Part shown: positions 1 to 64,000 of the stretch, piece after piece
Layout: each line of letters starts with the position of its first letter
How positions within the stretch are numbered: the stretch's first letter is position 1
Origin: Anaerolineae bacterium
Lineage (GTDB): Bacteria; Chloroflexota; Anaerolineae; Aggregatilineales; Phototrophicaceae
Direction of reading: 5' to 3'
DNA: 64,000 nt
NCBI GenBank assembly: GCA_013360465.1
Contig: JABWBO010000026.1
Location: 1-64,000 of the forward strand
Made by a program: the position numbers and the translations under genes
The notes under the pieces: generated by a model
Told to the model about the DNA's origin: nothing
What the model saw: the letters and a program-made list of their open reading frames with translations, nothing else
Database searches by the model: none

Positions 1-172
1 ATAAAAGAGCGCCTTTAGTGCGCGGGTCTTCGCCTAGCCGATGGGCTTTAGCCCTCGGCGGGGCTCGCCTATCAGGCAATTTGGGACAGAATCGTGATTT
101 ACTGAATCTTGATACTACCAGGGGGCGTATCAAGATTGTGACAACTTCACGAGAAAACACGTAAAGAATGTA
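1..172. other. Intergenic region with two hairpins
   Basis: No gene is seen here. Around 39-57 there is a short stem, CCGA-T-GGGC pairing with GCCC-TCGG around a TTTA loop. A longer inverted repeat lies at 105-137. The segment lies downstream of the response regulator and reaches the window edge, so a gene to the left cannot be judged. Confidence 0.5.
105..137 (-). terminator. Perfect 11-bp inverted repeat downstream of the response regulator
   Basis: AATCTTGATAC at 105-115 pairs perfectly with GTATCAAGATT at 127-137 around an 11-nt loop. It lies 36 bp past the stop codon of the kdpE-like gene on the minus strand. No U-tract follows on that strand, so it could be a factor-dependent or imperfect terminator, or a protein-binding palindrome. 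Confidence 0.4.
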
Positions 173-877
173 TCAAGGCGGATCGCCGCTCACGAAGCGA
201 TAGCCGACTCCCGGTTCGTTGAGGATGTAGCGGATGTTGCGCGCCGGGTTTTCGCGCAGTTTCTTGCGCAGCGTGTTGATGAACACCCGCACGTAATGAT
301 CCATCTCGGCATATTCCGCGCCCCATACGGCGTTGAGGATGGCGCGGTGCGTCATCACCCTACCCGGATGCGTCGCCAGCAGCCGCAGGAGTTCGTATTC
401 CTTGGGGGTCAGATGCACCTCTTCGCCTTCGACCTGCACGGTGCGCGTGACCAGGTTGATCGCCAGCGCGCCGACCCGAATCTCCGTTTTGGTGTGCGCA
501 GCCGGATCGGTGACGATGCGCCGGCGCACTGCCTGGATGCGGGCGTGCAGTTCTTCCATGCCGAACGGTTTGGTCAGATAGTCGTCAGCGCCGGCGTTGA
601 GCGCGATCACCTTAGTCTTCTCCTCGTCATGGATCGACAGCATGATTACCGGCGTCGTCGTCCATTCGCGCAGCCGGCGGCAGACCTCAATGCCATCCGG
701 TTCCGAACCAAGCGAGATGTCGAGGATGATCATGTCGGGCTGCTGCTGTGCCGCAGTGATCAAACCCTCTGTACCATTCGAAGCCAGCAGCACTTCGAAG
801 CCGTAGCCGTTGAGGGCGATCTTGAGCTGCCGGCGGATCTGCGGCTCGTCATCGACGACCAGGACGCTCAGAATCAT
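173..877 (-). CDS. KdpE-like response regulator (REC + winged helix)
   Basis: A 234-residue OmpR/PhoB-family DNA-binding response regulator. The REC domain (1-120) has an acidic pair at D9-D10, phospho-acceptor D53 in IILDISLG, a switch Ser at 81 and K103 in YLTKPF. The C-terminal winged helix (about 130-230) ends in the usual GVGYRF. The reading frame is open well upstream, but the ATG at 877 gives a normal N-terminus (MILSVLVVDDEP) one base after the kinase stop, so it was chosen. It is most like KdpE, the partner of KdpD in potassium or osmotic sensing. No kdpFABC genes are in view, so the regulon is unknown. Its kinase partner appears broken. Confidence 0.9.
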   Translation of the reverse strand: MILSVLVVDDEPQIRRQLKIALNGYGFEVLLASNGTEGLITAAQQQPDMIILDISLGSEPDGIEVCRRLREWTTTPVIMLSIHDEEKTKVIALNAGADDYLTKPFGMEELHARIQAVRRRIVTDPAAHTKTEIRVGALAINLVTRTVQVEGEEVHLTPKEYELLRLLATHPGRVMTHRAILNAVWGAEYAEMDHYVRVFINTLRKKLRENPARNIRYILNEPGVGYRFVSGDPP

Positions 878-878
878 G

Positions 879-1905
879 TCAGGGTTCCTTTCGCATAGGC
901 AGGGTGATGATGAAGGTCGCCCCGCCGCCAGGCGTATCTTCCACCAGCAGACGCCCGTGATGGGCGGCGACGATGCCGCCGGCGATGGGCAATCCCAGAC
1001 CGATGTGACCGTGTTCGCCCCGGTAGAACGGTTCGAGCAGGTGGACGCGCTCCGTCTCGGTGATGTTCGGTCCGTGATTGATGACCAGCAGGCACGCCGT
1101 TTCGCCGGCGATCTCGCCGCGCAGCTCGACTTTGCGTGCGGAGGGTTCATAGCGGAGGGCATTTTCCACCAGATTGGTTAACGCCTGCCGGATCAGCCCG
1201 TAATCGAAGGCAACAAGTGGAAGCGAATCCGCGAAGGATAGGGCGATCCGTTCCTGCTTGCTGCGCTCATAGGCGCGCGCCGCCACATCTCCGGCAACTT
1301 CTTCCAGCGAGTTGTCCTGACAGTTGAGCGTCAGCGCGCCGGCTTCCAGCCGCGACAGATCGAGCAGATCGCCGATCAGCCGGTCGAGCTGGTCGGCTTC
1401 GCCCTCGATGGCTTGCGACAGTTCTCTCCGTTCGTCGGCGCTCAACCTGTCGCCGAGCCGCTGGAGATTTGCCGCCGAAGTCTTGATGTATGGTGATGGG
1501 CGTGCGCAGATCGTGCGATACCGAGCGCAGCAGCGCCGTCTTGAGCCGATCGGCTTCTTCGAACTGCTGGCTGGTGCGTTCACGATAGCGGGCATCCGCT
1601 GCCAGCCGACCGACCAGCAGCGCGGCAGCCAGGAAGACGACCAGATCGATGACCTCGCGCGGGTCGCTGATCAGGAAGGTGTAGTACGGGGAGACGAGGA
1701 AGAAGTTGATGCACAGGAAGCTGATGAACGATACCATCACAGCGACGCGCGTGCCGCTGCGAATCGCCAGGACCAGTACGACGAGGATGTAGATCGTGAT
1801 GAAGTTGGAGAGGGTCAGCACCGACCGCAGCAGCCATGCCACCCCGGTGACGGCGACCAGCAGCGCGACCGCGCCGCCCCAGCGTTCAATACGTTGCGCA
1901 TTCAT
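879..1905 (-). pseudogene. KdpD-like DUF4118 sensor histidine kinase, frameshifted
   Basis: The N-terminal frame (start ATG 1905) carries four hydrophobic segments of a DUF4118 sensor and then the dimerisation motif RSVSHDLRTPIT. Right after this motif, near 1481-1500, the reading frame must change to continue with IKTSAANLQRLGD and the ATPase domain, which ends at 879. Compared with kinases of this family, one extra base between the codons for PIT and IKT explains the break. The HATPase domain keeps its N-box (NLVENALRY) and a GLGLPIA G2-box. The G1-box, normally D-x-G-x-G, reads INHGPNI and lacks the Asp. The cytoplasmic KdpD/USP domains are absent. It may be a decaying gene or an assembly error; the missing Asp favours decay. 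Confidence 0.75.
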
Positions 1906-2014
1906 GCCTCTATCATAGGAGCCGTGCGGCGGTGGAACAAGCCTGGTGGTCATGGCTGAAGCACGGTGGTATGCTCATCGCCGAATCGCGGATTCGACGG
2001 AGGGCAGTTCTCTG

Positions 2015-2860
2015 ATGGAGAGCAGATTTGTCCAGGCGAATGGCGTCACGATCCATCTGCTGGATTACGGCGGCGAAGGCGAACCGCTGGTATTGATGCA
2101 TGGGCTGACCGCCAACGGGCACAGCTTTGACGGGCTGGCGCGGTACGGTCTGACCCGCCGTCTGCACGTCTACGCGCTCGACCTGCGCGGGCGTGGGCTG
2201 AGCGACAAGCCGCAGACCGGCTACGGTATGGCAGACCACGCCCGTGACCTGATCGGCGTGCTGGACGCGCTGGGGCTGGAACGCGCGCTCATCGGCGGGC
2301 ATTCATTCGGCGGGCTGGTGACGATCTACGCGGCGGCGGTCTACCCCGATCGCGTGTCGAAGATGATCATTATGGACTCCGGGCTGATGCACCCGCAGGT
2401 GCGCGAGCTGATCAAGCCGTCGCTCGAACGGCTGGGAAAGGCGCTTCCTTCCTGGGAAGCCTATCTGACGGCGATGAAGGCTGCGCCGTACTACCATGAC
2501 GGCTTCTGGGACCCGGACCTGGAGAACTACTATCGCGCCGACGTGGAAACCCTGGCGGATGGATCGGTGCGCTCGCGCTGCCGCCCGGATGCCATCCTGG
2601 AAGCTGCCGATAAGGGACTGGGTGAAGACTGGCATGGTCTGATGCGCCGCGCCGACCAGCCCGCTGTCCTGATCTACGCGCCGGAAGGGGTGGGACCTGG
2701 CGACACCGCGCCGGTCATCCCGAAGGAGAAGGCGCTGGAGACCGCCGCCATGCTCAGTCGCTGCCGGGCGGTGAGCGCCACCGGCAATCACCTGACCATG
2801 CTTTTCGGGCGGCATGCGCCCAATACGGTCCGGCTGATTGAGGAATTCGTGTTCGGCTGA
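2015..2860 (+). CDS. Alpha/beta-fold hydrolase
   Basis: A 281-residue alpha/beta hydrolase. The oxyanion-hole HG motif is at 29-30 (LVLMHGLTANG), the nucleophile elbow GHSFGG at 95-100 puts the catalytic Ser at 97, and the catalytic His is about 259 in GNHLTML. The start at 2015 follows a GGAGGG ribosome site with about 10 bases spacing; the frame is open upstream but has no better start. No signal peptide is seen, so it is probably cytoplasmic. The substrate cannot be told from sequence; esterase, lactonase or C-C hydrolase are all possible. It is divergent from the kinase and convergent with pyrE. Confidence 0.88.
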   Translation: MESRFVQANGVTIHLLDYGGEGEPLVLMHGLTANGHSFDGLARYGLTRRLHVYALDLRGRGLSDKPQTGYGMADHARDLIGVLDALGLERALIGGHSFGGLVTIYAAAVYPDRVSKMIIMDSGLMHPQVRELIKPSLERLGKALPSWEAYLTAMKAAPYYHDGFWDPDLENYYRADVETLADGSVRSRCRPDAILEAADKGLGEDWHGLMRRADQPAVLIYAPEGVGPGDTAPVIPKEKALETAAMLSRCRAVSATGNHLTMLFGRHAPNTVRLIEEFVFG

Positions 2861-2863
2861 GCG

Positions 2864-3499
2864 TCAGCGCCTGCCCAAGCCGTAGGGGTCGTCGAGCCAG
2901 CGCAGGATGATCACCGCCTCTTCCGGCGTGACCTGCCCGGAGCGCACCGCTTCGTTGACGACGCTAGGAAAATCCGCCAGGGTGTGCATACGCACGCCGG
3001 CGGTCGTGAAGCGTTCGGCGGCGTCAGGAAACCCATAGGCGATCAGCGCCAGGCAGTCGGTGACGATGCCTCCTGCCTGGCGCAGCGCAGCAACCGCCGA
3101 CAGGCTGTTTTCGCCGGTGGAGATCATATCTTCGACCAGCAGCACGCGCCGATCGGCGACATCGCCGCCTTCGATGCGCCGCCGGTGTTCCCTGGAGGGC
3201 TTGCGCACGAAGACCGAAGGGACGCCGACGCTGAAGGCGAATACGCTGCTGTAAGGGATGCCGGACGTTTCGACCCCGGCGATCACCTCGGCGTCGAAAT
3301 CGCCGCGTTCCCAGCGACCCCGGAAGTCATCGACCACGACGCGCCACTGCTCCGGATGGAAGATCAGGCGGCGGCTGTCCACATAGACCGGCGACTCCAC
3401 GCCCGACTTGAAGGTGACCGGCTCGTCAGGGCTAATGCCGACCGCGCCGATCTCCAGAAGGGCGCGCGCAACCTGGGGGGAAGAAAACGAGTCCGTCAT
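2864..3499 (-). CDS. pyrE: Orotate phosphoribosyltransferase
   Basis: Converts orotate and PRPP to orotidine 5'-phosphate, the fifth step of UMP synthesis. The 211-residue length is normal. The PRPP-binding loop appears as VLLVEDMISTGENS (about 121-134), and FVRKPSREH matches the flexible catalytic-loop region. A GAGAGG ribosome site precedes the ATG at 3499. It is transcribed divergently from purB, placing a pyrimidine and a purine gene around one intergenic region. The last 15 residues (DDPYGLGRR end) are outside the conserved fold. Confidence 0.93.
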   Translation of the reverse strand: MTDSFSSPQVARALLEIGAVGISPDEPVTFKSGVESPVYVDSRRLIFHPEQWRVVVDDFRGRWERGDFDAEVIAGVETSGIPYSSVFAFSVGVPSVFVRKPSREHRRRIEGGDVADRRVLLVEDMISTGENSLSAVAALRQAGGIVTDCLALIAYGFPDAAERFTTAGVRMHTLADFPSVVNEAVRSGQVTPEEAVIILRWLDDPYGLGRR

Positions 3500-3565
3500 G
3501 GCAGCTGCCTCTCACTCGTCACTCGAAGGATGGTCGGACATCAGCCCGCCACCGGTTATGTCCAT

Positions 3566-3605
3566 ATTATACCCCCTGTCGCTTAAGCTCTGCCGACGAT
3601 ATACT
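3566..3605. promoter_or_regulatory. Divergent pyrE/purB promoter region
   Basis: A minus-strand TATAAT (3566-3571) faces pyrE and a plus-strand TATACT (3600-3605) faces purB. Neither has a good -35 hexamer, so these are only candidate -10 boxes. Confidence 0.35.
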
Positions 3606-3649
3606 CGGCTTCTCGCACACTGCCCGCTGAACCGACGGAGAATTGTCCC

Positions 3650-5041
3650 GTGTCTGATTATGAGGTGTTCCAGTCGCCTTTCTCCTGGCGGTATGGTTCG
3701 GATGAGATGCGCGCTATCTGGTCGGAGGCGAACAAGCGGCGCATCTGGCGGCGCATCTGGGTGGCGCTGGCGGAGGCACAGGGGCGGGCGGGCTTGGTTC
3801 ATGCCGATCAGGTCGCCGATCTGCGGGCGCACGCCGGGGATATTGACATCGCCCGCGCCCACGCCATCGAGGCGGAGATTCACCATGATCTGATGGCGGA
3901 GGTGCGCGCTTTTGCCGAGCAGTGCCTCCTGGGCGGGGGGATCATCCACCTGGGCGCGACCAGCATGGATATTGAGGACAACGCCGACGCCCTGCGCCTC
4001 AAAGACTCTCTGGCGCTGCTGCTGCCAAAGCTTGCCGACCTGCTGCGCACGCTGAGTCGGTGGATCGCCCAGGAGGCGGACCACGTCTGCATGGCGTTCA
4101 CCCATCTTCAGCCCGCCGAACCGACGACGGTCGGCTATCGTCTGGCGGTTTATGCTCAGGACCTGCTGGCGGACTGGCATGTGCTGGACGGGCTGAGCCG
4201 GACGGTGCGCGGCAAGGGGCTGCGCGGCGCGGTGGGCACGGCGGCGAGTTATGCCGAGCTGCTCGCCGGGACGGGCGTGTCGCCGGCATCGCTCAGCCGT
4301 CAGGTGATGGACTCGCTGGGATTGGAAGCCTTCGAGATCGTCACGCAGACAGCGCCGCGCCGGCAGGAGATCGATGCGCTCAACGCCCTTTCCGGGCTGG
4401 CGGCGTCGGTCTACAAACTGGCGTTCGATCTGCGCCTGCTGCAATCGCCGGTCTTCGGCGAGTGGGCGGAACCGTTCGGCAGGGCGCAGGTCGGCTCATC
4501 GGCGATGCCTTTCAAACGCAACCCGATCAACGCCGAGAATGTCGACAGCCTGGCGCGTTTCGTCGCCGCGCTGCCCCGCGTGGCATGGGACAACGCCGCC
4601 CACAGCCTGCTGGAACGCACCCTGGACGACAGCGCCAACCGCCGCGCCGTTCTGCCGGAAGCCTTCCTTGCTGCCGACGAGATGCTGCTGCGCGTCCAGC
4701 GCATCCTGCGCGGGCTGCGCATCGACCATGCGCAGATCGCCCGCAATCTGGCGACCTACGGCGTCTTCGCGGCGACCGAGCGCGTCCTGATGGCGGCGGC
4801 GCGGGCGGGCGGCGACCGCCAGAGGCTCCACGAGATCATCCGCGAACACAGCCTGCGCGCCTGGGAGGCGATTCGCCAGGGCGGCGCGAACCCGCTGGCG
4901 GATGACCTGAGCGCCGACCCGCGAATCGGGCTGCCGTCGGAGCAGATTCGCGCGCTCCTCGACGCCTCGGCATATGTCGGCGACGCGCCGGAGCGTGCCC
5001 GCGCCCTGGTGCATCGCATCCTCGAAACCGTCGGACCGTAG
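3650..5041 (+). CDS. purB: Adenylosuccinate lyase
   Basis: Cleaves adenylosuccinate and SAICAR with release of fumarate in purine synthesis. The 463-residue protein carries the fumarase/aspartase superfamily signature GSSAMPFKRNPINAEN near residue 282. Earlier catalytic-site stretches include HLGATSMDIEDNA and FTHLQPAEPTTVG, which contain the family's conserved His and Thr residues. Translation starts at GTG 3650, nine bases after a CGGAG ribosome site. It is divergent from pyrE and ends six bases from the convergent kinase gene. Confidence 0.93.
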   Translation: MSDYEVFQSPFSWRYGSDEMRAIWSEANKRRIWRRIWVALAEAQGRAGLVHADQVADLRAHAGDIDIARAHAIEAEIHHDLMAEVRAFAEQCLLGGGIIHLGATSMDIEDNADALRLKDSLALLLPKLADLLRTLSRWIAQEADHVCMAFTHLQPAEPTTVGYRLAVYAQDLLADWHVLDGLSRTVRGKGLRGAVGTAASYAELLAGTGVSPASLSRQVMDSLGLEAFEIVTQTAPRRQEIDALNALSGLAASVYKLAFDLRLLQSPVFGEWAEPFGRAQVGSSAMPFKRNPINAENVDSLARFVAALPRVAWDNAAHSLLERTLDDSANRRAVLPEAFLAADEMLLRVQRILRGLRIDHAQIARNLATYGVFAATERVLMAAARAGGDRQRLHEIIREHSLRAWEAIRQGGANPLADDLSADPRIGLPSEQIRALLDASAYVGDAPERARALVHRILETVGP

Positions 5042-5047
5042 CGCGAT

Positions 5048-5797
5048 TCATCCCGGCAGCGGCAGCCGGACGATGATCTCAGTCCCGACCCCTTCCTTGC
5101 TCAGCAGGTGAATCTGCCCATGATGCCATTCTACGGCGTCGCGCGCCTGGAACAGCCCCAGACCCGCGCCGGGGATTCCGCTGGCGAGCGCATTGCTGGC
5201 GCGCTGATAGGGCGCAAACAGCCGCGCCTGCTCCTCGTAAGGGATGCCGATCCCGCTGTCCACGATGCTGATCGCCGCCCAGCGCTCGTCTATCGTCAGC
5301 GTCACGGCGATTGATCCTTTGACCGGGGTGTATTTGACGGCGTTCTGGATCAGGTTATCCAGGGCACGCTGGATGGCGCTTTCGCTGCCGGCTATCATCG
5401 CCTGACCGCTCTGCCGATAGAGCGTGAGCATCTGCGCCTTAGCGGCGGCGGCGGGACGGTTCGCCTCGACGATGTGATAGAGCAGAGGCGACAGGTCGAA
5501 GCGTCCATCCGGTGCGCCAGACCCCGCCGCAGTCCCTGACGCCAGGCTGGACCAGTCGTGCAGCAGCATCTCCATCCGCATGACGATCTGGGTGATAGGG
5601 GTCAGATGTTCGGCGTCGAGCAGGCGCTCGCGCCGCAGCATCTCGCCCCGCAGGCGCAGCGCCGTGAGGCAGTTCGCCATGTCATGGCGCAGGCTTGACG
5701 CGCGCAGGGCGTCTGTACCCTCGGCGCTGCCGACCGGCTGACGGTTCGCCGGACGCACCCCCTGGCAGTTGGGCATATCAAGGCTGAGGTTCAACAT
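5048..5797 (-). CDS. Cytoplasmic orphan sensor histidine kinase
   Basis: A 249-residue kinase with no membrane segment and no recognisable sensor domain. The phospho-acceptor is probably His38 in SSLRHDMANCLTAL. The C-terminal ATPase has an N-box NLIQNAVKY, G1-box DSGIGIP and G2-box GAGLGL. The frame opens at 5818, but AGGAGG sits six bases before the ATG at 5797, so that start is used. No response regulator is adjacent; the next gene is the SARP-type regulator, divergent from it. It may feed a regulator elsewhere or act within a branched relay. Confidence 0.85.
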   Translation of the reverse strand: MLNLSLDMPNCQGVRPANRQPVGSAEGTDALRASSLRHDMANCLTALRLRGEMLRRERLLDAEHLTPITQIVMRMEMLLHDWSSLASGTAAGSGAPDGRFDLSPLLYHIVEANRPAAAAKAQMLTLYRQSGQAMIAGSESAIQRALDNLIQNAVKYTPVKGSIAVTLTIDERWAAISIVDSGIGIPYEEQARLFAPYQRASNALASGIPGAGLGLFQARDAVEWHHGQIHLLSKEGVGTEIIVRLPLPG

Positions 5798-5886
5798 GAT
5801 CTTCCTCCTCATGAACATTCTGTTCTCAGCCTATCGCCTCGATGTCAGCGTATCGTCATGAAAACGTCAGGGCACAGGGCAACGCT

Positions 5887-5914
5887 TTGACCCTTTCACA
5901 GGTTCGACTAAAAT
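5887..5914 (+). promoter_or_regulatory. Sigma-70-type promoter for the SARP regulator
   Basis: TTGACC at 5887-5892 and TAAAAT at 5909-5914 are separated by 16 bases, close to consensus, 51 bases before the GTG at 5965. Confidence 0.5.
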
Positions 5915-5964
5915 AGTTGTATCGATGATCGCCTTCAAGCGTGCTGCGGCACAGATCGCCTTGA

Positions 5965-8676
5965 GTGCGTACGGTGCGCGTTCGATTGATCTTCTTCGGA
6001 ACCCCCTTGATCGTCGCCGATGGCGCGCCGGTTCGCTTCGAAAATCGCAAGGCTGCCGCGCTCCTCGCCTACCTGTCCGCCTTGCCGCAGGCGCACAGCC
6101 GCGAAAAACTGGCGGCGCTGCTCTGGCCCGATACCGATCAGGCGCTGGCGGCGCTGCGCACCACCCTGTGGGAGATTCGCAAAAAGATCGAAGGCGACTG
6201 GCTGAACATCACCCGCCAGGACATCACCCTGACGCCTGATGATGATTGCTGGGCGGATGTAGCCGCCTTTGGCGATCTGCTGCGCCGCGCTGCCGCGCCG
6301 GACCTCGACCGCCCGACGCGGATCGCCCTGCTTCAACAGGCGGTAGACCTGGTTCAAGATGATTTTCTGGCAGGGTTCAGCCTGCGCGATTCGGCGGAGT
6401 TTGACGATTGGCAGCGCGATCAGCAGCGCTACTACCAGCGCCTTCAGGGGCGCGCACTTGCCGATCTCGCCGCGCTGTACGAGCAGGTGGGCGACCTGAA
6501 CGCGGCGATCTTCACCGCCGAAAGGCTGCGTGCGCTGGACCGGCTGGCGGAAGAGCCGGTCGAAATCCTGATGCGTCTTCACGCGGCGGCGGGGCAGCGC
6601 CAGCAGGCACTGCGCACTTACCAGGACTATGCGGCGCTGATCGACGCCGAACTGGGCGCTGCTCCGGGCGAAGCGATCTGTGCGCTGGTCGACTCCCTGG
6701 CGAAGCCGACAGCGCGCAGCACGCAGACGGCGCGGATGATGTTCCCCGCCGGCGAGGGGCTTGCCATCGGCGGTGTGACGGCGGCGATCTTTCGTGAACC
6801 GGACTCTGTGCCGGGGCGACCCCGCCGCCTGATCGGACGTGAAGCGCTGCTGAGCCGCCTGCTGGCGCTGCTCCAGCAGGGCGAGCGGGTGCTGTTGACC
6901 GGCATGGGCGGGATCGGCAAGACTTCGACTGCTGCGGCGTCGGCGTCGGCGTTCATCGCGGCGACCGGCGCGCCCGTCCTGTGGCTGGAGACGGCATTTC
7001 AGAGCGCGGACGAGATTTTCGTGGCGCTGGCGCGCAGTTTTGACCGCCAGCAGGCGGCGCTGACTCAGCGCGAACCCGGCGCGTTCGTGCGCGACCTGCT
7101 GGCAAACCAGCGAAGCCTGTTGGTGCTGGACAACTGCTGGAACGCCGGGGCGCTGTTCGATGTGCTGCGCGCCCTGCCCACGTCGCTGCCTGTGCTGCTC
7201 ACCGCGCGCCTGCGCATCCCCATCGACGGTGAGGTGATCGACCTGACTGTGCTAAACGCCAACGACGCCCGCGCGCTGATCGCCCACCATGCCCGGCGTG
7301 ATCTTCCCGATGATGCCGATTTCGCCGCGCTGCTGCGCATGATGGGCGGGCATCCCTACGCCTTAGAGATCGCCGGCAAGCAGTTGAAGGCGCAGCCCGG
7401 TCTGACGGCGGGCGATCTGCGCGCCCGCTACGCCAGGGGCACGCAGGAGATCGCCGTGCCCGGCGGCTTCGGCGAAGAAGGACGCGAAAACATCGCGCGG
7501 GTGATCGCCGCCAGCGTCGAGGCGCTCTCGGCAGAGGCTCAGACCACGCTGATCCAGATGGGCGCGCTGCCGATGCCGCGCGCCTCGGCTGAGCTGGTCG
7601 CCCTGATGCTCGATGCTGCGCCGCAAGACCTGGATGCGCCGCTGGGTGAGCTGGAACAAGCCAGCCTGATCGGCGTCGAGGGCGGCGGGAACGCCATCCC
7701 GCTCTACCGGCTGCACGACCTGACGCACGGCTACTGTCGCGATCAGGTGCGCGGTGCAGACGACGCCCGCCGACGGCTGATTGCCGGGGTGACCGCCTAC
7801 GTGCGCCGCCACAGCCGCCAACCGCTGCATGTCGAGGCGGAATACGGCAACATCCTGGGGGCGGTGCGCGCCGCCCGTCAGGTGAGCGACGGGGCGATGG
7901 TGATTGAAATCGTGCGGGCGATCATGATCGACGGCTATTTCGACGCGCGCGGCTACACGCCCGAACTGCTCGACCATCTCGACGCTGCCGTGAACCTGGC
8001 GGAGGACGTTGGGGCGGACGCGCACGAGGCGCTGCATCTGCTGTTGAGCAAGCGCATCAACGTCATGCAGATGCAGGGCAGGCTCGATGAGGCATTTTCC
8101 GACAACCTGCGGGCGCTCGCCACCGCGCCGGACCTGTACCGGCGGGCACTGCTGGCGACCACGCTGGCGACCCTCGCCTATCGGCTGAAGCAGTCGGAAT
8201 ACACGCTCTATCTGGATGAGGCAGAGGCGGTGGCGCGTCGTCACACCTTCCACGACATCTTGTGCCGCATCACCGAGTTTCGCGGTGTCGTCGCTTCCAC
8301 CGACGGCGACAGAGAAGGTGCGCGCCTGCATCTGACCGACGCTGTCGAACACGCCGAAAAGATGAACGACCCGCGCCGCCTGTTTTTCGCCTTATATAAC
8401 CTGGCTGTCGTAGAGATCGAACTGATGAACTGCGCCGCTGCTGAAGATCATCTACGCGCGGCTCATGCCCTGGCGGAAGCCCAGGGCAGCGAGCTGTGGA
8501 TGGCAATGTGCTTCTCCGGCATGGGGCGCTGCACCCATCTGCGCGGCGACCCTGAGCAGACCTACCGCCTGATGACCGATGCGCTGAACATCTCGCGGCG
8601 GATCGGCGATCTGCGGTTGGTCGAATGGGTGCAGCAGTTTCTGCGGGATGAAGGCTATATTCGTGCGCAGCAGTGA
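5965..8676 (+). CDS. SARP/AfsR-type STAND regulator (winged helix-BTAD-NB-ARC-TPR)
   Basis: A 903-residue signal-transducing ATPase. The first 100 residues resemble an OmpR-like DNA-binding domain of SARP proteins, followed by a helical BTAD domain (to about 250). An NB-ARC-type NTPase has the P-loop GMGGIGKT at 313-320 and a Walker B LLVLDNCWN near 386. The remaining 400 residues are helical and TPR-like (repeats such as ALYNLAVVEIELMNCAAAEDHL). The family couples nucleotide binding and ligand sensing to transcription. Start codon is GTG 5965; GTG 5974 is an alternative. Ten bases after its stop lies the start of a secreted protease, with a ribosome site spanning the stop, so the two are probably co-transcribed. 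Confidence 0.88.
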   Translation: MRTVRVRLIFFGTPLIVADGAPVRFENRKAAALLAYLSALPQAHSREKLAALLWPDTDQALAALRTTLWEIRKKIEGDWLNITRQDITLTPDDDCWADVAAFGDLLRRAAAPDLDRPTRIALLQQAVDLVQDDFLAGFSLRDSAEFDDWQRDQQRYYQRLQGRALADLAALYEQVGDLNAAIFTAERLRALDRLAEEPVEILMRLHAAAGQRQQALRTYQDYAALIDAELGAAPGEAICALVDSLAKPTARSTQTARMMFPAGEGLAIGGVTAAIFREPDSVPGRPRRLIGREALLSRLLALLQQGERVLLTGMGGIGKTSTAAASASAFIAATGAPVLWLETAFQSADEIFVALARSFDRQQAALTQREPGAFVRDLLANQRSLLVLDNCWNAGALFDVLRALPTSLPVLLTARLRIPIDGEVIDLTVLNANDARALIAHHARRDLPDDADFAALLRMMGGHPYALEIAGKQLKAQPGLTAGDLRARYARGTQEIAVPGGFGEEGRENIARVIAASVEALSAEAQTTLIQMGALPMPRASAELVALMLDAAPQDLDAPLGELEQASLIGVEGGGNAIPLYRLHDLTHGYCRDQVRGADDARRRLIAGVTAYVRRHSRQPLHVEAEYGNILGAVRAARQVSDGAMVIEIVRAIMIDGYFDARGYTPELLDHLDAAVNLAEDVGADAHEALHLLLSKRINVMQMQGRLDEAFSDNLRALATAPDLYRRALLATTLATLAYRLKQSEYTLYLDEAEAVARRHTFHDILCRITEFRGVVASTDGDREGARLHLTDAVEHAEKMNDPRRLFFALYNLAVVEIELMNCAAAEDHLRAAHALAEAQGSELWMAMCFSGMGRCTHLRGDPEQTYRLMTDALNISRRIGDLRLVEWVQQFLRDEGYIRAQQ

Positions 8677-8686
8677 GGAGAGTGTC

Positions 8687-10111
8687 ATGAAGATGTTGCG
8701 ATACACCTGGATCGGGGTCTGTCTGGTCCTGTTCGGAGTCCTTTCCATCGGGCAGGTTGGAGCGCAGGAAGTGCCGTCGTTCGCCGACGATGCTGCCATT
8801 CTGATCGTCGATGTCTTTGAAGCCGGCGTCAGCGCCGAGCCGATGCCTCTGACCGACCCAGAGGTGGAAGGGCAGGACTGTGCCGCCTATTTTGACGGCA
8901 TGGACGGGCATATCATCGACGGCACGGCGGGGAAGGCGATCACGTCCGGTTTGTTCGCCCTGGCGCATCCGCATGGGACGCTGGTCGCCATGCACGTGGC
9001 GGGTATCCTGACGCGGGAGTACCAGGGCAGCGTCGTCGATTCCGCTCCCATCGCTCAGGGCGCGGAGCGCTGGGACACAACGGCTGGGGGAATCTGGGTG
9101 GTCAAAGTCGGGACCGACCGCTACAGCGTGAACAGCATCATCACGGGCATCGACGAGGCGATCCAGACGCTCGAAACGGACCTTGGCGTCACCCGCATCG
9201 TCGTCAACATGAGCTTCGCCGTCATCCCCTGCGGCTCCCTGCCAGAGCGGACGGTTGACGACTATCTCACCGACATCCTGAGCGCCGATGCCGATCCGGG
9301 CTGCCAGGGCGGCGAAACGGCGATGGATGCGCTGACGTGCCGGCTGGACCGCGCCGATCCCTATCCCAACGATCTCGCCAGCCTGACGACCTTCTTCCAG
9401 ACGGTGCGCGCGGAGGACCCTCCGGCGGCGGTCGCCCTGTCGGTGCTTCAGTTGGGCGCGCTGCGTCCGCAGTTCGCCGCGCAGCTTGCCGAAATGACCG
9501 GCTCCGTCGAAACGCCGATCACCGTCACCGCCGATCCCGCTTCACAGGTGATCCTGGTCGCCTCTGCCGGCAACGATGATTCACCCGGCTTTGCTTATTA
9601 CCCCGCCGCCGATCCGAACGTGCTGGCGGTGAGCGCCTACTACGGCGGCTCCGACTGCCCGATCGGCTCGGACGAAGAAGTGCGCGAAGAACTGCGCAGC
9701 TACCTTGAACGCCTGGGAATTGAAGCGGGACGCGCCGAAAGCATCGCGAACGCTGAGGGTTTCCAGCCGGAGACGAATCCCGGCGAAGTCATGGATCTCG
9801 GCTATTCGCGCATCCCGCCGCAGGATTATTACAACAACCTAGCGGAGGATTTCGACTTCAGCGTCCTGGGCTGCCTGTTCGGCACGTCGTTCGCTGCGCC
9901 GCGCGTCAGCGTGCGCATGGCGGAGTATTTGCTGGCGGGCAACGCTGCCGCCTGTGCCAACGCCCAGGGTGACACCACGAACCCGCCGTTTGCCACCGAC
10001 GCGCTCGCCACGCCGGTCTGGGGCGACGTCCCGCTGTGGATGGATGGGCGTGGGTCGCAGGAGCTGAGTGATGCCAAAAGAGACTACTGCCTCAACTTCC
10101 CGGTAAATTGA
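8687..10111 (+). CDS. Secreted subtilisin-like serine protease (S8)
   Basis: A 474-residue protein starting with a signal peptide (hydrophobic core WIGVCLVLFGVLSI, likely cleaved after VGA or AQ). The catalytic triad is visible in S8 order: Asp in AAILIVDVFE, His in HPHGTLVAMHVAGI and Ser in GTSFAAPRVS. The oxyanion-hole Asn is in ASAGNDDSPGF. There is no obvious propeptide domain; the mature protein begins near the Asp strand. The start ATG 8687 follows GAGGAGAG, which overlaps the stop of the upstream regulator. It should act outside the membrane. Pairing with a STAND regulator may mean that the regulator controls its expression. Confidence 0.85.
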   Translation: MKMLRYTWIGVCLVLFGVLSIGQVGAQEVPSFADDAAILIVDVFEAGVSAEPMPLTDPEVEGQDCAAYFDGMDGHIIDGTAGKAITSGLFALAHPHGTLVAMHVAGILTREYQGSVVDSAPIAQGAERWDTTAGGIWVVKVGTDRYSVNSIITGIDEAIQTLETDLGVTRIVVNMSFAVIPCGSLPERTVDDYLTDILSADADPGCQGGETAMDALTCRLDRADPYPNDLASLTTFFQTVRAEDPPAAVALSVLQLGALRPQFAAQLAEMTGSVETPITVTADPASQVILVASAGNDDSPGFAYYPAADPNVLAVSAYYGGSDCPIGSDEEVREELRSYLERLGIEAGRAESIANAEGFQPETNPGEVMDLGYSRIPPQDYYNNLAEDFDFSVLGCLFGTSFAAPRVSVRMAEYLLAGNAAACANAQGDTTNPPFATDALATPVWGDVPLWMDGRGSQELSDAKRDYCLNFPVN

Positions 10112-10116
10112 GGCAG
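10087..10116 (+). terminator. Hairpin over the protease stop codon
   Basis: CTGCCTCAA (10087-10095) pairs perfectly with TTGAGGCAG (10108-10116) around a 12-base loop, and the TGA stop of the protease is inside the right arm. No T-run follows, so termination would be weak or factor-assisted. Confidence 0.45.
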
Positions 10117-10153
10117 CCGTAAGCTGAAGAGTCTTGCCGGAGTTTACGCTCGC

Positions 10154-10720
10154 CTATAGGCGTTCCAGGACGACTGCCGCTCCGGCGTCCAGCGCGGCGT
10201 GATTCAGCGCCAGCAGGCTGCGATGCTGGGGCGGCAGATGCGCTTCCAGCGCGCTGTGTGCCGCCGCCAGCGGCAGCGCCGGTTTTGCCGTCAGCGCCGC
10301 GCCGAGCAGCACCATATTGGCGGCGCGCACGCTGCCCAGATTTTCGGCAATCGTCGTCGCCGGGATGTCGAGCGTCTGGATGTCCTGGCGATGACTGGTC
10401 AGGCTGACCAGCGCGCTGTTGACCACCAGCAGCCCCTCCTCGCGCACCAGCGGCTCATACCTGGTGAACGACGGCAGATTGAGGACGACCGCGACGTGCG
10501 GGCGGGGCGACATCGGCGAGCCGATCGGCTTGCGGCTGACGATGGTGGTGCAGTGCGCCGTGCCGCCGCGCATCTCCGGTCCATAAGATGGAATCCAGGT
10601 GACGTTGAAGCCGGCATCCATCGCCGCATAGGCGAGCAGCTGTCCGACGAACATCACCCCCTGACCTCCGAAGCCGGAGAAGACGAACTCAGTACGGTCG
10701 TTGCCGTTATGGTTGTTCAT
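10154..10720 (-). CDS. 2-oxoacid:ferredoxin oxidoreductase, gamma subunit
   Basis: The 188-residue gamma subunit of a pyruvate/2-ketoisovalerate/2-ketoglutarate ferredoxin oxidoreductase. The typical N-terminus [19 protein letters not shown] is followed by [13 protein letters not shown]. It is the last gene of an operon read ferredoxin, alpha, beta, gamma. Its start overlaps the beta-subunit stop (ATGA-type overlap at 10717-10720), implying translational coupling. The complex oxidatively decarboxylates a 2-oxoacid with CoA, reducing ferredoxin. Confidence 0.92.
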
Positions 10721-11493
10721 GCGCTCAGCTCCCGTGCCGCATCGCTCACCTTGTAGTCGCCCAGGGGATAGATCGACAGCATGTGGTCTTTGACCCAGGT
10801 CAGCGCATCCGCCGGGGTCATGCCCCAGTTGGTGGGGCAGGTCGAAAGCAGTTCGACCATGCTGAAACCCAGCCCGCGCTGCTGCACCTGGATCGCCGTC
10901 AGGATCGCCTTCTTCGCCTTGCGAATGTTGGCGGGGTCATGCAGCGAGCGGCGCACGACGTACGCCGCGCCGGGCAGAGTCGCCAGCATCTCGCTCACCC
11001 GCAGCGGCTGACCCGTCAGCGCCACATCGCGCCCTGAAGGCGACGACGTGGTGCGCTGGTTGGGCAGGCTGGTCGGAGCCATCTGCCCGCCGGTCATGCC
11101 ATAGATGGCATTGTTGACGAAGATCGTGGTGATCGCCTCGCCGCGCGCGGCGGCGTGGATGATCTCGGCGATGCCGATGGACGCCAGGTCGCCGTCGCCC
11201 TGGTAGGTGAGGACGGTTCGGTCAGGCAGCAGGCGCTTGATCCCTGTCGCCATCGCCGGGGCGCGCCCGTGCGCCGCCTCGCAGCCGTCCAGGTTGAAAT
11301 ACTCATAGGCGAACACGGCGCACCCGACCGGCGCGACCAGGATGGTCTGTTCGCGCAGATCAAGCTCGTCCAGCGCCTCCGCCAGCAGGCGATGGGCGAC
11401 CCCGTGCGTGCAGCCGGGGCAGTAGTTGGTGTGCAGCGCCGTCAGCGACTCGGGGCGTTCGTAGACCCGTTCAAGTTCGGCAGCAGGGATCAT
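10717..11493 (-). CDS. 2-oxoacid:ferredoxin oxidoreductase, beta (TPP-binding) subunit
   Basis: A 258-residue thiamine-diphosphate subunit. NYCPGCTHG near the N-terminus holds two Cys typical of this subunit. The TPP/Mg motif runs from GDGDLASIG to [18 protein letters not shown] precedes the start ATG 11493 at a normal distance. It sits between the alpha and gamma genes. Sequence alone does not settle whether the substrate is 2-oxoglutarate or a branched-chain 2-oxoacid; the alpha subunit resembles VorB. Confidence 0.92.
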
Positions 11494-11511
11494 CTCGATT
11501 ATCCTCCCAGG

Positions 11512-12576
11512 TCATTCGACGACGTGCAGCGACCAGCACAGCATTTCGATGGTGTCGAGGATTTCTTCCGGCAGGGGAATCGCACCGCCCATGCGCCCGA
11601 AGAATTCGACCGGCGCGCGCCCGTTGACCGCCAGACGGACATCGTCGAGCATCTGCCCCGCGTTCATTTCGACCACCAGGCAGGCTCCGACCTGTTCGGC
11701 AAGCTCGGCGAGCCGCTCTGAGGGGAAGGGATAGAGCGTCTGCGGGCGGAACAGCCCGACGTTCAGCCCGTCTTCGCGCGCCATTTCGACGGCGCTGGCG
11801 GCGATTCGCCCGGCGGAACCGAAGCCGATGACCAGCAGTTCGGCGTCGTCGGTATACATCTCGATGCTGCGCTGCTCGGCGGCGCGAATGCGTTCCAGGC
11901 GGCGCTGGATGTGCTGGTTGTAGGCTTCTGATTCATCGGCGCGCAGGTGCATCGAGGTGATGCGGTTGGGCGCGCGGTTTGCCGCGCCGGTCACCGCCCA
12001 GTCAGGCGTCGGGAGGTCCGCCTGCCATTCCGGCAGTTCGGCGGGTTCCATCATCTGCCCGATCAGCCCATCGAGCGCCAGGATGACCAGATGCCGGTAG
12101 TGATCCGCCAGGTCGAACGCCAGGACGGTCATGTCGATGGCTTCCTGCACGGTCGCCGGGGCGAGGACGATGGGATGATAGTCGCCGTGACCGGCGGAGC
12201 GCGTCACCTGGAAGTAATCGCCCTGTGAAGGCAGGATATTGCCCAGACCGGGACCGCCGCGCATGACATCGACCACCACACAGGGCAGGTCAGAGGCGGC
12301 GATGTAGGACAGCCCTTCCTGCATCAGGCTGAAGCCGGGGCTGGACGAGCTGGTCATCACGCGCGCGCCGGTGCAGGCTGCGCCGTAGACCATGTTGATG
12401 GCTGCCACTTCGCTTTCTGCCTGAAGGAAGACTCGCCCCAGGGCGATCATGCGTGACGACAGGTATTCCAGGAGTTCGGTCTGCGGGGTGATGGGGTAGC
12501 CGAAGTAAGCGCGGCATCCGGCACGGACGGAGGCTTCGGCGATGGCGACATTGCCCTTGAGCAGTTCCTTAGCCAT
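11512..12576 (-). CDS. 2-oxoacid:ferredoxin oxidoreductase, alpha subunit (VorB-like)
   Basis: A 354-residue alpha subunit. It starts [20 protein letters not shown] and continues with [24 protein letters not shown]-like and [11 protein letters not shown] motifs, matching the VorB subgroup acting on 3-methyl-2-oxobutanoate, though KorA of 2-oxoglutarate enzymes is similar. The start overlaps the stop of the ferredoxin gene by eight bases (ATGGCTAA), so the two are coupled. Substrate assignment remains tentative. Confidence 0.9.
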
Positions 12577-12844
12577 AGATCGCCTCCGTGCGCTCGATAC
12601 GGCGCGGGCTGGGCTGGCGATAGACGGTGATGCAGGCGTCCGGGCAGATCACCGCGCAGACCGCGCAGCCGGTGCAGAAGTTGTGCGATTCTTCGAGCCG
12701 CGCCGGGTGGTAGCCTTTTGCGTTGAGCAGGTCCGGGTCGAGGATCAGGACGTTCTGCGGACAGGCGAGCGCGCAAAGCTGACAGCCTTTGCACCGCTCC
12801 TGGTCAATAACTACAGTTCCTTTTAGCGCCATGGCAGCTTTCAC
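12569..12844 (-). CDS. 2-oxoacid oxidoreductase delta subunit, 2x[4Fe-4S] ferredoxin
   Basis: A 91-residue ferredoxin-type subunit with two complete [4Fe-4S] motifs: [12 protein letters not shown] (from residue 18) and [12 protein letters not shown] (from about 57). It is the first gene of the operon and would carry electrons from the TPP site to free ferredoxin. The GTG at 12844 follows GGAATGA closely; an ATG at 12832 would shorten it by four residues and is equally possible. Confidence 0.9.
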
Positions 12845-13015
12845 TCATTCCAAGAAACAGTATTCTGACAGCTTAATCGTAGCCGAAATGCCGCTTCAGC
12901 AGAATATACGTTCATCACCCCTCAGGGTGGCAGGTGTCATATTCAGGGCGTTGGAGGCAGGGCGCGACGGGAATGCGGCGCTTTCATTCATTCCTCACCC
13001 CTCACCCCTTGTGGC

Positions 13016-13609
13016 TTAGTGAAGAGTCTCGCCGCGTATCGGATCGGCGATGGTGCGGTCGAGCATGACCGAGCGCATCACCTCCTCCCAGACCGGCTCC
13101 AGCTTGGCGGCGTCATCGACCCAGTAGTCGAAGGTGAAGAGGACATGCACCGTCTGCCCGCGCGCCATCGCGATGCGCGAGAAGGCGGGGCGCTTTTCTT
13201 CCTTGTCGATGAACCTCTGCTGAAACCAGACGATCTCAATATCGGTGCGGGGGTGCTTCTGGATCGGCGAGCGCTCCAGGATGTCTTTGTAAGCGCCCTG
13301 AATGACCTTTTCCATGAGTGAAATGAGCGGCAGCCCGCTCCAATCGACGCCCGCCGGGGCGCGGTAGAGCGTCGCCTGCAGGTGACAGGTCTCATCAGGC
13401 GGCGCTTTGTCGCGGATGTCGAAGGGGTCCATCGCGTGGATATACCAGTCGGCGGGCAGGTTGAAACTGACCAGCCCGCGATCCACCATCAGAATCTTGT
13501 AGCCTTCCGGGGCGGTCCAGGTGTGCTTGTCGTGCAGCGGCAGGGTGGCGACATGCTTGTACTGCCGAGGCTTGGGGATGGGAGTCGTCTTGTTTCTGCG
13601 TTTCGTCAT
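13016..13609 (-). CDS. Hypothetical protein, possible PsbP/DUF1795-like fold
   Basis: A 197-residue soluble protein that I do not recognise. The N-terminus is basic (MTKRRNKTTPIPKPRQ). The body alternates predicted strands and helices. The stretch MVDRGLVSFNLPADW, followed by a terminal segment with FTFDYWVDDAAKLEPVWEEVMRS, recalls small Mog1/PsbP-like proteins that start with a strand of the type 'gfsi-lP-dW'. That resemblance is an impression, not a match. There is no signal peptide or membrane segment. Its codon usage matches its neighbours and it stands alone, separated from both neighbours by 97-170 bases. Confidence 0.7.
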   Translation of the reverse strand: MTKRRNKTTPIPKPRQYKHVATLPLHDKHTWTAPEGYKILMVDRGLVSFNLPADWYIHAMDPFDIRDKAPPDETCHLQATLYRAPAGVDWSGLPLISLMEKVIQGAYKDILERSPIQKHPRTDIEIVWFQQRFIDKEEKRPAFSRIAMARGQTVHVLFTFDYWVDDAAKLEPVWEEVMRSVMLDRTIADPIRGETLH

Positions 13610-13706
13610 GAGACCCGCTCGTGGGCATGGATGGACGACTCCATTCTAAACCGGATCATCGCCGACGCACAGACGCCCGGCGCGATGCGAAGCTGCGACG
13701 GACGCT

Positions 13707-14126
13707 CTAAGCCGGGTAATTCTCGCGCATGTAGGCGACGGTACTTGCCACCATCTGGCGCAGGACCGTCATGTCCACGTCCTTCAACCTGGTGACGTAC
13801 AGACAGGACTTCCCGATCTTGTGCTTGCCCAGCTTGCCCAGCAGGGCGTCGTGTTCAGCCATGCCCGAACTCAGGTACAGCGTCAGGTTCTGCTTGCGCG
13901 GCGAAAAGCCAACCCAGAAGGAGTCGCCCGCGTGACCCGACGCATACTTGTAGTGATACTTGCCAAAACCGACTATCGTGTCGCCCCACATCTTCGGCGG
14001 TTCGCCGCTGACCGCCTGCATCAGCGCGACGAGCGTCTGACAGTCCGCCCGTGTCGCTTCATCCTCGACCGCCGCCAGAAACGCCTCGACACTCTGATCG
14101 GTCTGTCTGGTCTTGACCTCAGCCAT
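13707..14126 (-). CDS. DUF1801 family protein
   Basis: A 139-residue protein of the DUF1801 (YdhG-like) family, recognised by EPPKMWGDTIVGFGKYHYKYASG and the ending VLRQMVASTVAYMRENYP. The family has no firm function; it has an iron-chaperone-like (frataxin-like) fold in some members. The frame opens at 14210, but AGGAAGG stands about 10 bases before the ATG at 14126, which gives the usual N-terminus MAEVKTRQTDQSVEAFLAAV. It is monocistronic. Confidence 0.85.
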   Translation of the reverse strand: MAEVKTRQTDQSVEAFLAAVEDEATRADCQTLVALMQAVSGEPPKMWGDTIVGFGKYHYKYASGHAGDSFWVGFSPRKQNLTLYLSSGMAEHDALLGKLGKHKIGKSCLYVTRLKDVDMTVLRQMVASTVAYMRENYPA

Positions 14127-14282
14127 GATCTGCGCCTTCCTGCTGGTTGAACGATGATTCAGAATAGCACAGATGTTCCTTTTCCGACAAGCGGCTGCAC
14201 CAGTTGTCAAGGGCGGTTCTGCGAAATGTAAGACGTAATGCGCAGAACATTACGAGAACTCTTCGTCGGACGAGCCAGCGGC

Positions 14283-14344
14283 GGGGCGAGTCGCCGGCTC
14301 GCCCCTACAAGGTATTGCGTGCAGGGGCGACCTGCGGCTCGCCC
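14283..14344. repeat. Pair of REP-like palindromes (GGGGCGAG family)
   Basis: Two palindromes lie in tandem: GGGGCGAG/CTCGCCCC (14283-14290 with 14298-14305) and GGGCGA/TCGCCC (14325-14330 with 14339-14344). The CCCCTAC edge and (C/A)GGGGCGA core recur at 19.5, 20.7 and 51.4 kb. The rest of the 14127-14367 gap shows nothing else clear. Confidence 0.75.
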
Positions 14345-14367
14345 GCCTGTCGATTTCTTCCGAGCGC

Positions 14368-15237
14368 TCAGCCCTGTGCCTTCACCAGCCGCCGTAACGC
14401 CCGCGCTGTCATGACGCCGAGCCGGTGCGCGCGATACTCTGCTGAAGCTTGTAGGCTGGGCAGCCACTCTACACCGTCCGCTGCTGAGGCAGCGGCGCCG
14501 GCAATGGCGGCTTCGTCGAGTGCGCCGCCCAGGAGCGCCGCCTCCGCCGCCGACAGGCGTTTCGCCTGCGCCACCGATCCGCAGACGCCCAGGCGGCAGG
14601 CGGCGACCCGCCCGGCGTCATCCAGCGTCACGGCGGCGGCGACCCCGATGATCGCCTCCAGCGTGGCGGGATGGGTGAATTTCTCGTAGATGCTGGACGC
14701 GCTGGTCGAAGGCAGCGCCACCATCGTGATGATCTCGTCGTGGCGCAGCGCCGTCTTGCCGTCGGACGTGAAGAAATCAGCCGCGTCGAGGCTGCGCTGC
14801 CCTTTGCTGTGGTGCGTGTGGATCACCGCGTCGAGCGCCAGAAGCGCCGCCGCCACATCCCCGGCAGAGGCGTCATAGGCGAGCGTCCCGCCCAGTGCCG
14901 CCATGTTGCGAATCTGCGCGTCGCCGGTCGCCGACGCTGCTTCCGCCAGCGCACCGTAATGTGCCAGCAGGCGAACGTCGTTCGCCAGCGTGCTGAGCGC
15001 CGTCATCGCGCCGATCTCGACCCCATATGCGGCACCTTCTTCGACGCTGGCGATGCCATACAGTTCGGTCAGTTTGCGCAGATCGACCAGCGTGCCGGCG
15101 TCGATCCGCTGCATCTTCAGGTCGATCAGCAGTCGGTAGCTGCCGGCGGTGAAGACCGCATCGGGATGAGACGCCAGCAGGTCCACCGCCGCGCCCAGCG
15201 TGGTCGGCGCGGCATAGTTCAGGGTCGAGGGCAGCAT
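14368..15237 (-). CDS. Molybdenum hydroxylase FAD-binding subunit (CoxM/XdhB-like)
   Basis: The 289-residue medium subunit of a xanthine dehydrogenase/CO dehydrogenase-family enzyme. It holds FAD that passes electrons from the [2Fe-2S] centres to an acceptor. The first flavin loop reads FTAGSYRLLIDLK, where AGGT-L-LK is usual, and the second reads LGGTLAYDASAGDVAAALLALDA. The C-terminal CO_deh_flav_C region is present. It starts three bases after the large-subunit stop, with AGGTTGACCG before the ATG. It is the last gene of a five-gene operon. Confidence 0.9.
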   Translation of the reverse strand: MLPSTLNYAAPTTLGAAVDLLASHPDAVFTAGSYRLLIDLKMQRIDAGTLVDLRKLTELYGIASVEEGAAYGVEIGAMTALSTLANDVRLLAHYGALAEAASATGDAQIRNMAALGGTLAYDASAGDVAAALLALDAVIHTHHSKGQRSLDAADFFTSDGKTALRHDEIITMVALPSTSASSIYEKFTHPATLEAIIGVAAAVTLDDAGRVAACRLGVCGSVAQAKRLSAAEAALLGGALDEAAIAGAAASAADGVEWLPSLQASAEYRAHRLGVMTARALRRLVKAQG

Positions 15238-15240
15238 CGG

Positions 15241-17619
15241 TCAACCTCCATGCGGGTGGATGGCGCGCCAGACTTTTTCCGGCGTGAAGGGCATGTCGAT
15301 GTGGCGGACGCCGTACTCGCGCAGGGCGTCGCAGAGGGCGTTGCCGACCGCCGCCGTCGCGCCAACGGTCCCGATCTCGCCCGCGCCTTTCGCGCCGAGC
15401 GGGTTGTGCGGCGTCGGCGAAGTGACGAAATCCAGCTCAAAATGGGGCAGACCGGCGGCTTTGGGCAGCGCGTAGCGTTCCAGAGTGTCGCTGATCAGGT
15501 TCCCGTCGTCGTCGTAGATCGCCTGCTCAAAGAGCGCCTGACCCAGACCGTGTACGATTCCGCCGTGCAGCTGTCCCTCCATGACCATCGGGTTGCCGAT
15601 CACGCCAACATCGCTGACGGCGATGAAGCGCTTCAGTTCGACCTCGCCGGTCTCAGGATCGACCTCGACCAGGGCGATCTGTGCCCCGCTGGGGTAGTTG
15701 AAATCCGGCGCATCCCAGAAGGTGGTCGCCTCCAGGCAGGGTTCGACGCCGTCGGGGATGTCCCAGGCGTACCACAGCGCCAGAGTCGTCTCCAGCAGGG
15801 TGATGCCGCGATCCATCTGTCCATCGACGTAGAAGCGCCCGTTCTCGAAGACCATTTCGTCCGGGCTGGCGTTCAGCTTATGCGCGGCGGCAAGACAGGC
15901 TTTCTGAAGGATCTTGTCGCAGGTCAGGTAGAGGGCGGGACCCGCCATACTGAAGGAGCGGCTGCCATAGCTGCCCTGACCGAACGGCGTGCCCATCGTG
16001 TCCGAATGGCGGATGCTGATGCGGTCCACCGCCACGCCCAGCCGCTCGCTGATGATCTGCGCGAAGACGGTATCGTGCGACTGCCCGTGCGGCTTGCTGC
16101 CGATGGTCGCCACCACGTCGCCGGTCGGCTCGCAGCGGATGCTGGCGGCTTCCCAGGTTCCGCCGAGCATACCTTCCTTCGCCATGCGCGGCGAAGGACC
16201 GACGCCGCTGACCGCCACGAAGCTGGCGAGTCCGACGCCCAGCCGGCGACCGCGCGCCTTCGCCTCCTCCTTGAGCGCCGGCAGATCGGCATAGCCGGCC
16301 TGCCTCAATGCGCGTTCCAGCAGCTCCGGGTAGTCGCCGCTGTCATACAGCCAGCCCAGACCGTTGTCGTAGGGCATATCGCCGGGCTGGACGAAGTTTC
16401 GGCGGCGCACCTCTGCCGGGTCCATGCCGATCTCGGCGGCGAACAGATCGACCAGACGCTCGGTCATGAAGGTCGCCTCGGAACGTCCCGATCCGCGCTG
16501 TGCGCCGAGTGGGACGGTGTTGGTGAAGGCGGCGTAGACCTCACAGAAGGCGGCGGGGATGGCATAGGGACCGGTGATGCTGCGCCCCATCATCGCCGTT
16601 GCCACGCCCGGACCGATGGTCGAGGGGTAGGCTCCCAGGTTGGCGTGGCTGGTGCAGCGCAGGGCGGTGATTTTGCCGTCGCGCGTGCCGGCGAGGACGG
16701 CGCGCTGTTTGTGATCGCGCCCCTGCACCGTCGAGCGCATATAGCCCTGGCGCGAATCCTGCCATTTGATCGGGCGCTTGAGTTCGCGTGCCATGAACAG
16801 CACCAGCGGCATATCCGGGTAGACGTAGCCCTTGGTGCCGAAGCTGCCGCCGACGTTGGGGGCGATGATGCGCAGCTTGTTGAGCGAGATGTTCAGCACG
16901 TAGTAGCACAGGATCAGCCGGTGATTGTGCGGCGACTGGGTGCTGGCATAGAGGACAAACTCGTCCGTCACCGGGTCGAAGGTCGCCAGCGCGCCGCGCG
17001 GCTCGATGGGGCTGTTGATCGTCCGCTGGTTGAGCAGGTCGAGTTCGACGACCACCTCGGCATCGGCGATGGCGGCGTCGGTCGAAGCCGAATCGCCGCA
17101 GGTCCAGTAGGCGTTCAGGTTGCCGGGCACGCTGTCGTGAAGCTGCGGCGCGTTCTCGGCGAGCGCCGCTTCCGGTGTGGTCACGGCGGGCAGGACTTCG
17201 TAGTCCACGCGGATGGCGCGCAGAGCGTCCATCGCCTGGTAGCGCGTCTCCGCCACCACCGCCGCCACGCCGTCGCCGATGAAACGGACGTGATCGGTCT
17301 GGAGGGGCATGCCTGCGCCGGGGATGTCCTGGGGGTGCAGCGGAAAGTGCGACTCGACGCCGCCCGGAATCCACACGCAGGGCAGGGGCTTCATGCGCCC
17401 GACCAGATCGTGCCCGGTGATCACCTTGAGGACGCCGGGCATCTTCGCCGCTTCGCTGGTGTCGATGGACCGGATGCGCGCGTGGGCATGGGGGCTGCGC
17501 AGGATTTCCATGTGCGCCATGCCGGGCAGGTGTATATCCGCCACGAAAGGCGCTGCGCCCTGGATGAACGCCGGGTCTTCCTTGCGCTTGATCGGTTTAC
17601 CGAAGACTTTGTTCGCCAT
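15241..17619 (-). CDS. Molybdenum hydroxylase molybdopterin subunit (CoxL form II/XdhA-like)
   Basis: A 792-residue catalytic subunit binding molybdenum cytosine-dinucleotide cofactor. Near residue 370 it has GAQRGSGR, close to the AYRGAGR signature of form II CoxL-like enzymes and unlike AYxCSFR of true CO dehydrogenase. The active-site Glu is in GAKGAGEIGT near the C-terminus, and QSHDTVFAQI and GQGSYGSRS line cofactor positions. Form II enzymes mostly hydroxylate aromatic or heterocyclic substrates, so CO is an unlikely substrate. No moco-sulfuration (coxD/F) genes are in view. Confidence 0.9.
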   Translation of the reverse strand: MANKVFGKPIKRKEDPAFIQGAAPFVADIHLPGMAHMEILRSPHAHARIRSIDTSEAAKMPGVLKVITGHDLVGRMKPLPCVWIPGGVESHFPLHPQDIPGAGMPLQTDHVRFIGDGVAAVVAETRYQAMDALRAIRVDYEVLPAVTTPEAALAENAPQLHDSVPGNLNAYWTCGDSASTDAAIADAEVVVELDLLNQRTINSPIEPRGALATFDPVTDEFVLYASTQSPHNHRLILCYYVLNISLNKLRIIAPNVGGSFGTKGYVYPDMPLVLFMARELKRPIKWQDSRQGYMRSTVQGRDHKQRAVLAGTRDGKITALRCTSHANLGAYPSTIGPGVATAMMGRSITGPYAIPAAFCEVYAAFTNTVPLGAQRGSGRSEATFMTERLVDLFAAEIGMDPAEVRRRNFVQPGDMPYDNGLGWLYDSGDYPELLERALRQAGYADLPALKEEAKARGRRLGVGLASFVAVSGVGPSPRMAKEGMLGGTWEAASIRCEPTGDVVATIGSKPHGQSHDTVFAQIISERLGVAVDRISIRHSDTMGTPFGQGSYGSRSFSMAGPALYLTCDKILQKACLAAAHKLNASPDEMVFENGRFYVDGQMDRGITLLETTLALWYAWDIPDGVEPCLEATTFWDAPDFNYPSGAQIALVEVDPETGEVELKRFIAVSDVGVIGNPMVMEGQLHGGIVHGLGQALFEQAIYDDDGNLISDTLERYALPKAAGLPHFELDFVTSPTPHNPLGAKGAGEIGTVGATAAVGNALCDALREYGVRHIDMPFTPEKVWRAIHPHGG

Positions 17620-17623
17620 GATC

Positions 17624-18046
17624 CTACCTCACAAAGCGCACGAGCGGGATGCTGCCGGTGAAATGGCGGATGATTCTGCCGTCGCGCAGCCAGAAAGCGT
17701 CGTGGACGCGCGTCAAGCCCCACTGGGTGCGCGCCGTCGCCTCGAAGGCGAACGTCGCCTCGCTTTCGATCCACTTGTCGGTGGAGACGACCTTGAGGTA
17801 GTCCATCAAGCCGGTGTACTTGGCGAAGTGCTTGAACAGCTCGGCATGACCGTTCACCAGATATTCGGTCGAGACGATCCGGGCGTCTTCGTGGTAGTGC
17901 GTCCGCACCAGAGTCTCGAAGTCGCGGCGATCCAGCAGGGTGACATGCTCCTCATAGAAGCGTTTCATCGGCGTATCGACGGCGATCTTGATATGGGTGT
18001 TCGGGTCGGGCGTGAGGGGGACGACGGCTCCCGGACTGACGATCAT
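17624..18046 (-). CDS. NTF2/SnoaL-like protein
   Basis: A 140-residue single-domain protein of the NTF2-like (SnoaL) fold. It carries the family pattern of an N-terminal helix (PMKRFYEEHVTLLDRRDFETLVRT), acidic HEDARI turn and final strands VHDAFWLRDGRIIRHFTG. The closing RDGRI-HF motif is shared with two other domains in this operon (in the 18063-18875 and 19034-19393 genes). The fold can act as an enzyme, such as an isomerase or cyclase, or as a lid or binding domain. It lies four bases before the Mo-subunit gene, so it is likely co-expressed with it. Confidence 0.8.
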   Translation of the reverse strand: MIVSPGAVVPLTPDPNTHIKIAVDTPMKRFYEEHVTLLDRRDFETLVRTHYHEDARIVSTEYLVNGHAELFKHFAKYTGLMDYLKVVSTDKWIESEATFAFEATARTQWGLTRVHDAFWLRDGRIIRHFTGSIPLVRFVR

Positions 18047-18062
18047 GATTCTGCCTCTCCCG

Positions 18063-18875
18063 CTACTTCACGCCGGCGAACTGATGGGTGACTCTGCCGT
18101 CCTGGACGACGAAGGCGTTGTAGGCATGGGTCACGCCCCGCGCCGAACGGACGACCGTCTCGGTGTAGATGGAGTCGCCGAATTCGACGAAACGCTCGGT
18201 GGCTGCGATCACCAGATCGGTGTGTACCGAAAGGTAGTCGCGGAAATAGGTCTTGAGCGCGTCGCGCCCGCTGATCACGCCTTCGAAGGTGGTCAGGACG
18301 GCGTCGGCGCTGTAATGCGCATCCACCAGGGCATCGACATCGCCCGCCAGCATCGCCCGTAGATGCGAATCGTAGAATTTGCGCAGGGGCGTCTCGGTGA
18401 CGAGATGCGCCGGGCTGCCCGCGACCTGGAGCGCGGCGTTGACCGCCCGCACCACATTTTCATAGCCGGTGCAGCGGCAGAGATTGCCCGCCAGCCAGGC
18501 GCGGATTTCCGCCTCGCTTGGCTGTGCGCTGCGCGCCAGCAGATCGGTCAGGCTCATGATCATGCCCGGCGTACAGAAACCGCACTGCACGGCGTGCGCC
18601 GCCTGGAATGCCGTTTGCAGCGGGTTCATCGTCCCTTTTTCGGACACGCCCTCGATGGTTGTGATGCTGCTGCCGTCCGCCTGGACGCCGAGCAGGGCGC
18701 AGCTTTTCACTGAGACGCCGTCCATGAGTACGACGCACGCGCCGCACTGTCCGGTGTCGCAGCCGATCTTGACGCCGGTCAGGTGCAGGTGATCGCGCAG
18801 CACATCGACCAGCAGGACGCGGGGTTCCAGGTCGAGCGTATGCGATTGATGGTTGACCGTGAAGGTGACGCGCAT
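18063..18875 (-). CDS. Fusion of [2Fe-2S] molybdenum hydroxylase subunit and NTF2-like domain
   Basis: A 270-residue fusion. Residues 1-160 are a CoxS/XdhC-type subunit. The plant-type cluster has Cys39, 44, 47 and 59, and the second cluster has Cys98, 101, 133 and 135 (CGFCTPG and CRCTGY). Residues about 163-270 are a complete NTF2/SnoaL-like domain ending [19 protein letters not shown]. Standalone CoxS proteins normally end near residue 160. The ATG at 18875 follows GAGGAAA and gives the normal CoxS start; the open frame further upstream looks non-coding. No stop or frameshift separates the domains, so the fusion appears real. Confidence 0.88.
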
Positions 18876-19033
18876 CGCTTTCCTCGAAATGTGTGGGCGA
18901 AAACACTGGGGGCGGCGAGAAGGCTGGTGATCGAGCCGGTTTCTTGCACCGCCCTGAAAGGCTGTCTGACCGGGGTTCTGCTCCAATGCCGCTGCCGCAT
19001 GCCGGCGGCGTTGGCGGCGCTCACGGTGGATGA

Positions 19034-19393
19034 TCAGCTCTGGCTGTTGGGGATGAAGCCGAGCAGTCCAGCAAAATGGTGTGAGATACGCCCGTCGCGG
19101 ATGATGAAAACGTCGTAGACATGGGCGACGCCGCCGGCGGTCTCGACATGTGCTTCGAACATCAGCGAGTCGTTCCCTTCGGCATACTTGTCGGTGGAGA
19201 GCAGCTTCAGGTAGCCCAGATGCTCGATGTAGCCCTTGAAGTAGTCCTTCAGGGCATCGGCGCCGACCACGTGGGTGGTGTAGTTGAGGAGCTGTGCGTC
19301 GGCGGTGTAGTTCTCGTCGATCAGGCGGAGGTGATCCTTTTCCGCCAGGATCGCCAACTGTCTTTCATATAGCGCTCTGAACTTCTCGCTCAT
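19034..19393 (-). CDS. NTF2/SnoaL-like protein
   Basis: A 119-residue paralogue of the two other NTF2-like domains in this operon. It contains NYTADAQLLNYTTHVVGADALKDYFKGY-type segments and ends HVYDVFIIRDGRISHHFAG. It is first in the operon, upstream of the iron-sulfur fusion. The start at ATG 19393 is preferred to an upstream extension, although the ribosome site (AAGGAAT) is rather far. Its substrate or ligand is unknown. Confidence 0.8.
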   Translation of the reverse strand: MSEKFRALYERQLAILAEKDHLRLIDENYTADAQLLNYTTHVVGADALKDYFKGYIEHLGYLKLLSTDKYAEGNDSLMFEAHVETAGGVAHVYDVFIIRDGRISHHFAGLLGFIPNSQS

Positions 19394-19429
19394 GACCGGT
19401 TTATTCCTTGTAGGCTGCGAGATACACAC

Positions 19430-19753
19430 TCATGCGGAGATTACAGCTTTTTGGCGTCGATTGCAAGCGGCGCGCCGTGCTGGGGCGTATTCGGATCTGG
19501 GGGGCAGGCGCGCCATTCATGCGGGACGACACACGGGTCGTCCCCTACATCCCGCCAGGTCTAAACCTATTCTCCATAAGAACAAACCGTGACAAAATAT
19601 AGCCCAGAGCGCCGGTAGTCAAAGTCTTTGAGACGCAGCGGCTTTCCTTGAGGGTATTGTCGTTGCGTTGTTCGTACCCGGTTTCGCGATCACCCGCCGC
19701 TATCGTCTCGTCCTTCGCGCGCGAACCGAAATCAGGGCTGTCTTTCGCTGCGC
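19430..19753. repeat. Intergenic region with REP palindrome and 35-bp repeat copy
   Basis: GGGACGAC (19523-19530) pairs with GTCGTCCC (19537-19544), directly followed by a 35-bp sequence at 19546-19580 that is identical to 50145-50179. At 50 kb that sequence is one end of a MITE-like element; here only one end is seen. The rest of the gap up to the SUMF1 gene shows no gene. Confidence 0.7.
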
Positions 19754-20611
19754 TCAGGAAGAGCGGGCACACCGAAAACCGAGGAGGCTATCCCAGTAAC
19801 GAGGATTGATCCTGAGCCGGAACGCCGCGCGGAAGCCACCGATATTGACGCTGCTCCACGAACCGCCCCGCAACATGCGCTGAACATCCGCTCTTGTTCC
19901 AGTGTCCGCCTCACGTCCATCCTTAGCACTGTAGGGATACGATTCGTGCAGTGAATTCACCCATTCCCATACATTGCCGCTCATGTCCAACGCACCAACC
20001 CAGGAGGCGCCATCCAGACGACTGCCCACTTCTGCCGTTTCGCCGCCGGAGTTCTCACCCCAGACCAGATTGTCGCTCACGAACTCGTCTCCCCAGGGAA
20101 AGACATAATTCTCAGGTCCGCGCGCCGCATATTCCCATTCCGCTTCCGTCGGCAGCCGCGCCCCGCGCAGTGCGCAGAAATCATGGGCTTCGAACCAGGT
20201 GACACTGTCGACGGGTCGGTTTTCGCCTGGGAAGGATAGAGATGCAGCCTGCACACCGCCGAAGCGCGCGAACTGCGCCTGTGTCACCTCGGTCTGGTCG
20301 ATCCAGAACGACTCGGCGAAGCACTGCTCGTGCGCGGGCTGCTCATCTTCGAACCCATTCTCACTGCCCATCATGAAGCAGCCCGCCGGAACCAGCACCA
20401 TCGGCACGCCGTCGAAGTCCTGCACGTTGGCACTGCTCAGCATGGGCTGCTGCGCTGCCTCAACCGTGCGCGTCAATTCCTTCTGCGGCTGCGCAGTCGG
20501 ATCGATCTGTTGAACTGGTGTGCTGCCGGCTCCCGCAAAAGTCGCCGGCAGTGCGATAGCGATCATCAAGAGAAGGGCAGCGGCGTAAGCAGCACTCTGG
20601 TTCTTGTCCAT
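19754..20611 (-). CDS. Exported SUMF1/formylglycine-generating-enzyme family protein
   Basis: A 285-residue protein with a signal peptide (core AAYAAALLLMIAIALPATFAGA) and a SUMF1/FGE-sulfatase domain. Typical motifs run in order: VPAGCFMMGS, DEQPAHEQCFAESFWIDQTEVT, RPVDSVTWFEAHDFCALRGARLPTE (the RLPTEAEWEYAARG signature), GNVWEW and RMLRGGSWSS. True FGE enzymes activate sulfatases through a redox-active Cys pair near the C-terminus. Here the end reads RNPRYWDSLLGFRCARSS-like with one Cys, so catalysis is unclear. Family members without it act as binding or structural domains. No sulfatase gene is nearby. Confidence 0.85.
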   Translation of the reverse strand: MDKNQSAAYAAALLLMIAIALPATFAGAGSTPVQQIDPTAQPQKELTRTVEAAQQPMLSSANVQDFDGVPMVLVPAGCFMMGSENGFEDEQPAHEQCFAESFWIDQTEVTQAQFARFGGVQAASLSFPGENRPVDSVTWFEAHDFCALRGARLPTEAEWEYAARGPENYVFPWGDEFVSDNLVWGENSGGETAEVGSRLDGASWVGALDMSGNVWEWVNSLHESYPYSAKDGREADTGTRADVQRMLRGGSWSSVNIGGFRAAFRLRINPRYWDSLLGFRCARSS

Positions 20612-20715
20612 CGATGAACTCCTGTCAGCATAACTTCATCACGTTCTGGATACTTCGCTCATTGTTCCCGGAAAAGCCGGTTTGACCACGGCACCCTCCT
20701 CTCTGCCTGCCGCAG

Positions 20716-20736
20716 GGGCGACCCGGCGGGTCGCCC
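20716..20736. repeat. REP-like palindrome
   Basis: GGGCGACCC (20716-20724) pairs perfectly with GGGTCGCCC (20728-20736), loop GGC. It lies between the codA stop and the SUMF1 start and belongs to the same family as the palindromes at 14.3, 19.5 and 51.4 kb. Confidence 0.75.
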
Positions 20737-20755
20737 GGCTGCACACATCCCCCCG

Positions 20756-22018
20756 TCACATCCAGTCGGGCAGCGCCCCGCTGTCGAAGCCGAGCGCCGC
20801 CGGCGCGTTGCGGGCGATCATCCGCCCGCGCGAGACGACGTGCGTCGGGATGACCTGATAGCGCAGCGCGTCGAAGGCGCTGGCTGCCGGCAGCACCACC
20901 AGGTCCGCCGACCCGCCGACGCGAATCCCGTAATCGGCGATGCCCAGCGAGCGCGCCCCGTTTTCGGCGATCATGCTGAAGCAGGCGTCGATCTCGCTCA
21001 GCCCGGTCATCTGCGCGACATGTACCGTCATGTGTGCCACGCCGATCATGCTGCCCGTGCCGAAGATGTACCAGGGATCATAGATGCAGTCCTGCCCCAG
21101 GCTGACGTTCACGCCGCCGGCGACCAGCTCCTTGATGCGCGTCAGCCCGCGCCGCTTGGGATAGGTGTCCTGCCGCCCCTGAAGGGTGATGTTGATCAGC
21201 GGGTTGGCGATGAAATTGAGGTTCGTGCGCCGCAAAAAGCCCATCAGCTTGTAGGCGTAGCTGTCGTTGTACGAGCCGAACGCCGTCGTGTGGCTGGCGG
21301 AGACGCATTCGCCCCCGCCCCGCTTGATCGCCTCGGCGACGATCACCTCCAGGAAGCGCGACTGATCGTCGTCCACCTCGTCACAGTGTACGTCGATCAG
21401 GCGGTCGTACTTTTCGGCGAGGTCGAAGATGCGCTGAATCGAGCGGACGCCGTCCTCGCGGGTCAGCTCGTAGTGGGGGATGCCGCCGACGACATCCGCG
21501 CCGCGCCGCAGCGCCTCTTCCAGCAGCCCTTCGTTCTCCGGTCGGGAATAGATGCCGTCCTGGGGGAAGGCGACCACCTGAAGCGTCGTCCAGCCCTTGA
21601 CCTGTTCGCGCAGTTCCAGCAGCGCATCCAGGGCGATCAGGCGCGGCTCGGTGACATCGACATGGGTGCGCACATACAGCACGCCGTTCGCCGCCATCAG
21701 CTTGAGCGCCTCCAGCGCCCGCGCCTGCACGTCCTCACGGGTCAGCGACGCCTTGCGTTCGCCCCAGATCTGGATGCCCTCGAAGAGCGTGCCGCTGGCG
21801 TTGAAGCGCGGCTGCCCCGCCGCCAGCACTGAATCCAGGTGGATGTGCGATTCGACGAACGGCGGCGTAACCAGCCCGCCGCCGCAGTCGGTCACTTCGA
21901 TGGACGCCGGCGCTTCGATGCCCGGCGCGATTCGGACGATTCTGCCAAGCTCGATCAGGATATCGACGAGTTCCGCCCGGTCGCGCAGGCGGCAGTTCTT
22001 GAGGAGTCGGGTGTTCAT
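20756..22018 (-). CDS. codA: Cytosine deaminase-type amidohydrolase
   Basis: A 420-residue metal-dependent amidohydrolase very like E. coli CodA: HIHLDSVLAAGQP, GTLFEG, THVDVTEP, DVHCDEVDDDQSRFLE, SASHTTAF and DPWYIFGTG all align with it. CodA turns cytosine into uracil and ammonia. The metal-ligand Asp is kept in GQDCIYDPW, but E. coli has GHDDVFDPW there, so the following Asp (D314, which affects substrate choice) is Cys here. A related pyrimidine or pterin-like substrate is therefore possible. The ATG 22018 follows AGGAGA by seven bases. It is divergent from a nucleoside-type ABC importer. Confidence 0.85.
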   Translation of the reverse strand: MNTRLLKNCRLRDRAELVDILIELGRIVRIAPGIEAPASIEVTDCGGGLVTPPFVESHIHLDSVLAAGQPRFNASGTLFEGIQIWGERKASLTREDVQARALEALKLMAANGVLYVRTHVDVTEPRLIALDALLELREQVKGWTTLQVVAFPQDGIYSRPENEGLLEEALRRGADVVGGIPHYELTREDGVRSIQRIFDLAEKYDRLIDVHCDEVDDDQSRFLEVIVAEAIKRGGGECVSASHTTAFGSYNDSYAYKLMGFLRRTNLNFIANPLINITLQGRQDTYPKRRGLTRIKELVAGGVNVSLGQDCIYDPWYIFGTGSMIGVAHMTVHVAQMTGLSEIDACFSMIAENGARSLGIADYGIRVGGSADLVVLPAASAFDALRYQVIPTHVVSRGRMIARNAPAALGFDSGALPDWM

Positions 22019-22051
22019 GGAATCTCCTGGCAAAACAGCACGAAGTTCTGA

Positions 22052-22065
22052 CGACAAGTTTGTCG
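22052..22065. promoter_or_regulatory. Operator-like palindrome between codA and the importer
   Basis: CGACAA-GT-TTGTCG is a 14-bp inverted repeat 34 bases upstream of codA. Its right half is the proposed -35 box (TTGTCG, 22060-22065) of the importer, a typical place for a repressor site. Confidence 0.45.
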
Positions 22066-22089
22066 GATTTTGGCGTAATGTGCTAAATT
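22060..22089 (+). promoter_or_regulatory. Promoter for the BMP-type importer operon
   Basis: TTGTCG (22060-22065) and TAAATT (22084-22089) are separated by 18 bases; the local sequence is AT-richer than its surroundings. The ATG at 22143 follows a GGAGGA ribosome site. Confidence 0.4.
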
Positions 22090-22142
22090 CAAATCGTGAG
22101 AATTTTGCCTGGGACAATTCACCTTGTACACGGAGGAAGAGC

Positions 22143-23165
22143 ATGAAACTGCGCGCCTCGTTCTTGTTGGTGCTGCTCATCGGCAGCCTGGTCCTGGGGA
22201 GCGCCGTCAGCGCTCAGGATGAACCGCTGACGGTCTTCGCCGCCTATGCCACCCCCATCGAAGAACCCTGGGACGGCGTGATCCACGCGGCGCTGCAAGC
22301 GGCTGCCGACGCAGGGCGCATCGTCTACACCTATCAGGATGAGATTGGCTACTCCGGCGATATGGAAATCGTGCTGCGCGAAGTGGCGGAAGACGAAGCT
22401 CCCGCCATCATCTTCGGCGACGCCTTCGGCAATGAAGAAGCCGTGCGCCGCGTCGCCCGCGATTACCCGGAAATCGCCTTCGTCTTCGGGTCGGGCTTGG
22501 GTCCGGCACAGCCCAACCTGTCGGTCTTCGACAACTGGATTCACGAACCGGCTTACCTGAGCGGCATGTACGCGGGCGCGCTGACCGAAAGCGGCGTGGT
22601 CGGCGTGGTCGGCGGCTACCCGGTCCCGGAAGTCAACCGCATCGTCAACGCCTTCGTCCAGGGCGTCGCCGAATCTAACCCGGAGGCGACCGTGCTGGTC
22701 ACCTTCATCAACAGCTGGTTTGACCCGGCAGCCGCCCAGGAAGCGGCGCTGGCGCAGGTCGATGCCGGCGCGGATATCCTCTTTGCCGAGCGCTTCGGTC
22801 CCATCGACGTGGCGGCGGAAAAGGGTCTGCTGGCGTTCGGCAACATGAGCGACCAGAACGCGCTCGCGCCGGAATCGGTCGTCACCGGTCCGGTCTGGGA
22901 TATGGGTCCGACGGTCAATTTCGTCATCGATCAGGTGGCGGCGGGCAGCTACACCGGGCTTGATCTGAAGGACTTCTCGATGATGGCGTACGGCGGAGCC
23001 AGCCTCGCCGAACTTCACGGCTTCGCCGATACCCTCGACCCGGCGCTGGTGGAAATGGTCAGCGCCCGCGAGCAGGAGATCGTCGACGGGCTGTTCCGCG
23101 TCAACATCGACGAAGATGTGCCGGCGGGCGCTTCCGTCCCCGGTGAAGCGACCATCGGCGGCTGA
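22143..23165 (+). CDS. BMP/PnrA-family ABC transporter substrate-binding protein
   Basis: A 340-residue exported binding protein: signal peptide MKLRASFLLVLLIGSLVLGSAVSAQ, then a BMP (basic membrane lipoprotein/Med) fold with GDAFGNEEAVRRVARDYPEI, VFDNWIHEPAYLSGMYAG and VVGGYPVPEVNRIVNAF. It lacks a lipobox Cys, so it is probably periplasmic or cell-wall retained rather than a lipoprotein. Members bind nucleosides or purines. It heads an operon with an ABC ATPase and two permeases and is divergent from codA, which fits uptake and deamination of nucleobases or nucleosides. The gap to the next gene holds a repeat. Confidence 0.9.
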   Translation: MKLRASFLLVLLIGSLVLGSAVSAQDEPLTVFAAYATPIEEPWDGVIHAALQAAADAGRIVYTYQDEIGYSGDMEIVLREVAEDEAPAIIFGDAFGNEEAVRRVARDYPEIAFVFGSGLGPAQPNLSVFDNWIHEPAYLSGMYAGALTESGVVGVVGGYPVPEVNRIVNAFVQGVAESNPEATVLVTFINSWFDPAAAQEAALAQVDAGADILFAERFGPIDVAAEKGLLAFGNMSDQNALAPESVVTGPVWDMGPTVNFVIDQVAAGSYTGLDLKDFSMMAYGGASLAELHGFADTLDPALVEMVSAREQEIVDGLFRVNIDEDVPAGASVPGEATIGG

Positions 23166-23179
23166 GCCAGACGAGAGAT

Positions 23180-23237
23180 GAGGGATGAGGGATGAGAACG
23201 CCCGCGTGATACGTGTGCTTCTCGTCCCTCATTCCTC
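23180..23237. repeat. 19-bp imperfect inverted repeat
   Basis: The stretch 23180-23198 (GAGGGATGAG core) pairs with 23219-23237 at 17 of 19 positions. It lies just after the binding-protein stop and could attenuate transcription into the downstream genes, or be a repeat remnant. Confidence 0.55.
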
Positions 23238-23327
23238 GTGACTCAGCGCTTTCCAGGCGCTGTCTGCACCTCACCCTGTTTCCCTCTCCCTAAGGGCGAG
23301 GGACTTCACCCCTTCGGACTGAGAGCG

Positions 23328-23445
23328 TGTCTGCAAAGCCGGTTTTCACACAACCTCACCCCGGAAACCTGACGGTTTCCTGCCCCTCTCCAATTGGAGA
23401 GGGGCGGTTGAGCGCAAACGGGGTGAGGTGAGCAGTTTGCAGACA
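23328..23445. repeat. MITE-like nested palindrome, copy 1 (TGTCTGCAAA ends)
   Basis: A 118-bp element bounded by TGTCTGCAAA (23328-23337) and its exact inverse TTTGCAGACA (23436-23445). Inside are CCTCACCCC/GGGGTGAGG (23354-23362, 23420-23428) and a perfect 22-bp palindrome centred on CCAATTGG (23383-23404). A second copy with the same ends and order is at 58393-58507. No coding capacity. It separates the binding-protein gene from the ATPase gene of one transporter. Confidence 0.85.
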
Positions 23446-23508
23446 GCCTCTGAGCGAAGGGGACGGGGGATGAGGGCTGCAATCGAATCCTAGCACGGCG
23501 GACCCATC

Positions 23509-25008
23509 ATGCCACCGATCATCGAGATGCGCGGGATCACCAAGCGATTCGGCGCGCTAACCGCCAACGACGGCATCGACTTCAGTATCGAACCCGGCGA
23601 AATCCACGCCCTGCTGGGCGAAAACGGTGCGGGCAAATCGACGCTGATGAAGATCCTCTACGGCTTGTACCAACCCGACTCCGGCGACGTTCGCATCAAC
23701 GGGCAGCCCGTCCGGCTGACCTCGCCCGCCGAAGCCATCGCCAACGGCATCGGTTTCGTCTCGCAGCACTTCGCCCTGGTTCCCAAGTTCACCGTCGCCG
23801 AAAACGTCGTCCTGGGTCACGAAGGATCGCGCACCCTGCACCCTACGGCGATGAGTACCAGAGTGATGGAGACAGCGGCATCGCTGCGCCTGCTCATCGA
23901 CGTGAACGCCGTCGTCGGTCGGCTGTCGGTCGGCGAACAGCAGCGGGTGGAAATCCTCAAAGCCCTCTATCGCGACTGCAAAGTCCTGATCATGGATGAG
24001 CCGACGGCGGTGCTGGCTCCCGGTGACATCGCCGCTCTGTTCGACATCCTGCGCGTGCTGCAAGGGCGCGGCATGGCGGTCATCATCATCACCCACAAGC
24101 TCGATGAGGTCTTCGCCATCAGCCAGCGCGTGACCGTGCTGCGACTCGGCAAGGTCGTGGGCGAGGTCAGGACGCAGGACAGCACCCCGGCGGCGCTGGC
24201 GCAGATGATGGTCGGTCGGCAGACGGTCGCCGTCGCCCGCAATAGCGATCACCGCCGCCAGGATGCCGTCAAACTCGATGTGCGCGATCTGCGCCTGACC
24301 GACAGGCGCGGCGGGCTGCGGCTGCGCGGCTTGTCGCTGGAGGTGCGCGGCGGCGAAATCGTCGGAGTCGCCGGCGTGGCGGGCAACGGACAGAGCGAGC
24401 TGGTCTCGGTGCTGACCGGCATGGCAGCGCCGGACTCCGGCTCGGTGACGGTCGGCGGCGCGCCCCTGCCCTTCCGCGACCCGAAAGCCGTTTCGCGCCT
24501 GAAAGTCGCCCGCATCCCGGAGGACCGCCTTAAAGGGGTGATCGGCGATCTGTCGGTGCAGGACAACCTGATGTTGGAGTCGGTCGAGGGTTTCACCCGG
24601 ATGGGTCACCTGGATCGCGCCCGCATCCGCGCCAACGCCGAAGCGCTGATCCGCGCCTTTCAGATCAAAGCCGCGCCCACCGACCTGGCGCGCACCCTTT
24701 CCGGCGGGAACATCCAGAAGATCATCCTGGCGCGCTCGCTGGGACACGCGCCGGAGGTGGTGATCGCCGCGCAGCCAACGCGCGGGCTGGACATCGGCGC
24801 GACGGAGTATGTGCATCAGAAGCTTCTGGAACAGAAGGAGCGGGGCGCGGCGATCCTGCTGATCTCCGAAGACCTGGAAGAGATTCTGCTGCTGAGCGAC
24901 CGCATCGTGGTCATCTACGAAGGGCGCATCGCCGGCACATTCGCGGCGCAGGACGCGCGGATCGACCAGATCGGCGCGCTGATGACGGGGGCGCATCCTC
25001 ATGCTTAA
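23509..25008 (+). CDS. BMP-family ABC importer, twin-domain ATPase
   Basis: A 499-residue protein with two fused ABC domains, as in nucleoside (NupA/RbsA-like) importers. Domain 1 has Walker A GENGAGKST (38-46), signature LSVGEQQRVE and Walker B VLIMDEPTAV. Domain 2 has a degenerate P-loop GVAGNGQSELV and signature LSGGNIQKIILARSL, the usual asymmetry of this family. The ATG at 23509 has no strong ribosome site. The gene overlaps the first permease by eight bases. Confidence 0.92.
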   Translation: MPPIIEMRGITKRFGALTANDGIDFSIEPGEIHALLGENGAGKSTLMKILYGLYQPDSGDVRINGQPVRLTSPAEAIANGIGFVSQHFALVPKFTVAENVVLGHEGSRTLHPTAMSTRVMETAASLRLLIDVNAVVGRLSVGEQQRVEILKALYRDCKVLIMDEPTAVLAPGDIAALFDILRVLQGRGMAVIIITHKLDEVFAISQRVTVLRLGKVVGEVRTQDSTPAALAQMMVGRQTVAVARNSDHRRQDAVKLDVRDLRLTDRRGGLRLRGLSLEVRGGEIVGVAGVAGNGQSELVSVLTGMAAPDSGSVTVGGAPLPFRDPKAVSRLKVARIPEDRLKGVIGDLSVQDNLMLESVEGFTRMGHLDRARIRANAEALIRAFQIKAAPTDLARTLSGGNIQKIILARSLGHAPEVVIAAQPTRGLDIGATEYVHQKLLEQKERGAAILLISEDLEEILLLSDRIVVIYEGRIAGTFAAQDARIDQIGALMTGAHPHA

Positions 25009-26056
25009 TCTGAAGATCGAACGCGAACCCGCGCCGCTGTGGCTGCGCTTGCTCATCCCGGTGATCGCCGTCGTCGTGACCTTCGCCCTGGTCAGCGTGC
25101 TGATCCTGTGGGCGGGCGCAAGTCCTTTCGACGCGGTCTACCAACTGCTGATCCACCCGCTCACGCGCACCAGCGCCCGCGCCGACATCTTGATGATGGC
25201 GACGCCGATCCTGCTCACCGGCGTCGCGGTGGCGGTCGCCTTCGTCTGCGGCTACTACAACATCGGCGCGGAGGGGCAGCTTTACGCCGGGGCGATCTTC
25301 GCCGCCTGGGTGGGCGTCAACGCCGAAGGACTGCCGCCGGTCGTCGCCATCGGGCTGATGCTGATCGCCGGGTTCCTCGCCGGCATGATCTGGGCGCTGC
25401 TGCCGGCGCTGCTCAAAAGCTGGCTGTCGGTCGATGAAGTGGTGACCACCCTGCTGCTCAATTCGGTCATGCTGTTCATCGTCAGCGCTCTGCTCAACGG
25501 ACCCTGGCGCGACCCGGTGAGCGGCTGGCCCCAGTCGCCGACCATCGCCCTGAATGCGCAGTTCCCGGTACTCATCGCGCGGTCGCGGGTGCATCTCGGC
25601 TTCATCATCGCCGTCGTCTCGGCGCTCTCGGTATGGTGGATGCTGGCGCGCACCCGCTTCGGGCTGGAGCTGCGCGCCATCGGCAAGAACCGCGAGGCGG
25701 CGCAGTTCCTCGGCATCCCGGTGCGGCGGCGGGTGCTGACGGCGGCGCTGATCAGCGGCGGCATCGCCGGGCTGGCGGGCGTCGGCGAAGTCGGCGGCAT
25801 CCACTACTACCTGATCGGCTCGCTGTCGCCGGGCTTCGGCTATACCGGCATCATCGTCGCCACGCTCGGCGCTTTGACCATGCCGGGGGTGATGCTCTCG
25901 GCGCTGTTCCTGGCGCTGATCAACCGGGGGGCGATTTCCGCCAACCGCGAATTGGACGTGCCGGTCTATCTGAGCGATGTGATCCAGGCGGCGCTGCTGC
26001 TAGTCACGCTGGCTGTCCTGCTGCTCAACCGCTACCGTATCCGTTGGGGGCGATGA
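25001..26056 (+). CDS. BMP-family ABC importer permease 1
   Basis: A 351-residue permease with eight to ten hydrophobic helices, beginning with WLRLLIPVIAVVVTFALVSVLILWAG. Family motifs include YYNIGAEGQLYAGAI and ALLKSWLSVDEVVTTLLLN, the latter the coupling region facing the ATPase, as in RbsC/YufP-type nucleoside permeases. It starts inside the 3' end of the ATPase gene and its TGA overlaps the next ATG, indicating tight translational coupling. Confidence 0.92.
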   Translation: MLNLKIEREPAPLWLRLLIPVIAVVVTFALVSVLILWAGASPFDAVYQLLIHPLTRTSARADILMMATPILLTGVAVAVAFVCGYYNIGAEGQLYAGAIFAAWVGVNAEGLPPVVAIGLMLIAGFLAGMIWALLPALLKSWLSVDEVVTTLLLNSVMLFIVSALLNGPWRDPVSGWPQSPTIALNAQFPVLIARSRVHLGFIIAVVSALSVWWMLARTRFGLELRAIGKNREAAQFLGIPVRRRVLTAALISGGIAGLAGVGEVGGIHYYLIGSLSPGFGYTGIIVATLGALTMPGVMLSALFLALINRGAISANRELDVPVYLSDVIQAALLLVTLAVLLLNRYRIRWGR

Positions 26057-26967
26057 TGGACTCGATCCTGGTATTGATTGGCGCAATGCTGCGCATCGCC
26101 ACGCCGATCTTGTTTGGCGCGATGGGCGAAACGCTGATCGAGCGGGCGGGGGTACTCAACCTGGGCATCGAAGGGACGATGCTGCTGGCGGCGTTCAACG
26201 GCTTCGTCGCCGCGCAGCTCACCGGCTCGCTGTGGATCGGGCTGCTGGCGGGTGCGCTGACCGGCGTGCTGCTCTGCCTGCTGATGGGCGGGCTGAGCGT
26301 GACCCTGGGGCTGAACCAGCACGTCAGCGGGCTGGGGATCACCCTGCTGGCGAGCGGCATCGCCCTGTTCGCCTTTCGCATCCTCTACGGCGGCGCGACC
26401 ACCCCGCCGGCGCTGGCGGACTCCTTCCAGCCGCTCAATCCCTTTCCAAATACGATCCTCACCCCGGTCTTCGAACAGCACTGGCTGACCTACGCGGCGC
26501 TGCTGAGCGTCCCGCTGGTGACCTGGCTGCTCAACCGCACCACCTTCGGGCTGCGTCTGCGCTCCGTCGGCGAAAACCCGGAAGCCGCAGACACCGCCGG
26601 CATCAACGTCTACCGTATGCGCTATCAGGCGCTCATCCTGGGCGGCGCGCTGATGGGCATCGGCGGGGCGTTCCTCTCGCTGGCGCAGCTCGGGGCGTTC
26701 GCGCACGGCATCATCAATGGGCGCGGGTGGGTGGCGATTGCCGTCGTCATCTTCGGCAACTGGCAGCCCAACCGGGTGCTGGCAGGGGCGCTGCTGTTCA
26801 GCGGCGTGCAGGCGCTTCAGCTTCGGCTGCAGGCGGCGGGCGTCGCTCTGCCCTATGAGCTTCTGCTGGCGCTGCCCTACGTGCTGGTGATCGCGGCGAT
26901 TGCCCTGGTGGGGCGCAATATCTCGGTGCCGGCGGCGCTGCTCAAACCGTATCGGCGCGAAGGCTGA
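26053..26967 (+). CDS. BMP-family ABC importer permease 2
   Basis: A 304-residue permease, paired with the previous one to form the membrane channel. The N-terminal TPILFGAMGETLIERAGVLNLGIEG motif is characteristic of the YufQ/NupQ-type subunit. The start ATG 26053 overlaps the upstream stop (ATGATG; the second ATG is also possible). The four genes from 22143 to here make a complete importer. Confidence 0.92.
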   Translation: MMDSILVLIGAMLRIATPILFGAMGETLIERAGVLNLGIEGTMLLAAFNGFVAAQLTGSLWIGLLAGALTGVLLCLLMGGLSVTLGLNQHVSGLGITLLASGIALFAFRILYGGATTPPALADSFQPLNPFPNTILTPVFEQHWLTYAALLSVPLVTWLLNRTTFGLRLRSVGENPEAADTAGINVYRMRYQALILGGALMGIGGAFLSLAQLGAFAHGIINGRGWVAIAVVIFGNWQPNRVLAGALLFSGVQALQLRLQAAGVALPYELLLALPYVLVIAAIALVGRNISVPAALLKPYRREG

Positions 26968-27016
26968 TCACGCCGTTCAGCACAGCAGAGGCGAGCCGCT
27001 TCCAGGGCATTTCCAG

Positions 27017-27046
27017 TACAATGGGGGTGTAGCGAGTCAGGAGGTG
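27017..27046 (+). promoter_or_regulatory. -10 box and strong ribosome site before the Uma2 gene
   Basis: TACAAT at 27017-27022 is a good -10 box; the -35 is not clear. AGGAGGTG at 27039-27046 is an almost perfect Shine-Dalgarno sequence five bases before ATG 27052, the strongest in this window. Confidence 0.45.
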
Positions 27047-27051
27047 AAACG

Positions 27052-27684
27052 ATGGCGCTTCCCAAGATCAGTCCGGCGCTGACGCCTGCCGAAGCCGCCG
27101 AGCCGTCGCAGGAGGTTCCGCCCCCTGCCAGTGTGCGGCGCGTCTCGGTGCAGGAATTTCTCGACATGCACGAGAGAGGTGTTTTCACGGCGGACGACCG
27201 GCTGGAACTGCTCGAAGGATGGATTGTCGAGAAAATGACCAAGAAACCCCCGCGCCTAAGCAGTGCTGACCGCTTGCTCTACGCGCTCCTACCGCGCCTG
27301 CAGCCCGGTTTTCTCCTGCGCCAGGAATCGCCCGTCGTCATGGAGCGCAGCATTCCCGAACCGGATTTCTGCATCCTGCGCGGAACACTTGAGGATTTCG
27401 CAGCGCGTCTGCCAACGCCATCAGACGTCGCCCTGGTCATCGAGATCTCCGACGCCACGCTGGCGAACGACCGCACCACCAAGCGCCGGCTCTACGCCGC
27501 CGCCGGCATCCCCGTCTACTGGCTGGTCAAGCTGACCGACCGGCAGATAGAAGTCTGCACGTCGCCCGATCCCGCGCACGCCCTCTACCGCCAGGTGACC
27601 ATCTTCACCCCCGACGCGGCGCTCCCCCTGGTGCTGGATGGGCAGGAAATCGCCCAGCTGCGCGCCGCCGACATCCTCCCTTAG
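27052..27684 (+). CDS. Uma2 family endonuclease-like protein
   Basis: A 210-residue Uma2 (DUF820) protein of the PD-(D/E)xK superfamily. Seen in order: SVQEFLDM, LLEGWIVEKM, IPEPDFCIL, VALVIEISDATLANDRTTKRRLYAAAGIPVYWLVKL. The acidic residues in EPD and EIS fit the nuclease site, though the second part lacks a clear ExK Lys (E-I-S). Such genes are abundant in Cyanobacteria and Chloroflexota; most have no proven role. Its TAG abuts the GTG of the TIR-KAP gene, with no gap, so the two form an operon. A shared defence role is an inference. Confidence 0.85.
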   Translation: MALPKISPALTPAEAAEPSQEVPPPASVRRVSVQEFLDMHERGVFTADDRLELLEGWIVEKMTKKPPRLSSADRLLYALLPRLQPGFLLRQESPVVMERSIPEPDFCILRGTLEDFAARLPTPSDVALVIEISDATLANDRTTKRRLYAAAGIPVYWLVKLTDRQIEVCTSPDPAHALYRQVTIFTPDAALPLVLDGQEIAQLRAADILP

Positions 27685-27711
27685 GTGACGCGGAAGGCGG
27701 AATCCATCCCC

Positions 27712-30114
27712 ATGAGGCTGAGTCCACAGATCTTCATCTCCTATTCCCGGCGCGATTCGCTCTTCGCCGAACAGATCGTGCGCTTCCTACGCGAAGCCGG
27801 CTTGGTCGTCTGGTGGGATCAGGACATCACGGCGGGCAGGTCGTGGCAGGACGCCATACAGGAAGAGCTGGACTTCAGCAAGGCGATGATCGTCATTGTC
27901 TCGCCAGACTCGATGGCATCAACCTACGTCCGCTCGGAATACGGCGGATTCCTGGCGAGCGGAAAGACCGTCATCCCCGTCATGGTGAGCGACACGCCCC
28001 AGATGCCGCCCGAACTCCGGGCGCGGCAGTGGATCGACATGCGCGGCGGCGTCACCGACCAAGGCATCGAGCGGCTGCAAGCGGCGCTGCAAGCGGCGCT
28101 CTTCCCGCGTTACGTCAGCGAGACCCCGTACCCCGACCAGCGTCCGCCGGCTGACCAGGAAGCGGCGGAAGCCGTCAGCGAAATCGACCGGGAGGAAGCA
28201 GTCGAGGACGCGGAAGCCGTGCCGTTGGGGGAAGGCGCGCCGGGTGCAGGACTGCCCATGCCGGAACCGACGCCGCTGCTCACCCCGGAACCCCAGCAGA
28301 ACGCAGCAGCAGCCGAAGCGCGCAAGTTGGAGATCGTCACCCGCGCCCTCTCCGACAAACCGACGGAAAATGATCTGCTCGGCTTCGACGAGTACGCCAG
28401 GGCGATTGCCGGTTTCATCCTGCACGAACGCACCGAGAAGCCGCTGACCATCGCCATCAATGCCCCCTGGGGCAGCGGCAAATCCAGCCTGATGCACATG
28501 ATCCGCGCGGAACTGCGCCGCCGCGCTCAAGGGGCGACGCCGGGGAACGGCGACAGTGCGAACGACAGGCGTTCGCCCCTGGCGTCGGTCTGGTTCAACG
28601 CCTGGAAGTACGACGAAGAGGAGACACTGTGGGCGGCGCTGGCGCTGGAAGCCATCCGTCAGGTGGCTGACCAGTACGATCTGCTGGACCGCCTGTGGTT
28701 CAAACTGCGGCTGAACGGGTTCGACTGGCGGCGTCTGCTGATCGACCTGCTGCGCGCGCTGTTGTCGATGGCTGCCGTCGCCGCGCTGGCGCTGCTGGTC
28801 CTGCTGCTGGTGGGCATCCTGGCAGGGACGCCGCCCGAAACGCTGCTGCGCGATATCGTCGGTCCGGTCGTGTTCGGCGGCGGCGTCGTCGCCCTGTACC
28901 AGTTCGGCAGGAGCATCGTTCAGGGGTCCAGGGACCTGCTGAACCTGCGCATCGAACGCTACACCCGCCAGCAGCCCGACTATCAGGCGAAGATCGGTTT
29001 TCTGGCGGAATTCGAGCAGGATTTCAGCCGTCTGGTCAGAGTCGTGACGCAGAACGGCAAGTATCCGCTGGTCATCTTCATCGACGATCTCGACCGCTGC
29101 GCCGTCCCCAAAGCCGCCGACCTGATGGAGGCGATCAACATCATCCTGAACATGGATCACTGCGTCTTCATCATCGGCATGGACGTCCGCACCGTCGCCG
29201 CCAGCATCGAGGTGCGCTACGAGAAGCTGCGTCCCTATCTCGCCGCCAACGGCGGCTCAGCTTCGCTGCTGGGGCAGCAGTTTCTCGAAAAGATCATCCA
29301 GATCGTCTTCCCCATCCCTCAGCCAACACGGCATTCGATGGAACGCTTCGTGGCGGGCAATCTGGAGCAGCAGGACGCCGCAGGGGCTGCCGCTCGCCCG
29401 GCGCAGCAGGTGGTCGATGCGGTCAAAGGGCGAATCGCCGAAGCGCCAGGAGAACTGACCTCCGCCAAGACCATCGAAGCGCGGGTCAGCCAACTGGACC
29501 TGGAGGCGCTGGAGGGCTTGGACGACGACGGCGGCGCGCTGCGCAAGGCGGTCATCGAACAGCTCATCCTGGAGAACTTCGACAGCCTGGGCGAAGTCAA
29601 GCAGATCGTCATGGATATGCTGGACTTCCTGGAATACAACCCGCGTCGGGTGAAGCGCTTCATCAACGTCTTCCGTCTGCAAGCCTTCATCGCCGTCGGG
29701 CGCGGGGCGCTGAACACCTCGAATCAGCTCAAAGCGTTGGGCGCCTGCCTGCAGATCGCCTTCCGCTGGCCCGAATTCGCCCGCCGGGTCCTGGACGCGC
29801 CGCAGCTGGATAACGATCTGCACTTCGTGGCGACCACCGCGCCGCTTCTGGGGCAGATCACCGACCCGGCGCGGCGTCAGGAGGTTCAGCAGCAGCTTCA
29901 GAAGCCGAGCGCCGACCCCGTCGTGCAGTATTTCGCCCGCCTGCCGGACGCTGAAGACCTGGTAGCGCTGCTGCCGGCGACCACGCCGCTCAGCGATGAG
30001 GAAGCGGCGCACATCTTCCTGCTGGTCCTGCAGATTGCTGCCAGTACCCCCATCGTCTGGACGCCGCCGACTGCCGAGCGCGGCAGCGCTGCGGGAGTCC
30101 TGCCCTGGACCTGA
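27712..30114 (+). CDS. TIR-KAP NTPase fusion, membrane-inserted
   Basis: An 800-residue protein. Residues 1-140 are a TIR domain (IFISYSRRDS, WWDQDITAG, IVIVSPDSMASTYVRSEY). A Pro/Glu-rich linker (150-210) leads to a KAP P-loop NTPase: Walker A APWGSGKSS near 251 and Walker B VIFIDDLDRC near 454. Two hydrophobic segments (about 349-398) split the NTPase, as in KAP proteins anchored to the membrane. The residue that is the catalytic Glu in NAD-cleaving TIRs (after the aromatic in AG-xW) is Gln (SWQDAI), so NADase activity is doubtful. ATG 27712 has a purine-rich ribosome site; GTG 27685 would add nine residues. KAP proteins include PifA, a phage-exclusion protein. Confidence 0.88.
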   Translation: MRLSPQIFISYSRRDSLFAEQIVRFLREAGLVVWWDQDITAGRSWQDAIQEELDFSKAMIVIVSPDSMASTYVRSEYGGFLASGKTVIPVMVSDTPQMPPELRARQWIDMRGGVTDQGIERLQAALQAALFPRYVSETPYPDQRPPADQEAAEAVSEIDREEAVEDAEAVPLGEGAPGAGLPMPEPTPLLTPEPQQNAAAAEARKLEIVTRALSDKPTENDLLGFDEYARAIAGFILHERTEKPLTIAINAPWGSGKSSLMHMIRAELRRRAQGATPGNGDSANDRRSPLASVWFNAWKYDEEETLWAALALEAIRQVADQYDLLDRLWFKLRLNGFDWRRLLIDLLRALLSMAAVAALALLVLLLVGILAGTPPETLLRDIVGPVVFGGGVVALYQFGRSIVQGSRDLLNLRIERYTRQQPDYQAKIGFLAEFEQDFSRLVRVVTQNGKYPLVIFIDDLDRCAVPKAADLMEAINIILNMDHCVFIIGMDVRTVAASIEVRYEKLRPYLAANGGSASLLGQQFLEKIIQIVFPIPQPTRHSMERFVAGNLEQQDAAGAAARPAQQVVDAVKGRIAEAPGELTSAKTIEARVSQLDLEALEGLDDDGGALRKAVIEQLILENFDSLGEVKQIVMDMLDFLEYNPRRVKRFINVFRLQAFIAVGRGALNTSNQLKALGACLQIAFRWPEFARRVLDAPQLDNDLHFVATTAPLLGQITDPARRQEVQQQLQKPSADPVVQYFARLPDAEDLVALLPATTPLSDEEAAHIFLLVLQIAASTPIVWTPPTAERGSAAGVLPWT

Positions 30115-31170
30115 TCAGTAGGCGCGGTGGTAGGGCTGCGCGAAGGGGATCGGCTGGTCGAGCGCTTTCGCCGCGTTGACCGCCCAATGTGGATCGCGCA
30201 GCATCGCCCGCCCGATCAGCACCATATCCGCCTGACGCTCTTTGATGATGGCGTCCGCCTGCGCCGGTTCGGTGATCAAGCCGACGGCGGCGGTCGCCAC
30301 CGCCGCGCCTTCGCGCACGCGCTGTGCCAGCGGGACCTGATAGCCGGGCGCGGTCGGAATCTGCACACCGGGGATCGCGCCGCCGCTGCTGCAATCGACC
30401 AGATCGACGCCGGCATCCCTCAGCAGCCCGCCGAGCTGCACCGAATCTTCGACCGTCCAGCCGCCCTCTACCCAGTCGGTCGCCGAAATGCGCACGAACA
30501 GCGGTTTTTCCCAGAAGGCGCGAATAGCGCGGACGATCTCCAGCAGCAGGCGCGCTCGATTCTCCAGCGATCCGCCATAGTCGTCGGTGCGCTGGTTGGT
30601 CAACGGCGAAAGGAAGCTGTGCAGCAGATAGCCGTGCGCCGCATGAACCTCAACGACATCGAAACCCGCCGCTTGTACGCGCCGCGCGGCGGAGACGAAG
30701 GCATGGCAGACCTGCTGCACCTCGTCGGCGGTCAGGGCGTGCGGCTTGTAATAGCCGTCGTTGAACGGCACATCGCCGGGTCCGACCGGAATCCAGCCGC
30801 CCTGATGCAGCAGGACCGGTTTGCCGCCCTCCCAGGGGCGCGCCGTCCCGGCTTTGCGCCCGGCGTGGGCGATCTGAATGCCCGCCGCTGCCCCCTGAGA
30901 CTGGATGAAACGGGCGATCTTCGACAAGCCGTAGAGGTGGTCATCCTGCCAGATGCCGAGGTCATGCGGTGTGATGCGCCCGCGTGCCTCGACCGCCGTC
31001 GCCTCGACGATCACCAGTCCCACCCCGCCGGCGGCGCGCGCCCCCAGATGGACGAGATGCCATTCGCCGGCGAAGCCGTCCGTGCTGCTGTACTGACACA
31101 TCGGCGAGACGCCGATCCGGTTGCGGAACGTCACCCCGCGCAGGGTGAAAGGGGAAAATAGGTGGGTCAT
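30115..31170 (-). CDS. Old-yellow-enzyme family NADH:flavin oxidoreductase (YqjM/NamA-like)
   Basis: A 351-residue FMN enzyme reducing activated C=C bonds. The N-terminus MTHLFSPFTLRGVTFRNRIGVSPMCQYSS has the Cys typical of the YqjM subgroup. QIAHAGRKA carries the active-site His residues for substrate binding, and VHAAHGYLLHSFLSPLTNQRTDDYGGS is the FMN-side loop. It is the last of six tightly packed genes; its start overlaps the stop of the LLM gene by four bases. Its stop touches that of the convergent TIR-KAP gene. Confidence 0.92.
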   Translation of the reverse strand: MTHLFSPFTLRGVTFRNRIGVSPMCQYSSTDGFAGEWHLVHLGARAAGGVGLVIVEATAVEARGRITPHDLGIWQDDHLYGLSKIARFIQSQGAAAGIQIAHAGRKAGTARPWEGGKPVLLHQGGWIPVGPGDVPFNDGYYKPHALTADEVQQVCHAFVSAARRVQAAGFDVVEVHAAHGYLLHSFLSPLTNQRTDDYGGSLENRARLLLEIVRAIRAFWEKPLFVRISATDWVEGGWTVEDSVQLGGLLRDAGVDLVDCSSGGAIPGVQIPTAPGYQVPLAQRVREGAAVATAAVGLITEPAQADAIIKERQADMVLIGRAMLRDPHWAVNAAKALDQPIPFAQPYHRAY

Positions 31171-32183
31171 CGCTCTCCTCGCTGAAGTACAGGGATCACG
31201 CGCTCGCCGAGCAGACGGATGCCGTTCGCTGAAGGGATGCCGTGCGGCGTCCCGAATTCGACGCGCGATGCGCCCGCCGCGAACAGCGCCTCCGTCTGCC
31301 GAATCAGATCATCCGGGTCGCCGGCAAAGGCGAATTTTTCAAGCAGATCGTCGGAGATCAGCGCCGCCGCGTCGTTGAGCCGATCCGCCTCGACCGCCGC
31401 CTGAAGCCGGGCGACCAGCGCCGGATCGACCTGCACCGTCGGGTCGAGCAGGGCGACCACCGGCAGGTAGAGCGCCACAGAACGGCGCGCCGTCTGCCGC
31501 GCCAGCGCCCGATCTTCGTCGCACACCGTCACCGCGCCGATCACCACGCCGACGGCGTCCGGCGCGCGCCCTGCCCTGTCCCTCCCCTTCGCCGTGTACT
31601 GGTGGATGACCGGCACAACGTCGGGGTTGGCGCTGCCGCCAACCTTCACCTCATCGGCGATCTCCCCCGCCAGGGCGCACAGTCTGCGCCCCCAGGAGCC
31701 GATCAGCAGCGGGATCGATTGTCCGGGCAGCGGGTAAGGCGCGCGCACGTGCGGAGCGATTCGGTAAATCGCGCCGTCGTAGCCACCGCTCCGACCTTCG
31801 AGCAGCATCCGTATCACAGCGGCGGCTTCGCCAATCTGTCGGATCGGCTGGGCATGTTCGGCGATGCCGTGATCACGGAGCCACGCCCCACGCGCCAGCC
31901 CGATATAGACGCCGCCCGCCGCCAGGTCTGCCAGCAGCGCCGCCTGCGCCGCGATGTCGATGGGATGCACCCGCGCCGGCGAGATCGCCGCGACGCCCAG
32001 GCGCGCCCGCCGCAGGTGCGGAGCCATCAGCAAGAGCGGAGCGAATCCCGGATGGTACGGCGCGTCGCAGTAGACGGTCACGCCATCGAAGGGATAGGTG
32101 TCGATCAGCCGGGCGAGCGCGACATATTCGGCGGCGGACTTGGAGGTCTGTAGGGCGATGCTGATCTGGCGCGGTCGGCTCAT
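31167..32183 (-). CDS. LLM class flavin-dependent oxidoreductase
   Basis: A 338-residue luciferase-like monooxygenase/F420-reductase family protein. The TIM-barrel features are seen in FDGVTVYCDAPYHPG, RLGVAAISPARVHPIDIAAQAALLADLAAGGVYIGLARGAW and the late GDPDDLIRQTEALFAAGASRVEFG. Whether FMN or F420 is used cannot be told. It overlaps both neighbours by four bases (OYE and TIGR04076), so the three are translationally coupled. Confidence 0.88.
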   Translation of the reverse strand: MSRPRQISIALQTSKSAAEYVALARLIDTYPFDGVTVYCDAPYHPGFAPLLLMAPHLRRARLGVAAISPARVHPIDIAAQAALLADLAAGGVYIGLARGAWLRDHGIAEHAQPIRQIGEAAAVIRMLLEGRSGGYDGAIYRIAPHVRAPYPLPGQSIPLLIGSWGRRLCALAGEIADEVKVGGSANPDVVPVIHQYTAKGRDRAGRAPDAVGVVIGAVTVCDEDRALARQTARRSVALYLPVVALLDPTVQVDPALVARLQAAVEADRLNDAAALISDDLLEKFAFAGDPDDLIRQTEALFAAGASRVEFGTPHGIPSANGIRLLGERVIPVLQRGER

Positions 32184-32494
32184 GTCAGATCATCCGAATC
32201 CAATGTGCGCTGCGCCAGCCGTTCGACGCGCATGATCAGCCGCTCGTCCGGGTTCGGGCAGGCGACCAGCGAGTCGCGCTCCAGCCAGTCGCCCGCCGCC
32301 AGCGCGCGCTGCTTCGCCGCCAGCAGCGGCAGCACGGCGCTGAGCGCGTAGATGCAGAAGTGCTTGCCCGGCGGCAGGCGCAGCCGGCAGGACTCCGTCA
32401 GATCGAAATAGTCGCCGACCTGCAAGCCGCAGACCGAGCGCCCCTCGATACGTTCGACCGTCACCCGCAGATCGTAAAGCTGAAAGTCGGGCAT
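32180..32494 (-). CDS. TIGR04076-like small protein
   Basis: A 104-residue protein resembling the TIGR04076 family: an N-terminal strand-rich segment LRVTVERIEGRSVCGLQVGDYFDL, a middle ALSAVLPLLAAKQ helix, and a VACPNPDERLIMRVERL ending. Family function is unknown, but it recurs beside oxidoreductases. It lies between two LLM enzymes and overlaps the downstream one. Confidence 0.72.
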   Translation of the reverse strand: MPDFQLYDLRVTVERIEGRSVCGLQVGDYFDLTESCRLRLPPGKHFCIYALSAVLPLLAAKQRALAAGDWLERDSLVACPNPDERLIMRVERLAQRTLDSDDLT

Positions 32495-32513
32495 AATGCG
32501 TCTCTGAATCCGC

Positions 32514-33518
32514 CTAAGCCTTCCTGAAATGCGGGATCACGTCGCGCCCGATGGCGCGCACCGCTTCTAGCGGGTCCGTGCCCAGGGGTGGGCCGAAGCT
32601 CAGATGCTTCACGCCCATCGCCACCATCGCCTCCAGCCGTTCGATCAGGTCACGCGTCGTGCCGACAATGCCGATCCGCAGCATGGCGGGCGTGACCAGC
32701 GCTTTCGCCTTCGCCATATCGCGCTCGACCATCGCTGCCCGTTCGATGCCATCGAAGTCCACCCGCGTCAAGCCGAGTCGCTCCCAGATCAGCGGGCTGA
32801 GGGCGTGCCCATAGTAGGCGACCTTCTCGCGCAGCGCATCCTCGGCAGCGGGGAGGTCTTCTCCCACCGAACACCAGACGCAGGCGGCGATATCCAGATC
32901 ATCGGCGGACCGCCCCGCAGCCGCCGCTCCCTCGCGGATGTAGGGCATGACCGTCTCGTAATGTTCGGGCGGGAAGAGCAGGGGCAGCCCGCCGTCGGCG
33001 GTTTCGCCGATCAACCGCAGCATGTTGGGACTCATCGCACCGACGTAGATCGGCACGCGCCGCCGCGCTGGAAAACGCAGATACGCCTCGTCCGTCCAGC
33101 GCAGGAAAGCGCCGTCCAGCGCCGCCGCCTCGCCGCGCAGCAGGTGGTTGATCGCCGTGATGCTTTCGCGCACCGCCGCCACCGGTTTCGGCTGTTCCAG
33201 CCCGATCCACTTCATGAATTCGCCGGCGCCGGCGGCGAGTCCCAGGTTGAAGCGTCCGCCGCTGACCTCATCCAGGGTGACGGCAAACATGGCGATCTCC
33301 GCCGGGTTCAGCGTATACGGGTTGAGGATGCACGTGCCGATCTCAATGCGCGTCGTCGCCAGCGCGCACGCCGTCAGGATGACCGGGGCGCTGCGCAGAA
33401 ACAGATCGTGGCTGACCCAGAACTGGTCAAAGCCGCCGGCTTCGGCGGCAGCCGCCATCTCGACGTAGCGCGACGCCGGCAGATCGTTGTTGAGCCGCAG
33501 GCTGAACTTCATCACCAT
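32514..33518 (-). CDS. LLM class flavin-dependent oxidoreductase (Mer-like)
   Basis: A 334-residue luciferase-family enzyme resembling F420-dependent methylene-tetrahydromethanopterin reductase: FSLRLNNDLPASRYVEMAAAAEAGGFDQFWVSHD, IGTCILNPYTLNPAEIAMFAVTLDEVSGGRFNLGLAAG and IYVGAMSPNMLRLIGETADG. The MGVKHLSFGPPLG ending is typical. It begins one base after the RidA gene ends; ATG 33512 is an alternative start. It shares only the fold with the other LLM gene, so the two probably do different steps. Confidence 0.88.
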   Translation of the reverse strand: MVMKFSLRLNNDLPASRYVEMAAAAEAGGFDQFWVSHDLFLRSAPVILTACALATTRIEIGTCILNPYTLNPAEIAMFAVTLDEVSGGRFNLGLAAGAGEFMKWIGLEQPKPVAAVRESITAINHLLRGEAAALDGAFLRWTDEAYLRFPARRRVPIYVGAMSPNMLRLIGETADGGLPLLFPPEHYETVMPYIREGAAAAGRSADDLDIAACVWCSVGEDLPAAEDALREKVAYYGHALSPLIWERLGLTRVDFDGIERAAMVERDMAKAKALVTPAMLRIGIVGTTRDLIERLEAMVAMGVKHLSFGPPLGTDPLEAVRAIGRDVIPHFRKA

Positions 33519-33519
33519 C

Positions 33520-33918
33520 TCACGGCGCTGCGCCGATCAGCGCATCGACTTCGATTTCGATGAGATGCTGCGGATCGATCAGACGGCTGACCTCGACCAT
33601 CGTCGTCACCGGGCGGATGTCGGCGAAGCGTTCGCCATGCGCCCTGCCTACCGCCTGCCACTGGTCGATGTCGGTCACGAACATGCGTACCCGCACCACG
33701 TCGCCCAGAGTCGCCCCCGCCGCGTTGAGCGCCCGCTCGATCTTGTCAAAGATGTATCTCGCCTGCGCGTAAACGTCGCCCACGCCATACACGACGCCGG
33801 TTTCATCGCTGGCGGTCGTGCCGCTGACCACCACATGATCGCCGACGCGCACCGCCCGCGAGTAGCCAACTGTCTTTTCCCAGGGCGTCCCGGTAGAAAT
33901 GTTTTGTCTCGGCATCAT
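33520..33918 (-). CDS. RidA/YjgF family protein
   Basis: A 132-residue Rid-superfamily protein: the GTPWEKTVGYSRAVRVGDHVVVSGTT start, VYAQARYIFDKIERALNAAGATLGDVVRVRMFVTD centre and LIEIEVDAL end are all present. Archetypal RidA uses an Arg in the P-A/V-R-S/T loop to hydrolyse 2-aminoacrylate-type imines. Here that loop reads IRPVTTMVEVS, so the Arg is not in the usual place and deaminase activity is unsure. AGGAGG precedes ATG 33918. The RutC-like placement beside LLM enzymes is notable. Confidence 0.88.
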   Translation of the reverse strand: MMPRQNISTGTPWEKTVGYSRAVRVGDHVVVSGTTASDETGVVYGVGDVYAQARYIFDKIERALNAAGATLGDVVRVRMFVTDIDQWQAVGRAHGERFADIRPVTTMVEVSRLIDPQHLIEIEVDALIGAAP

Positions 33919-33925
33919 ATCCCTC

Positions 33926-35065
33926 CTAGTCGATCACGATCAGCGACTGCCAGCCGTTGGTCAGCTTTTCGCCGCCTCCGGGGCGCACCACCACCACATC
34001 CTCGATGCGCGACGAAAATCCGCCGTAACGCATGATGCTCGGCTCGACGGTGAACCACATCCCCTCCTGCAGAACGGTCGTGTCGCCCCTGGTCAGGAAC
34101 GGCGGCTCGTGTACATCCATGCCGATCCCGTGACCCAGCCGGTGGCGGAAGTCCGCGCCGAACCCGGCATCGGCGATCACCTGACGGGCGGCAGCGTCCA
34201 CCTGTTCCGCCGTGATCTGCCCCGCCTTCATGGCGGCGATACCGGCAGCCTGCGACGCCATCACCAGATCGTATACCTGCTGGAATGCCGGGTCCGGCGC
34301 GCCGAAGCTGACCGTACGTCCATAGTCGTAGCAGAAGCCGTCATGCACCGCCCCGAAGTCGAACAGCACCGACACCGGCGGATGCAGCGGGCGATGCCAC
34401 TTCTTCTCGACATCGCCGAAGATCAGCGCGTGGTTCGGACCCGAATTGTAGAGCGAGGTGGTGAACGACGGACCAAGCGAGCCATGCTTCTTGAGCTGGT
34501 AATCGACCTCGGCGATTACTTCCAGCTCGGTCATGCCGTGCTTCAGCAGGGGGATCACGTCGGCGAACGCCGCTTCAGTGATGCGCCCCGCCTCGCGCAT
34601 GACGGCTTCTTCTTCTGCCGACTTGATCACCCGCATCTTGCGCAGGATGTCGGTTGCCGAGACGAAGACCGCGTCCGGCAGAAGCGCCTGAAGACGGATG
34701 AGCGTTTCGCCCTCCGTCCAGTGGCTCACCGCCACGCGCGGTGTGGGCGGCAGGTCGAAGCCTTTCAGGATGTCGCGCACCAGGCTGGCGGGGTCGTCCC
34801 AGTCGCCAAGCACCCGCATCTGCACCCCTTGCAGCCGTTCCAACCCGCCGAATTCGGCGGTCATCCGGGGTAGGGTCAGGACAGGATCGTGACGCGGAGT
34901 GATCCATGCGCCTTCCAGCCACGCCCCTGGGTGCAGCACCGCGCCGAAGTTGGGCATGGCGCGCGGGACGCCGGTCAGGTAATTCAGATCGGACGAGATC
35001 GGGAAGAACGCCAAATCGGCGTCGAGGCGCTGGCGAAACCGCGTGAGGCGCTGGCTGTAATCCAT
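33926..35065 (-). CDS. M24 family metallopeptidase (Xaa-Pro aminopeptidase/creatinase-like)
   Basis: A 379-residue pita-bread-fold peptidase, first gene of the six-gene operon. The metal ligands are visible: Asp pair in FDFGAVHDGFCYDYGRT, His in RLGHGIGMDVHEPP, Glu in FTVEPSI and Glu in SRIEDVVVV. ATG 35065 lies six bases after a GGAG, better than the ATG two codons upstream. The fold also covers creatinase-type C-N hydrolases and ectoine hydrolases, so in this oxidoreductase operon a small amide or imine substrate is as likely as a peptide. Confidence 0.9.
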   Translation of the reverse strand: MDYSQRLTRFRQRLDADLAFFPISSDLNYLTGVPRAMPNFGAVLHPGAWLEGAWITPRHDPVLTLPRMTAEFGGLERLQGVQMRVLGDWDDPASLVRDILKGFDLPPTPRVAVSHWTEGETLIRLQALLPDAVFVSATDILRKMRVIKSAEEEAVMREAGRITEAAFADVIPLLKHGMTELEVIAEVDYQLKKHGSLGPSFTTSLYNSGPNHALIFGDVEKKWHRPLHPPVSVLFDFGAVHDGFCYDYGRTVSFGAPDPAFQQVYDLVMASQAAGIAAMKAGQITAEQVDAAARQVIADAGFGADFRHRLGHGIGMDVHEPPFLTRGDTTVLQEGMWFTVEPSIMRYGGFSSRIEDVVVVRPGGGEKLTNGWQSLIVID

Positions 35066-35285
35066 ATGCATCTCCGTAGGATCAGAGCGATTTTGTCCGC
35101 CGTCAATGATACCCCCGCTTCAGGCGTTTGGCGCAAGCCGCATGGATCGCATGGCATCATTGTTGACTCCGTGACCTTCACCCTCAGCGCGGTCGATACG
35201 TCATTCCTGTCGGTGCTGGCGAACAGCGTCTTCGGCATCACCAACGCCGCGCTGCGAGGCGGCATCACCCCCGGCACGGTCATCC

Positions 35286-35507
35286 GACATCGGCAACGCC
35301 ATCCTGACCTTCGCTGGATTGAGCTTCCTCGGTCTCGGACCAGAACCTACCTCGCCGGAATGGGGGCGCATGGTGGCGGTCGACATCGATTGCTTCGACC
35401 AATGGTGGACCTGGCTCTTCCCCGGCATGGCAATCGCCTCGCTGGTGATCGCCTTCAAATTCATCGGCGACAGCCTGCGCGACCTGCTCGATCCGCGTAT
35501 GCGCTGA
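35286..35507 (+). pseudogene. DppC-type ABC permease, C-terminal fragment
   Basis: About 74 codons match the C-terminal end of peptide/nickel ABC permeases: AILTFAGLSFLGLGPEPTSPEWGRM, then WWTWLFPGMAIASLVIAFKFIGDSLRDLLDPRMR and a stop. No start codon, ribosome site or N-terminal permease sequence precedes it, and the frame just upstream differs. It looks like a remnant left by a deletion or rearrangement in the 35066-35710 gap, which otherwise shows no gene. Confidence 0.75.
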
Positions 35508-35627
35508 GCGCACTTTCAGGCGCAACCCCGAATCGCTAGGGGGTGATCCTGGCGACTCCACCTGTAATGAGATAAAGAACACGGCGCTGCCCTGTCGAGT
35601 GTCATATCCTCCCCTGAATCATGGGTC

Positions 35628-35633
35628 TACAAT
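35628..35633 (+). promoter_or_regulatory. Possible -10 box of the ABC exporter operon
   Basis: TACAAT lies 77 bases before the ATPase start; no convincing -35 is visible. The same box occurs before the Uma2 gene. Confidence 0.3.
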
Positions 35634-35710
35634 GAGGATGGCTGCGTGCGTCTGCCGCCACAGCGTAGACGCAGCGATGGTCCGAATTGGAAGCAGCAAG
35701 GGGGTTGCAG

Positions 35711-36574
35711 ATGACGACGCACAGCATCATCGCCCAGGATTTGACGTATGCCTATGGCGGCAATACCGCCGTCGATCACATCAGCTTCGAGGTGGGCGAA
35801 GGCGAAATCTTTGGTTATCTGGGTCCGAACGGCGCGGGAAAATCGACCACCGTCAAGATGCTGACCGGGCAGATCCGTCCTAAACATGGCAGCGCGACGC
35901 TGCTCGGCATGGATATCGTCCGCGAGACCAACCAGGTGCAGGCGTTCATCGGCGTTGCCTTCGAAACCGCCAACCTCTATGGGCAGATGAGCGCCGTCGA
36001 GAACCTCACCCTGTTTGCCCGGCTCTACGGCGTCAAGGCGGATGTCCATGCGCTGCTGGAAAAAGTCGGGCTGGAGGGGCGGGCGAAGGAGCGCGTCGAA
36101 GGCTACTCCAAAGGCATGAAGCAGCGCCTGATGGTCGCCCGCGCCCTGGTCAATCACCCCCGCATCCTCTTCCTGGATGAACCCACCGAAGGGCTTGATC
36201 CGGTCTCTGCCGAAGCCATCCGCGACCTGATCCGCGAGACGCGCGCCGGCGGGACCACCGTCTTCCTGACCACCCACGATATGGTCGAGGCGGATAAGCT
36301 GAGCGACCGGGTCGCCTTCATCAGCCAGGGCAAGATCGCCGCCATCGACACGCCGCACCGCCTCAAACAGCAGTACGGCAAGCGCCTGCTCAGGGTGGAG
36401 GTCGAAGACGGCGGCGGTCGGCTGGCAGCCCGCGAGATCACGCTGGATGCCGCCGACACCGGCGAGACGGTCAAGCGCCTGTTCGAGCGCGAGAAAGTCG
36501 TCACGGTCCACAGCGAAGAAGCGACTCTGGAGGACATCTTCATTCAAATCACGGGGCGGAGGCTGGCAGGATGA
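35711..36574 (+). CDS. ABC exporter ATP-binding protein
   Basis: A 287-residue ATPase of the drug/antibiotic or Na+ exporter type (ABC-2). Walker A GPNGAGKST is near 37-45, signature YSKGMKQRLMVARAL, Walker B ILFLDEPTEGLD, H-loop TTHDMVEA. The C-terminal extension (EVEDGGG to LEDIFIQITGR) is the domain typical of DrrA/NatA-like ATPases. ATG 35711 is preferred over an upstream frame extension. Three genes overlap by ATGA motifs, forming a tight operon. Confidence 0.92.
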   Translation: MTTHSIIAQDLTYAYGGNTAVDHISFEVGEGEIFGYLGPNGAGKSTTVKMLTGQIRPKHGSATLLGMDIVRETNQVQAFIGVAFETANLYGQMSAVENLTLFARLYGVKADVHALLEKVGLEGRAKERVEGYSKGMKQRLMVARALVNHPRILFLDEPTEGLDPVSAEAIRDLIRETRAGGTTVFLTTHDMVEADKLSDRVAFISQGKIAAIDTPHRLKQQYGKRLLRVEVEDGGGRLAAREITLDAADTGETVKRLFEREKVVTVHSEEATLEDIFIQITGRRLAG

Positions 36575-37641
36575 ACGCGCGCGTGCTGGGAGCGCTGCTC
36601 CGCAAGGACCTGACGCTCTACTTCCGCAACCGCTTCTTCGCCTACATCACCGTCGTCGGGCTGGTCGTCTACGTCGCGCTGTATATCCTGCTTCCATCGA
36701 CAGTCGATGAATCGCTCACGCTGGGGGTCTACGCGCCGACTCTGCCCGACGCCTTCATCGGTTTTCTGGGTAACAACGACATCACCATCGATCCGCAGGA
36801 GAGCGACGAGGCGCTTCAGCAGGCAGTCGCCGACTCCAAATACGCGGCGGGCGTCGTCCTGACCGGGGAAGTCATCAGCGGCATCATGCGCGGCGACGAG
36901 ACAACGGTCACGGTCTATTTCGCCTCCGACGCGCCGCAGGAGATCGTCGACGCCCTGCGCACCGTGCTGCGGTTGGCGTTCAACGCGCTGAGCTACACGC
37001 TCGGCGGCGATCCGCTGCGCCTGGAATTCAGCGAGCAGATCATCGGTCCCGATATGACCGGTCAGCAGCTCGCCCTGCGGGATCGCCTGCTTCCCCTGAT
37101 GGCGATCATGGTGCTGGTCATGGAGGTGATGGGTTTGGGCAGCCTGATCGCCGATGAGGTCGAGACCGGGACGCTGCGCGCCCTGCTCATCACGCCGGTC
37201 ACCGTGCCGGGGCTGTTCACCGGCAAGGCGATCTTCGGCTTGCTTCAGGCGTTCATTCAGTCGGCGCTCCTGCTCGGTTTGACCGGTGGGCTGACCACAG
37301 AACCGCTCCTGGTCCTGATCACCCTGCTGCTCAGCGCGCTGGTGGTGGTCGGGCTGGCGTTCCTGATCGCCTCGGCAAGTCGGGGAATGATGGGCGTGAT
37401 GGCGTGGAGCGTGCTGGTCATCATCCTCATGATGATCCCGTCTTACGGCGTGGTCTTCCCCGGCGTCGCCTCCAACTGGGCACAAATCCTCCCCTCCTAC
37501 TACATGCTCGATACCCTCCATCAGGTGGTCAATTTCGGCGCATCCTGGAACGCCGTCGGCGGCAATCTCGTGATCCTGCTGGTCGTCGGCGTCGCCCTGA
37601 TGACCGCCGGCGCGATGGTCATGGAAAGGAAAGTGCGATGA
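36571..37641 (+). CDS. ABC-2 type permease
   Basis: A 356-residue membrane protein. After the first helix (FFAYITVVGLVVYVALYILLP) comes a roughly 120-residue extracellular loop, then about five helices from LLPLMAIMVLVMEVMGLGSLIADEVETGTLRALLITPV on. This layout is typical of half of a heterodimeric ABC-2 exporter. Start overlaps the ATPase stop by four bases and its own stop overlaps the next ATG. Confidence 0.9.
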   Translation: MNARVLGALLRKDLTLYFRNRFFAYITVVGLVVYVALYILLPSTVDESLTLGVYAPTLPDAFIGFLGNNDITIDPQESDEALQQAVADSKYAAGVVLTGEVISGIMRGDETTVTVYFASDAPQEIVDALRTVLRLAFNALSYTLGGDPLRLEFSEQIIGPDMTGQQLALRDRLLPLMAIMVLVMEVMGLGSLIADEVETGTLRALLITPVTVPGLFTGKAIFGLLQAFIQSALLLGLTGGLTTEPLLVLITLLLSALVVVGLAFLIASASRGMMGVMAWSVLVIILMMIPSYGVVFPGVASNWAQILPSYYMLDTLHQVVNFGASWNAVGGNLVILLVVGVALMTAGAMVMERKVR

Positions 37642-38702
37642 GCATCCGGCGCATCGGCGCGCTGTTCGCCAAAGACCTGAAATTTGCGACACGCAACACC
37701 ATTTTCGTCTTCGCCATCGTCATGCCGCTGCTGGTATCGCCCCTGCTCGGTCTGATGTTCGGGACGATCTTTTCGGAGAAGCCGAAGCTGGGGATCGTCG
37801 ACACCGGGGGTTCGCAGCTCGCCGACGAACTGCTGGCGCTGGACTTCCTGATCGTTCAGACGTTTCCGACCGAAGCGGACCTAATGACCGCGCTGGAAGG
37901 CGGCGGCATGGAGGTTGGGCTGTCGCTGCCGGCGGAGTTCGACGCCGAGCTTCAGTCCGGCGCGCGCACCGAGCTGACGTTCTACGTGTGGGGGCAGAGC
38001 CTCGTCAGGAACCGCGCCATCGCCAGCGCCGCCATCACCGACCGGATCGTCGATCTGACCGGACGAGCGACGCCCGTCACCATCAGCCCGGTGCTGGTCG
38101 GCGATCAGGCTGCCGTACCCTGGCAGCAGCGCCTCCTGCCGCTGGTTGTCCTCATGTCGGTCATGCTCGGCGGCATCCTGGTTCCGGCGACCTCGATGGT
38201 CGAGGAGAAGCTGAAGCGCACGCTGAGCGCCGTGACCACGACACCGATGTCGATGCGCGAGGTGTTCCTGACCAAGGGCATGATGGGCGCGCTGCTGTCG
38301 GTCTTTTCGGGGTTCATCATCCTCACCCTCAACGGCGGCTGGGGTCCGAATCCGCTGCTGCTGCTGCTGGTGCTGGGGATGGGAGGGATCGCGGCGGCAT
38401 CCTTCGGCGTCCTGCTCGGTTCGCGCGTGAAAGATGTTCAGACGCTCTTCGCCATCAACAAGAGCATCGGCATCTTCATCTACGCGCCGGCGTTCATCGC
38501 CCTCTTCCCCGACACCATCCCGCAGTGGATCGCCCGGCTCTTCCCAACCTACTATATCGTGCAGCCGGTGCTGGACATCAGCCAGCGGGGCGCGGGCTTG
38601 GGCGATGTGGCAGTAGACCTGCTCGTGCTGACGGTCATCACGGCGGCGCTGATCCTCGGACTGAGCGCCGCCGCTGACCGCCTTCAGGTGCAGGTGGCTT
38701 GA
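37638..38702 (+). CDS. ABC-2 type permease
   Basis: The 354-residue second exporter half: MSIRRIGALFAKDLKFATRN, helix FVFAIVMPLLVSPLLGLMFG, a large outer loop (45-170) and five to six helices with VEEKLKRTLSAVTTTPMSMREVF between them. Start ATG 37638 overlaps the previous TGA. The cargo is unknown; the pairing with an ECF sigma locus downstream (convergent) is positional only. Confidence 0.9.
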   Translation: MSIRRIGALFAKDLKFATRNTIFVFAIVMPLLVSPLLGLMFGTIFSEKPKLGIVDTGGSQLADELLALDFLIVQTFPTEADLMTALEGGGMEVGLSLPAEFDAELQSGARTELTFYVWGQSLVRNRAIASAAITDRIVDLTGRATPVTISPVLVGDQAAVPWQQRLLPLVVLMSVMLGGILVPATSMVEEKLKRTLSAVTTTPMSMREVFLTKGMMGALLSVFSGFIILTLNGGWGPNPLLLLLVLGMGGIAAASFGVLLGSRVKDVQTLFAINKSIGIFIYAPAFIALFPDTIPQWIARLFPTYYIVQPVLDISQRGAGLGDVAVDLLVLTVITAALILGLSAAADRLQVQVA

Positions 38703-38712
38703 TGAAGGGCGC

Positions 38713-39975
38713 TTACGGGATCGCGACCGTGAACGTCCAGGGTCCGGCGAATTTCTCCTTGAAGACGTCGAACGCCTCTTCGACCGCGCGCCCGACATCG
38801 ACGCCGTCGGGCGCGCCGACGATGCTGTAGTTGAAGCCCTCGCCGCCGGCGTCCGTGACATCTACCGCAATTCCCTGGGCGCGCAGGACCTCCTCGAAGC
38901 GCTGCGCTCTGTCTGCGGTGAAGTCCATCGAGGTCTCTAGCGCAGCAGCCGTGATGGTGAACGTCGTCGGCTCCAACAGGTACGGCGCGTAGAAGGTTGC
39001 GGTCCCACACCGCCGCGTCTCGCCGGGCACGGGCAGATCCTGCATCCCCCATCCCGCCAGGAACGCCTCAGTTTCGCCCGCCGTCAGCGTCACGTCGGGC
39101 ATCCAGTCGTCAGGCGTCGGCAGATCGAAGCAGAGATCGACAACCGTCATCGACGGCGTGACCGACATCCGCTCCAGGGTCATCGTCACGCCGTTGGCTT
39201 CGACGGTCTGTGTCGGGGTCAGTTCGAGCGCCGGGATGAACGGCAGATCGAACTCGAAGACGAACGGTCCAACCTGTTCGCCGGAAACAGACCCCATCGG
39301 CAGCCTGATACCGGGAGCCGGTGTCGCCTCTTCAGCCGAGCTGCTGCCGCCGCCATAGCCGAATCCCCCCCCAGAGCCGGTCACGACCCCACCCCCTTCT
39401 GCCATCGGCGTTTCGACTTCGGGCAGAAAGCCGAGCGTCATCTCCAGGCGCATGTGCAGCACCTCCGGCGCATCATCGAAGAAGGTCACGCCATAGGAAG
39501 CGATATACTGCGCCTCGCTCAGGTCGCCGCTCCCACCCCCGCCGCCAATGCCATCCATCGTGAAACTGCCGGCGTCGTCGGTCAGCATAACGCTTTGATC
39601 CATCGGTGCGCCTTGCAGGCGTTCCGGCGGCGTCAAGCTGTAGCCGATGGCGATTCGATTGGCGTCGGCATATGCCCAGTCCAGCATCAGGGTCACATCG
39701 GCGATGGTCTGGCTGATCCCCAGCTCGGTGACCAGGTCCGCCGCCATCGCCCCCTCAATGCCCGGATCAAACACCTGAAAGCGCGCTACGGCAAACGCCG
39801 CCGCCGCCGCCAGCATCATGAAGAGGGAAGCCAGCACCAGCGACATGCTGCGCGTGGTCCGGGCGCGGCGCGGCGGTGTCAGTTCAGCTTTCATGTTTTC
39901 CCACAGAGTCATGTTGTCCGCTATCTCCTGTCTAGCGATATCTTGCAGGTACTCGCGGATACGCTGCTCATTCAT
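38713..39975 (-). CDS. Membrane-anchored putative anti-sigma/DUF4179-like protein
   Basis: A 420-residue protein just after an ECF sigma gene (two bases between stop and start). A short N-terminal cytoplasmic part (MNEQRIREYLQDIARQEIADNMTLWENMKAEL) is followed by one membrane helix (MSLVLASLFMMLAAAAAFAVARF) and a long outer region. A Gly/Ser-rich low-complexity stretch (GGGVVTGSGGGFGYGGGSSS) sits around 205-235. This is the layout of DUF4179-type anti-sigma or sensing proteins. No zinc finger is seen. GGGAGG precedes ATG 39975. Confidence 0.75.
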   Translation of the reverse strand: MNEQRIREYLQDIARQEIADNMTLWENMKAELTPPRRARTTRSMSLVLASLFMMLAAAAAFAVARFQVFDPGIEGAMAADLVTELGISQTIADVTLMLDWAYADANRIAIGYSLTPPERLQGAPMDQSVMLTDDAGSFTMDGIGGGGGSGDLSEAQYIASYGVTFFDDAPEVLHMRLEMTLGFLPEVETPMAEGGGVVTGSGGGFGYGGGSSSAEEATPAPGIRLPMGSVSGEQVGPFVFEFDLPFIPALELTPTQTVEANGVTMTLERMSVTPSMTVVDLCFDLPTPDDWMPDVTLTAGETEAFLAGWGMQDLPVPGETRRCGTATFYAPYLLEPTTFTITAAALETSMDFTADRAQRFEEVLRAQGIAVDVTDAGGEGFNYSIVGAPDGVDVGRAVEEAFDVFKEKFAGPWTFTVAIP

Positions 39976-39977
39976 CT

Positions 39978-40532
39978 TCAGCCCTCCCCTGTCCATCTCT
40001 GAAGCAGTCCGCGAAGCTGTTTGCGGGCGGCGTGCAGACGCCACTTGATCGTTCCAGTCGGAACTGCCAGCAAATCAGACATCTCCATCTCGCTCAGGTC
40101 GAGGTAATAGCGCATGACGATGGCGGCGCGCTGTTCCGGCGAAAGCGCCAGCAGCGCGCGGCGCACCGTCTCCCGCAGTTCCGATGCCTCCACTTCGTCC
40201 TGTGGATCGGGCGCATCGGCGTTGAGCAGCATATCCCAGTCGGGCGCATCGTCCGCCAGCGGCATCTGCCGCCCGGCGCGCCGGGCAGCCTGCACCGCCT
40301 CGTTGACGACGATACGCAAAAAATAGGGCGCAAACGGGCGGCGCACGTCGAAGCGCTCTATGGAGCGGTAAACGCGCAGATACGCCGCCTGCACCACGTC
40401 TTCAGCCAGCGCCCGGTCGTGGGTGATGAGGTAAGCGGTGCGCACCGCCTGCACCTGGTATTTCTGAACCAGCGCCTCTAGCCCCCCGATGTCGCCGCTC
40501 TTGAGCTGCTTTATGGACTGGAGATCCTCCAA
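39978..40532 (-). CDS. ECF-type RNA polymerase sigma factor
   Basis: A 184-residue sigma-70 family (ECF) factor. Region 2 spans about 20-90 (ALAEDVVQAAYLRVYRSIERFD) and region 4 about 125-180 (LLALSPEQRAAIVMRYYLDLSEMEMSDLLAVPTGTIKWRLHAARKQL). Translation starts at TTG 40532, seven bases after AGGAGG. It is coupled to the downstream membrane protein, which probably holds it inactive until a signal arrives. Confidence 0.92.
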   Translation of the reverse strand: MEDLQSIKQLKSGDIGGLEALVQKYQVQAVRTAYLITHDRALAEDVVQAAYLRVYRSIERFDVRRPFAPYFLRIVVNEAVQAARRAGRQMPLADDAPDWDMLLNADAPDPQDEVEASELRETVRRALLALSPEQRAAIVMRYYLDLSEMEMSDLLAVPTGTIKWRLHAARKQLRGLLQRWTGEG

Positions 40533-40826
40533 AATCCATCCTCCTCGTGAGTACTCACATCCGATCTATCGGGGCAGGACGGTGGAGGTTTGAATCTGCG
40601 AGGATGACGCCGGAGTTTTCCAAGACTGCGCTCTACGTCCCCAGCGCGGAATCGGCGATCAGACCGAGGCGCAACGTCAGCAGCAGCGGGACGTGCAGGT
40701 GTACCCGTCCTGCACTGCGCAGGCGATACGCCATGACCACGACCCGCAGCGCTGCCGCCAGGGCAGCCGATTCTCGGCTCAGGTCGGGGGAGGTTTCGGT
40801 TATTTTCGCCTGGCAGTGTCGGCGTC
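40533..40826. other. Intergenic region, no clear gene
   Basis: Between the sigma gene and hutH I see no gene with convincing coding signals. A short minus-strand frame around 40630-40790 has a hydrophobic end (HVPLLLTLRLGLIADSALGT) but no ribosome site or recognisable domain. Confidence 0.4.
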
Positions 40827-42389
40827 TCAGCCGGCGTCGCCCAGTCGGTGGGCGTCCACGATCTGACCCGCTCGGACCAGCTTCTCCATCGTCCGCATGT
40901 GCGGGTACATCACCGTGTCGCGGGCGATGAACGGTACGCTGCGGCGGATCAGTTCGTAGACCGGCGCGGTCCCCTTCCCCAGGCGGGTGTCTCGCCCCAT
41001 CACCTCGCGCCGGAAGTCGATGCCCTGCGCCGCCGCCATCAGCTCCAGCGCCAGGATGCGCTCCACGTTGTCATGGATGCGCCGCGCCTTGACCGCCGCC
41101 GTCGCCCCCATGCTGACGTGATCCTCGACATTGGCGCTGGTCGGGATGGTATCGACGCTGGCGGGGTGCGCCAGAATCTTGCTCTCGGTCGCCAGCGCCG
41201 CCGCCGTGTACTGCACGATCATGAAACCGCTGTTCAGTCCACCGTCAGGGGTTAGAAATGCCGGCAGCGTGCCGACGTTGCTCGCTTCGTCGATCAGCCG
41301 CATGATCCGCCGCTCGCTGATGTTGCCCAGCTCGCTCATCGCCAGACCCAGATAATCCAGGCAGATCGCCAGCGGCTCACCGTGAAAATTGCCGCCGCTG
41401 ATCACATCGATGTGCCCCGTCGCCTCGTCGATGAAGATCAGCGGGTTGTCGGTGACGGCGTTCAGTTCGATCTCGAAGACCCAGCGGGCATAGGCGATGG
41501 CGTCGCGTACCGCGCCGTGTACCTGAGGGATGCAGCGCAGCGTATAGGCATCCTGGACGTTGGTCGGGTCATAGCCGCGCGTGAACTGACTGCCTTCGAG
41601 GATGGCGCGCAAATCGGCGGCGCAGTCCACCTGACGTGGGAAGGGGCGCAGCGCGTGCAGCCGGGCGTCGAACGCCATTGGCGTGCCGTGCAGCGCCTCC
41701 AGCGACAGGCAGGCGGCGAGGTCACCGGTGGCGTAGAGCATTTCGGCGCGGTGCGTCTCCAGCACGCCAAGCGCGCACATGATGGTCGTGCCGTTGGTCA
41801 GCGCCAGTCCTTCTTTTGCCGCCAGGGCGACCGGCGACAGACCGGCGCGGCGCATCGCCTCCGCGCCGCTCAGCACGACGCCGCGATATTCCGCCTCGCC
41901 TTCGCCGATCAGCGGCAGCGCCATGTGCGCCAGTGGGGCGAGATCGCCCGATGCGCCGAGCGACCCCTTTTCCGGGATGACCGGATGCACCCCCCGGTTG
42001 AGCATCGCCAGCAGCAGTTCCAGCGTCTCCAGACGGATGCCGCTGTGTCCTTTCGCCAGCGTGTTGGCGCGGATCAGCATGATCGCCCGCACCGTCTCGG
42101 TGTCCAGCGGCGCGCCCACCCCGACGGCGTGGCTGACCAGGATGTTGTACTGAAGCTGTTCGACCTGATCGGGCGGGATCACCCGGTCCTTGAACGCGCC
42201 GAAGCCGGTGGTGATGCCGTAGGCGACCGCGCCGTCGTCGATCAGCCGGCGCACGGCGTCGGCGGCGCGGCGCACTGCTCCTTTCGCCGCGGCGCTCAGC
42301 ACGACTTCCAGGGTCCCCGGTTCGGCGTGGGCGGCGGCGATCACGTCATCGAAGGTCAGCGATCCGCCATCGATCACCAGCTGTGCCAT
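40827..42389 (-). CDS. hutH: Histidine ammonia-lyase
   Basis: Removes ammonia from histidine to give urocanate, the first step of histidine use. The 520-residue protein has the MIO-forming Ala146-Ser147-Gly148 in GSLGASGDLAPLAHMALP, plus VGVGAPLDTE and QDAYTLRCIPQVHG motifs. Length is normal. It is the last gene of the hut set; its start lies 16 bases inside hutI, so translation is coupled. The operon order on this strand is hutG, hutU, (foreign gene), hutI, hutH. Confidence 0.94.
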   Translation of the reverse strand: MAQLVIDGGSLTFDDVIAAAHAEPGTLEVVLSAAAKGAVRRAADAVRRLIDDGAVAYGITTGFGAFKDRVIPPDQVEQLQYNILVSHAVGVGAPLDTETVRAIMLIRANTLAKGHSGIRLETLELLLAMLNRGVHPVIPEKGSLGASGDLAPLAHMALPLIGEGEAEYRGVVLSGAEAMRRAGLSPVALAAKEGLALTNGTTIMCALGVLETHRAEMLYATGDLAACLSLEALHGTPMAFDARLHALRPFPRQVDCAADLRAILEGSQFTRGYDPTNVQDAYTLRCIPQVHGAVRDAIAYARWVFEIELNAVTDNPLIFIDEATGHIDVISGGNFHGEPLAICLDYLGLAMSELGNISERRIMRLIDEASNVGTLPAFLTPDGGLNSGFMIVQYTAAALATESKILAHPASVDTIPTSANVEDHVSMGATAAVKARRIHDNVERILALELMAAAQGIDFRREVMGRDTRLGKGTAPVYELIRRSVPFIARDTVMYPHMRTMEKLVRAGQIVDAHRLGDAG

Positions 42390-43654
42390 AGCAGCGCTCC
42401 TTTGGCGCCGACGCGCCAGATCGGGTTGCCCCCAAATTCATAGGCGGCGGCGCGATAGTCGGGTTCGTTGAGGATGAGCAGGTCCGCCTGCTTGCCGACC
42501 TCGATGGAGCCGATCCGCCCGCCCATGCCGATGGCATAAGCGGCGTTCAGGGTGACGGCGTTCAGCGCTTCGGCGGGCGTCAGCTTCTGGTAGCGGCAGG
42601 CAATCGCCATCGTCATCGGGATGCTGGTGGTCGGAGCGCTGCCGGGGTTATAGTCGGTCGCCAGCGCCAGGATGCCGCCGGCGTCGATCAGGCGGCGCGC
42701 ACTGCCGTAGTGATGGCTCCCCAGGTTGAAATTGACCGCCGGCAGCATGATGCCGACGGTCTTCGAAGCCGCCAGCCGCTCCAGTTCGTGGTCCGGCGTC
42801 ACGTCCAGGTGATCGACCGAGACGGCATCCAGCGCGACCGCCATCGGCACGCCGCCCAGATTGACGAACTCATCGACATGCGCCTTCGCCGCCATGCCGA
42901 GCGCCTGCCCGGCTTGCAGGATGCGCCGCGCCTGATCGACATCGAAGACGCCCTGCTCGCAGAAGACATCGACGAACAGCGGCGTCCCCTGGCGGGCGAA
43001 CCACGAAGCGGCGTACCAGGCGCGCACGGCGGGCAGCATGACCTCGATGACATGGCGGGTGTAGGACTCGGCATCCGGGAATTCCGGCGGGACGGCATGC
43101 GCGCCCAGAAAGGTCGGCAGCAGGCGCATGGGGTAGCGCTCGGCAGCCCAGTCGATGACCTCCAACAGGCGCACCTCGGTCTCGACATCCAGCCCGTAGC
43201 CGGTCTTGATCTCGGCGGTGGTCGTGCCGGTCTGCATCATCCGCTCGATGCGTTCCAGCAGCGTCTCACGCAGATCGTCCAGTGAGGCGGCGCGGGTGGC
43301 GCGCATGGTCTTGCGGATGCCGCCGCCCGCCGCCATGATCTCCATGTAGGTCGCGCCGCTCAGCCGCATTTCGAACTCGTCCAGGCGGTTGCCGGCGAAG
43401 ATGGCGTGCGTGTGGCAGTCCACAAAGCCGGGGATGACCGCCCGCCTCCGGCAGTCCTCATGATTCTCGCTGCGATAGATGCGCAGCAGGTCCTCGCTCT
43501 TCCCGACGGCAACGATCACGCCGTCCTGGGCGGCGAGCGCCGCGCCCTCGATAATGCCGAGATCGCGCATCGCTGCGCCGCGCTTCGGCGCGCCTGAGCC
43601 GGCGCAGGTCACCAGCTGGGTGATATTGGTGAGCAGTAAATCGACTGATTCCAT
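42374..43654 (-). CDS. hutI: Imidazolonepropionase
   Basis: A 426-residue amidohydrolase that opens the imidazolonepropionate ring to N-formimidoylglutamate. Metal and substrate motifs are present: FVDCHTHAIFAGNR, TTTAEIKTGYGLDVETE, AHVDEFVNLGG and ALATDYNPGSAPT. ATG 43654 gives the usual N-terminus; the open frame beyond it runs into the AT-rich upstream gap and is not coding. No strong ribosome site is seen. The upstream neighbour on the other strand is the CpaE-TIR gene. Confidence 0.94.
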   Translation of the reverse strand: MESVDLLLTNITQLVTCAGSGAPKRGAAMRDLGIIEGAALAAQDGVIVAVGKSEDLLRIYRSENHEDCRRRAVIPGFVDCHTHAIFAGNRLDEFEMRLSGATYMEIMAAGGGIRKTMRATRAASLDDLRETLLERIERMMQTGTTTAEIKTGYGLDVETEVRLLEVIDWAAERYPMRLLPTFLGAHAVPPEFPDAESYTRHVIEVMLPAVRAWYAASWFARQGTPLFVDVFCEQGVFDVDQARRILQAGQALGMAAKAHVDEFVNLGGVPMAVALDAVSVDHLDVTPDHELERLAASKTVGIMLPAVNFNLGSHHYGSARRLIDAGGILALATDYNPGSAPTTSIPMTMAIACRYQKLTPAEALNAVTLNAAYAIGMGGRIGSIEVGKQADLLILNEPDYRAAAYEFGGNPIWRVGAKGALLWHSW

Positions 43655-43769
43655 AAGCGATACTTTCAACCTTTCCTGCCCTGATTTTAGCCCTTCATCA
43701 TCGCGATGCGATATATTCAACAAATATCCAATCGAATTGCATAATCTTACCTCTGGGGAGTTGAGCAAT

Positions 43770-46073
43770 ATGGGGCATATCATCGCGGTACACAGCGCAA
43801 GCGGCGGCGCGGGCTGCACGACGGTGGCGGTCAACCTCGCAGCGCGATTCCCCACGCACGGGGCGCGGTCCTTGTTGATTGATTTGAGTCTGCCCTATGC
43901 CGACGTAGGCGTGATGCTGAATCTGCGAAGCAGCGCCACAGTGATCGACGCGCTGGTAGATTCAACCGACCCCGAACATCTCGAAGCCTGTACGACGGTC
44001 TACGAGAATGGGCTGCGCGTCCTCACTGCTCCGTCTCATCCGGCAGACGCAGATCAAGTCACCTCCGAGCAGATTGAGAAACTGCTGACTTTGGCTGCTG
44101 ACCTCTATGATTTCATCGTGGTCGATGTGGGGCATCACCTGAATAAAACAGCTTTGACAGTAATCGATAGGGCATCGGTCATTGTGCTGGTGATCATGCC
44201 GACGTTAACCGGGGTAAAAAATGCGCGCTTGGCGCTTGATCTGTTCAAGCAGCTGGCGTATCCATCGGAGAAAATCGTCACCGTCGTCAACCACGTTGAT
44301 GATGAATTAGCCTCAAAGAAACTCAACGTCGATATGAAACGGATCGAGCAATACCTGCATGTAGCGCTGGATGCTCGACTGCCAAACGACACCGCTTCCG
44401 CTTTGGGCGCGCTCAATAAAGGCATACCACCTGTATTCCGGCACGGCGCTGACGACACGTCACTCGATACTGCACTCATCCACTTGAGCGATTTTGTCTT
44501 CAAGATGCTGGTGTACGGTGAAGACGAAACGCCGCAGCCCGCTGTCAGATTAGAAAGCAGCGCAGAGCGCACACCTCGACGTTCCAGTCGTCCTCAATCA
44601 CCCATCGGTCGCGAGGCAGGTCGGACGATCAGCGTCTTCATAGTCGATGAAATCCCAGAAACTGCAGCCAATCTCACCAAGCTGCTGGCATTCGAAAGCG
44701 ATTTCAAAGTGGTCGGATCCGCCGCTTCAGGCATGGAATGTGTCGAGAAAGCGCTCCGTCTACAGCCGGACATCATCCTGCTTGACGCCACTTTGCCAGA
44801 CATCGACGGCACTCCCCTTGCTAAACGCCTGCTGACCGAGCTTCCCACAGCCGCCATCATCATGATGGGGGTCCTCAGCACGGTCGAGGTCTTGCAGAAG
44901 GCAATGCAGTCCGGCGGGCGGCATTATCTCGTAAAACCTATCGCCCCGGACGAACTCTACCAATCTATTCGCGCTGCCTATCAGTTCCAGAGCGCGACGT
45001 TGCATTTCGATGCGTCCCCTTTGCAAGAGTCTGTGCGTCATGCCTCTGCGTCTACGAGCGGGTTGAACCTGCGCCCAACCCCAGACAAGAACGCCGCACT
45101 GGAGCTTCTACCGGTCGAAGAAGCCAAGATGAGCAAATTGCCGACGCGCGGCTTGTTCTCCTACGACTACCACTCAGGTGGAGGATCGCCAGCGCCTCAA
45201 GCCGCGCCGCCAGAGATGGCGCGCACCCTCTTCTCGGCATACTATCCTCGCCAAGCCTTTGCAGGGCGCAAACATGGGCTTTATGTTTATGCCCATGTCG
45301 AGGCTGCTGCCGCGCAGATGCAGCAGGATATTGGGAAGTTCAAAGAGGAACTTGGCGGGACGATTCCCCAAGCGAGGTCAGCAAAACAGACGGCGCAGGT
45401 CGCTTTTGGCACGCCGATCACTATCACGCCGGAGTGTGAGGAACTTCAGTTCGAGCCGGCATCTTTGACAAAGCGCTGGCGTGGACCTTTTACGCGCTTC
45501 GACTTTGATTTTTACCCGACCGAGGAACCGATTGATGAAACCGTCATCGTGCGCGTTTCCGTGCGGATCGCCGGTATCGAAGTGGCATTCATCCGGTGCG
45601 GCATCGATATCGCCGCTGAAAGTGCGGCTTCCATTCATGTTGACCCCGAAGACGACAATCCCTTAGCGGCAGCCCGCTTTGCCAGTCAACATGCCGAGAG
45701 ATATCAGAGGATTTTCATCTCCTATTCACACAAGGACACCGAAGTGGCGCGCGCCTATCGTCTGGCACAAGTAGCGATGGGCAACGAAGTGTTTATCGAC
45801 GTAGATGGCTTGCACGCCGGAGAAAACTGGCAGGCAGCGCTGGCAAGGGCGATTGACACAGCCGACATCTTCCAGTTGTTCTGGTCGCCCAACTACGCCG
45901 AATCGGAGTTCTGCCGCTACGAATGGGACTACGCGCTCAAGTATCGCTGCGCCGACGACGGGTGCGAGAGTTTCATTCGCCCCGTCTATTGGGTTGATCC
46001 GATTCCCGCTCCGCCTCCACAGGAACTCAGCCACTTGAATTTCAAGTTTGTGCCGTTCAGCCAAAAGGCATAG
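43770..46073 (+). CDS. CpaE/MinD-like ATPase-REC-TIR fusion protein
   Basis: A 767-residue multidomain protein. Residues 1-245 are a MinD/CpaE-type ATPase, but the P-loop reads SGGAGCTT, with Cys where the GKT Lys stands and no deviant-Walker Lys, as in TadZ/CpaE pseudo-ATPases. Residues 286-405 are a response-receiver with phospho-acceptor D339 and K389 (YLVKPI). Residues about 480-640 form a strand-rich domain I do not recognise (YYPRQAFAGRKHGLYVYAH). Residues 647-735 are a TIR domain (RIFISYSHKDT, GLHAGENWQAAL, FWSPNYAESEFCRYEW) with Gln in place of the NADase Glu. ATG 43770 follows GGGGAG by nine bases. Its base composition is clearly poorer in GC than both flanks, and it splits the hut genes, suggesting insertion by transfer. 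Confidence 0.85.
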   Translation: MGHIIAVHSASGGAGCTTVAVNLAARFPTHGARSLLIDLSLPYADVGVMLNLRSSATVIDALVDSTDPEHLEACTTVYENGLRVLTAPSHPADADQVTSEQIEKLLTLAADLYDFIVVDVGHHLNKTALTVIDRASVIVLVIMPTLTGVKNARLALDLFKQLAYPSEKIVTVVNHVDDELASKKLNVDMKRIEQYLHVALDARLPNDTASALGALNKGIPPVFRHGADDTSLDTALIHLSDFVFKMLVYGEDETPQPAVRLESSAERTPRRSSRPQSPIGREAGRTISVFIVDEIPETAANLTKLLAFESDFKVVGSAASGMECVEKALRLQPDIILLDATLPDIDGTPLAKRLLTELPTAAIIMMGVLSTVEVLQKAMQSGGRHYLVKPIAPDELYQSIRAAYQFQSATLHFDASPLQESVRHASASTSGLNLRPTPDKNAALELLPVEEAKMSKLPTRGLFSYDYHSGGGSPAPQAAPPEMARTLFSAYYPRQAFAGRKHGLYVYAHVEAAAAQMQQDIGKFKEELGGTIPQARSAKQTAQVAFGTPITITPECEELQFEPASLTKRWRGPFTRFDFDFYPTEEPIDETVIVRVSVRIAGIEVAFIRCGIDIAAESAASIHVDPEDDNPLAAARFASQHAERYQRIFISYSHKDTEVARAYRLAQVAMGNEVFIDVDGLHAGENWQAALARAIDTADIFQLFWSPNYAESEFCRYEWDYALKYRCADDGCESFIRPVYWVDPIPAPPPQELSHLNFKFVPFSQKA

Positions 46074-46091
46074 ATCGGCTCTTGATCTTAC

Positions 46092-47750
46092 TCATTTCAT
46101 CATCGGAATATCGACGCCGTTGGCTTTGGCGAAAGTAATCGCCTCATCGTAGCCGGCATCGGCATGGCGCACCACGCCCATGCCCGGATCGCTGGTCAGC
46201 ACCCGTTCCAGGCGGCGCGCCGCTTCCGGCGTGCCGTCGGCGACGATCACCTGTCCGGCGTGGATACTGTAGCCGATGCCCACGCCGCCGCCGTGATGCA
46301 GGCTCACCCAGGTCGCCCCGCCGACGGCGTTGACCAGCGCGTTCAGCAGGGGCCAGTCGGCGATGGCGTCGCTGCCATCTTTCATGCCTTCGGTCTCGCG
46401 GTTCGGGCTGGCGACCGATCCGCTGTCCAGGTGGTCGCGCCCGATGACGATAGGCGCTTTGACTTCGCCGCGCGCCACCATCTCGTTGAAGCGCAGCCCG
46501 GCTTTCGCCCGTTCGCCGTAGCCCAGCCAGCAGATGCGCGCCGGCAGCCCCTGGAAGACGATCTGCTCGCGCGCCATCGTGATCCAGCGGCGCAGGTGGT
46601 CGTCCTCCGGGAAAAGTTTGAGGATGGCGCGGTCGGTGGCGTAGATATCTTCCGGGTCGCCGGAGAGCGCCACCCAGCGGAAGGGACCTTTGCCCTCGCA
46701 GAACAGCGGGCGGATGTACGCCGGCACGAAACCGGGATAGGCGAAGGCGTCGGCGACGCCGTGATCGAACGCCCGCTGACGCAGGTTGTTGCCGTAGTCG
46801 AAGACGACCGCCCCTTTCGCCTTCCAGTCGAGCATCGCCTGGACGTGACGCGCCATCGAGTCCATCGCCCGCGCCCGGTAGGCGTCGGGGTCGCCGGCGC
46901 GCAGCGCGCCGGCGGCTTCGACGCTCATGCCCGCTGGGATATACCCATAGAGGACATCGTGCGCGCTGGTCTGGTCGGTGACCACATCCGGCACGACGCC
47001 GCGCGCCACCAGCTCCGGCAGCACCTCGCTGGCATTGGCGACCAGCCCGATGGATTTCGGCATCGGCACGGCAAGCGCTTCTTCGACCCAGGTCATCGCC
47101 TCTTCCAGGTCGTCGGTGATGGCGTCGATCTGCTTCAGATTCAGCCGCCGCTCCGCCCGCCAGCGGTCCACCTCGACGAACAAGCCGACACCCTCGTTCA
47201 TCGTCACGGCGAGCGGCTGCGCGCCGCCCATCTCGCCCAGACCGGCGGTGACGACGAACTTCCCCTTCAGCGATCCCCAGCCATGCTGGCGCGCCAGCGC
47301 GCCGAAGGTCTCGTAAGTGCCCTGTAAAATGCCCTGCGTGCCGATATAGATCCAGCTTCCCGCCGTCATCTGACCGTACATGATCAGCCCGTCGCGTTCC
47401 CAGCGGTCGAAGTTCGCCTGCGTCGCCCAGGCGGGGACGATGTTGCTGTTGGCGATCAGCACGCGCGGCGCATCGGCATGGGTGCGGAAGACGGCGACCG
47501 GCTTGCCTGACTGCACCAGCAGGGTCTCGTCCGGTTCCAGGCGGCGCAGGGCGTCGAGGATGGCGTCAAACGCTTCCCAACTGCGCGCCGCCCGCCCGCG
47601 CCCGCCGTAGACGATCAGGTGATCCGGGTCGAACGCCACTTCGGCATCGAGGTTGTTTTGCAGCATTCTGTAGGCGGCTTCGATCAGCCAGTTCTTGCAG
47701 GTCAGCGCCATGCCGGTAGGCGCTTTGACCGGGCGGGGGTGGTCAGCCAT
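46092..47750 (-). CDS. hutU: Urocanate hydratase
   Basis: Adds water to urocanate using bound NAD as an electrophile. The 552-residue protein has the NAD-binding [35 protein letters not shown] and [21 protein letters not shown] motifs and is full length. GGAG stands nine bases before ATG 47750. It is separated from hutG by 142 bases and from hutI by the opposite-strand insertion, so hutI/hutH may need their own promoter in the AT-rich gap at 43655-43769. Confidence 0.94.
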
Positions 47751-47892
47751 AAATCTTTACTCCAGGATGTCTCAAACAAGTACCCTGCATTTCAAGAAAG
47801 CGCGCCGCGTGTTTCCGACGGCGCACGAAAAAACGCAGGAAGCCGCGCAGCGCCTTGCCCAGGGGGCGACCCGACGGGAAACCCTCTTTATT

Positions 47893-48825
47893 TTAGCGGT
47901 TCTTGTATTCCCAGAGAAAGGTCCAGAGGGCGGTCGCCGCCAGGCGGCTGGTGCGGTCGTCGAGATCGTGCGCCGGGTTGACTTCGGTGATCTCGAACAG
48001 GCGGGTGCGGCGCTCCCTGCCGGCGGCGGCGGCGATGGCGCAGAATTCTTCGCCGGTGAAGCCGAGTGGGTTCGGCGCGCTCACGCCCGGCGCATCAGCG
48101 GCACGCACCACGTCCATATCCAGCCCCCAGAAGATCGTCCCTTCCACGCGCCGCGCCAGGATCGCCGTCAGGTAGTTCTCGACGCCGAAACGCCGCGCCT
48201 CACCGGCGGAGAAGACGTTGACGCCGATGTCGATCAACCATTGGCGGTAGGCGAGCGAATTCGCCTGCGGCTGGTAGCCGATCTCGAACAGGCTGAAGGG
48301 GTGTACGTACTCCTCGACGAGCAGCTGACGGTACGGCGTGCCGCTGTTACGCACCGGATCGGCACGCACATCGAAATGAGCATCGAAATTGAACGCCAGG
48401 ACCGAATCACGGGTTTCCATCGCCAGCGCCGAACAATCTGGATAGCTGGTGTCGTTGCCGCCGCCCAGGACGATCATCATTTTGCCGTCGCGCAGCACCT
48501 GGCGTACCACCTCGCGGTGGCTGTCGTGAGTCGCTTCCAGCGTGGCGTGAATTTTGGTGTTGCCCAGGTCGAACAGGCGCATACCGGGGATGTCGATGAA
48601 GCGGTAGAAGGCGCGGCGAATGGCATCCGGCGCATCCTTCGCGCCAGGGCGACCGCGATTACGCCGCACGCCGTCGTCCTGCGGCAGCCCCAAGAGGACG
48701 ACTTCGGACAACCCGTAATCGACGGGAAGCGAAAGGGCAGTTTCACCTAAACGCGGATCATTTGTGTCGCCACGGCGGTAGAAGAGGTCGGCATCGGGGC
48801 GCGTGGTCTCCTGAAACAGGTTCAA
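47893..48825 (-). CDS. hutG: Formimidoylglutamase-like arginase-family hydrolase
   Basis: A 310-residue ureohydrolase-fold enzyme. Two of the three metal motifs are standard: NFDAHFDVR and GLDMDVV. The first, normally GGGHxxxxG, reads GGGNDTSYP, so the first-ligand His is Asn. Some formimidoylglutamases differ here. Clustering with hutU, hutI and hutH supports formimidoylglutamate hydrolysis to glutamate and formamide. It starts at TTG 48825, seven bases after AAAGGA. Confidence 0.88.
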   Translation of the reverse strand: MNLFQETTRPDADLFYRRGDTNDPRLGETALSLPVDYGLSEVVLLGLPQDDGVRRNRGRPGAKDAPDAIRRAFYRFIDIPGMRLFDLGNTKIHATLEATHDSHREVVRQVLRDGKMMIVLGGGNDTSYPDCSALAMETRDSVLAFNFDAHFDVRADPVRNSGTPYRQLLVEEYVHPFSLFEIGYQPQANSLAYRQWLIDIGVNVFSAGEARRFGVENYLTAILARRVEGTIFWGLDMDVVRAADAPGVSAPNPLGFTGEEFCAIAAAAGRERRTRLFEITEVNPAHDLDDRTSRLAATALWTFLWEYKNR

Positions 48826-48875
48826 GGGCTATCCTTTCGCCCGGACAAAGGATAGGGGAGTACGCTTCTCCGGAC

Positions 48876-48992
48876 ATTATAACACATCTCGCACTAAGAC
48901 ATCCGCCAGCGTTGATCGTTGCTCCTGGCGGACGGCGGCAGTGTGGTCATCCGATATTCGATGCTGGGATAGCGCACTGGATGTTCTATAAT
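48876..48992. promoter_or_regulatory. Divergent promoter region hutG / sigma gene
   Basis: A minus-strand TATAAT at 48876-48881 faces hutG and a plus-strand TATAAT at 48987-48992 faces the ECF sigma gene, 35 bases from its ATG. No good -35 elements are visible. Confidence 0.4.
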
Positions 48993-49026
48993 CATAGTCG
49001 GTGTTCTCAATCAGGCAAGAACTATC

Positions 49027-49659
49027 ATGGTGCGTGAGGAAGAGACACAGATCATCAGCGCGCTGCGCGGTGGCGACGAAGCGGCGTTTATGCGCCTCGT
49101 CCAGTCCTACCAGGGATCGCTGGTGCGGGTAGCGGCGATGATCATTGGTGATGCCGAGGTGGCGCAGGAGGTCGTCCAGGAGACCTGGATCGCCGTCCTG
49201 AAGGCGCTGCCCACCTTCGAAGGGCGTTCTTCGCTCAAAACGTGGATCTTCACCATCCTGATGAACCGCGCGCGGACCGCCGCCCGCCGCGAGGGGCGCT
49301 ATATCGGGCTGGCGCTGGAAACGGACGAGTCCGGCGATGATCTGCCCACCGTCACGCCGGATCGGTTTCATCCGGCGCAGACCGGAGTCGAGGCGCGTGG
49401 ATGGATCACGCCGCCGCGCAGTTGGGAAGAGATGCCGGAAGAAGTCTTCCTGAGCGGCGAGGTGCGTCGGCTGATTCACCGCACGATTGACACTCTGCCG
49501 CAGCAGCAGCGCGAGGTCATCACCCTGCGCGATGTCGAAGGCGTCAGCGCCGAGGAAGCCTGTAATATCCTGAGCGTGAGCGAGTCCAATCAGCGCGTGC
49601 TGCTGCACCGCGCGCGTTCGAAGGTGCGGCGGGCGCTGGAAGCCTATCTGGGCGAATGA
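49027..49659 (+). CDS. ECF-type RNA polymerase sigma factor
   Basis: A 210-residue ECF sigma factor. Region 2 is in EVAQEVVQETWIAVLKALPTFEGRSSLKTWIFTI, and region 4 in IDTLPQQQREVITLRDVEGVSAEEACNILSVSESNQRVLLHRARSKVR. It starts at ATG 49027 with no clear ribosome site. The stop overlaps the start of the anti-sigma gene (ATGA), the usual sigma/anti-sigma arrangement. Confidence 0.93.
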   Translation: MVREEETQIISALRGGDEAAFMRLVQSYQGSLVRVAAMIIGDAEVAQEVVQETWIAVLKALPTFEGRSSLKTWIFTILMNRARTAARREGRYIGLALETDESGDDLPTVTPDRFHPAQTGVEARGWITPPRSWEEMPEEVFLSGEVRRLIHRTIDTLPQQQREVITLRDVEGVSAEEACNILSVSESNQRVLLHRARSKVRRALEAYLGE

Positions 49660-49931
49660 CAGGTCGTAGCATGAATGAGTACCGAATGCCGACGTGCGAA
49701 GAGATGGTTGAGTTCGTGACCGACTATCTGGAAGGCAGGCTTCCCGAAGCGGACCGCCTGGGGTTCGAGGCGCATCTGCGGCTTTGCGTGGGCTGTCAGC
49801 ACTATCTCGATCAGATGCGCCGGACGGTCACCGCCACCGGCGCGCTCGCCGGCGAGACTCTGGATGCGATCAGCCGCGATGCCCTGCTGAAGGTCTATCG
49901 CGCCTGGCTAGAAGAGCGCGATTCGCCCTGA
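49656..49931 (+). CDS. Zinc-finger anti-sigma factor
   Basis: A 91-residue cytosolic protein with the ZAS/zf-HC2 motif: CEEMVEFVTDYLEGRLPE, then HLRLCVGCQHYL, giving the H-x3-C-x2-C zinc site. The remaining 35 residues are helical and there is no membrane segment, so it probably senses a cytoplasmic redox or ligand signal and releases the sigma factor encoded just upstream. ATG 49656 overlaps the sigma stop; ATG 49671 is an alternative. Confidence 0.85.
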   Translation: MTGRSMNEYRMPTCEEMVEFVTDYLEGRLPEADRLGFEAHLRLCVGCQHYLDQMRRTVTATGALAGETLDAISRDALLKVYRAWLEERDSP

Positions 49932-49956
49932 TCGCGCGCTGACATTTCAACAAAGT

Positions 49957-50021
49957 CCACCGGGTCACCCCTACGGTCGGCATACGCAAGGGGTCGTAGG
50001 GGAGAGCCGCCGGCTCTCCCG
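49957..50021. repeat. REP-like element with GGGAGAGCC palindrome, copy 1
   Basis: CCACCGGGTCACCCC is followed by a palindrome GGGAGAGCC (50000-50008) and GGCTCTCCC (50012-50020). A sequence with the same order, CACCGGATCACCCC then AGAGCC/GGCTCT, occurs at 60734-60789, showing a family. The whole gap 49932-50256 is repeat material. Confidence 0.7.
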
Positions 50022-50060
50022 CTAACCGGTGGCTCTCCCGCGCTGCTTGATTATGCGATA

Positions 50061-50176
50061 ATGGAGAAACGATTTAGAGTTGGCGCAATTCGTAGGGACG
50101 GCATTCTTGCCGCCCGCCGTGTCGGACGCGGTTGATCGCGTCCTTACATCCCGCCAGGTCTAAACCTATTCTCCAT
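50061..50176. repeat. MITE-like element with 25-bp terminal inverted repeats
   Basis: A 116-bp element. The left end (50061-50085, ATGGAGAA start) matches the inverse of the right end (50152-50176) at 20 of 25 bases. Inside is a perfect stem GGACGCG/CGCGTCC (50124-50130, 50137-50143). The right end is part of a 35-bp stretch (50145-50179) identical to 19546-19580. No coding capacity. Confidence 0.75.
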
Positions 50177-50256
50177 AAGGTCAGATCAGAACCATGCGCT
50201 GATCTGGCGAATCCCGCTAGAATCCTGGAAATCGGATGAACTCAGGAGCGCTGATC

Positions 50257-51378
50257 GTGGAAAGACTCGACCCCCAGACGTGCCGTGCCCGGCAGGCGCG
50301 GCTGATGGCTGCCGTCCCCGCCGACCTGCTGATCCTCAACAACCCGCATCACATCCTCTACCTGACCGGGCTGTACAACTCGGAGCTGCGGCAAGCCGCC
50401 TGGGGGCTGAACTCGTTACTCCTTGATGCGTCCAGCGGCAGGGCGACCCTGCTGGTCAACGAGATGCTCGCCCATGAGCTGAGCGCCCCGGCGGTGGATG
50501 CAATTCAGGTGACGCCCTGGTACGCCGCCGCGCCCGCCGGTCCCGGCGCGGAGCAGTTCGACGAGGCGGTGACGGCGCTGCGCGGGCGCGTCGAGGCGAT
50601 TCAGCCACCGCGCATCGCCGCCGAACTCGGCTGGCTGCCGCAGGGAGCGGTGGGCGGTGAAGCGGTGCTGAACCTGAACCCGATCCTCAAGCAGATGCGG
50701 CGCGTCAAGGATGCCGACGAGCTGCGGCTGATCCGCGAGGCGGTGCGGGTCAACGAGGCGGCGCATCGCGGCGCGCGGGCGGCGGTGCAGGTCGGCGCGA
50801 CCGAGCTGGAGGTCTATAATGCGGCGTGCGCTGCGGCGGTCAGCGCCTTCGGCGGACCGGTCCACCTGCTCGGTGATTTCACCTGCCTGTCGCGCCCGAA
50901 CCCCGGCAGCGTGCCGACGCCCTACACCCTGCAGCCCGGCGATGTCATGCTCTGCGACATCTTCCCGCTGGTCAACGGCTATCGCGCCGATTTCACGGCG
51001 ACCATCGCCGTCGATGACCGCTACAGCGAGGCGCAGGACCGCGTCGATGGGGCGATCCACGAAGCGCTGCGCGCCGGCGAAGCGGCGCTCCGCCCTGGGG
51101 CGCGCGGCGGGGATGTCTACCGCGTGGTGCGCGCCGCGCTGGCGCAGCACGGACTGGCGGAGCATTTTCCACATCATGCCGGGCACGGGCTGGGCTTTGA
51201 CCACCCGGATACGCCGTACTTCGTGCCGCTCAGCGAAGAGACTCTGCTGACGGGCGAGGTGGTGGCGTTGGAGCCGGGCGCTTATGGACCGGGCTTTGGC
51301 GCGCGCATCGAACACAACTACCTGATCACCGAGGGCGGACCGGAACGGCTGTCGAATCACAGCACGGCGCTGCTGTGA
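50257..51378 (+). CDS. M24 family metallopeptidase (Xaa-Pro peptidase-like)
   Basis: A 373-residue pita-bread-fold metallopeptidase, the second in this window and not adjacent to the first. Metal ligands: Asp in MLCDIFPLVNGYRADFT (two Asp), His in HHAGHGLGFDHPD, Glu in VALEPGAYG and Glu in ARIEHNYLI. GTG 50257 has AGGAG eight bases upstream; an ATG at 50236 would add seven residues but has only a weak site. The N-terminal creatinase-like domain is in ADLLILNNPHHILYLTGLYN. Substrate not determined. Confidence 0.9.
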   Translation: MERLDPQTCRARQARLMAAVPADLLILNNPHHILYLTGLYNSELRQAAWGLNSLLLDASSGRATLLVNEMLAHELSAPAVDAIQVTPWYAAAPAGPGAEQFDEAVTALRGRVEAIQPPRIAAELGWLPQGAVGGEAVLNLNPILKQMRRVKDADELRLIREAVRVNEAAHRGARAAVQVGATELEVYNAACAAAVSAFGGPVHLLGDFTCLSRPNPGSVPTPYTLQPGDVMLCDIFPLVNGYRADFTATIAVDDRYSEAQDRVDGAIHEALRAGEAALRPGARGGDVYRVVRAALAQHGLAEHFPHHAGHGLGFDHPDTPYFVPLSEETLLTGEVVALEPGAYGPGFGARIEHNYLITEGGPERLSNHSTALL

Positions 51379-51421
51379 ACTTCTAAGGCTTTTCCAGACA
51401 AAAGACGCGCCAGCGGTTGCA

Positions 51422-51478
51422 GGGGCGAACCCACGTGTTCGCCCGTGAACGGCGGGCGGAGACACAGCTCCGCCCCTA
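51422..51478. repeat. Double REP palindrome at the end of a TIR remnant
   Basis: GGGCGAAC/GTTCGCCC (51423-51430, 51437-51444) and GGGCGGAG/CTCCGCCC (51454-51461, 51468-51475) lie in tandem. The following CTAC edge provides the stop codon of the truncated TIR gene on the minus strand. Confidence 0.75.
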
Positions 51479-51706
51479 CTGCTCATCGGCAGTATCGAGA
51501 AACTGAGGAATATCCTCCTCGAATTCCGCCCCAATACTCACATCGGCTTCATCCAGAAACGGCTCTCCGTCCCTGTCGGCGATCTCTTTGGCGATCTGCC
51601 TGGCGACCCAGGTGTCTTCGCCGGAATGACTGATGAAAACCCTGCGCTTTTGAGCTGCTTCGCTCATAAACCTGCTCACAATCTCCTGGCGTGCTAGCTC
51701 AGTCAT
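51476..51706 (-). pseudogene. Truncated TIR-domain gene
   Basis: A 76-codon open frame containing the first half of a TIR domain: RRVFISHSGEDTWVARQIAKEIADRDGEPFLDE, then ADVSIGAEFEEDIPQFLDTADE and a stop. The usual next strand (such as VVLLTP) and the rest of the fold are missing. The stop is made by the edge of a REP palindrome at 51422-51478, so a repeat-linked deletion or insertion is the likely cause. Unlike the two other TIRs here, it keeps a Glu in the AEFEED position of the NADase site. Starts at 51706 or 51667 are possible. Confidence 0.75.
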
Positions 51707-51754
51707 GAAGTCCGTTATGCTGCTGAGTTCGCAGAGGGTGTCCCAGATACCGGT

Positions 51755-52996
51755 CTACCGGCTGAGAATCCACGCCGCCGCTTTGCTCGCCAGCCGATCC
51801 AGCGCTTCCACCGACAAGCGGATGTGTTCCTCTTTGGTGTCTTCGATCTTGTTGTGCGAGATGCCGTACAGGCTTTGCACGAACATCATGATCGTCGGCA
51901 CGCCCGCCCGCGCCACCTCCGCCGCGTCGTGCAGCGGACCGCTCGGCAGGCGGTGGGAAACGCCGCAGGTCTCCAGAATGGCTTGATCGCAGAAGTCGAT
52001 GAGCTGCGGGTGGAACAGGATGGGGTGGATGTCCCACAGCTTGCGCCACTCGACGCCGCACTTCTCTTCCTCAGCGAAGCGCTCGCTGGCTTCGCGCGCT
52101 TCGCGGTACATCGCCGCCAGCTTGTCGGCGTCGAGATGCCGTTGATCGAGGGTGATGTCGCACTGCGCCACCACCGAAGTGACGATCCCCGGCGCGGTAT
52201 CGACCCGACCGCAGGTGCAGACGCCGCCGTTGCGCACGGCGATGGGGCGAATCTCCAGCGCCAGCTTCGCTGCCGCCGCCAGCGCATCGCGCCGCTTGTC
52301 CATCGGCGTCGAACCGGAATGCGCCGCCTGCCCGGTGAAGCGGATCGAATGCCGCTCCACGCCGAACGTTCCCAGGACGACGCCCAGCGGCAGGTCCATG
52401 CTTTCCAGCACCGGACCCTGCTCGATGTGCAGTTCCAGATAGGCGGCGGCGTCCTTCAACTGCTTGCCCGATTCCTTGGCTTTGTCCAGGTCGATGCCGA
52501 AGCGCGCCAGAGCATCGACCAGCAGGACGCCGTCACGGTCCTTGAGGTGACGCAGATCATCCGGGTTCATCGTGCCGGAACAGGCGCTCGACCCGAACAG
52601 ACTGCGCCCGAAGCGCGCCCCTTCTTCATCCGCCCAGCTGACGACGCGGATCGTCACCGGCGGCACGCCCTCGGCGGCGAAGCGGCGCAGGACTTCCAAG
52701 CCCGCCATGACGTTCAGGCAGCCATCCAGCCAGCCGCCGTTGGGGACTGAATCCAGATGACCGCCGAGGATCAGCGTCTTGTCCGATGCGCCGCGCAGGG
52801 TAGTCCACAGGTTGCCCGCTTCGTCCGTCTCGACTTCGACCGGCAGCCCGGTGAGCTTCGACTTGTACCAGTCATTCGCCTTCGCCCAGGTGTCGGTGAA
52901 GGCGACACGCTGCGCCCCGTCTTCGGTCCCGGTCAGGGCGCGGAGTTCCTTCAGTTCATCGACCGTCCGCTGTGCATTGACTTGTGCCGTCGTCAT
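51755..52996 (-). CDS. M20-family amidohydrolase (N-carbamoyl-L-amino-acid hydrolase/allantoate amidohydrolase-like)
   Basis: A 413-residue zinc-dependent hydrolase. The metal motifs are GGHLDSVPNGGWLDGCLNV, DEEGARFG and the ELHIEQGPVLE signature that marks the hydantoinase/carbamoylase subgroup (HyuC, AllC). The dimerisation insert has AHSGSTPMDKRRDAL and the late GPLHDAAEVA His. It removes carbamoyl or ureido groups from amino-acid derivatives. No hydantoinase or allantoinase gene is in the window, though the codA and nucleoside importer locus points to pyrimidine catabolism elsewhere. Confidence 0.88.
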   Translation of the reverse strand: MTTAQVNAQRTVDELKELRALTGTEDGAQRVAFTDTWAKANDWYKSKLTGLPVEVETDEAGNLWTTLRGASDKTLILGGHLDSVPNGGWLDGCLNVMAGLEVLRRFAAEGVPPVTIRVVSWADEEGARFGRSLFGSSACSGTMNPDDLRHLKDRDGVLLVDALARFGIDLDKAKESGKQLKDAAAYLELHIEQGPVLESMDLPLGVVLGTFGVERHSIRFTGQAAHSGSTPMDKRRDALAAAAKLALEIRPIAVRNGGVCTCGRVDTAPGIVTSVVAQCDITLDQRHLDADKLAAMYREAREASERFAEEEKCGVEWRKLWDIHPILFHPQLIDFCDQAILETCGVSHRLPSGPLHDAAEVARAGVPTIMMFVQSLYGISHNKIEDTKEEHIRLSVEALDRLASKAAAWILSR

Positions 52997-53079
52997 CTTC
53001 TCTCATCCTGTAATCTCTGACCAGTCTATGGCAGAGATTACAGCGCGGCGGCGGTCGCGTCAAATCGGCGTGAGCGGTA

Positions 53080-55989
53080 TCAGCGCCAGCGTTCGCGCGC
53101 GTGTCGGCTGCGGCGAGCGTGGAAGCAGTTGTCGCACAGCGCGAAGCGATAGCCGGTGGGCAGCTTGGTCCCGCACTGGACGCAGCGCCGCGTCGTATCG
53201 ATCTTGCGCAGCAGGGCGTCGTCGAGTCGCAGCGACCACTCGATGCGCGTCGCGCGGACTTCCGTCTCGTCTCCGGCATAGCGGCTGAATTCCTGCCGTC
53301 CCGCCAGCCACAGGTAGACGTCGGCTTCCAGGATGCACAGTTCGGTATCATCGAGGTCGCGGTGGGTGCGGATCTCCGTCGGCGGCTGGCTGGGGCTGGG
53401 CAGGTGTTCCCCGCGCAGGATCGCCGTCGCACAGGTGCGCCAGAAGTCGCGCGTCTCCTGGCGGGTGGGGGCGTTGATCAGTTTGAGGGCGGCAGCCATG
53501 CCGAGCTGCTCCACCTCTTCGACGCGGAGCATCGCCGCCAGTTCGATGCGCTCGCTCATATCGGCGGTCTTGAGCGAAGCGCGCAGCGCCTCCGGGATGG
53601 ATTCCAGCAGCGCCCATTCGCGCAGGCGCTGCGCCAGCGTGCCGGGGATGAGCGAGATCGCCTCGACCGTCGGCGCGACGTGCGCGTGCGTCAGACTCGG
53701 CGGCGTGGCATCGAACAGGGCACGCAGCTGGCGCAGGTGATCGTCGGAGAGTACTCCGACCACGCCGCCTTCCGAAAGCCCATGCCGCCCGGCGCGCCCG
53801 CCGATCTGCTGGACTTCGTGCGGCTCCAGCAGTCGCACATCCTTGCCATCGAACTTCTCCATCTCGTAGAAGCACACCTGATCGGCGGGCAGGTTCAAGC
53901 CCATGCCGACGGCGTCGGTGGCGATGCAGATCTCGCACTCTTCGTTAGCGAAGCGGTCGGCTTGCCGCCTTCGCACTTCCGGCGGCAGGTTGCCGTAGAC
54001 GACCGATACCGTTCGCCCGGCGCGCTCCAGATCGACCTTCAGCCCCAGCACCGTCTTGCGCGAGAAGGCGACCAGGATGGTGCGCGGCGGCAGATCGTGC
54101 AGCGTCCAGGGCGCATCGGCGACGTGCAGCGGCGTCAGGCGGCGGTGTTCGATGACGTGCAGGGGCAGACTGACCGCCTGTGTGAGCTGCTGAATCAGCG
54201 GACGGACGATGGGTGCGCCGAGGACGTGAATCTCCTGTGCCTGCGCTTCCATCAGCGCGCGGGTCCACGCCGCACCCCGGTCCGGGTCGGCGAACATGTG
54301 CGCTTCGTCGATGATCACGCAGTCGCCGCTGTGCATGGGATTGAACATCTCGATGGTCGCCGCCGTGAACTGCGCGCCTGGCACGGGGATATATTCTTCA
54401 CCGGTGAGGAGGTTACAGTGGACGCCGCGCGCATTCAGCCGGTCGAAGACTTCGAACGCCAGCAGGCGGAGCGGCGCGAGATACCATCCGCTGCCCGCTT
54501 CGATCAGATGATTGAGGGCGTCGTGGGTCTTGCCGCTGTTGGTCGGTCCGATGTGCAGGATCACCTCCTGTTCGGCACGACGGGCGCGCTCCCAGTTGGG
54601 GAAGATGGCGATCAACTGCTCGCGCAGGCGGGTGCGGCGGCGGCGTTCCTCTTCTTCTTCGCGGCGCGCCTGTTCCAGCATCTCTTCGCGGCGGCGTTCC
54701 TGTTCGGCGAGCCACTCACGCTTGCGCTGCTTGTGCAGTTCGCGGTAGTCGCGCAGACGCTCTGGCAGCCCCCATTTGCCGCGCACCTCGCCCCAGGTCG
54801 GCGTGGTGGTGTCGATATTCGCCCGCGTCAGGCGGTGGCGCACCGCCATTTCGGAAAGACCGCTGACCAGGGCGATGCCGCGCAGCGTGACCTGTTCAGA
54901 GGCGGCAACCGCTTCGCTGACCGCCGGGTCCTCGTGGGCGGCTTCAACCTGCGCCGCCGCGATGCGCCGCTTGCCTTTGGGGTCGGCGAACGGTGTGAGG
55001 ATGCCTTCGCGAATCGCTTGTTTGAGTACATCGCCATGTACCGCCAGACGGCGGGCGGCGGCGTCCAGGGAATAGGAACGGGCAAGGACGCGCGCCATAT
55101 TCGATGTGCCATCGTCCGCGCCGGGACGCAGCACATCCCCGACGACCGGCAGTAGGGCAGCCCACGCCGCATCCACCCGCTTGCGGTCTTCGATTTCCTG
55201 GCGGTGAATCGCATTGAGGGCGGCTGCTTCCGCCTCGGCGGCAGCAGCTTCCTCCGTACGCATCCAGACCTGCGCCGGGCTGCCCACCGGGTAGCGAACG
55301 ACGCCGCCAATCGCCAGCAGCTCATAGAGGGCTGATCCATAGCGGCTTTGAACGTCGCGGATGGAGGCGGTTCTGCCCGGCTGAGCGTTCAGATAGGCGA
55401 CTAATTCCTGATGGAGCGGCAGCAGCGTGCGCCGACGGATGATGGCGTCGAGCGTGCTTTCGCTCAGCCGCAGCGGATCGTAGACATAGGCGTCTTTGTG
55501 CGCCAGCGCCCCAACCGACAGCAGATGCGACAGGGCGGCTTCTTCCTGCGGTGTGATCGAAAAGCGCTCGCGTTCGGCGTAACCTCGTTCGGCGAAGCGC
55601 TCGAACAGCGCCGCAGCCGAGGGATCGGGTTCGAAGACCATCTGGCGGATAGCGCGGCGTTCGATCACCGGCGGTGTCCTGACGGAGCCGTCCTCGTCGA
55701 TGGGCGGCAGCGATGGTTCGCACCACACCGCCGCTTCCTGCGCCATTTCCGCATTCAGCCGAGCGGCGTCGTAGATCAGGCTTCCGATCTCGCCAACCCT
55801 GCCGGCGCGGATGGCGGCATTGAGGCTGCGCCGCCCCTTCTGGTGGATGCGAAAGCGCTGCGTGAAGACCGCGTGTTTAATGAACCCCTCCGGAATACTC
55901 GCCAGCACGCGGGCGATCTGTTCGGGCGATGGGGTGATCTTGCTCATGGGCGATTCTCGATAATCTGCATCGTCATCTTCAGCGCCCAT
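53080..55989 (-). CDS. Suv3-like RNA helicase with C-terminal Cys pairs
   Basis: A 969-residue SF2 helicase. Helicase motifs start near residue 478 with HIGPTNSGKT, typical of Suv3-type mitochondrial/degradosome helicases, then DEAH (IIDEAHMF near 560) and the QIGGRAGRHG motif VI. About 450 N-terminal residues are helical and contain charged coiled-coil-like runs (EWLAEQERRREEMLEQARREEEE). The end carries CVQCGTKLPTGYRFALCDNC, a possible zinc ribbon. ATG 55989 has AAGGTGAT seven bases upstream; ATG 55947 is an alternative. Likely acts in RNA turnover. Confidence 0.85.
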   Translation of the reverse strand: MGAEDDDADYRESPMSKITPSPEQIARVLASIPEGFIKHAVFTQRFRIHQKGRRSLNAAIRAGRVGEIGSLIYDAARLNAEMAQEAAVWCEPSLPPIDEDGSVRTPPVIERRAIRQMVFEPDPSAAALFERFAERGYAERERFSITPQEEAALSHLLSVGALAHKDAYVYDPLRLSESTLDAIIRRRTLLPLHQELVAYLNAQPGRTASIRDVQSRYGSALYELLAIGGVVRYPVGSPAQVWMRTEEAAAAEAEAAALNAIHRQEIEDRKRVDAAWAALLPVVGDVLRPGADDGTSNMARVLARSYSLDAAARRLAVHGDVLKQAIREGILTPFADPKGKRRIAAAQVEAAHEDPAVSEAVAASEQVTLRGIALVSGLSEMAVRHRLTRANIDTTTPTWGEVRGKWGLPERLRDYRELHKQRKREWLAEQERRREEMLEQARREEEEERRRRTRLREQLIAIFPNWERARRAEQEVILHIGPTNSGKTHDALNHLIEAGSGWYLAPLRLLAFEVFDRLNARGVHCNLLTGEEYIPVPGAQFTAATIEMFNPMHSGDCVIIDEAHMFADPDRGAAWTRALMEAQAQEIHVLGAPIVRPLIQQLTQAVSLPLHVIEHRRLTPLHVADAPWTLHDLPPRTILVAFSRKTVLGLKVDLERAGRTVSVVYGNLPPEVRRRQADRFANEECEICIATDAVGMGLNLPADQVCFYEMEKFDGKDVRLLEPHEVQQIGGRAGRHGLSEGGVVGVLSDDHLRQLRALFDATPPSLTHAHVAPTVEAISLIPGTLAQRLREWALLESIPEALRASLKTADMSERIELAAMLRVEEVEQLGMAAALKLINAPTRQETRDFWRTCATAILRGEHLPSPSQPPTEIRTHRDLDDTELCILEADVYLWLAGRQEFSRYAGDETEVRATRIEWSLRLDDALLRKIDTTRRCVQCGTKLPTGYRFALCDNCFHARRSRHARERWR

Positions 55990-56213
55990 GTTATCACCTT
56001 CGGCGCACAGCGCCAGCGGAGGTTCTGACAGAGCAAGCGCCGTCGTTGATGCTTTTTTCACAACGTCCGGGGCGGATGCCATGTATAATGATCCCGATGG
56101 CGGCGGCACTCGGTGTTGTAACATGGTGTGATGATCGTGAACCGCATGGGTAGTGATCCCGTTTCAGTAGTATTTGCGATTATCGTCGCTAATCTACGCA
56201 GTATCGACGCAAC

Positions 56214-57197
56214 ATGAAGGTGGTAGACTTGCCCCCCATCACCATCCTCACCCCTTCGTACAACCAGGCGCAGTACATTCGCGCCACCATTGAGTCGGTC
56301 CTCAGCCAGGACTACGCCGACTTCGAGTACCTGGTGATCGACGGCGGATCGACCGACGACACGACGGACATCCTCAAATCCTACAGCGACCCGCGTATGA
56401 CCTGGGTATCGGAGCGCGACAAGGGGCAGGCGGATGCGCTCAACAAGGGGCTGCGCCTGACCAGCGGGGCGATCCTCACCTGGATCAACTCGGATGACAC
56501 ACTTCTGCCCGGCGCAGTACGTTTCATGGTGGATTATTTCCAGCAGCACCCCCAGGTCGATATGCTGTACGGCGATGCCAACCTGATCGACAGCGCCGGC
56601 GCGTCACTGGGGCTGTCGGCGAGCGACGTGCTGACGCGCGAGGTGGCTGTGACCGGCGACTTCACGCTCATGCAGCAGGGGAGCGCCTGGCGGCGTCGCG
56701 CCTCTGAAACCCTAGGCGAGTTCCGCGACGATCTGCACTACGTCTTCGATGCCGAATACTGGGTGCGGATGCTGCTGGCGGGGCTTCGCGTGGAGTACGT
56801 CCCGGGGGTGCGCGCCGAGTTCAGAATGCACGACGCCAGCAAGACAATCAGCCAGCGCCGCCGCTTTGTAGACGACTGGCGGCAGGTGATCGACCGGCTC
56901 TATGCCGATCCCACGCTGCCGGACTCTTTGCGCCGGCTGCGTCCTACCGCCCAGGAATTCCTCGACTGGCAGTATGCCAAGATCGACTATGCCGCGCGCG
57001 ATTACGCGGCGGCGCGCCCCGCGCTTCAACGGGTCCTGCGCGCCGGGCGTTCAACGCGCCGCGTCATGGCGGCGGTCATGCTGACCGATGTTTATCTGGG
57101 TACGTCATTCGCCCCCTTTGCGGCGGCGGCGTTTCGCCGGCTGACCGGACGGAATATCGAGGCAATTACCCCAACACTTCCCGGTACAGGCGGCTGA
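56214..57197 (+). CDS. Family 2 glycosyltransferase
   Basis: A 327-residue GT-A enzyme: ITILTPSYNQAQYIRATIESVLSQDYADFEYLVIDGGSTDDT, then ILTWINSDDTLLPGA with the metal-binding DxD-like NSDD. The aspartate region FDAEYWVRML precedes the C-terminal helices, which lack membrane segments. It probably adds a sugar to a surface polysaccharide or glycan. Its last 32 bases overlap the end of the convergent family 4 glycosyltransferase. Confidence 0.9.
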   Translation: MKVVDLPPITILTPSYNQAQYIRATIESVLSQDYADFEYLVIDGGSTDDTTDILKSYSDPRMTWVSERDKGQADALNKGLRLTSGAILTWINSDDTLLPGAVRFMVDYFQQHPQVDMLYGDANLIDSAGASLGLSASDVLTREVAVTGDFTLMQQGSAWRRRASETLGEFRDDLHYVFDAEYWVRMLLAGLRVEYVPGVRAEFRMHDASKTISQRRRFVDDWRQVIDRLYADPTLPDSLRRLRPTAQEFLDWQYAKIDYAARDYAAARPALQRVLRAGRSTRRVMAAVMLTDVYLGTSFAPFAAAAFRRLTGRNIEAITPTLPGTGG

Positions 57198-58338
57198 GCG
57201 CTTCCAGCGCCACCTCGGCGTGGAGTTCCTGCCCGGCGCGGCGCGCCGCCGCCCGCAGCGCCATCACCTGTTCGACGCTCAGGGCGTTCACCGTCGCCGC
57301 CAGATCAGCGGCGGAGAAGGACCGAGCGGCGATCCCGTAGCTGTAGCGGGTGACCATCTGCTCGTGCGCCGTGCCTGGTCCGACGATCACCCCCAAGCCG
57401 GCGACCGCCGCCTCGAACAGCTTGTTGGGCAGGGTGTAGCGGTTGGTGTAGGTGGTCGGCGCGGACCAGCTCAGTTCCAGATCGCAGTCGGCGATAGCCT
57501 GCACCACCTGATGAATGCTCACCGGCGGGCGGAAGATCACCCGCTCCGGCGCGTTCTCCTGAGCGTAGGCTTTCAGCCCGTCGATGGTCGCCGCTTCGCC
57601 CACCACCAGGAAGTGCAGCTCGAAGCGCGGCTGACAGAGGGCGATGGCGTCGATCAGCACCTCCAGATGGCGGTTGCGGATTGCCGCGCCGTGAAAGATC
57701 AGTCGGATGCGCTGAGGATCGACCGGATGGTCCGGCGTCTCGACGTAATCCGGCGCGTTGTAGACGACGCCCCCGCCCAGCCCGTACTCCGCCGCATAGC
57801 GTTCCGCCAGCGGCTCAGAGACGTGCGTGCTGGCATCGACACCGGCGGCGTAACGGCTCAGAAAGTGGTGTATCATCGGGGCGAAGAACCAGCGCCATGC
57901 CCGGCTGCTCTCCCGCTCGGTGGTCCAGTGTTCGTCGGCGTCGAAGAAGACCTTCGCTGTCCCCCCGGTCTGCCGAGCAGCCCGCACCGCCAGCGGGATC
58001 GCCGCCCAATCGCTGGCGTGGTAGGCGTCGGCGCGACAGGCGATGGCGAGGCGGAGCGCCTGGACGTAGCGGGGTCGCCGCCAGAAGTAGAGATCGTAGG
58101 CGGCAGGGATCAGCCGACCCAGCGCCAGCAGGATCAGTTCGACGGCGAGGCGGAGGCGGCTGCGCGAACGGTTGATGCCGTGCCAGGCGATCCCCTTTGC
58201 CGCCCACGACGCCGGTGGGTCGCCGAAGCCGATGACGCGGACGGCGTAGTCGCGCGACAGCCGCTCGATCTGCCGGAAGGACCGGGGATCGGTTTCGATG
58301 GGCAGCGCCAGCGTGATGACGCAGACGGTTTTTGGCAT
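57166..58338 (-). CDS. Family 4-type glycosyltransferase
   Basis: A 390-residue GT-B enzyme. The N-terminal half has DVYHASDW-like ADAYHASDWAAIPLAVRAAR and a hydrophobic LAVELILLALGRLIPAAYDLYFW. The C-terminal half has RIRLIFHGAAIRNRHLEVLIDAI, LHFLVVGEA and the donor-site YTNRYTLPNKLFEAAVAGLGVIVGPGTAH, the 'E-x7-E'-like region. ATG 58338 gives the normal MPKTVCVITLALPIETDPRSF start. It is tail-to-tail with the GT2 gene, sharing 32 coding bases. Confidence 0.88.
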   Translation of the reverse strand: MPKTVCVITLALPIETDPRSFRQIERLSRDYAVRVIGFGDPPASWAAKGIAWHGINRSRSRLRLAVELILLALGRLIPAAYDLYFWRRPRYVQALRLAIACRADAYHASDWAAIPLAVRAARQTGGTAKVFFDADEHWTTERESSRAWRWFFAPMIHHFLSRYAAGVDASTHVSEPLAERYAAEYGLGGGVVYNAPDYVETPDHPVDPQRIRLIFHGAAIRNRHLEVLIDAIALCQPRFELHFLVVGEAATIDGLKAYAQENAPERVIFRPPVSIHQVVQAIADCDLELSWSAPTTYTNRYTLPNKLFEAAVAGLGVIVGPGTAHEQMVTRYSYGIAARSFSAADLAATVNALSVEQVMALRAAARRAGQELHAEVALEALSRLYREVLG

Positions 58339-58392
58339 GTGCAGAACATCCCCTATGGGTAGAGGCGGTGCGCGCACCGCCCGACGAGGGTC

Positions 58393-58507
58393 TGTCTGCA
58401 AACGCGCTGTTTGTCGCTGTCCTCACCCCTGCTGCGCTTCGTTTAGCGCCCCCTCTCAATACAATGGAGAGGGGACTGAGGGGTGAGGTTTAGTGGGTTT
58501 GCAGACA
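58393..58507. repeat. MITE-like nested palindrome, copy 2 (TGTCTGCAAA ends)
   Basis: A 115-bp element: TGTCTGCAAA (58393-58402) and TTTGCAGACA (58498-58507) at the ends, CCTCACCCC (58421-58429) and GGGGTGAGG (58480-58488) inside, and CCCCTCTC/GGAGAGGGG around the centre. Same order as 23328-23445, with diverged connecting sequence. It fills the gap between the glycosyltransferase and kinase genes. Confidence 0.85.
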
Positions 58508-58579
58508 CACTTTAACAGCAGTATTGAGAGTCCTGTGGCATAATTGCCGTTATCTGGCAAAGAGTGTGACACATCGCTC

Positions 58580-60670
58580 ATGGTCGCCACATTTTACTTC
58601 ATCGTGGTCTGCGCCGCCGCCGCCATCCTCATCACGCTCAGCTTCGTGGGGTGGACCCGCCGCAGCGTCCCTGCCGGCATGCCCTTCTTCCTGCTGATGG
58701 CGTCGAGCGCCTTCTACCTGCTGTGCAACGTCGGTTTCATGGTAAGCGCCGACCGCGAAACGGCTTACGTCTTTGCCCGCCTGCAAACCCTGGGCACCAA
58801 TCTGGCGTGCGTGGTTCTGCTCGTGTTCTGCGTGGCATATTCGGGACGCCCGGAGCGCCTGCCTCGTCTCAGCCTGGCTTTCTGGTACGCGCTGGCGGTG
58901 GGTACGTTCCTGGTAGTCTGGACCGACCCCTATCATCACTGGTATTTTCGCACCTTCGAAATCACCCAGGTGGGCGGCTTGACCTTCCGCGCCGGGACGT
59001 ATGGCTGGTGGCTGCCGGTCCTGATCGTCGTTCAGTTCATCCCACCCCTGTACGGCGTCGCTGTTTTGATCGCCGAGTACCGCGCGGCGCAGGGGGTGAT
59101 TCGCCGGCAGTACAGATGGCTGATCTTCACTGCCTGCCTGCCGCCCGGCATCTCGGCGCTAATCGCCGTGCTGCGCATGGTCGGCGTCGAGTCGCTCAGC
59201 AGCATCACGCCGCTGCCCCTGGCGTTCGGCGCAGTTGGCTTGAGTACCGTGCGCGTCATCCTGCGCGATCAGCTCCTCGACCTGACGCCCATCGCCCAGG
59301 TGCTGATCTTCGATGAGATCCCGGAAGCCATCATCATCACCGACCTACAGGGGCGCATCACCCAGCTCAACCCCGTCGCCCGCCGGCTGCGTGGGCTGAA
59401 ACCGGGCGAAGGGATCGGCAGGCTTTCGCGCGATCTGTTCGTCGAGTTGGATGGCGTTGACCAGGGGAGCATCATCACCGTCAGGCTGCCGGACGAGGCG
59501 CGTCCGCGCTCCTACGAATGCCGCTTTCGCGATCTGAAGCGGAAAGAGATGCCGGTCGGTCGGCTGACCATCCTCTACGATGTGACCGAGCGCCAGCGCG
59601 CCGAAGAAGCCTATCGCAGCGTCGTGGACCGGTCTTTGCAGGGGTTCGCCATCTTCCAGGAAGGGCGGGCGGTCTTTGCCAACCGCATGTTTGGCGATTT
59701 GTTCGGATATGAGCCGGCAGAGGTGCTGAATTTCAGCGCGGAACAGCTGGTGCGCGGTGTCCACCCCGACGACCTGCCCAGGGTACTCGACGGGCAGCGC
59801 CGGCTGCTCACCGGCGAGATCGATTCCGTGCGCAGCGAGTTTCGCATCATGCGCCGCGCCTTGGAGCCGGTGTGGGTAGAGATTCAGGCGGCGCGCACCG
59901 ATTATCGCGGCGCGCCTGCTGTGCAGATCGCCCTGGTGGATATCACCGAACAGAAGAAGGTGCGTCAGCGCGACTTGGAAGCGCAGCTGGAACGCGAACG
60001 GGCGGAGCTGGTCTCCGGCTTTGTCGCCAGCGCGGCGCACGAGCTGCGCACCCCGCTGTCGATCATCAACACGCAGGCGTATTTGCTGGCAGCGCATGCC
60101 GATGAAGCAGCGCGTAAGCAGCGCGCCGCCCTGATCGAGTCGCAGGTGTTCCGCACCTCCAAACTGGTCGATATGATGCTCAAGATGGTGCGCCTGCAGC
60201 GCGCCTCGCCGACCCTGGTAGCGCTCGCCCCCGAGGCACTGGTGAAGGAAGTATGCAGCGCTTTGCTGCAAGGCGGGCTAATGCCGACGCTGCGCTGTGA
60301 GATCATCGAACCCCTGCCGCACATCCTAGGGGACAGCGATCTGCTGCAAGAGGCGCTGACAGCGCTGATCGACAACGCCCGGCGTTATGGACCGCCGGAC
60401 GGCAGCATCGTCGTCCGGCTGTGCATGGCGGGCGAGAGCGTATGCATCGCCGTCCATGATGAGGGACCGGGCATCGCAGCGGATCAGATGGACAAAATCT
60501 TCGAGACCTTCTGGCGCGGCGACTCCGCCCATTCCACGCCGGGCATGGGCTTAGGACTGCCGATAGCGCGGCGCATCGTCGAGCTGCACAAGGGCAGCAT
60601 CCGCGTGGAAAGCGCGCCAGAGAAGGGGAGCATCTTCCGCATCCACCTGCCGGTACATGTCGAGACTTAG
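58580..60670 (+). CDS. Membrane-bound PAS sensor histidine kinase
   Basis: A 696-residue kinase. The first 215 residues form about seven helices (FYFIVVCAAAAILITLSFVGW onward), matching the histidine-kinase 7TM sensor module. Two PAS-like domains follow (about 235-350, ending YDVTERQRAEE, and 360-470, ending VDITEQKK). The phospho-acceptor is His487 in SAAHELRTPLSI. The ATPase has an N-box LIDNARRYGP, a G1-box DEGPGI and a G2-box GMGLGLPIARRIV. ATG 58580 is preferred to an upstream TTG. No response regulator is next to it. Confidence 0.92.
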   Translation: MVATFYFIVVCAAAAILITLSFVGWTRRSVPAGMPFFLLMASSAFYLLCNVGFMVSADRETAYVFARLQTLGTNLACVVLLVFCVAYSGRPERLPRLSLAFWYALAVGTFLVVWTDPYHHWYFRTFEITQVGGLTFRAGTYGWWLPVLIVVQFIPPLYGVAVLIAEYRAAQGVIRRQYRWLIFTACLPPGISALIAVLRMVGVESLSSITPLPLAFGAVGLSTVRVILRDQLLDLTPIAQVLIFDEIPEAIIITDLQGRITQLNPVARRLRGLKPGEGIGRLSRDLFVELDGVDQGSIITVRLPDEARPRSYECRFRDLKRKEMPVGRLTILYDVTERQRAEEAYRSVVDRSLQGFAIFQEGRAVFANRMFGDLFGYEPAEVLNFSAEQLVRGVHPDDLPRVLDGQRRLLTGEIDSVRSEFRIMRRALEPVWVEIQAARTDYRGAPAVQIALVDITEQKKVRQRDLEAQLERERAELVSGFVASAAHELRTPLSIINTQAYLLAAHADEAARKQRAALIESQVFRTSKLVDMMLKMVRLQRASPTLVALAPEALVKEVCSALLQGGLMPTLRCEIIEPLPHILGDSDLLQEALTALIDNARRYGPPDGSIVVRLCMAGESVCIAVHDEGPGIAADQMDKIFETFWRGDSAHSTPGMGLGLPIARRIVELHKGSIRVESAPEKGSIFRIHLPVHVET

Positions 60671-60733
60671 CCGGACACATCGCGACGTGCCGAACCCAAT
60701 ACGCAAGCGGGCGATACGGCGGAGACAGGCGAC

Positions 60734-60789
60734 CCACCGGATCACCCCTGCGGAGTATGGGGTGTAGGGCAGAGCCGGCGGCTCTCCCG
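60734..60789. repeat. REP-like element with GGGAGAGCC-type palindrome, copy 2
   Basis: CACCGGATCACCCC followed by GTAGGGC and AGAGCC/GGCTCT (60771-60776, 60780-60785). It has the same order as 49957-50021 with about one-quarter of bases changed. Confidence 0.65.
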
Positions 60790-60876
60790 TGCCGATCTCA
60801 CCCCTATTTGTGGGCGATGGAACGGACGTGCTATCATACGGCGTGACGTGTGGACGACGCGAAAGACCCGACCCCT

Positions 60877-63800
60877 ATGGCAGTCACGCCCGAAGAACGC
60901 CGCGCCCGTGAAAGCCTGGCGCGCCTGATCGACGATTACGACAAGCTGACCGGCGACCAGCGCGCCGACATGACCGAAGCCAGCGTCGTGCGCCAGTTCA
61001 TCGACCGGCTGATGGGCGACGCGCTGGGCTGGCCCATCAAGGACCCGCAGCGCTACAAATACGAGCTGCATACCGGAGCCGGATGCCCGGACATCACGCT
61101 GATCCCAGAGGCGGGCGGGCGCATCTATGTCGAGACGAAGCGCTTCGGCATGATCAAACGGCTGGAACGCATCGCGGCGGGCACGGCGGACCGTCTTTCC
61201 GACACCGTGAAGCCGGCGCAGCTCGCCCTGCCCGGCATGGCGGTGGACCGCACCCCGGAAGAGCAGCAGGCGATCAACTACGCCTTCGGCAACGACGCGA
61301 CCTGGGCGATTCTGACCAATTTCGAGGTCCTCCGGCTGTTCAACGCCCGGCGCGACTGGCTGGTGCTGTCCTTCGAGACGCCCTTCGCTTATCGCCACGA
61401 TTTCGACCTGTTATGGCAGCTCGCCTACAGCAATCTGATCAAGGGCAGCCTGGACGCGCTGAGCAACCAGCGCCGCACCGAAGAGGTGGACCGCGACTAC
61501 CTGGGCTTCATCAACGACTGGCGCGAACGGCTGGCGCGCGACCTGCTGAGCCGCCTCGGTCAGAACCGCTGGCTGGCGCGCGACGACGGCGCGACCGACC
61601 TGACGGCGCTGCGGGCGGTGGTGCAGCGCACCCTGGACCGGCTGGTGGTCGCCCGCTTCGCCGAAGACCATCTGGTTGTGCCGCCCGGCACGCTGCGCAC
61701 CTTTTACGAAGTGCGCAAGAGCAACCCTTACTCGCATTCCATGCAGCAGTTCCTCGACAACTTCTTCCGTCGCTTCGACGAACAGCACAATTCGGCGTTG
61801 TTCGCGCCGGGGCTGGCGGACCAGGCGTCGTTCAGCGACGAGGCGCTGCTGCCGCTGATCGACAAGCTCTACGAAGCCCGCTTCCGCGCCATGCCCGCCG
61901 ACATCCTGGGCAACACCTACGAGCAGTATCTCGGCAAGACCCTGGCGTTCGATTCGTCGGGCAGCATCGTCAGCCGCGACAACCTGGAGACGCGCAAGAA
62001 GCAGGGCAGCTACTACACGCCGCAGGTCATCGTCCGCTACATCGTCGATAACAGCCTGGGGCGCTGGCTTTACGGCACGCGCGACGGCAAGCCGGACGGC
62101 GAACCCGTCGAAGGCGAGCTGCGCCGCATCAGCGCCGACCTCGCCGATCTGCGCGTGCTGGACAGCGCCTGCGGCAGCGGCTCGTTCCTGATCTACGCCT
62201 ATGAGGTGCTGGCGCGCTTCTACGAGAGCGAGATCGCCCGGTTGGAGGCGATCATCATCGCCGGCACGGAGGCGCTTTCGCAGCAGAACCCGGAAGCGCC
62301 GGGCTACGTCGAGACGCGCATCGCTCTCGTTCAGGCGCAGACCGAGCTGGCGCGCATCCGCGACCACTACCCGCGCCTGATCCTGGAAAGCCACCTCTAC
62401 GGCGTCGATCTCGACCCGCAGGCGGCGGAGATCGCCGTCGTCAACCTGATGATGCGGGCGATGGAGCGGCGCGGGCGGGAAAAGCGCCCGCCGCTGATCC
62501 TGAACCAGAACGTCAAGGTGGGCAATGCGCTGGTGGGGATGCGCCCCGACGACCCGCGCCTGGCGCAGCACGCCGACGCCCTGCGCCAGATCGCCGATCT
62601 GCGCGCCCGGCTGGTGCGCACCCCGCATGGCGCGGAGCATGACCGCATCCTGAGCGACCTGGACGCCGCTTCAGCGGCGCTGCGGGCGGCGCTGGACGAG
62701 CCGTTCAAGGCGCATTTCAGCGACCTGGAGCGGGTGCGCCCCTTCCACTGGGCGGCGGAATTCCCGGAGGTGTTCACCGACTTCACGACCCCCTCACCCC
62801 CTGACCCCCTCTCCCACGCAGTCAGGGAGAGGGGGGATGCGGCGTCCGCCCCTTTCCCCCTGACCACAGGCGAGCTTGCTCGCACTCCCACGCAAGCGGG
62901 GCGAGGGGAGAGGGGGGTGAGGTCTTCCGGATTCACCATCATTGTCGGCAACCCGCCCTGGGAGATCGTCAAGCCCGACCTGCGCGAGTTCTATGCCCAG
63001 TTCGATCCGAAGATCGAGAGCCACTACACGCGGGCGCAGGCGGAGGCGCGGATCGCCGAGCTTCAGGCGGAAGACCCGGCGCGCCTGGCACTTTACACGG
63101 CGGGCGTGAAGGTCATCGAAGAGACGGCGGCATACGTGCGGCGGACGGACGATTACACCCGCCAGGGCAGGGGGGACACCGCCACCCACAAGCTCTTTCT
63201 GGAGCGGACGTACCGGCTGCTGCGCGGCGGCGGGCGGATCGGCTATCTCGTGCCGTCGGGCATCTACACCGACCTGGGCACGAAGGACCTGCGCGAGATG
63301 CTGCTGGACGAGGGCAGCATCGAATCCCTGATAGGGATAACTAACGGCGTTTCAGGCGGCGCAGCGTACTTTGCCGAGATTCACCGCTCATTCAAAATTG
63401 CGCTGTTGATAGCTCGGCATGGCGCAAGCTCGGACAGCTTTCCCGCCATGTTCAAGATTGATCCACGAGATGCTCCTCACCCGGATAACTTCCTGACAGC
63501 GGTAAACGAGCTATCCAATTGGATTGTTATGCGCCGCGAGACGATAGAACGCTTCAGCCCTGAAAGCCTGAGCCTGATGGAGTTCAAGTCGCGCCGCGAT
63601 TACGAGATCGCCGAGAAGATCTATGATAGGCACCCGCTGTTGGGCGAAGGGCGGGGCGCGGAGGGTAATGGAAGTGCGCTTCCCTGGACGGTCAGCCTGA
63701 CGCGCGAATTCGATATGACCAATGATCGGGACTTGTTCAATCAGCGGAGCGAAGGGCTGCCGCTGTATGAAGGCAAGATGATTCATCAGTTCGACGCTTT

Positions 63801-64000
63801 CTATAAGCCGCCGCAGTATTGGATTAGCGAGGACAAACAGAACAGAGATGCAGCACCCACTGCTGCCCCTGTACTTAGACACGCACGGCTGGTATTCAGG
63901 GACATTGCGCGAAGTACGGATGAGAGGACTTTGATTGCGGCGGTCATTCCTCCAAATACCTTTGTGGGCAATACCGCGATTGTTGATAACGGGACTTCAG
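60877..64000 (+). CDS. Type IIG restriction-modification enzyme (N6-adenine methylase), partial
   Basis: At least 1041 residues; the frame is still open at the window end. The N-terminal nuclease site is PD (71-72) with E86-x-K88 (CPDITL, YVETK). The methylase has GSYYTPQVIVRYIV, the SAM motif LDSACGSGSFLIYAYEVL (428-445), VDLDPQAAEIAVVNLM and catalytic NPPWE (692-696). Just before NPPW a roughly 48-residue insertion (about 637-684) comes from repeat DNA. After residue ~815 (63330) the coding sequence turns markedly AT-richer, as in exchanged target-recognition domains. ATG 60877 is used; GTG 60850 would add nine residues. No partner methylase or specificity gene is in view upstream. Confidence 0.88.
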   Translation, partial: MAVTPEERRARESLARLIDDYDKLTGDQRADMTEASVVRQFIDRLMGDALGWPIKDPQRYKYELHTGAGCPDITLIPEAGGRIYVETKRFGMIKRLERIAAGTADRLSDTVKPAQLALPGMAVDRTPEEQQAINYAFGNDATWAILTNFEVLRLFNARRDWLVLSFETPFAYRHDFDLLWQLAYSNLIKGSLDALSNQRRTEEVDRDYLGFINDWRERLARDLLSRLGQNRWLARDDGATDLTALRAVVQRTLDRLVVARFAEDHLVVPPGTLRTFYEVRKSNPYSHSMQQFLDNFFRRFDEQHNSALFAPGLADQASFSDEALLPLIDKLYEARFRAMPADILGNTYEQYLGKTLAFDSSGSIVSRDNLETRKKQGSYYTPQVIVRYIVDNSLGRWLYGTRDGKPDGEPVEGELRRISADLADLRVLDSACGSGSFLIYAYEVLARFYESEIARLEAIIIAGTEALSQQNPEAPGYVETRIALVQAQTELARIRDHYPRLILESHLYGVDLDPQAAEIAVVNLMMRAMERRGREKRPPLILNQNVKVGNALVGMRPDDPRLAQHADALRQIADLRARLVRTPHGAEHDRILSDLDAASAALRAALDEPFKAHFSDLERVRPFHWAAEFPEVFTDFTTPSPPDPLSHAVRERGDAASAPFPLTTGELARTPTQAGRGERGVRSSGFTIIVGNPPWEIVKPDLREFYAQFDPKIESHYTRAQAEARIAELQAEDPARLALYTAGVKVIEETAAYVRRTDDYTRQGRGDTATHKLFLERTYRLLRGGGRIGYLVPSGIYTDLGTKDLREMLLDEGSIESLIGITNGVSGGAAYFAEIHRSFKIALLIARHGASSDSFPAMFKIDPRDAPHPDNFLTAVNELSNWIVMRRETIERFSPESLSLMEFKSRRDYEIAEKIYDRHPLLGEGRGAEGNGSALPWTVSLTREFDMTNDRDLFNQRSEGLPLYEGKMIHQFDAFYKPPQYWISEDKQNRDAAPTAAPVLRHARLVFRDIARSTDERTLIAAVIPPNTFVGNTAIVDNGTS
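62789..62922. repeat. Palindromic repeat inserted in frame in the type IIG gene
   Basis: CCTCACCCCC (62792-62801) and GGGGGTGAGG (62913-62922) face each other, enclosing a perfect 11-bp stem CCCCCTCTCCC/GGGAGAGGGGG (62805-62815, 62825-62835). The CTCACCCC and CCCCTCTC/GAGAGGGG blocks resemble those inside the TGTCTGCAAA elements. It translates through without a stop. Confidence 0.8.

Follow-up and report, generated by a model that had tools for sequence, protein, structure and literature searches.

Gene Organization of the Locus

The gene studied here occupies positions 43770..46073 (+) of the window, by which we mean the whole 64,000-nucleotide stretch of DNA that was analysed. It is a complete open reading frame for a protein of 767 amino acids, in which an ATPase domain, a receiver domain, a linker, a middle domain (MID), and a TIR domain follow one another. 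GGGGAG, a Shine-Dalgarno-like sequence at 43755-43760, lies 9 nt 5' of the start at 43770 and supports that start. The N-terminus, MGHIIAV, is identical in the relative L030 of genome G147, which also backs this start. A Pfam search of the 767-aa protein matched AAA_31 at residues 3-145 (E 6e-9), Response_reg at residues 289-400 (E 5e-21), and TIR_2 at residues 648-756 (E 5e-18), with no match at approximately 410-640.

The fusion gene is flanked by two halves of a split hut operon, assigned by Pfam and synteny. The downstream half, hutH and hutI, is found at 40827..43585 (-), and the upstream half, hutU and hutG, at 46092..48825 (-). hutU and hutI are adjacent in seven genomes of the same genus (G016, G087, G088, G094, G111, G133, and G136), and in an eighth (G132) no hutI was detected beside hutU. 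In the source genome (G000) and in G112, the fusion gene lies between hutU and hutI on the opposite strand. Its GC content is 56% and its GC3 is 64%, versus about 67% and 86-88% for hutH, hutI, and hutU. Gene order and composition indicate that the fusion gene was acquired recently and horizontally and was inserted into the hut operon.

The first circumstance that the sequence-only reading had named as able to undo it was that two separate genes had been joined by an assembly error. The source assembly is indeed fragmented into 256 contigs, and few genomes have the four-domain order. However, G112, which is also of the genus, carries an ortholog (G112:C90; JAEURA010000328) that is 94% identical over all 767 aa and occupies the same site, which makes an assembly chimera very unlikely. 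The frame contains no stop codons, and MID and TIR appear to be under purifying selection, which also argues against a decaying pseudogene. The chimera was rejected on the ortholog and the conserved insertion site, and we give the chimera or pseudogene explanation a negligible probability. Pfam, the open reading frame, and the ortholog thus bear out the earlier description of a MinD/CpaE-like domain, a receiver, a beta-rich middle domain, and a TIR in one frame. The rarity expected of this order was also borne out, since only G000 and G112 among 98 genomes of the family contain the full fusion. At E <= 1e-58, the N-terminal half was found only in G000 among 396 genomes of the class, a sample whose results did not include G112. 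The open-access papers searched yielded no description of a TIR, CpaE, and receiver combination, and the one paper in which all three occur mentions each a single time. The fusion is real, rare, and recently acquired, and it is a variant of a modular kind of TIR effector.

The two orthologs differ in how their domains evolve, although omega was calculated from the single pair G000 and G112 with few substitutions. Omega is 0.04 for MID and 0.04 for TIR, with one nonsynonymous change each. In the same single pair, and again from small counts, it is 0.29 for the receiver, 0.51 for the ATPase, 1.3 for the linker, and 0.06 for hutU. These values place MID and TIR under strong purifying selection. 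Within the small counts of one pair, they suggest that the effector is held while the sensor drifts or adapts.

The neighbours of the fusion gene are metabolic, and they form no recognisable defence island. No RNA families or tRNAs were found within the window, and a scan for promoters and terminators around the gene stayed at or near chance level. An ECF-type sigma factor gene lies beside a gene for a DUF4179-like protein at 38713-40532 (-); the two are probably a sigma/anti-sigma pair. A second TIR-effector candidate is encoded in the window at 27685-30114 (+). This protein of 809 aa combines a TIR (residues 16-131) with a KAP P-loop NTPase (residues 234-664), and PADLOC matches it to QatA, PDC-S20, and PifA. 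A gene for a Uma2-family nuclease (27052-27684, +) is located directly 5' of it.

Origin of the ATPase and Receiver Domains

The MinD/ParA/CpaE-type ATPase domain (residues 1-250; 43770..44519, +) was assigned by Pfam AAA_31/ParA and by its identity of 35-42% to the TadZ proteins of relatives. The NCBIfam models minD_bact and CpaE_hom_Actino also match this domain, with scores below their cut-offs. The receiver domain (residues 285-405; 44622..44984, +), in addition to its Response_reg match, is 41-52% identical to TadZ receivers. The CpaE/TadZ ancestry proposed earlier for the N-terminal half is upheld by these identities, which indicate derivation from the TadZ/CpaE of Tad pili with the domain order reversed. 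TadZ/CpaE carries the receiver first and the ATPase second, whereas the fusion carries the ATPase first. Unlike TadZ/CpaE, the fusion gene also lies outside any tad operon, its receiver has diverged, and MID and TIR are fused on.

The P-loop of the ATPase, SASGGAGCTT, spans residues 9-18 (43794-43823). Both Lys positions of the deviant Walker A motif have been lost (S11 and C16), and the Asp residues D38, D45, and D119 are retained. The sequence-only reading had singled out the missing P-loop Lys. The loss is genuine, but it is shared with ordinary relatives. In the canonical TadZ proteins examined in the order, the P-loop Lys position is K, C, T, A, or V, and the signature Lys is replaced by Q, S, or A. 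A special meaning of the missing Lys was rejected on this ground, as its loss is tolerated in TadZ/CpaE and in the fusion alike. Whether an ATPase with neither Walker A Lys binds nucleotide is uncertain. A search of the open-access literature for TadZ with Walker A and receiver found nothing.

The linker (residues 406-484; 44985..45221, +) evolves fast, with an omega of about 1.3. Its motif TRGLFSY (residues 459-465) resembles, by eye, the C-terminal tails of TadZ (RLFGG, GLFGK) and is possibly shared with them. In canonical TadZ of the order, such as L002, L132, and L135, the Walker A lysines vary freely, and the basic tail at the C-terminus, [KR]xGLGLRLGK or RLFGG, is conserved.

With a profile of the N-terminal half, the ATPase was found ahead of the receiver in 3 of 154 genomes of the order, namely G000, G112, and G147. 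The G147 protein, L030 (L127 3026-4609), is an orphan of 527 aa with a proline-rich tail and with neither MID nor TIR. It has the linker motif RPxPDKxAA in common with the fusion. In the ATPase tree, the proteins of these three genomes cluster (98/99), with a long-branch warning; in the receiver tree, their receivers are not joined, and the branch of the fusion receiver is long. These sequences make it likely that the reversed order arose only once. The N-terminal segment of another protein, L025, showed no significant similarity to the fusion receiver, and its homology was rejected.

These relationships bear on the idea that the protein guards the Tad pilus or serves as its integrated decoy. 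The half that resembles TadZ would mimic or bind the cell's own Tad machine and free the TIR upon attack by a pilus-using phage or another agent. Both N-terminal domains are derived from TadZ, and evolution is faster in the sensor half than in the effector. The source genome also has an ordinary, intact Tad operon, located on a different contig, whose TadZ is canonical, with the receiver before the ATPase. However, the domain order is reversed, the ATPase falls in a clade apart from the TadZ of its own genome, the fusion gene is not near tad genes, and G147 has an ATPase-receiver protein with no TIR at all. We regard a Tad guard as improbable.

Receiver Chemistry and Phosphorylation

The sequence-only reading took the receiver to be complete. 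The residues it named, D339 (44784-44786) and K389, are in place, but the Ser/Thr position of beta-4 is Gly (MMG), and the acid pair D293/E294 is D-E rather than D-D. In TadZ receivers of the order, the corresponding residues are almost always D-D, D, S, and K. The phosphorylation control proposed with it fares similarly. The retained D339 and K389 keep it possible, and the Gly at the switch position, the dead receiver of L030 (D to Q and K to S), and the lack of a histidine kinase gene adjoining the fusion gene weaken it.

In its fullest form, this proposal makes the protein a signalling factor localised at the pole or membrane. The receiver would be phosphorylated by a histidine kinase whose gene lies elsewhere and would gate the TIR, with a regulatory, non-lethal output. 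In addition to D339 and K389, the retained acidic pair and the receiver omega of 0.29 speak for it. Against it, the receiver branch is long, and the receiver of the closest architectural relative is dead, which adds to the altered beta-4 position and the absence of an adjoining partner kinase. We consider such phospho-signalling unlikely.

The TIR Domain Is a Probable NADase

The TIR domain (residues 645-767; 45702..46070, +) was assigned by Pfam TIR_2 and by a structure match. E718, in the motif CRYEW (45921-45923), is at the position of the catalytic Glu, and Glu is found there in 60/60 relatives. Profile alignments to PDB sequences place the third-helix motif of the family, SxxxxxE, on the corresponding motif of Roq1 and RUN1. 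This Glu is catalytic in SARM1 (E642), RUN1 (E100), and prokaryotic TIRs (PMC7282519). According to the same work, all prokaryotic TIRs examined need it, and self-association promotes their activity (PMC7282519).

The sequence-only reading had reported Gln in place of Glu in this domain. This was a misreading. The Gln in question is Q702 (FQLFWS), an invariant residue at another position. The suggestion of altered chemistry or a scaffold, which was drawn from the Gln, fails because a catalytic-type Glu is present and invariant, and the scaffold reading by this route was rejected.

A structure of MID-TIR predicted by AlphaFold2 had a mean pLDDT of 86. In VIA-align comparisons, the predicted TIR is nearest to SPARTA TIR-APAZ (Z 16.4), AbTir (15.0), and SARM1 (13.9). 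The TIRs of SPARTA, AbTir, and SARM1 are NADases. Some TIRs act as scaffolds, and a non-catalytic TIR that recruits partners would be in keeping with this general knowledge. Both the invariant Glu and the nearness of the fold to NADase TIRs oppose it here, and we judge a scaffold very unlikely. Since E718 is present, with Glu in all 60 relatives, an NADase effector is likelier than a scaffold, and the TIR module probably destroys NAD+.

Among bacterial TIR NADase effectors, SPARTA TIR-APAZ, AbTir, and SpbK share the TIR fold with the fusion (Z 13.7-16.4). The position of the catalytic Glu is common to the fusion, SPARTA TIR-APAZ, AbTir, SpbK, and Cat1, the last compared by sequence only. Unlike SPARTA, AbTir, Cat1, and SpbK, the fusion has no Ago/APAZ or CARF partner, its sensor is derived from TadZ, and MID precedes its TIR. 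PADLOC and NCBIfam gave only TIR-level matches to the fusion. The NCBIfam models for Thoeris type III ThcB4 and for FxsC TIR-like proteins show similarity at this level only (E ~1e-9), with scores of 37.5 and 38.5 bits that lie below the curated cut-offs of 220 and 130.

The Middle Domain

MID (residues 485-620; 45222..45629, +) is predicted to be an Ig-like beta-sandwich with one helix and belongs to no Pfam family, as expected from the earlier mention of an unrecognised beta-rich middle domain. AlphaFold2 modelled MID alone with a pLDDT of 94.5. The best VIA-align match of this model is ankyrin-B ZU5-ZU5-UPA-DD (residues 1294-1423), with Z 10.8 and 118 residues aligned. NLRP1 FIIND (Z 10.2, 110 aligned) and UNC5b (Z 9.4, 122 aligned) are also among the top 21 matches. 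The matched ranges of ankyrin-B, NLRP1, and UNC5b are presumably their UPA parts. Over all UPA matches, the predicted fold aligns over 108-122 residues with Z 8.9-10.8; generic Ig-like domains reach Z 8.8-10.3 over ~92-103 residues, on par with the UPA matches.

UPA and MID each directly precede an effector or assembly domain. They differ in that they have no sequence similarity and that no ZU5 partner is seen with MID. None of 60 MID sequences matched UPA in Pfam at E <= 1, and the MID sequence was linked to no family of Pfam or the PDB. No literature on prokaryotic UPA domains was found. The likeness of the modelled MID fold to the UPA of NLRP1, UNC5, and ankyrin is suggestive only. A bolder reading makes MID a bacterial UPA-type domain and UPA-TIR an ancient, widely traded cassette. 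It would be the prokaryotic counterpart of the animal UPA-CARD (NLRP1, CARD8) and UPA-death-domain (UNC5, ankyrin) modules, captured and triggered here by a rearranged Tad-pilus localisation protein. We offer this as speculation of rather low probability.

MID-TIR as an Exchangeable Effector Module

The MID-TIR module (residues 485-767) is patchily distributed in Chloroflexota, Actinomycetota, Planctomycetota, Verrucomicrobiota, Acidobacteriota, and other phyla, and occurs in 15 of 400 genomes of the source genome's phylum (E 1e-40). The source genome is rich in TIRs, with approximately 22 sites that match the TIR part of the family profile; the fusion gene alone matches the whole profile. Its N-terminal partners elsewhere include HEAT repeats (L023), FHA (L026), a YukD/ubiquitin-like domain (L031), and a second TIR (L039), and apparent membrane anchors precede it in L024, L033, and L037. 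All of 56 MID-TIR proteins from several phyla contain TIR_2. The domains that recur among them are kinase (7-8), HSP70 (7), FHA (5), WD40 (2), and CHAT (2). Judged by these architectures, MID-TIR is an effector module of wide occurrence whose N-terminal sensors are exchanged. Surveys of multi-domain conflict systems in multicellular bacteria, including Chloroflexi, describe TIR, FHA, and receiver domains as exchangeable parts (PMC7159879, PMC8195603), which fits the modular picture.

No recurrent neighbour gene was found beside MID-TIR, which fits a stand-alone system. A protein-kinase-like gene is located near MID-TIR in L063, L064, L102, and L104, and kinases are fused to MID-TIR elsewhere. 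MID-TIR was absent from phage records. Its mobile carriage comprises one distant cyanobacterial plasmid record, with most of the module, and one viral contig. The N-terminal half was absent from phage, plasmid, and viral records.

A Candidate One-Gene Shutdown Switch

We lean towards the view that the gene, gained by horizontal transfer, encodes a self-sufficient TIR effector whose most likely role is phage defence or another shutdown triggered by stress. Alarm and shutdown switch are probably united here in one gene, with a sensor of an unusual kind. CpaE/TadZ dimerises via its atypical ATPase domain (PMC13170226). Contacts between dimers are thought to run through the receivers, and membrane binding is the task of a C-terminal helix (PMC13170226). 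By analogy with CpaE, the ATPase-receiver half of the fusion may serve as a unit for conditional dimerisation and for localisation to the membrane or a complex, and a position at the pole or membrane may be expected. Nucleotide binding, a change in the receiver, or contact with the envelope or the pilus machine would act as the trigger and cluster the proteins. The MID domains may then relay or lock the assembly. The clustered TIRs would cleave NAD+, leading to its depletion or to an ADP-ribose signal.

Should this activity be confirmed, an ATPase of subcellular localisation would be one trigger of a cell shutdown that works through NAD+. Of broader interest are MID-TIR itself, a cassette both common and uncatalogued, and its possible relationship to UPA. 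The cassette is widespread and, as a unit, absent from Pfam and NCBIfam, and one of its sensors comes from the machinery that positions pili. The UPA resemblance, if real, would make MID the prokaryotic kin of a domain that in animals occurs in inflammasome and death-receptor proteins.

Follow-up and report, generated by a model that had tools for sequence, protein, structure and literature searches.

A composite palindromic insert translated in frame within a type IIG-like methylase gene of an Anaerolineae bacterium, and the REP-like repeat family to which it belongs

The window analysed here is the whole stretch of 64,000 nucleotides, and it contains a gene for a type IIG-like restriction enzyme–methyltransferase (60877–64000, plus strand), assigned from Pfam, PADLOC and the end of the open reading frame. 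The frame (60877–63999, plus strand) runs past the window to its own stop codon and encodes 1184 amino acids. The protein matches Eco57I (4.5e-15) and N6_Mtase (1e-08) in Pfam and REase_MTase_IIG (1.2e-42) in PADLOC, and the motifs PD...ETK, DSACGSGSF and NPPW were located by eye. Judged from its sequence, the protein would combine a fused nuclease-like N-terminus, the motifs of an N6-adenine methyltransferase and a C-terminal recognition region, as in type IIG restriction–modification enzymes. The catalytic motif IV, NPPW (62950–62961, plus strand), is intact, invariant in the alignment and located seven codons downstream of the insert described below. The nearest relatives of the gene are in Anaerolineae (Chloroflexota). 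One homologue, in CAMDQF010000026.1 (L166), has, elsewhere in its sequence, an additional short segment rich in Gly, LLAEGGQGTGDRGLGTGNGGRLG, which is possibly another translated repeat.

Between FPEVF and GFTIIVGNPPW the alignments delimit an inserted or replaced segment of 153 nt (51 codons; 62776–62928, plus strand), which is in frame and contains no stop codon. An earlier note on this DNA had placed about 48 residues at 62789–62922, in frame and free of stops; its coordinates and estimate were right, and the frame of 60877–63999 is open through the segment. Where homologues showed the two motifs, the spacing from an FPExF-type motif to GNPP(W/Y) is 10–18 residues in 33 of 34, compared with 57 residues here and 85 in the sister species. 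Alignment, which the note had proposed as a check, thus returned homologues that do not contain the residues; their corresponding segment is mostly 11–12 codons long (51 here) and forms a short, hydrophilic loop, e.g. VDEQGQPLDNP. On sequence comparison, a few codons of this loop seem to have been replaced besides being displaced. An AlphaFold model of the methylase calculated with 22 sequences was of too low quality to position the loop (mean pLDDT 59.5, pTM 0.38), with values below 50 in the insert. The insert-bearing loop is probably a tolerated, disordered surface loop, its surface position being supported only indirectly.

The insert is built of GC-rich palindromic units. Its outermost perfect arms, CCTCACCCC (62792–62800) and GGGGTGAGG (62914–62922), are the termini of a composite palindrome identified by arm search at 62792–62922, and inverted arms of 24 nt within the insert are 79% complementary at a spacing of 83 nt. 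The insert strand folds with −88.1 kcal/mol, compared with −71.2 ± 4.5 kcal/mol for dinucleotide shuffles (z = −3.8, 0/200). On the left lies a REP-like unit (62792–62836, plus strand) with arm CTCACCCCCTGACCCCCTCTCCC, consisting of the tail CCTCACCCCCTGA and the hairpin CCCCCTCTCCC/GGGAGAGGGGGG. It is followed by a core of 63 nt (62849–62911) that is common to the insert of the sister species, and which encloses a small nested palindrome, GCGAGCTTGCTCGC (62870–62883), similar to a unit elsewhere in the genome (L003). The right inverted arm (62899–62922, minus strand; arm search) ends in GGGGTGAGG. Where the earlier note saw one nested palindrome, the insert is rather a composite in which two or more REP-like units are joined, and the sister species has remodelled it differently. 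A 25-mer from the left arm occurs once in the window (chance expectation 0); as a search pattern it was too strict, its one match being itself. The Rfam search gave only two matches, far below the gathering score, and a plasmid search for the repeat gave no match.

The host genome (G000; an Anaerolineae MAG, judged from its relatives, of 5.93 Mb in 256 contigs) was surveyed by pattern searches and with a 0.98-Mb sample of stretches. It contains 130 perfect CCCTCTCC-N4-34-GGAGAGGG palindromes, mostly intergenic, against 0 for the reversed control. Many of the genome copies have the same CCTCACCCC and GGGGTGAGG ends and different interiors. Of the genomes examined from the same genus, one lacks the palindrome and the others have 5–169 copies; counts by genome are 0–169 in the genus and reach 692 in the order, compared with 0–8 in controls. 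The exact left arm of the methylase insert, CTCACCCCCTGACCCCCTCTCCC, occurs once in the host genome; in species G004 no other form is as common. From its sequence, the main-family unit looks REP-like, with a tail followed by a hairpin and often in inverted pairs. Copies with the same terminal arms occur twice more in the window: one (58421–58488) is intergenic, between the reading frames 57166–58401 (minus strand) and 58544–60670 (plus strand), and the other, found by arm search outside the host gene (23354–23428), lies inside a MITE-like unit. In this unit (window 23300–23480; also L052–L066), terminal repeats of the AGAGACTGTTTGCAAA type enclose the CCTCACCCC palindrome. Part of the copies are embedded in such longer units with AGAGACTGTTTGCAAA-type ends, and some contigs terminate in the unit. 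The check proposed in the earlier note, a search of the genome for the same repeat, thus recovered many further copies, both between genes and in other reading frames.

A second palindrome family of the genome, the GTAG-tagged REPs, is represented in the window at 14284–14308 and 51454–51479 (both minus strand; pattern search), with 71 matches in the host genome, 232 in the sister species G006 and 2–3 in the control. In related genomes these REPs are often paired in inverted orientation, with about 50 bp between the partners. The main family ends in CCTCACCCC and GGGGTGAGG, and neither of the tetranucleotides GTAG and CGTC stands at the base of its palindrome. Neither of the two Y1_Tnp (TnpA) genes of the host genome is flanked by the repeats; a RAYT is possibly absent from the assembly or acting from elsewhere.

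The methylase gene of the sister species G006 (JAEURA010000105.1) is about 98% identical at the nucleotide level to the left of the insert and carries an in-frame insert at the same site. That insert is 237 nt long as opposed to 153 nt (84 nt longer) and is rearranged: the 63-nt core is 96.8% identical and the 24-nt right end 100% identical, and there are other palindromic units, including GTAGGGGCGGTTCGCGAACCGCCC, a GTAG-tagged REP. The lengths of both inserts are multiples of three and both are free of stop codons. Between the two species dN/dS is 0.20 to the left of the insert and 0.33 to the right, so the protein stayed under purifying selection. Purifying selection, together with the intactness of the motifs, speaks for tolerance of the insert by the enzyme; of the two outcomes that the earlier note had left open, a tolerated insertion and a damaged protein, the first is favoured. 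The simplest history is a single ancestral insertion with later independent nested insertion and deletion, and the methylase insert is a composite that keeps changing while its frame is kept. For the 17-residue core common to both species, selection on the core could be an alternative cause. No target-site duplication and no clean nucleotide-level empty site were recovered at the methylase site, since even the closest homologues without the insert reach a protein identity of only about 69%.

To the right of the insert the two species differ more. The first 60 codons diverge by 10.6%, compared with 2.1% to the left (p = 5.5e-7 by Fisher's test, without correction and for a comparison picked post hoc), and the recognition region (residues ~815–1100; window 63300–64000) has been exchanged, with 51% amino-acid identity between near-identical flanks and a frame that is still open. 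The insert might be read from this as a recombination joint at which the right-hand part of the methylase, with its target-recognition region, was exchanged as a module. We consider this unlikely: identity returns to 97–98% at codons 741–800, which gives the recognition-region exchange separate breakpoints, and such an exchange requires no palindrome.

Insertion in frame is not confined to the methylase. Some coding copies were overlooked by the codon-usage gene caller, and for one subfamily the copies were therefore examined one by one. Among all 15 CTCACCCC-N0-12-CCCTCTCCC copies of the host genome, nine are intergenic, five are in frame and free of stops within reading frames and one is truncating. 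The in-frame hosts are the methylase, an nSTAND1 protein (L118), a TIR-nSTAND1-FGE protein (L121), an FGE-type protein (L080) and a GT87 protein (L071); in the truncating case, an FGE-type reading frame (L067) ends within the insert region. A non-coding copy has a chance of about 10% that its length is divisible by three and that a given phase contains no stop, so that in the absence of selection one would hardly expect five of six to be in frame (P for at least five of six, 4e-5, with the reading frames called partly by eye). The few coding copies relative to coding density, together with this frame bias, point to selection that removes harmful insertions. Three other loci flagged as same-frame inserts were rejected, one (L138) as intergenic and two (L302 and L288) for the stops that they contain.

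Several loops have been occupied more than once. The nSTAND1 loop between ARLLV and EVAHEA contains four different in-frame inserts in G000, G006, G021 and G019 (L118 14542–14731; L258, L279, L281 and L271) and is eight residues long in G004, G005 and a G000 paralogue. The G006 insert in this loop belongs to a different palindrome family, which the orthologues from G000 and G006 also carry in their FGE loop. That FGE-sulfatase loop, located before RLPTEWEW, varies from 7 to 47 in length and is repeatedly filled by palindromic inserts (L121 6095 and 10452; L118 15346; L080; L067/L139; L316). In an AddA/UvrD-type helicase (L334, L335 and L292), G006 has two near-identical inserts (PHPLTxDTEAPHPLTPSPTRGEGE); at the second of these two sites G000 has a different insert, and the loop there is uninterrupted in twelve other species. 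These same-loop cases were found through the repeat search and therefore show recurrence; they do not measure its rate. Beside the G006 methylase gene, an O-antigen-ligase-like gene (assigned by eye; L323 806–2399, minus strand of G006:C252) contains an insert that consists of repeat units and spans about 75 residues, and a G000 contig stops inside the orthologue of this gene.

Recruitment of the insert, with repeat-derived Pro/Arg/Gly linkers kept for altering expression, partner binding or specificity, would fit its presence in two species with the 17-residue core retained, and families resembling phage defence (type IIG restriction–modification, nSTAND1 with TIR or FGE) recur among the hosts. 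Most of the insert nevertheless differs between sisters whose left flanks are about 98% identical, the GT87, helicase and O-antigen-ligase-like hosts have no common function, and the same loops are filled by unrelated palindrome families; we regard recruitment as quite improbable. Equally improbable is that the insertion damages the enzyme and that the methylase gene is decaying. The insert does lie only seven codons from the catalytic NPPW, and at least one other copy truncates a reading frame (L067), but in both species the frame is open, the motifs are intact and dN/dS is 0.20–0.33, and the recognition region has been exchanged and is still open. A low-complexity expansion or an assembly artefact in place of a mobile repeat is scarcely credible, for although GC-rich hairpins are hard to assemble and some of the 256 contigs end in repeats, an independent assembly (JAEURA010000105.1) has a related in-frame insert at the same codon position, and the same arms recur genome-wide while the reversed control matches none.

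The reading that we hold to be very probable is that dispersed REP-like units were inserted into the loop upstream of motif IV before the host species and its sister split. The mobile unit would be a CCTCACCCC tail with a CCCTCTCC hairpin, often in inverted pairs, and this REP-like element would land in genes as it does elsewhere, in this case by transposition into the loop codons of the methylase. The element may be mobilized in trans by a HUH enzyme of the TnpA-REP type. Selection on the host would spare only those insertions that lie in tolerant loops, in frame and without a stop, and a loop once occupied might then collect further units by nested insertion and deletion. Most likely the insert is no functional part of the protein but a nearly neutral parasite of it. 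More tentatively, and with rather less confidence than doubt, we suggest that particular loops in defence, repair and surface-related proteins are recurrent landing pads in these Anaerolineae. Unrelated families (the CCTCACCCC, GTAG and GTAGGGACGACGCC types) might perhaps invade them independently, continually making in-frame linkers in sister species.

The earlier note had likened the insert to the palindromic elements found inside Rickettsia proteins (RPE), which were reportedly described by Ogata, Claverie and colleagues. RPE palindromes lie between genes and also in frame in unrelated proteins, where they are tolerated, and some genes have been hit twice (PMC3733652). The family described here occurs in the same two settings, so that the comparison stands for how the element works; it does not extend to family membership. 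The host belongs to Chloroflexota and not to Rickettsiales, and the present repeats are GC-rich. The inserts here also differ in being composites of several families that are remodelled between sister species.

GTAG- and CGTC-tagged REPs are small palindromes, often in inverted pairs or clusters, mostly intergenic with some in reading frames; intragenic clusters encode 43–82 amino acids, their DNA-repair hosts include UvrD/RecB types, and one same-site case concerns two Xanthomonas recB genes (PMC3733652). Small palindromes, inverted pairs, a mostly intergenic distribution and a UvrD-type host are found here too, but the main family has the tail CCTCACCCC, and alongside it these genomes contain a separate GTAG family, which is nested in the insert of the sister. 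As in the REPIN and TnpA-REP (RAYT) systems, paired inverted REPs form a unit, whereas the search of the host genome gave no repeat-flanked RAYT gene. Enterobacterial RU elements with open reading frames are likewise small and mobile and have become part, in frame, of annotated proteins; they are longer, MITE-like and of other sequence, and same-loop reuse does not appear in the part of their description considered here (PMC2759123).

A literature search, mostly of papers accessible without subscription, gave no report of the phenomenon in Chloroflexota, only a mention of GTAG-23 in T. roseum. The present family is multi-copy, and homologues of the host protein lack the segment, as is general for in-frame intragenic palindromic repeats; since the family has neither a GTAG/CGTC tag nor linkage to a RAYT, it is placed under this general kind only. 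Since Rickettsia and other bacteria already provide examples of the phenomenon, it is the family that is new here and not the kind. Caution is called for with metagenome proteins, in which a Pro/Arg/Gly-rich stretch, for example LTPDPSPTQAGRGE, can be a translated repeat. Pairs of sister species with different palindromes in the same loop are now in hand, making it testable how often insertions reach proteins before selection acts and whether repeat-made loops ever get used. Protein-coding palindromes, best known from a genus of intracellular pathogens, are hereby extended to uncultured Chloroflexota.
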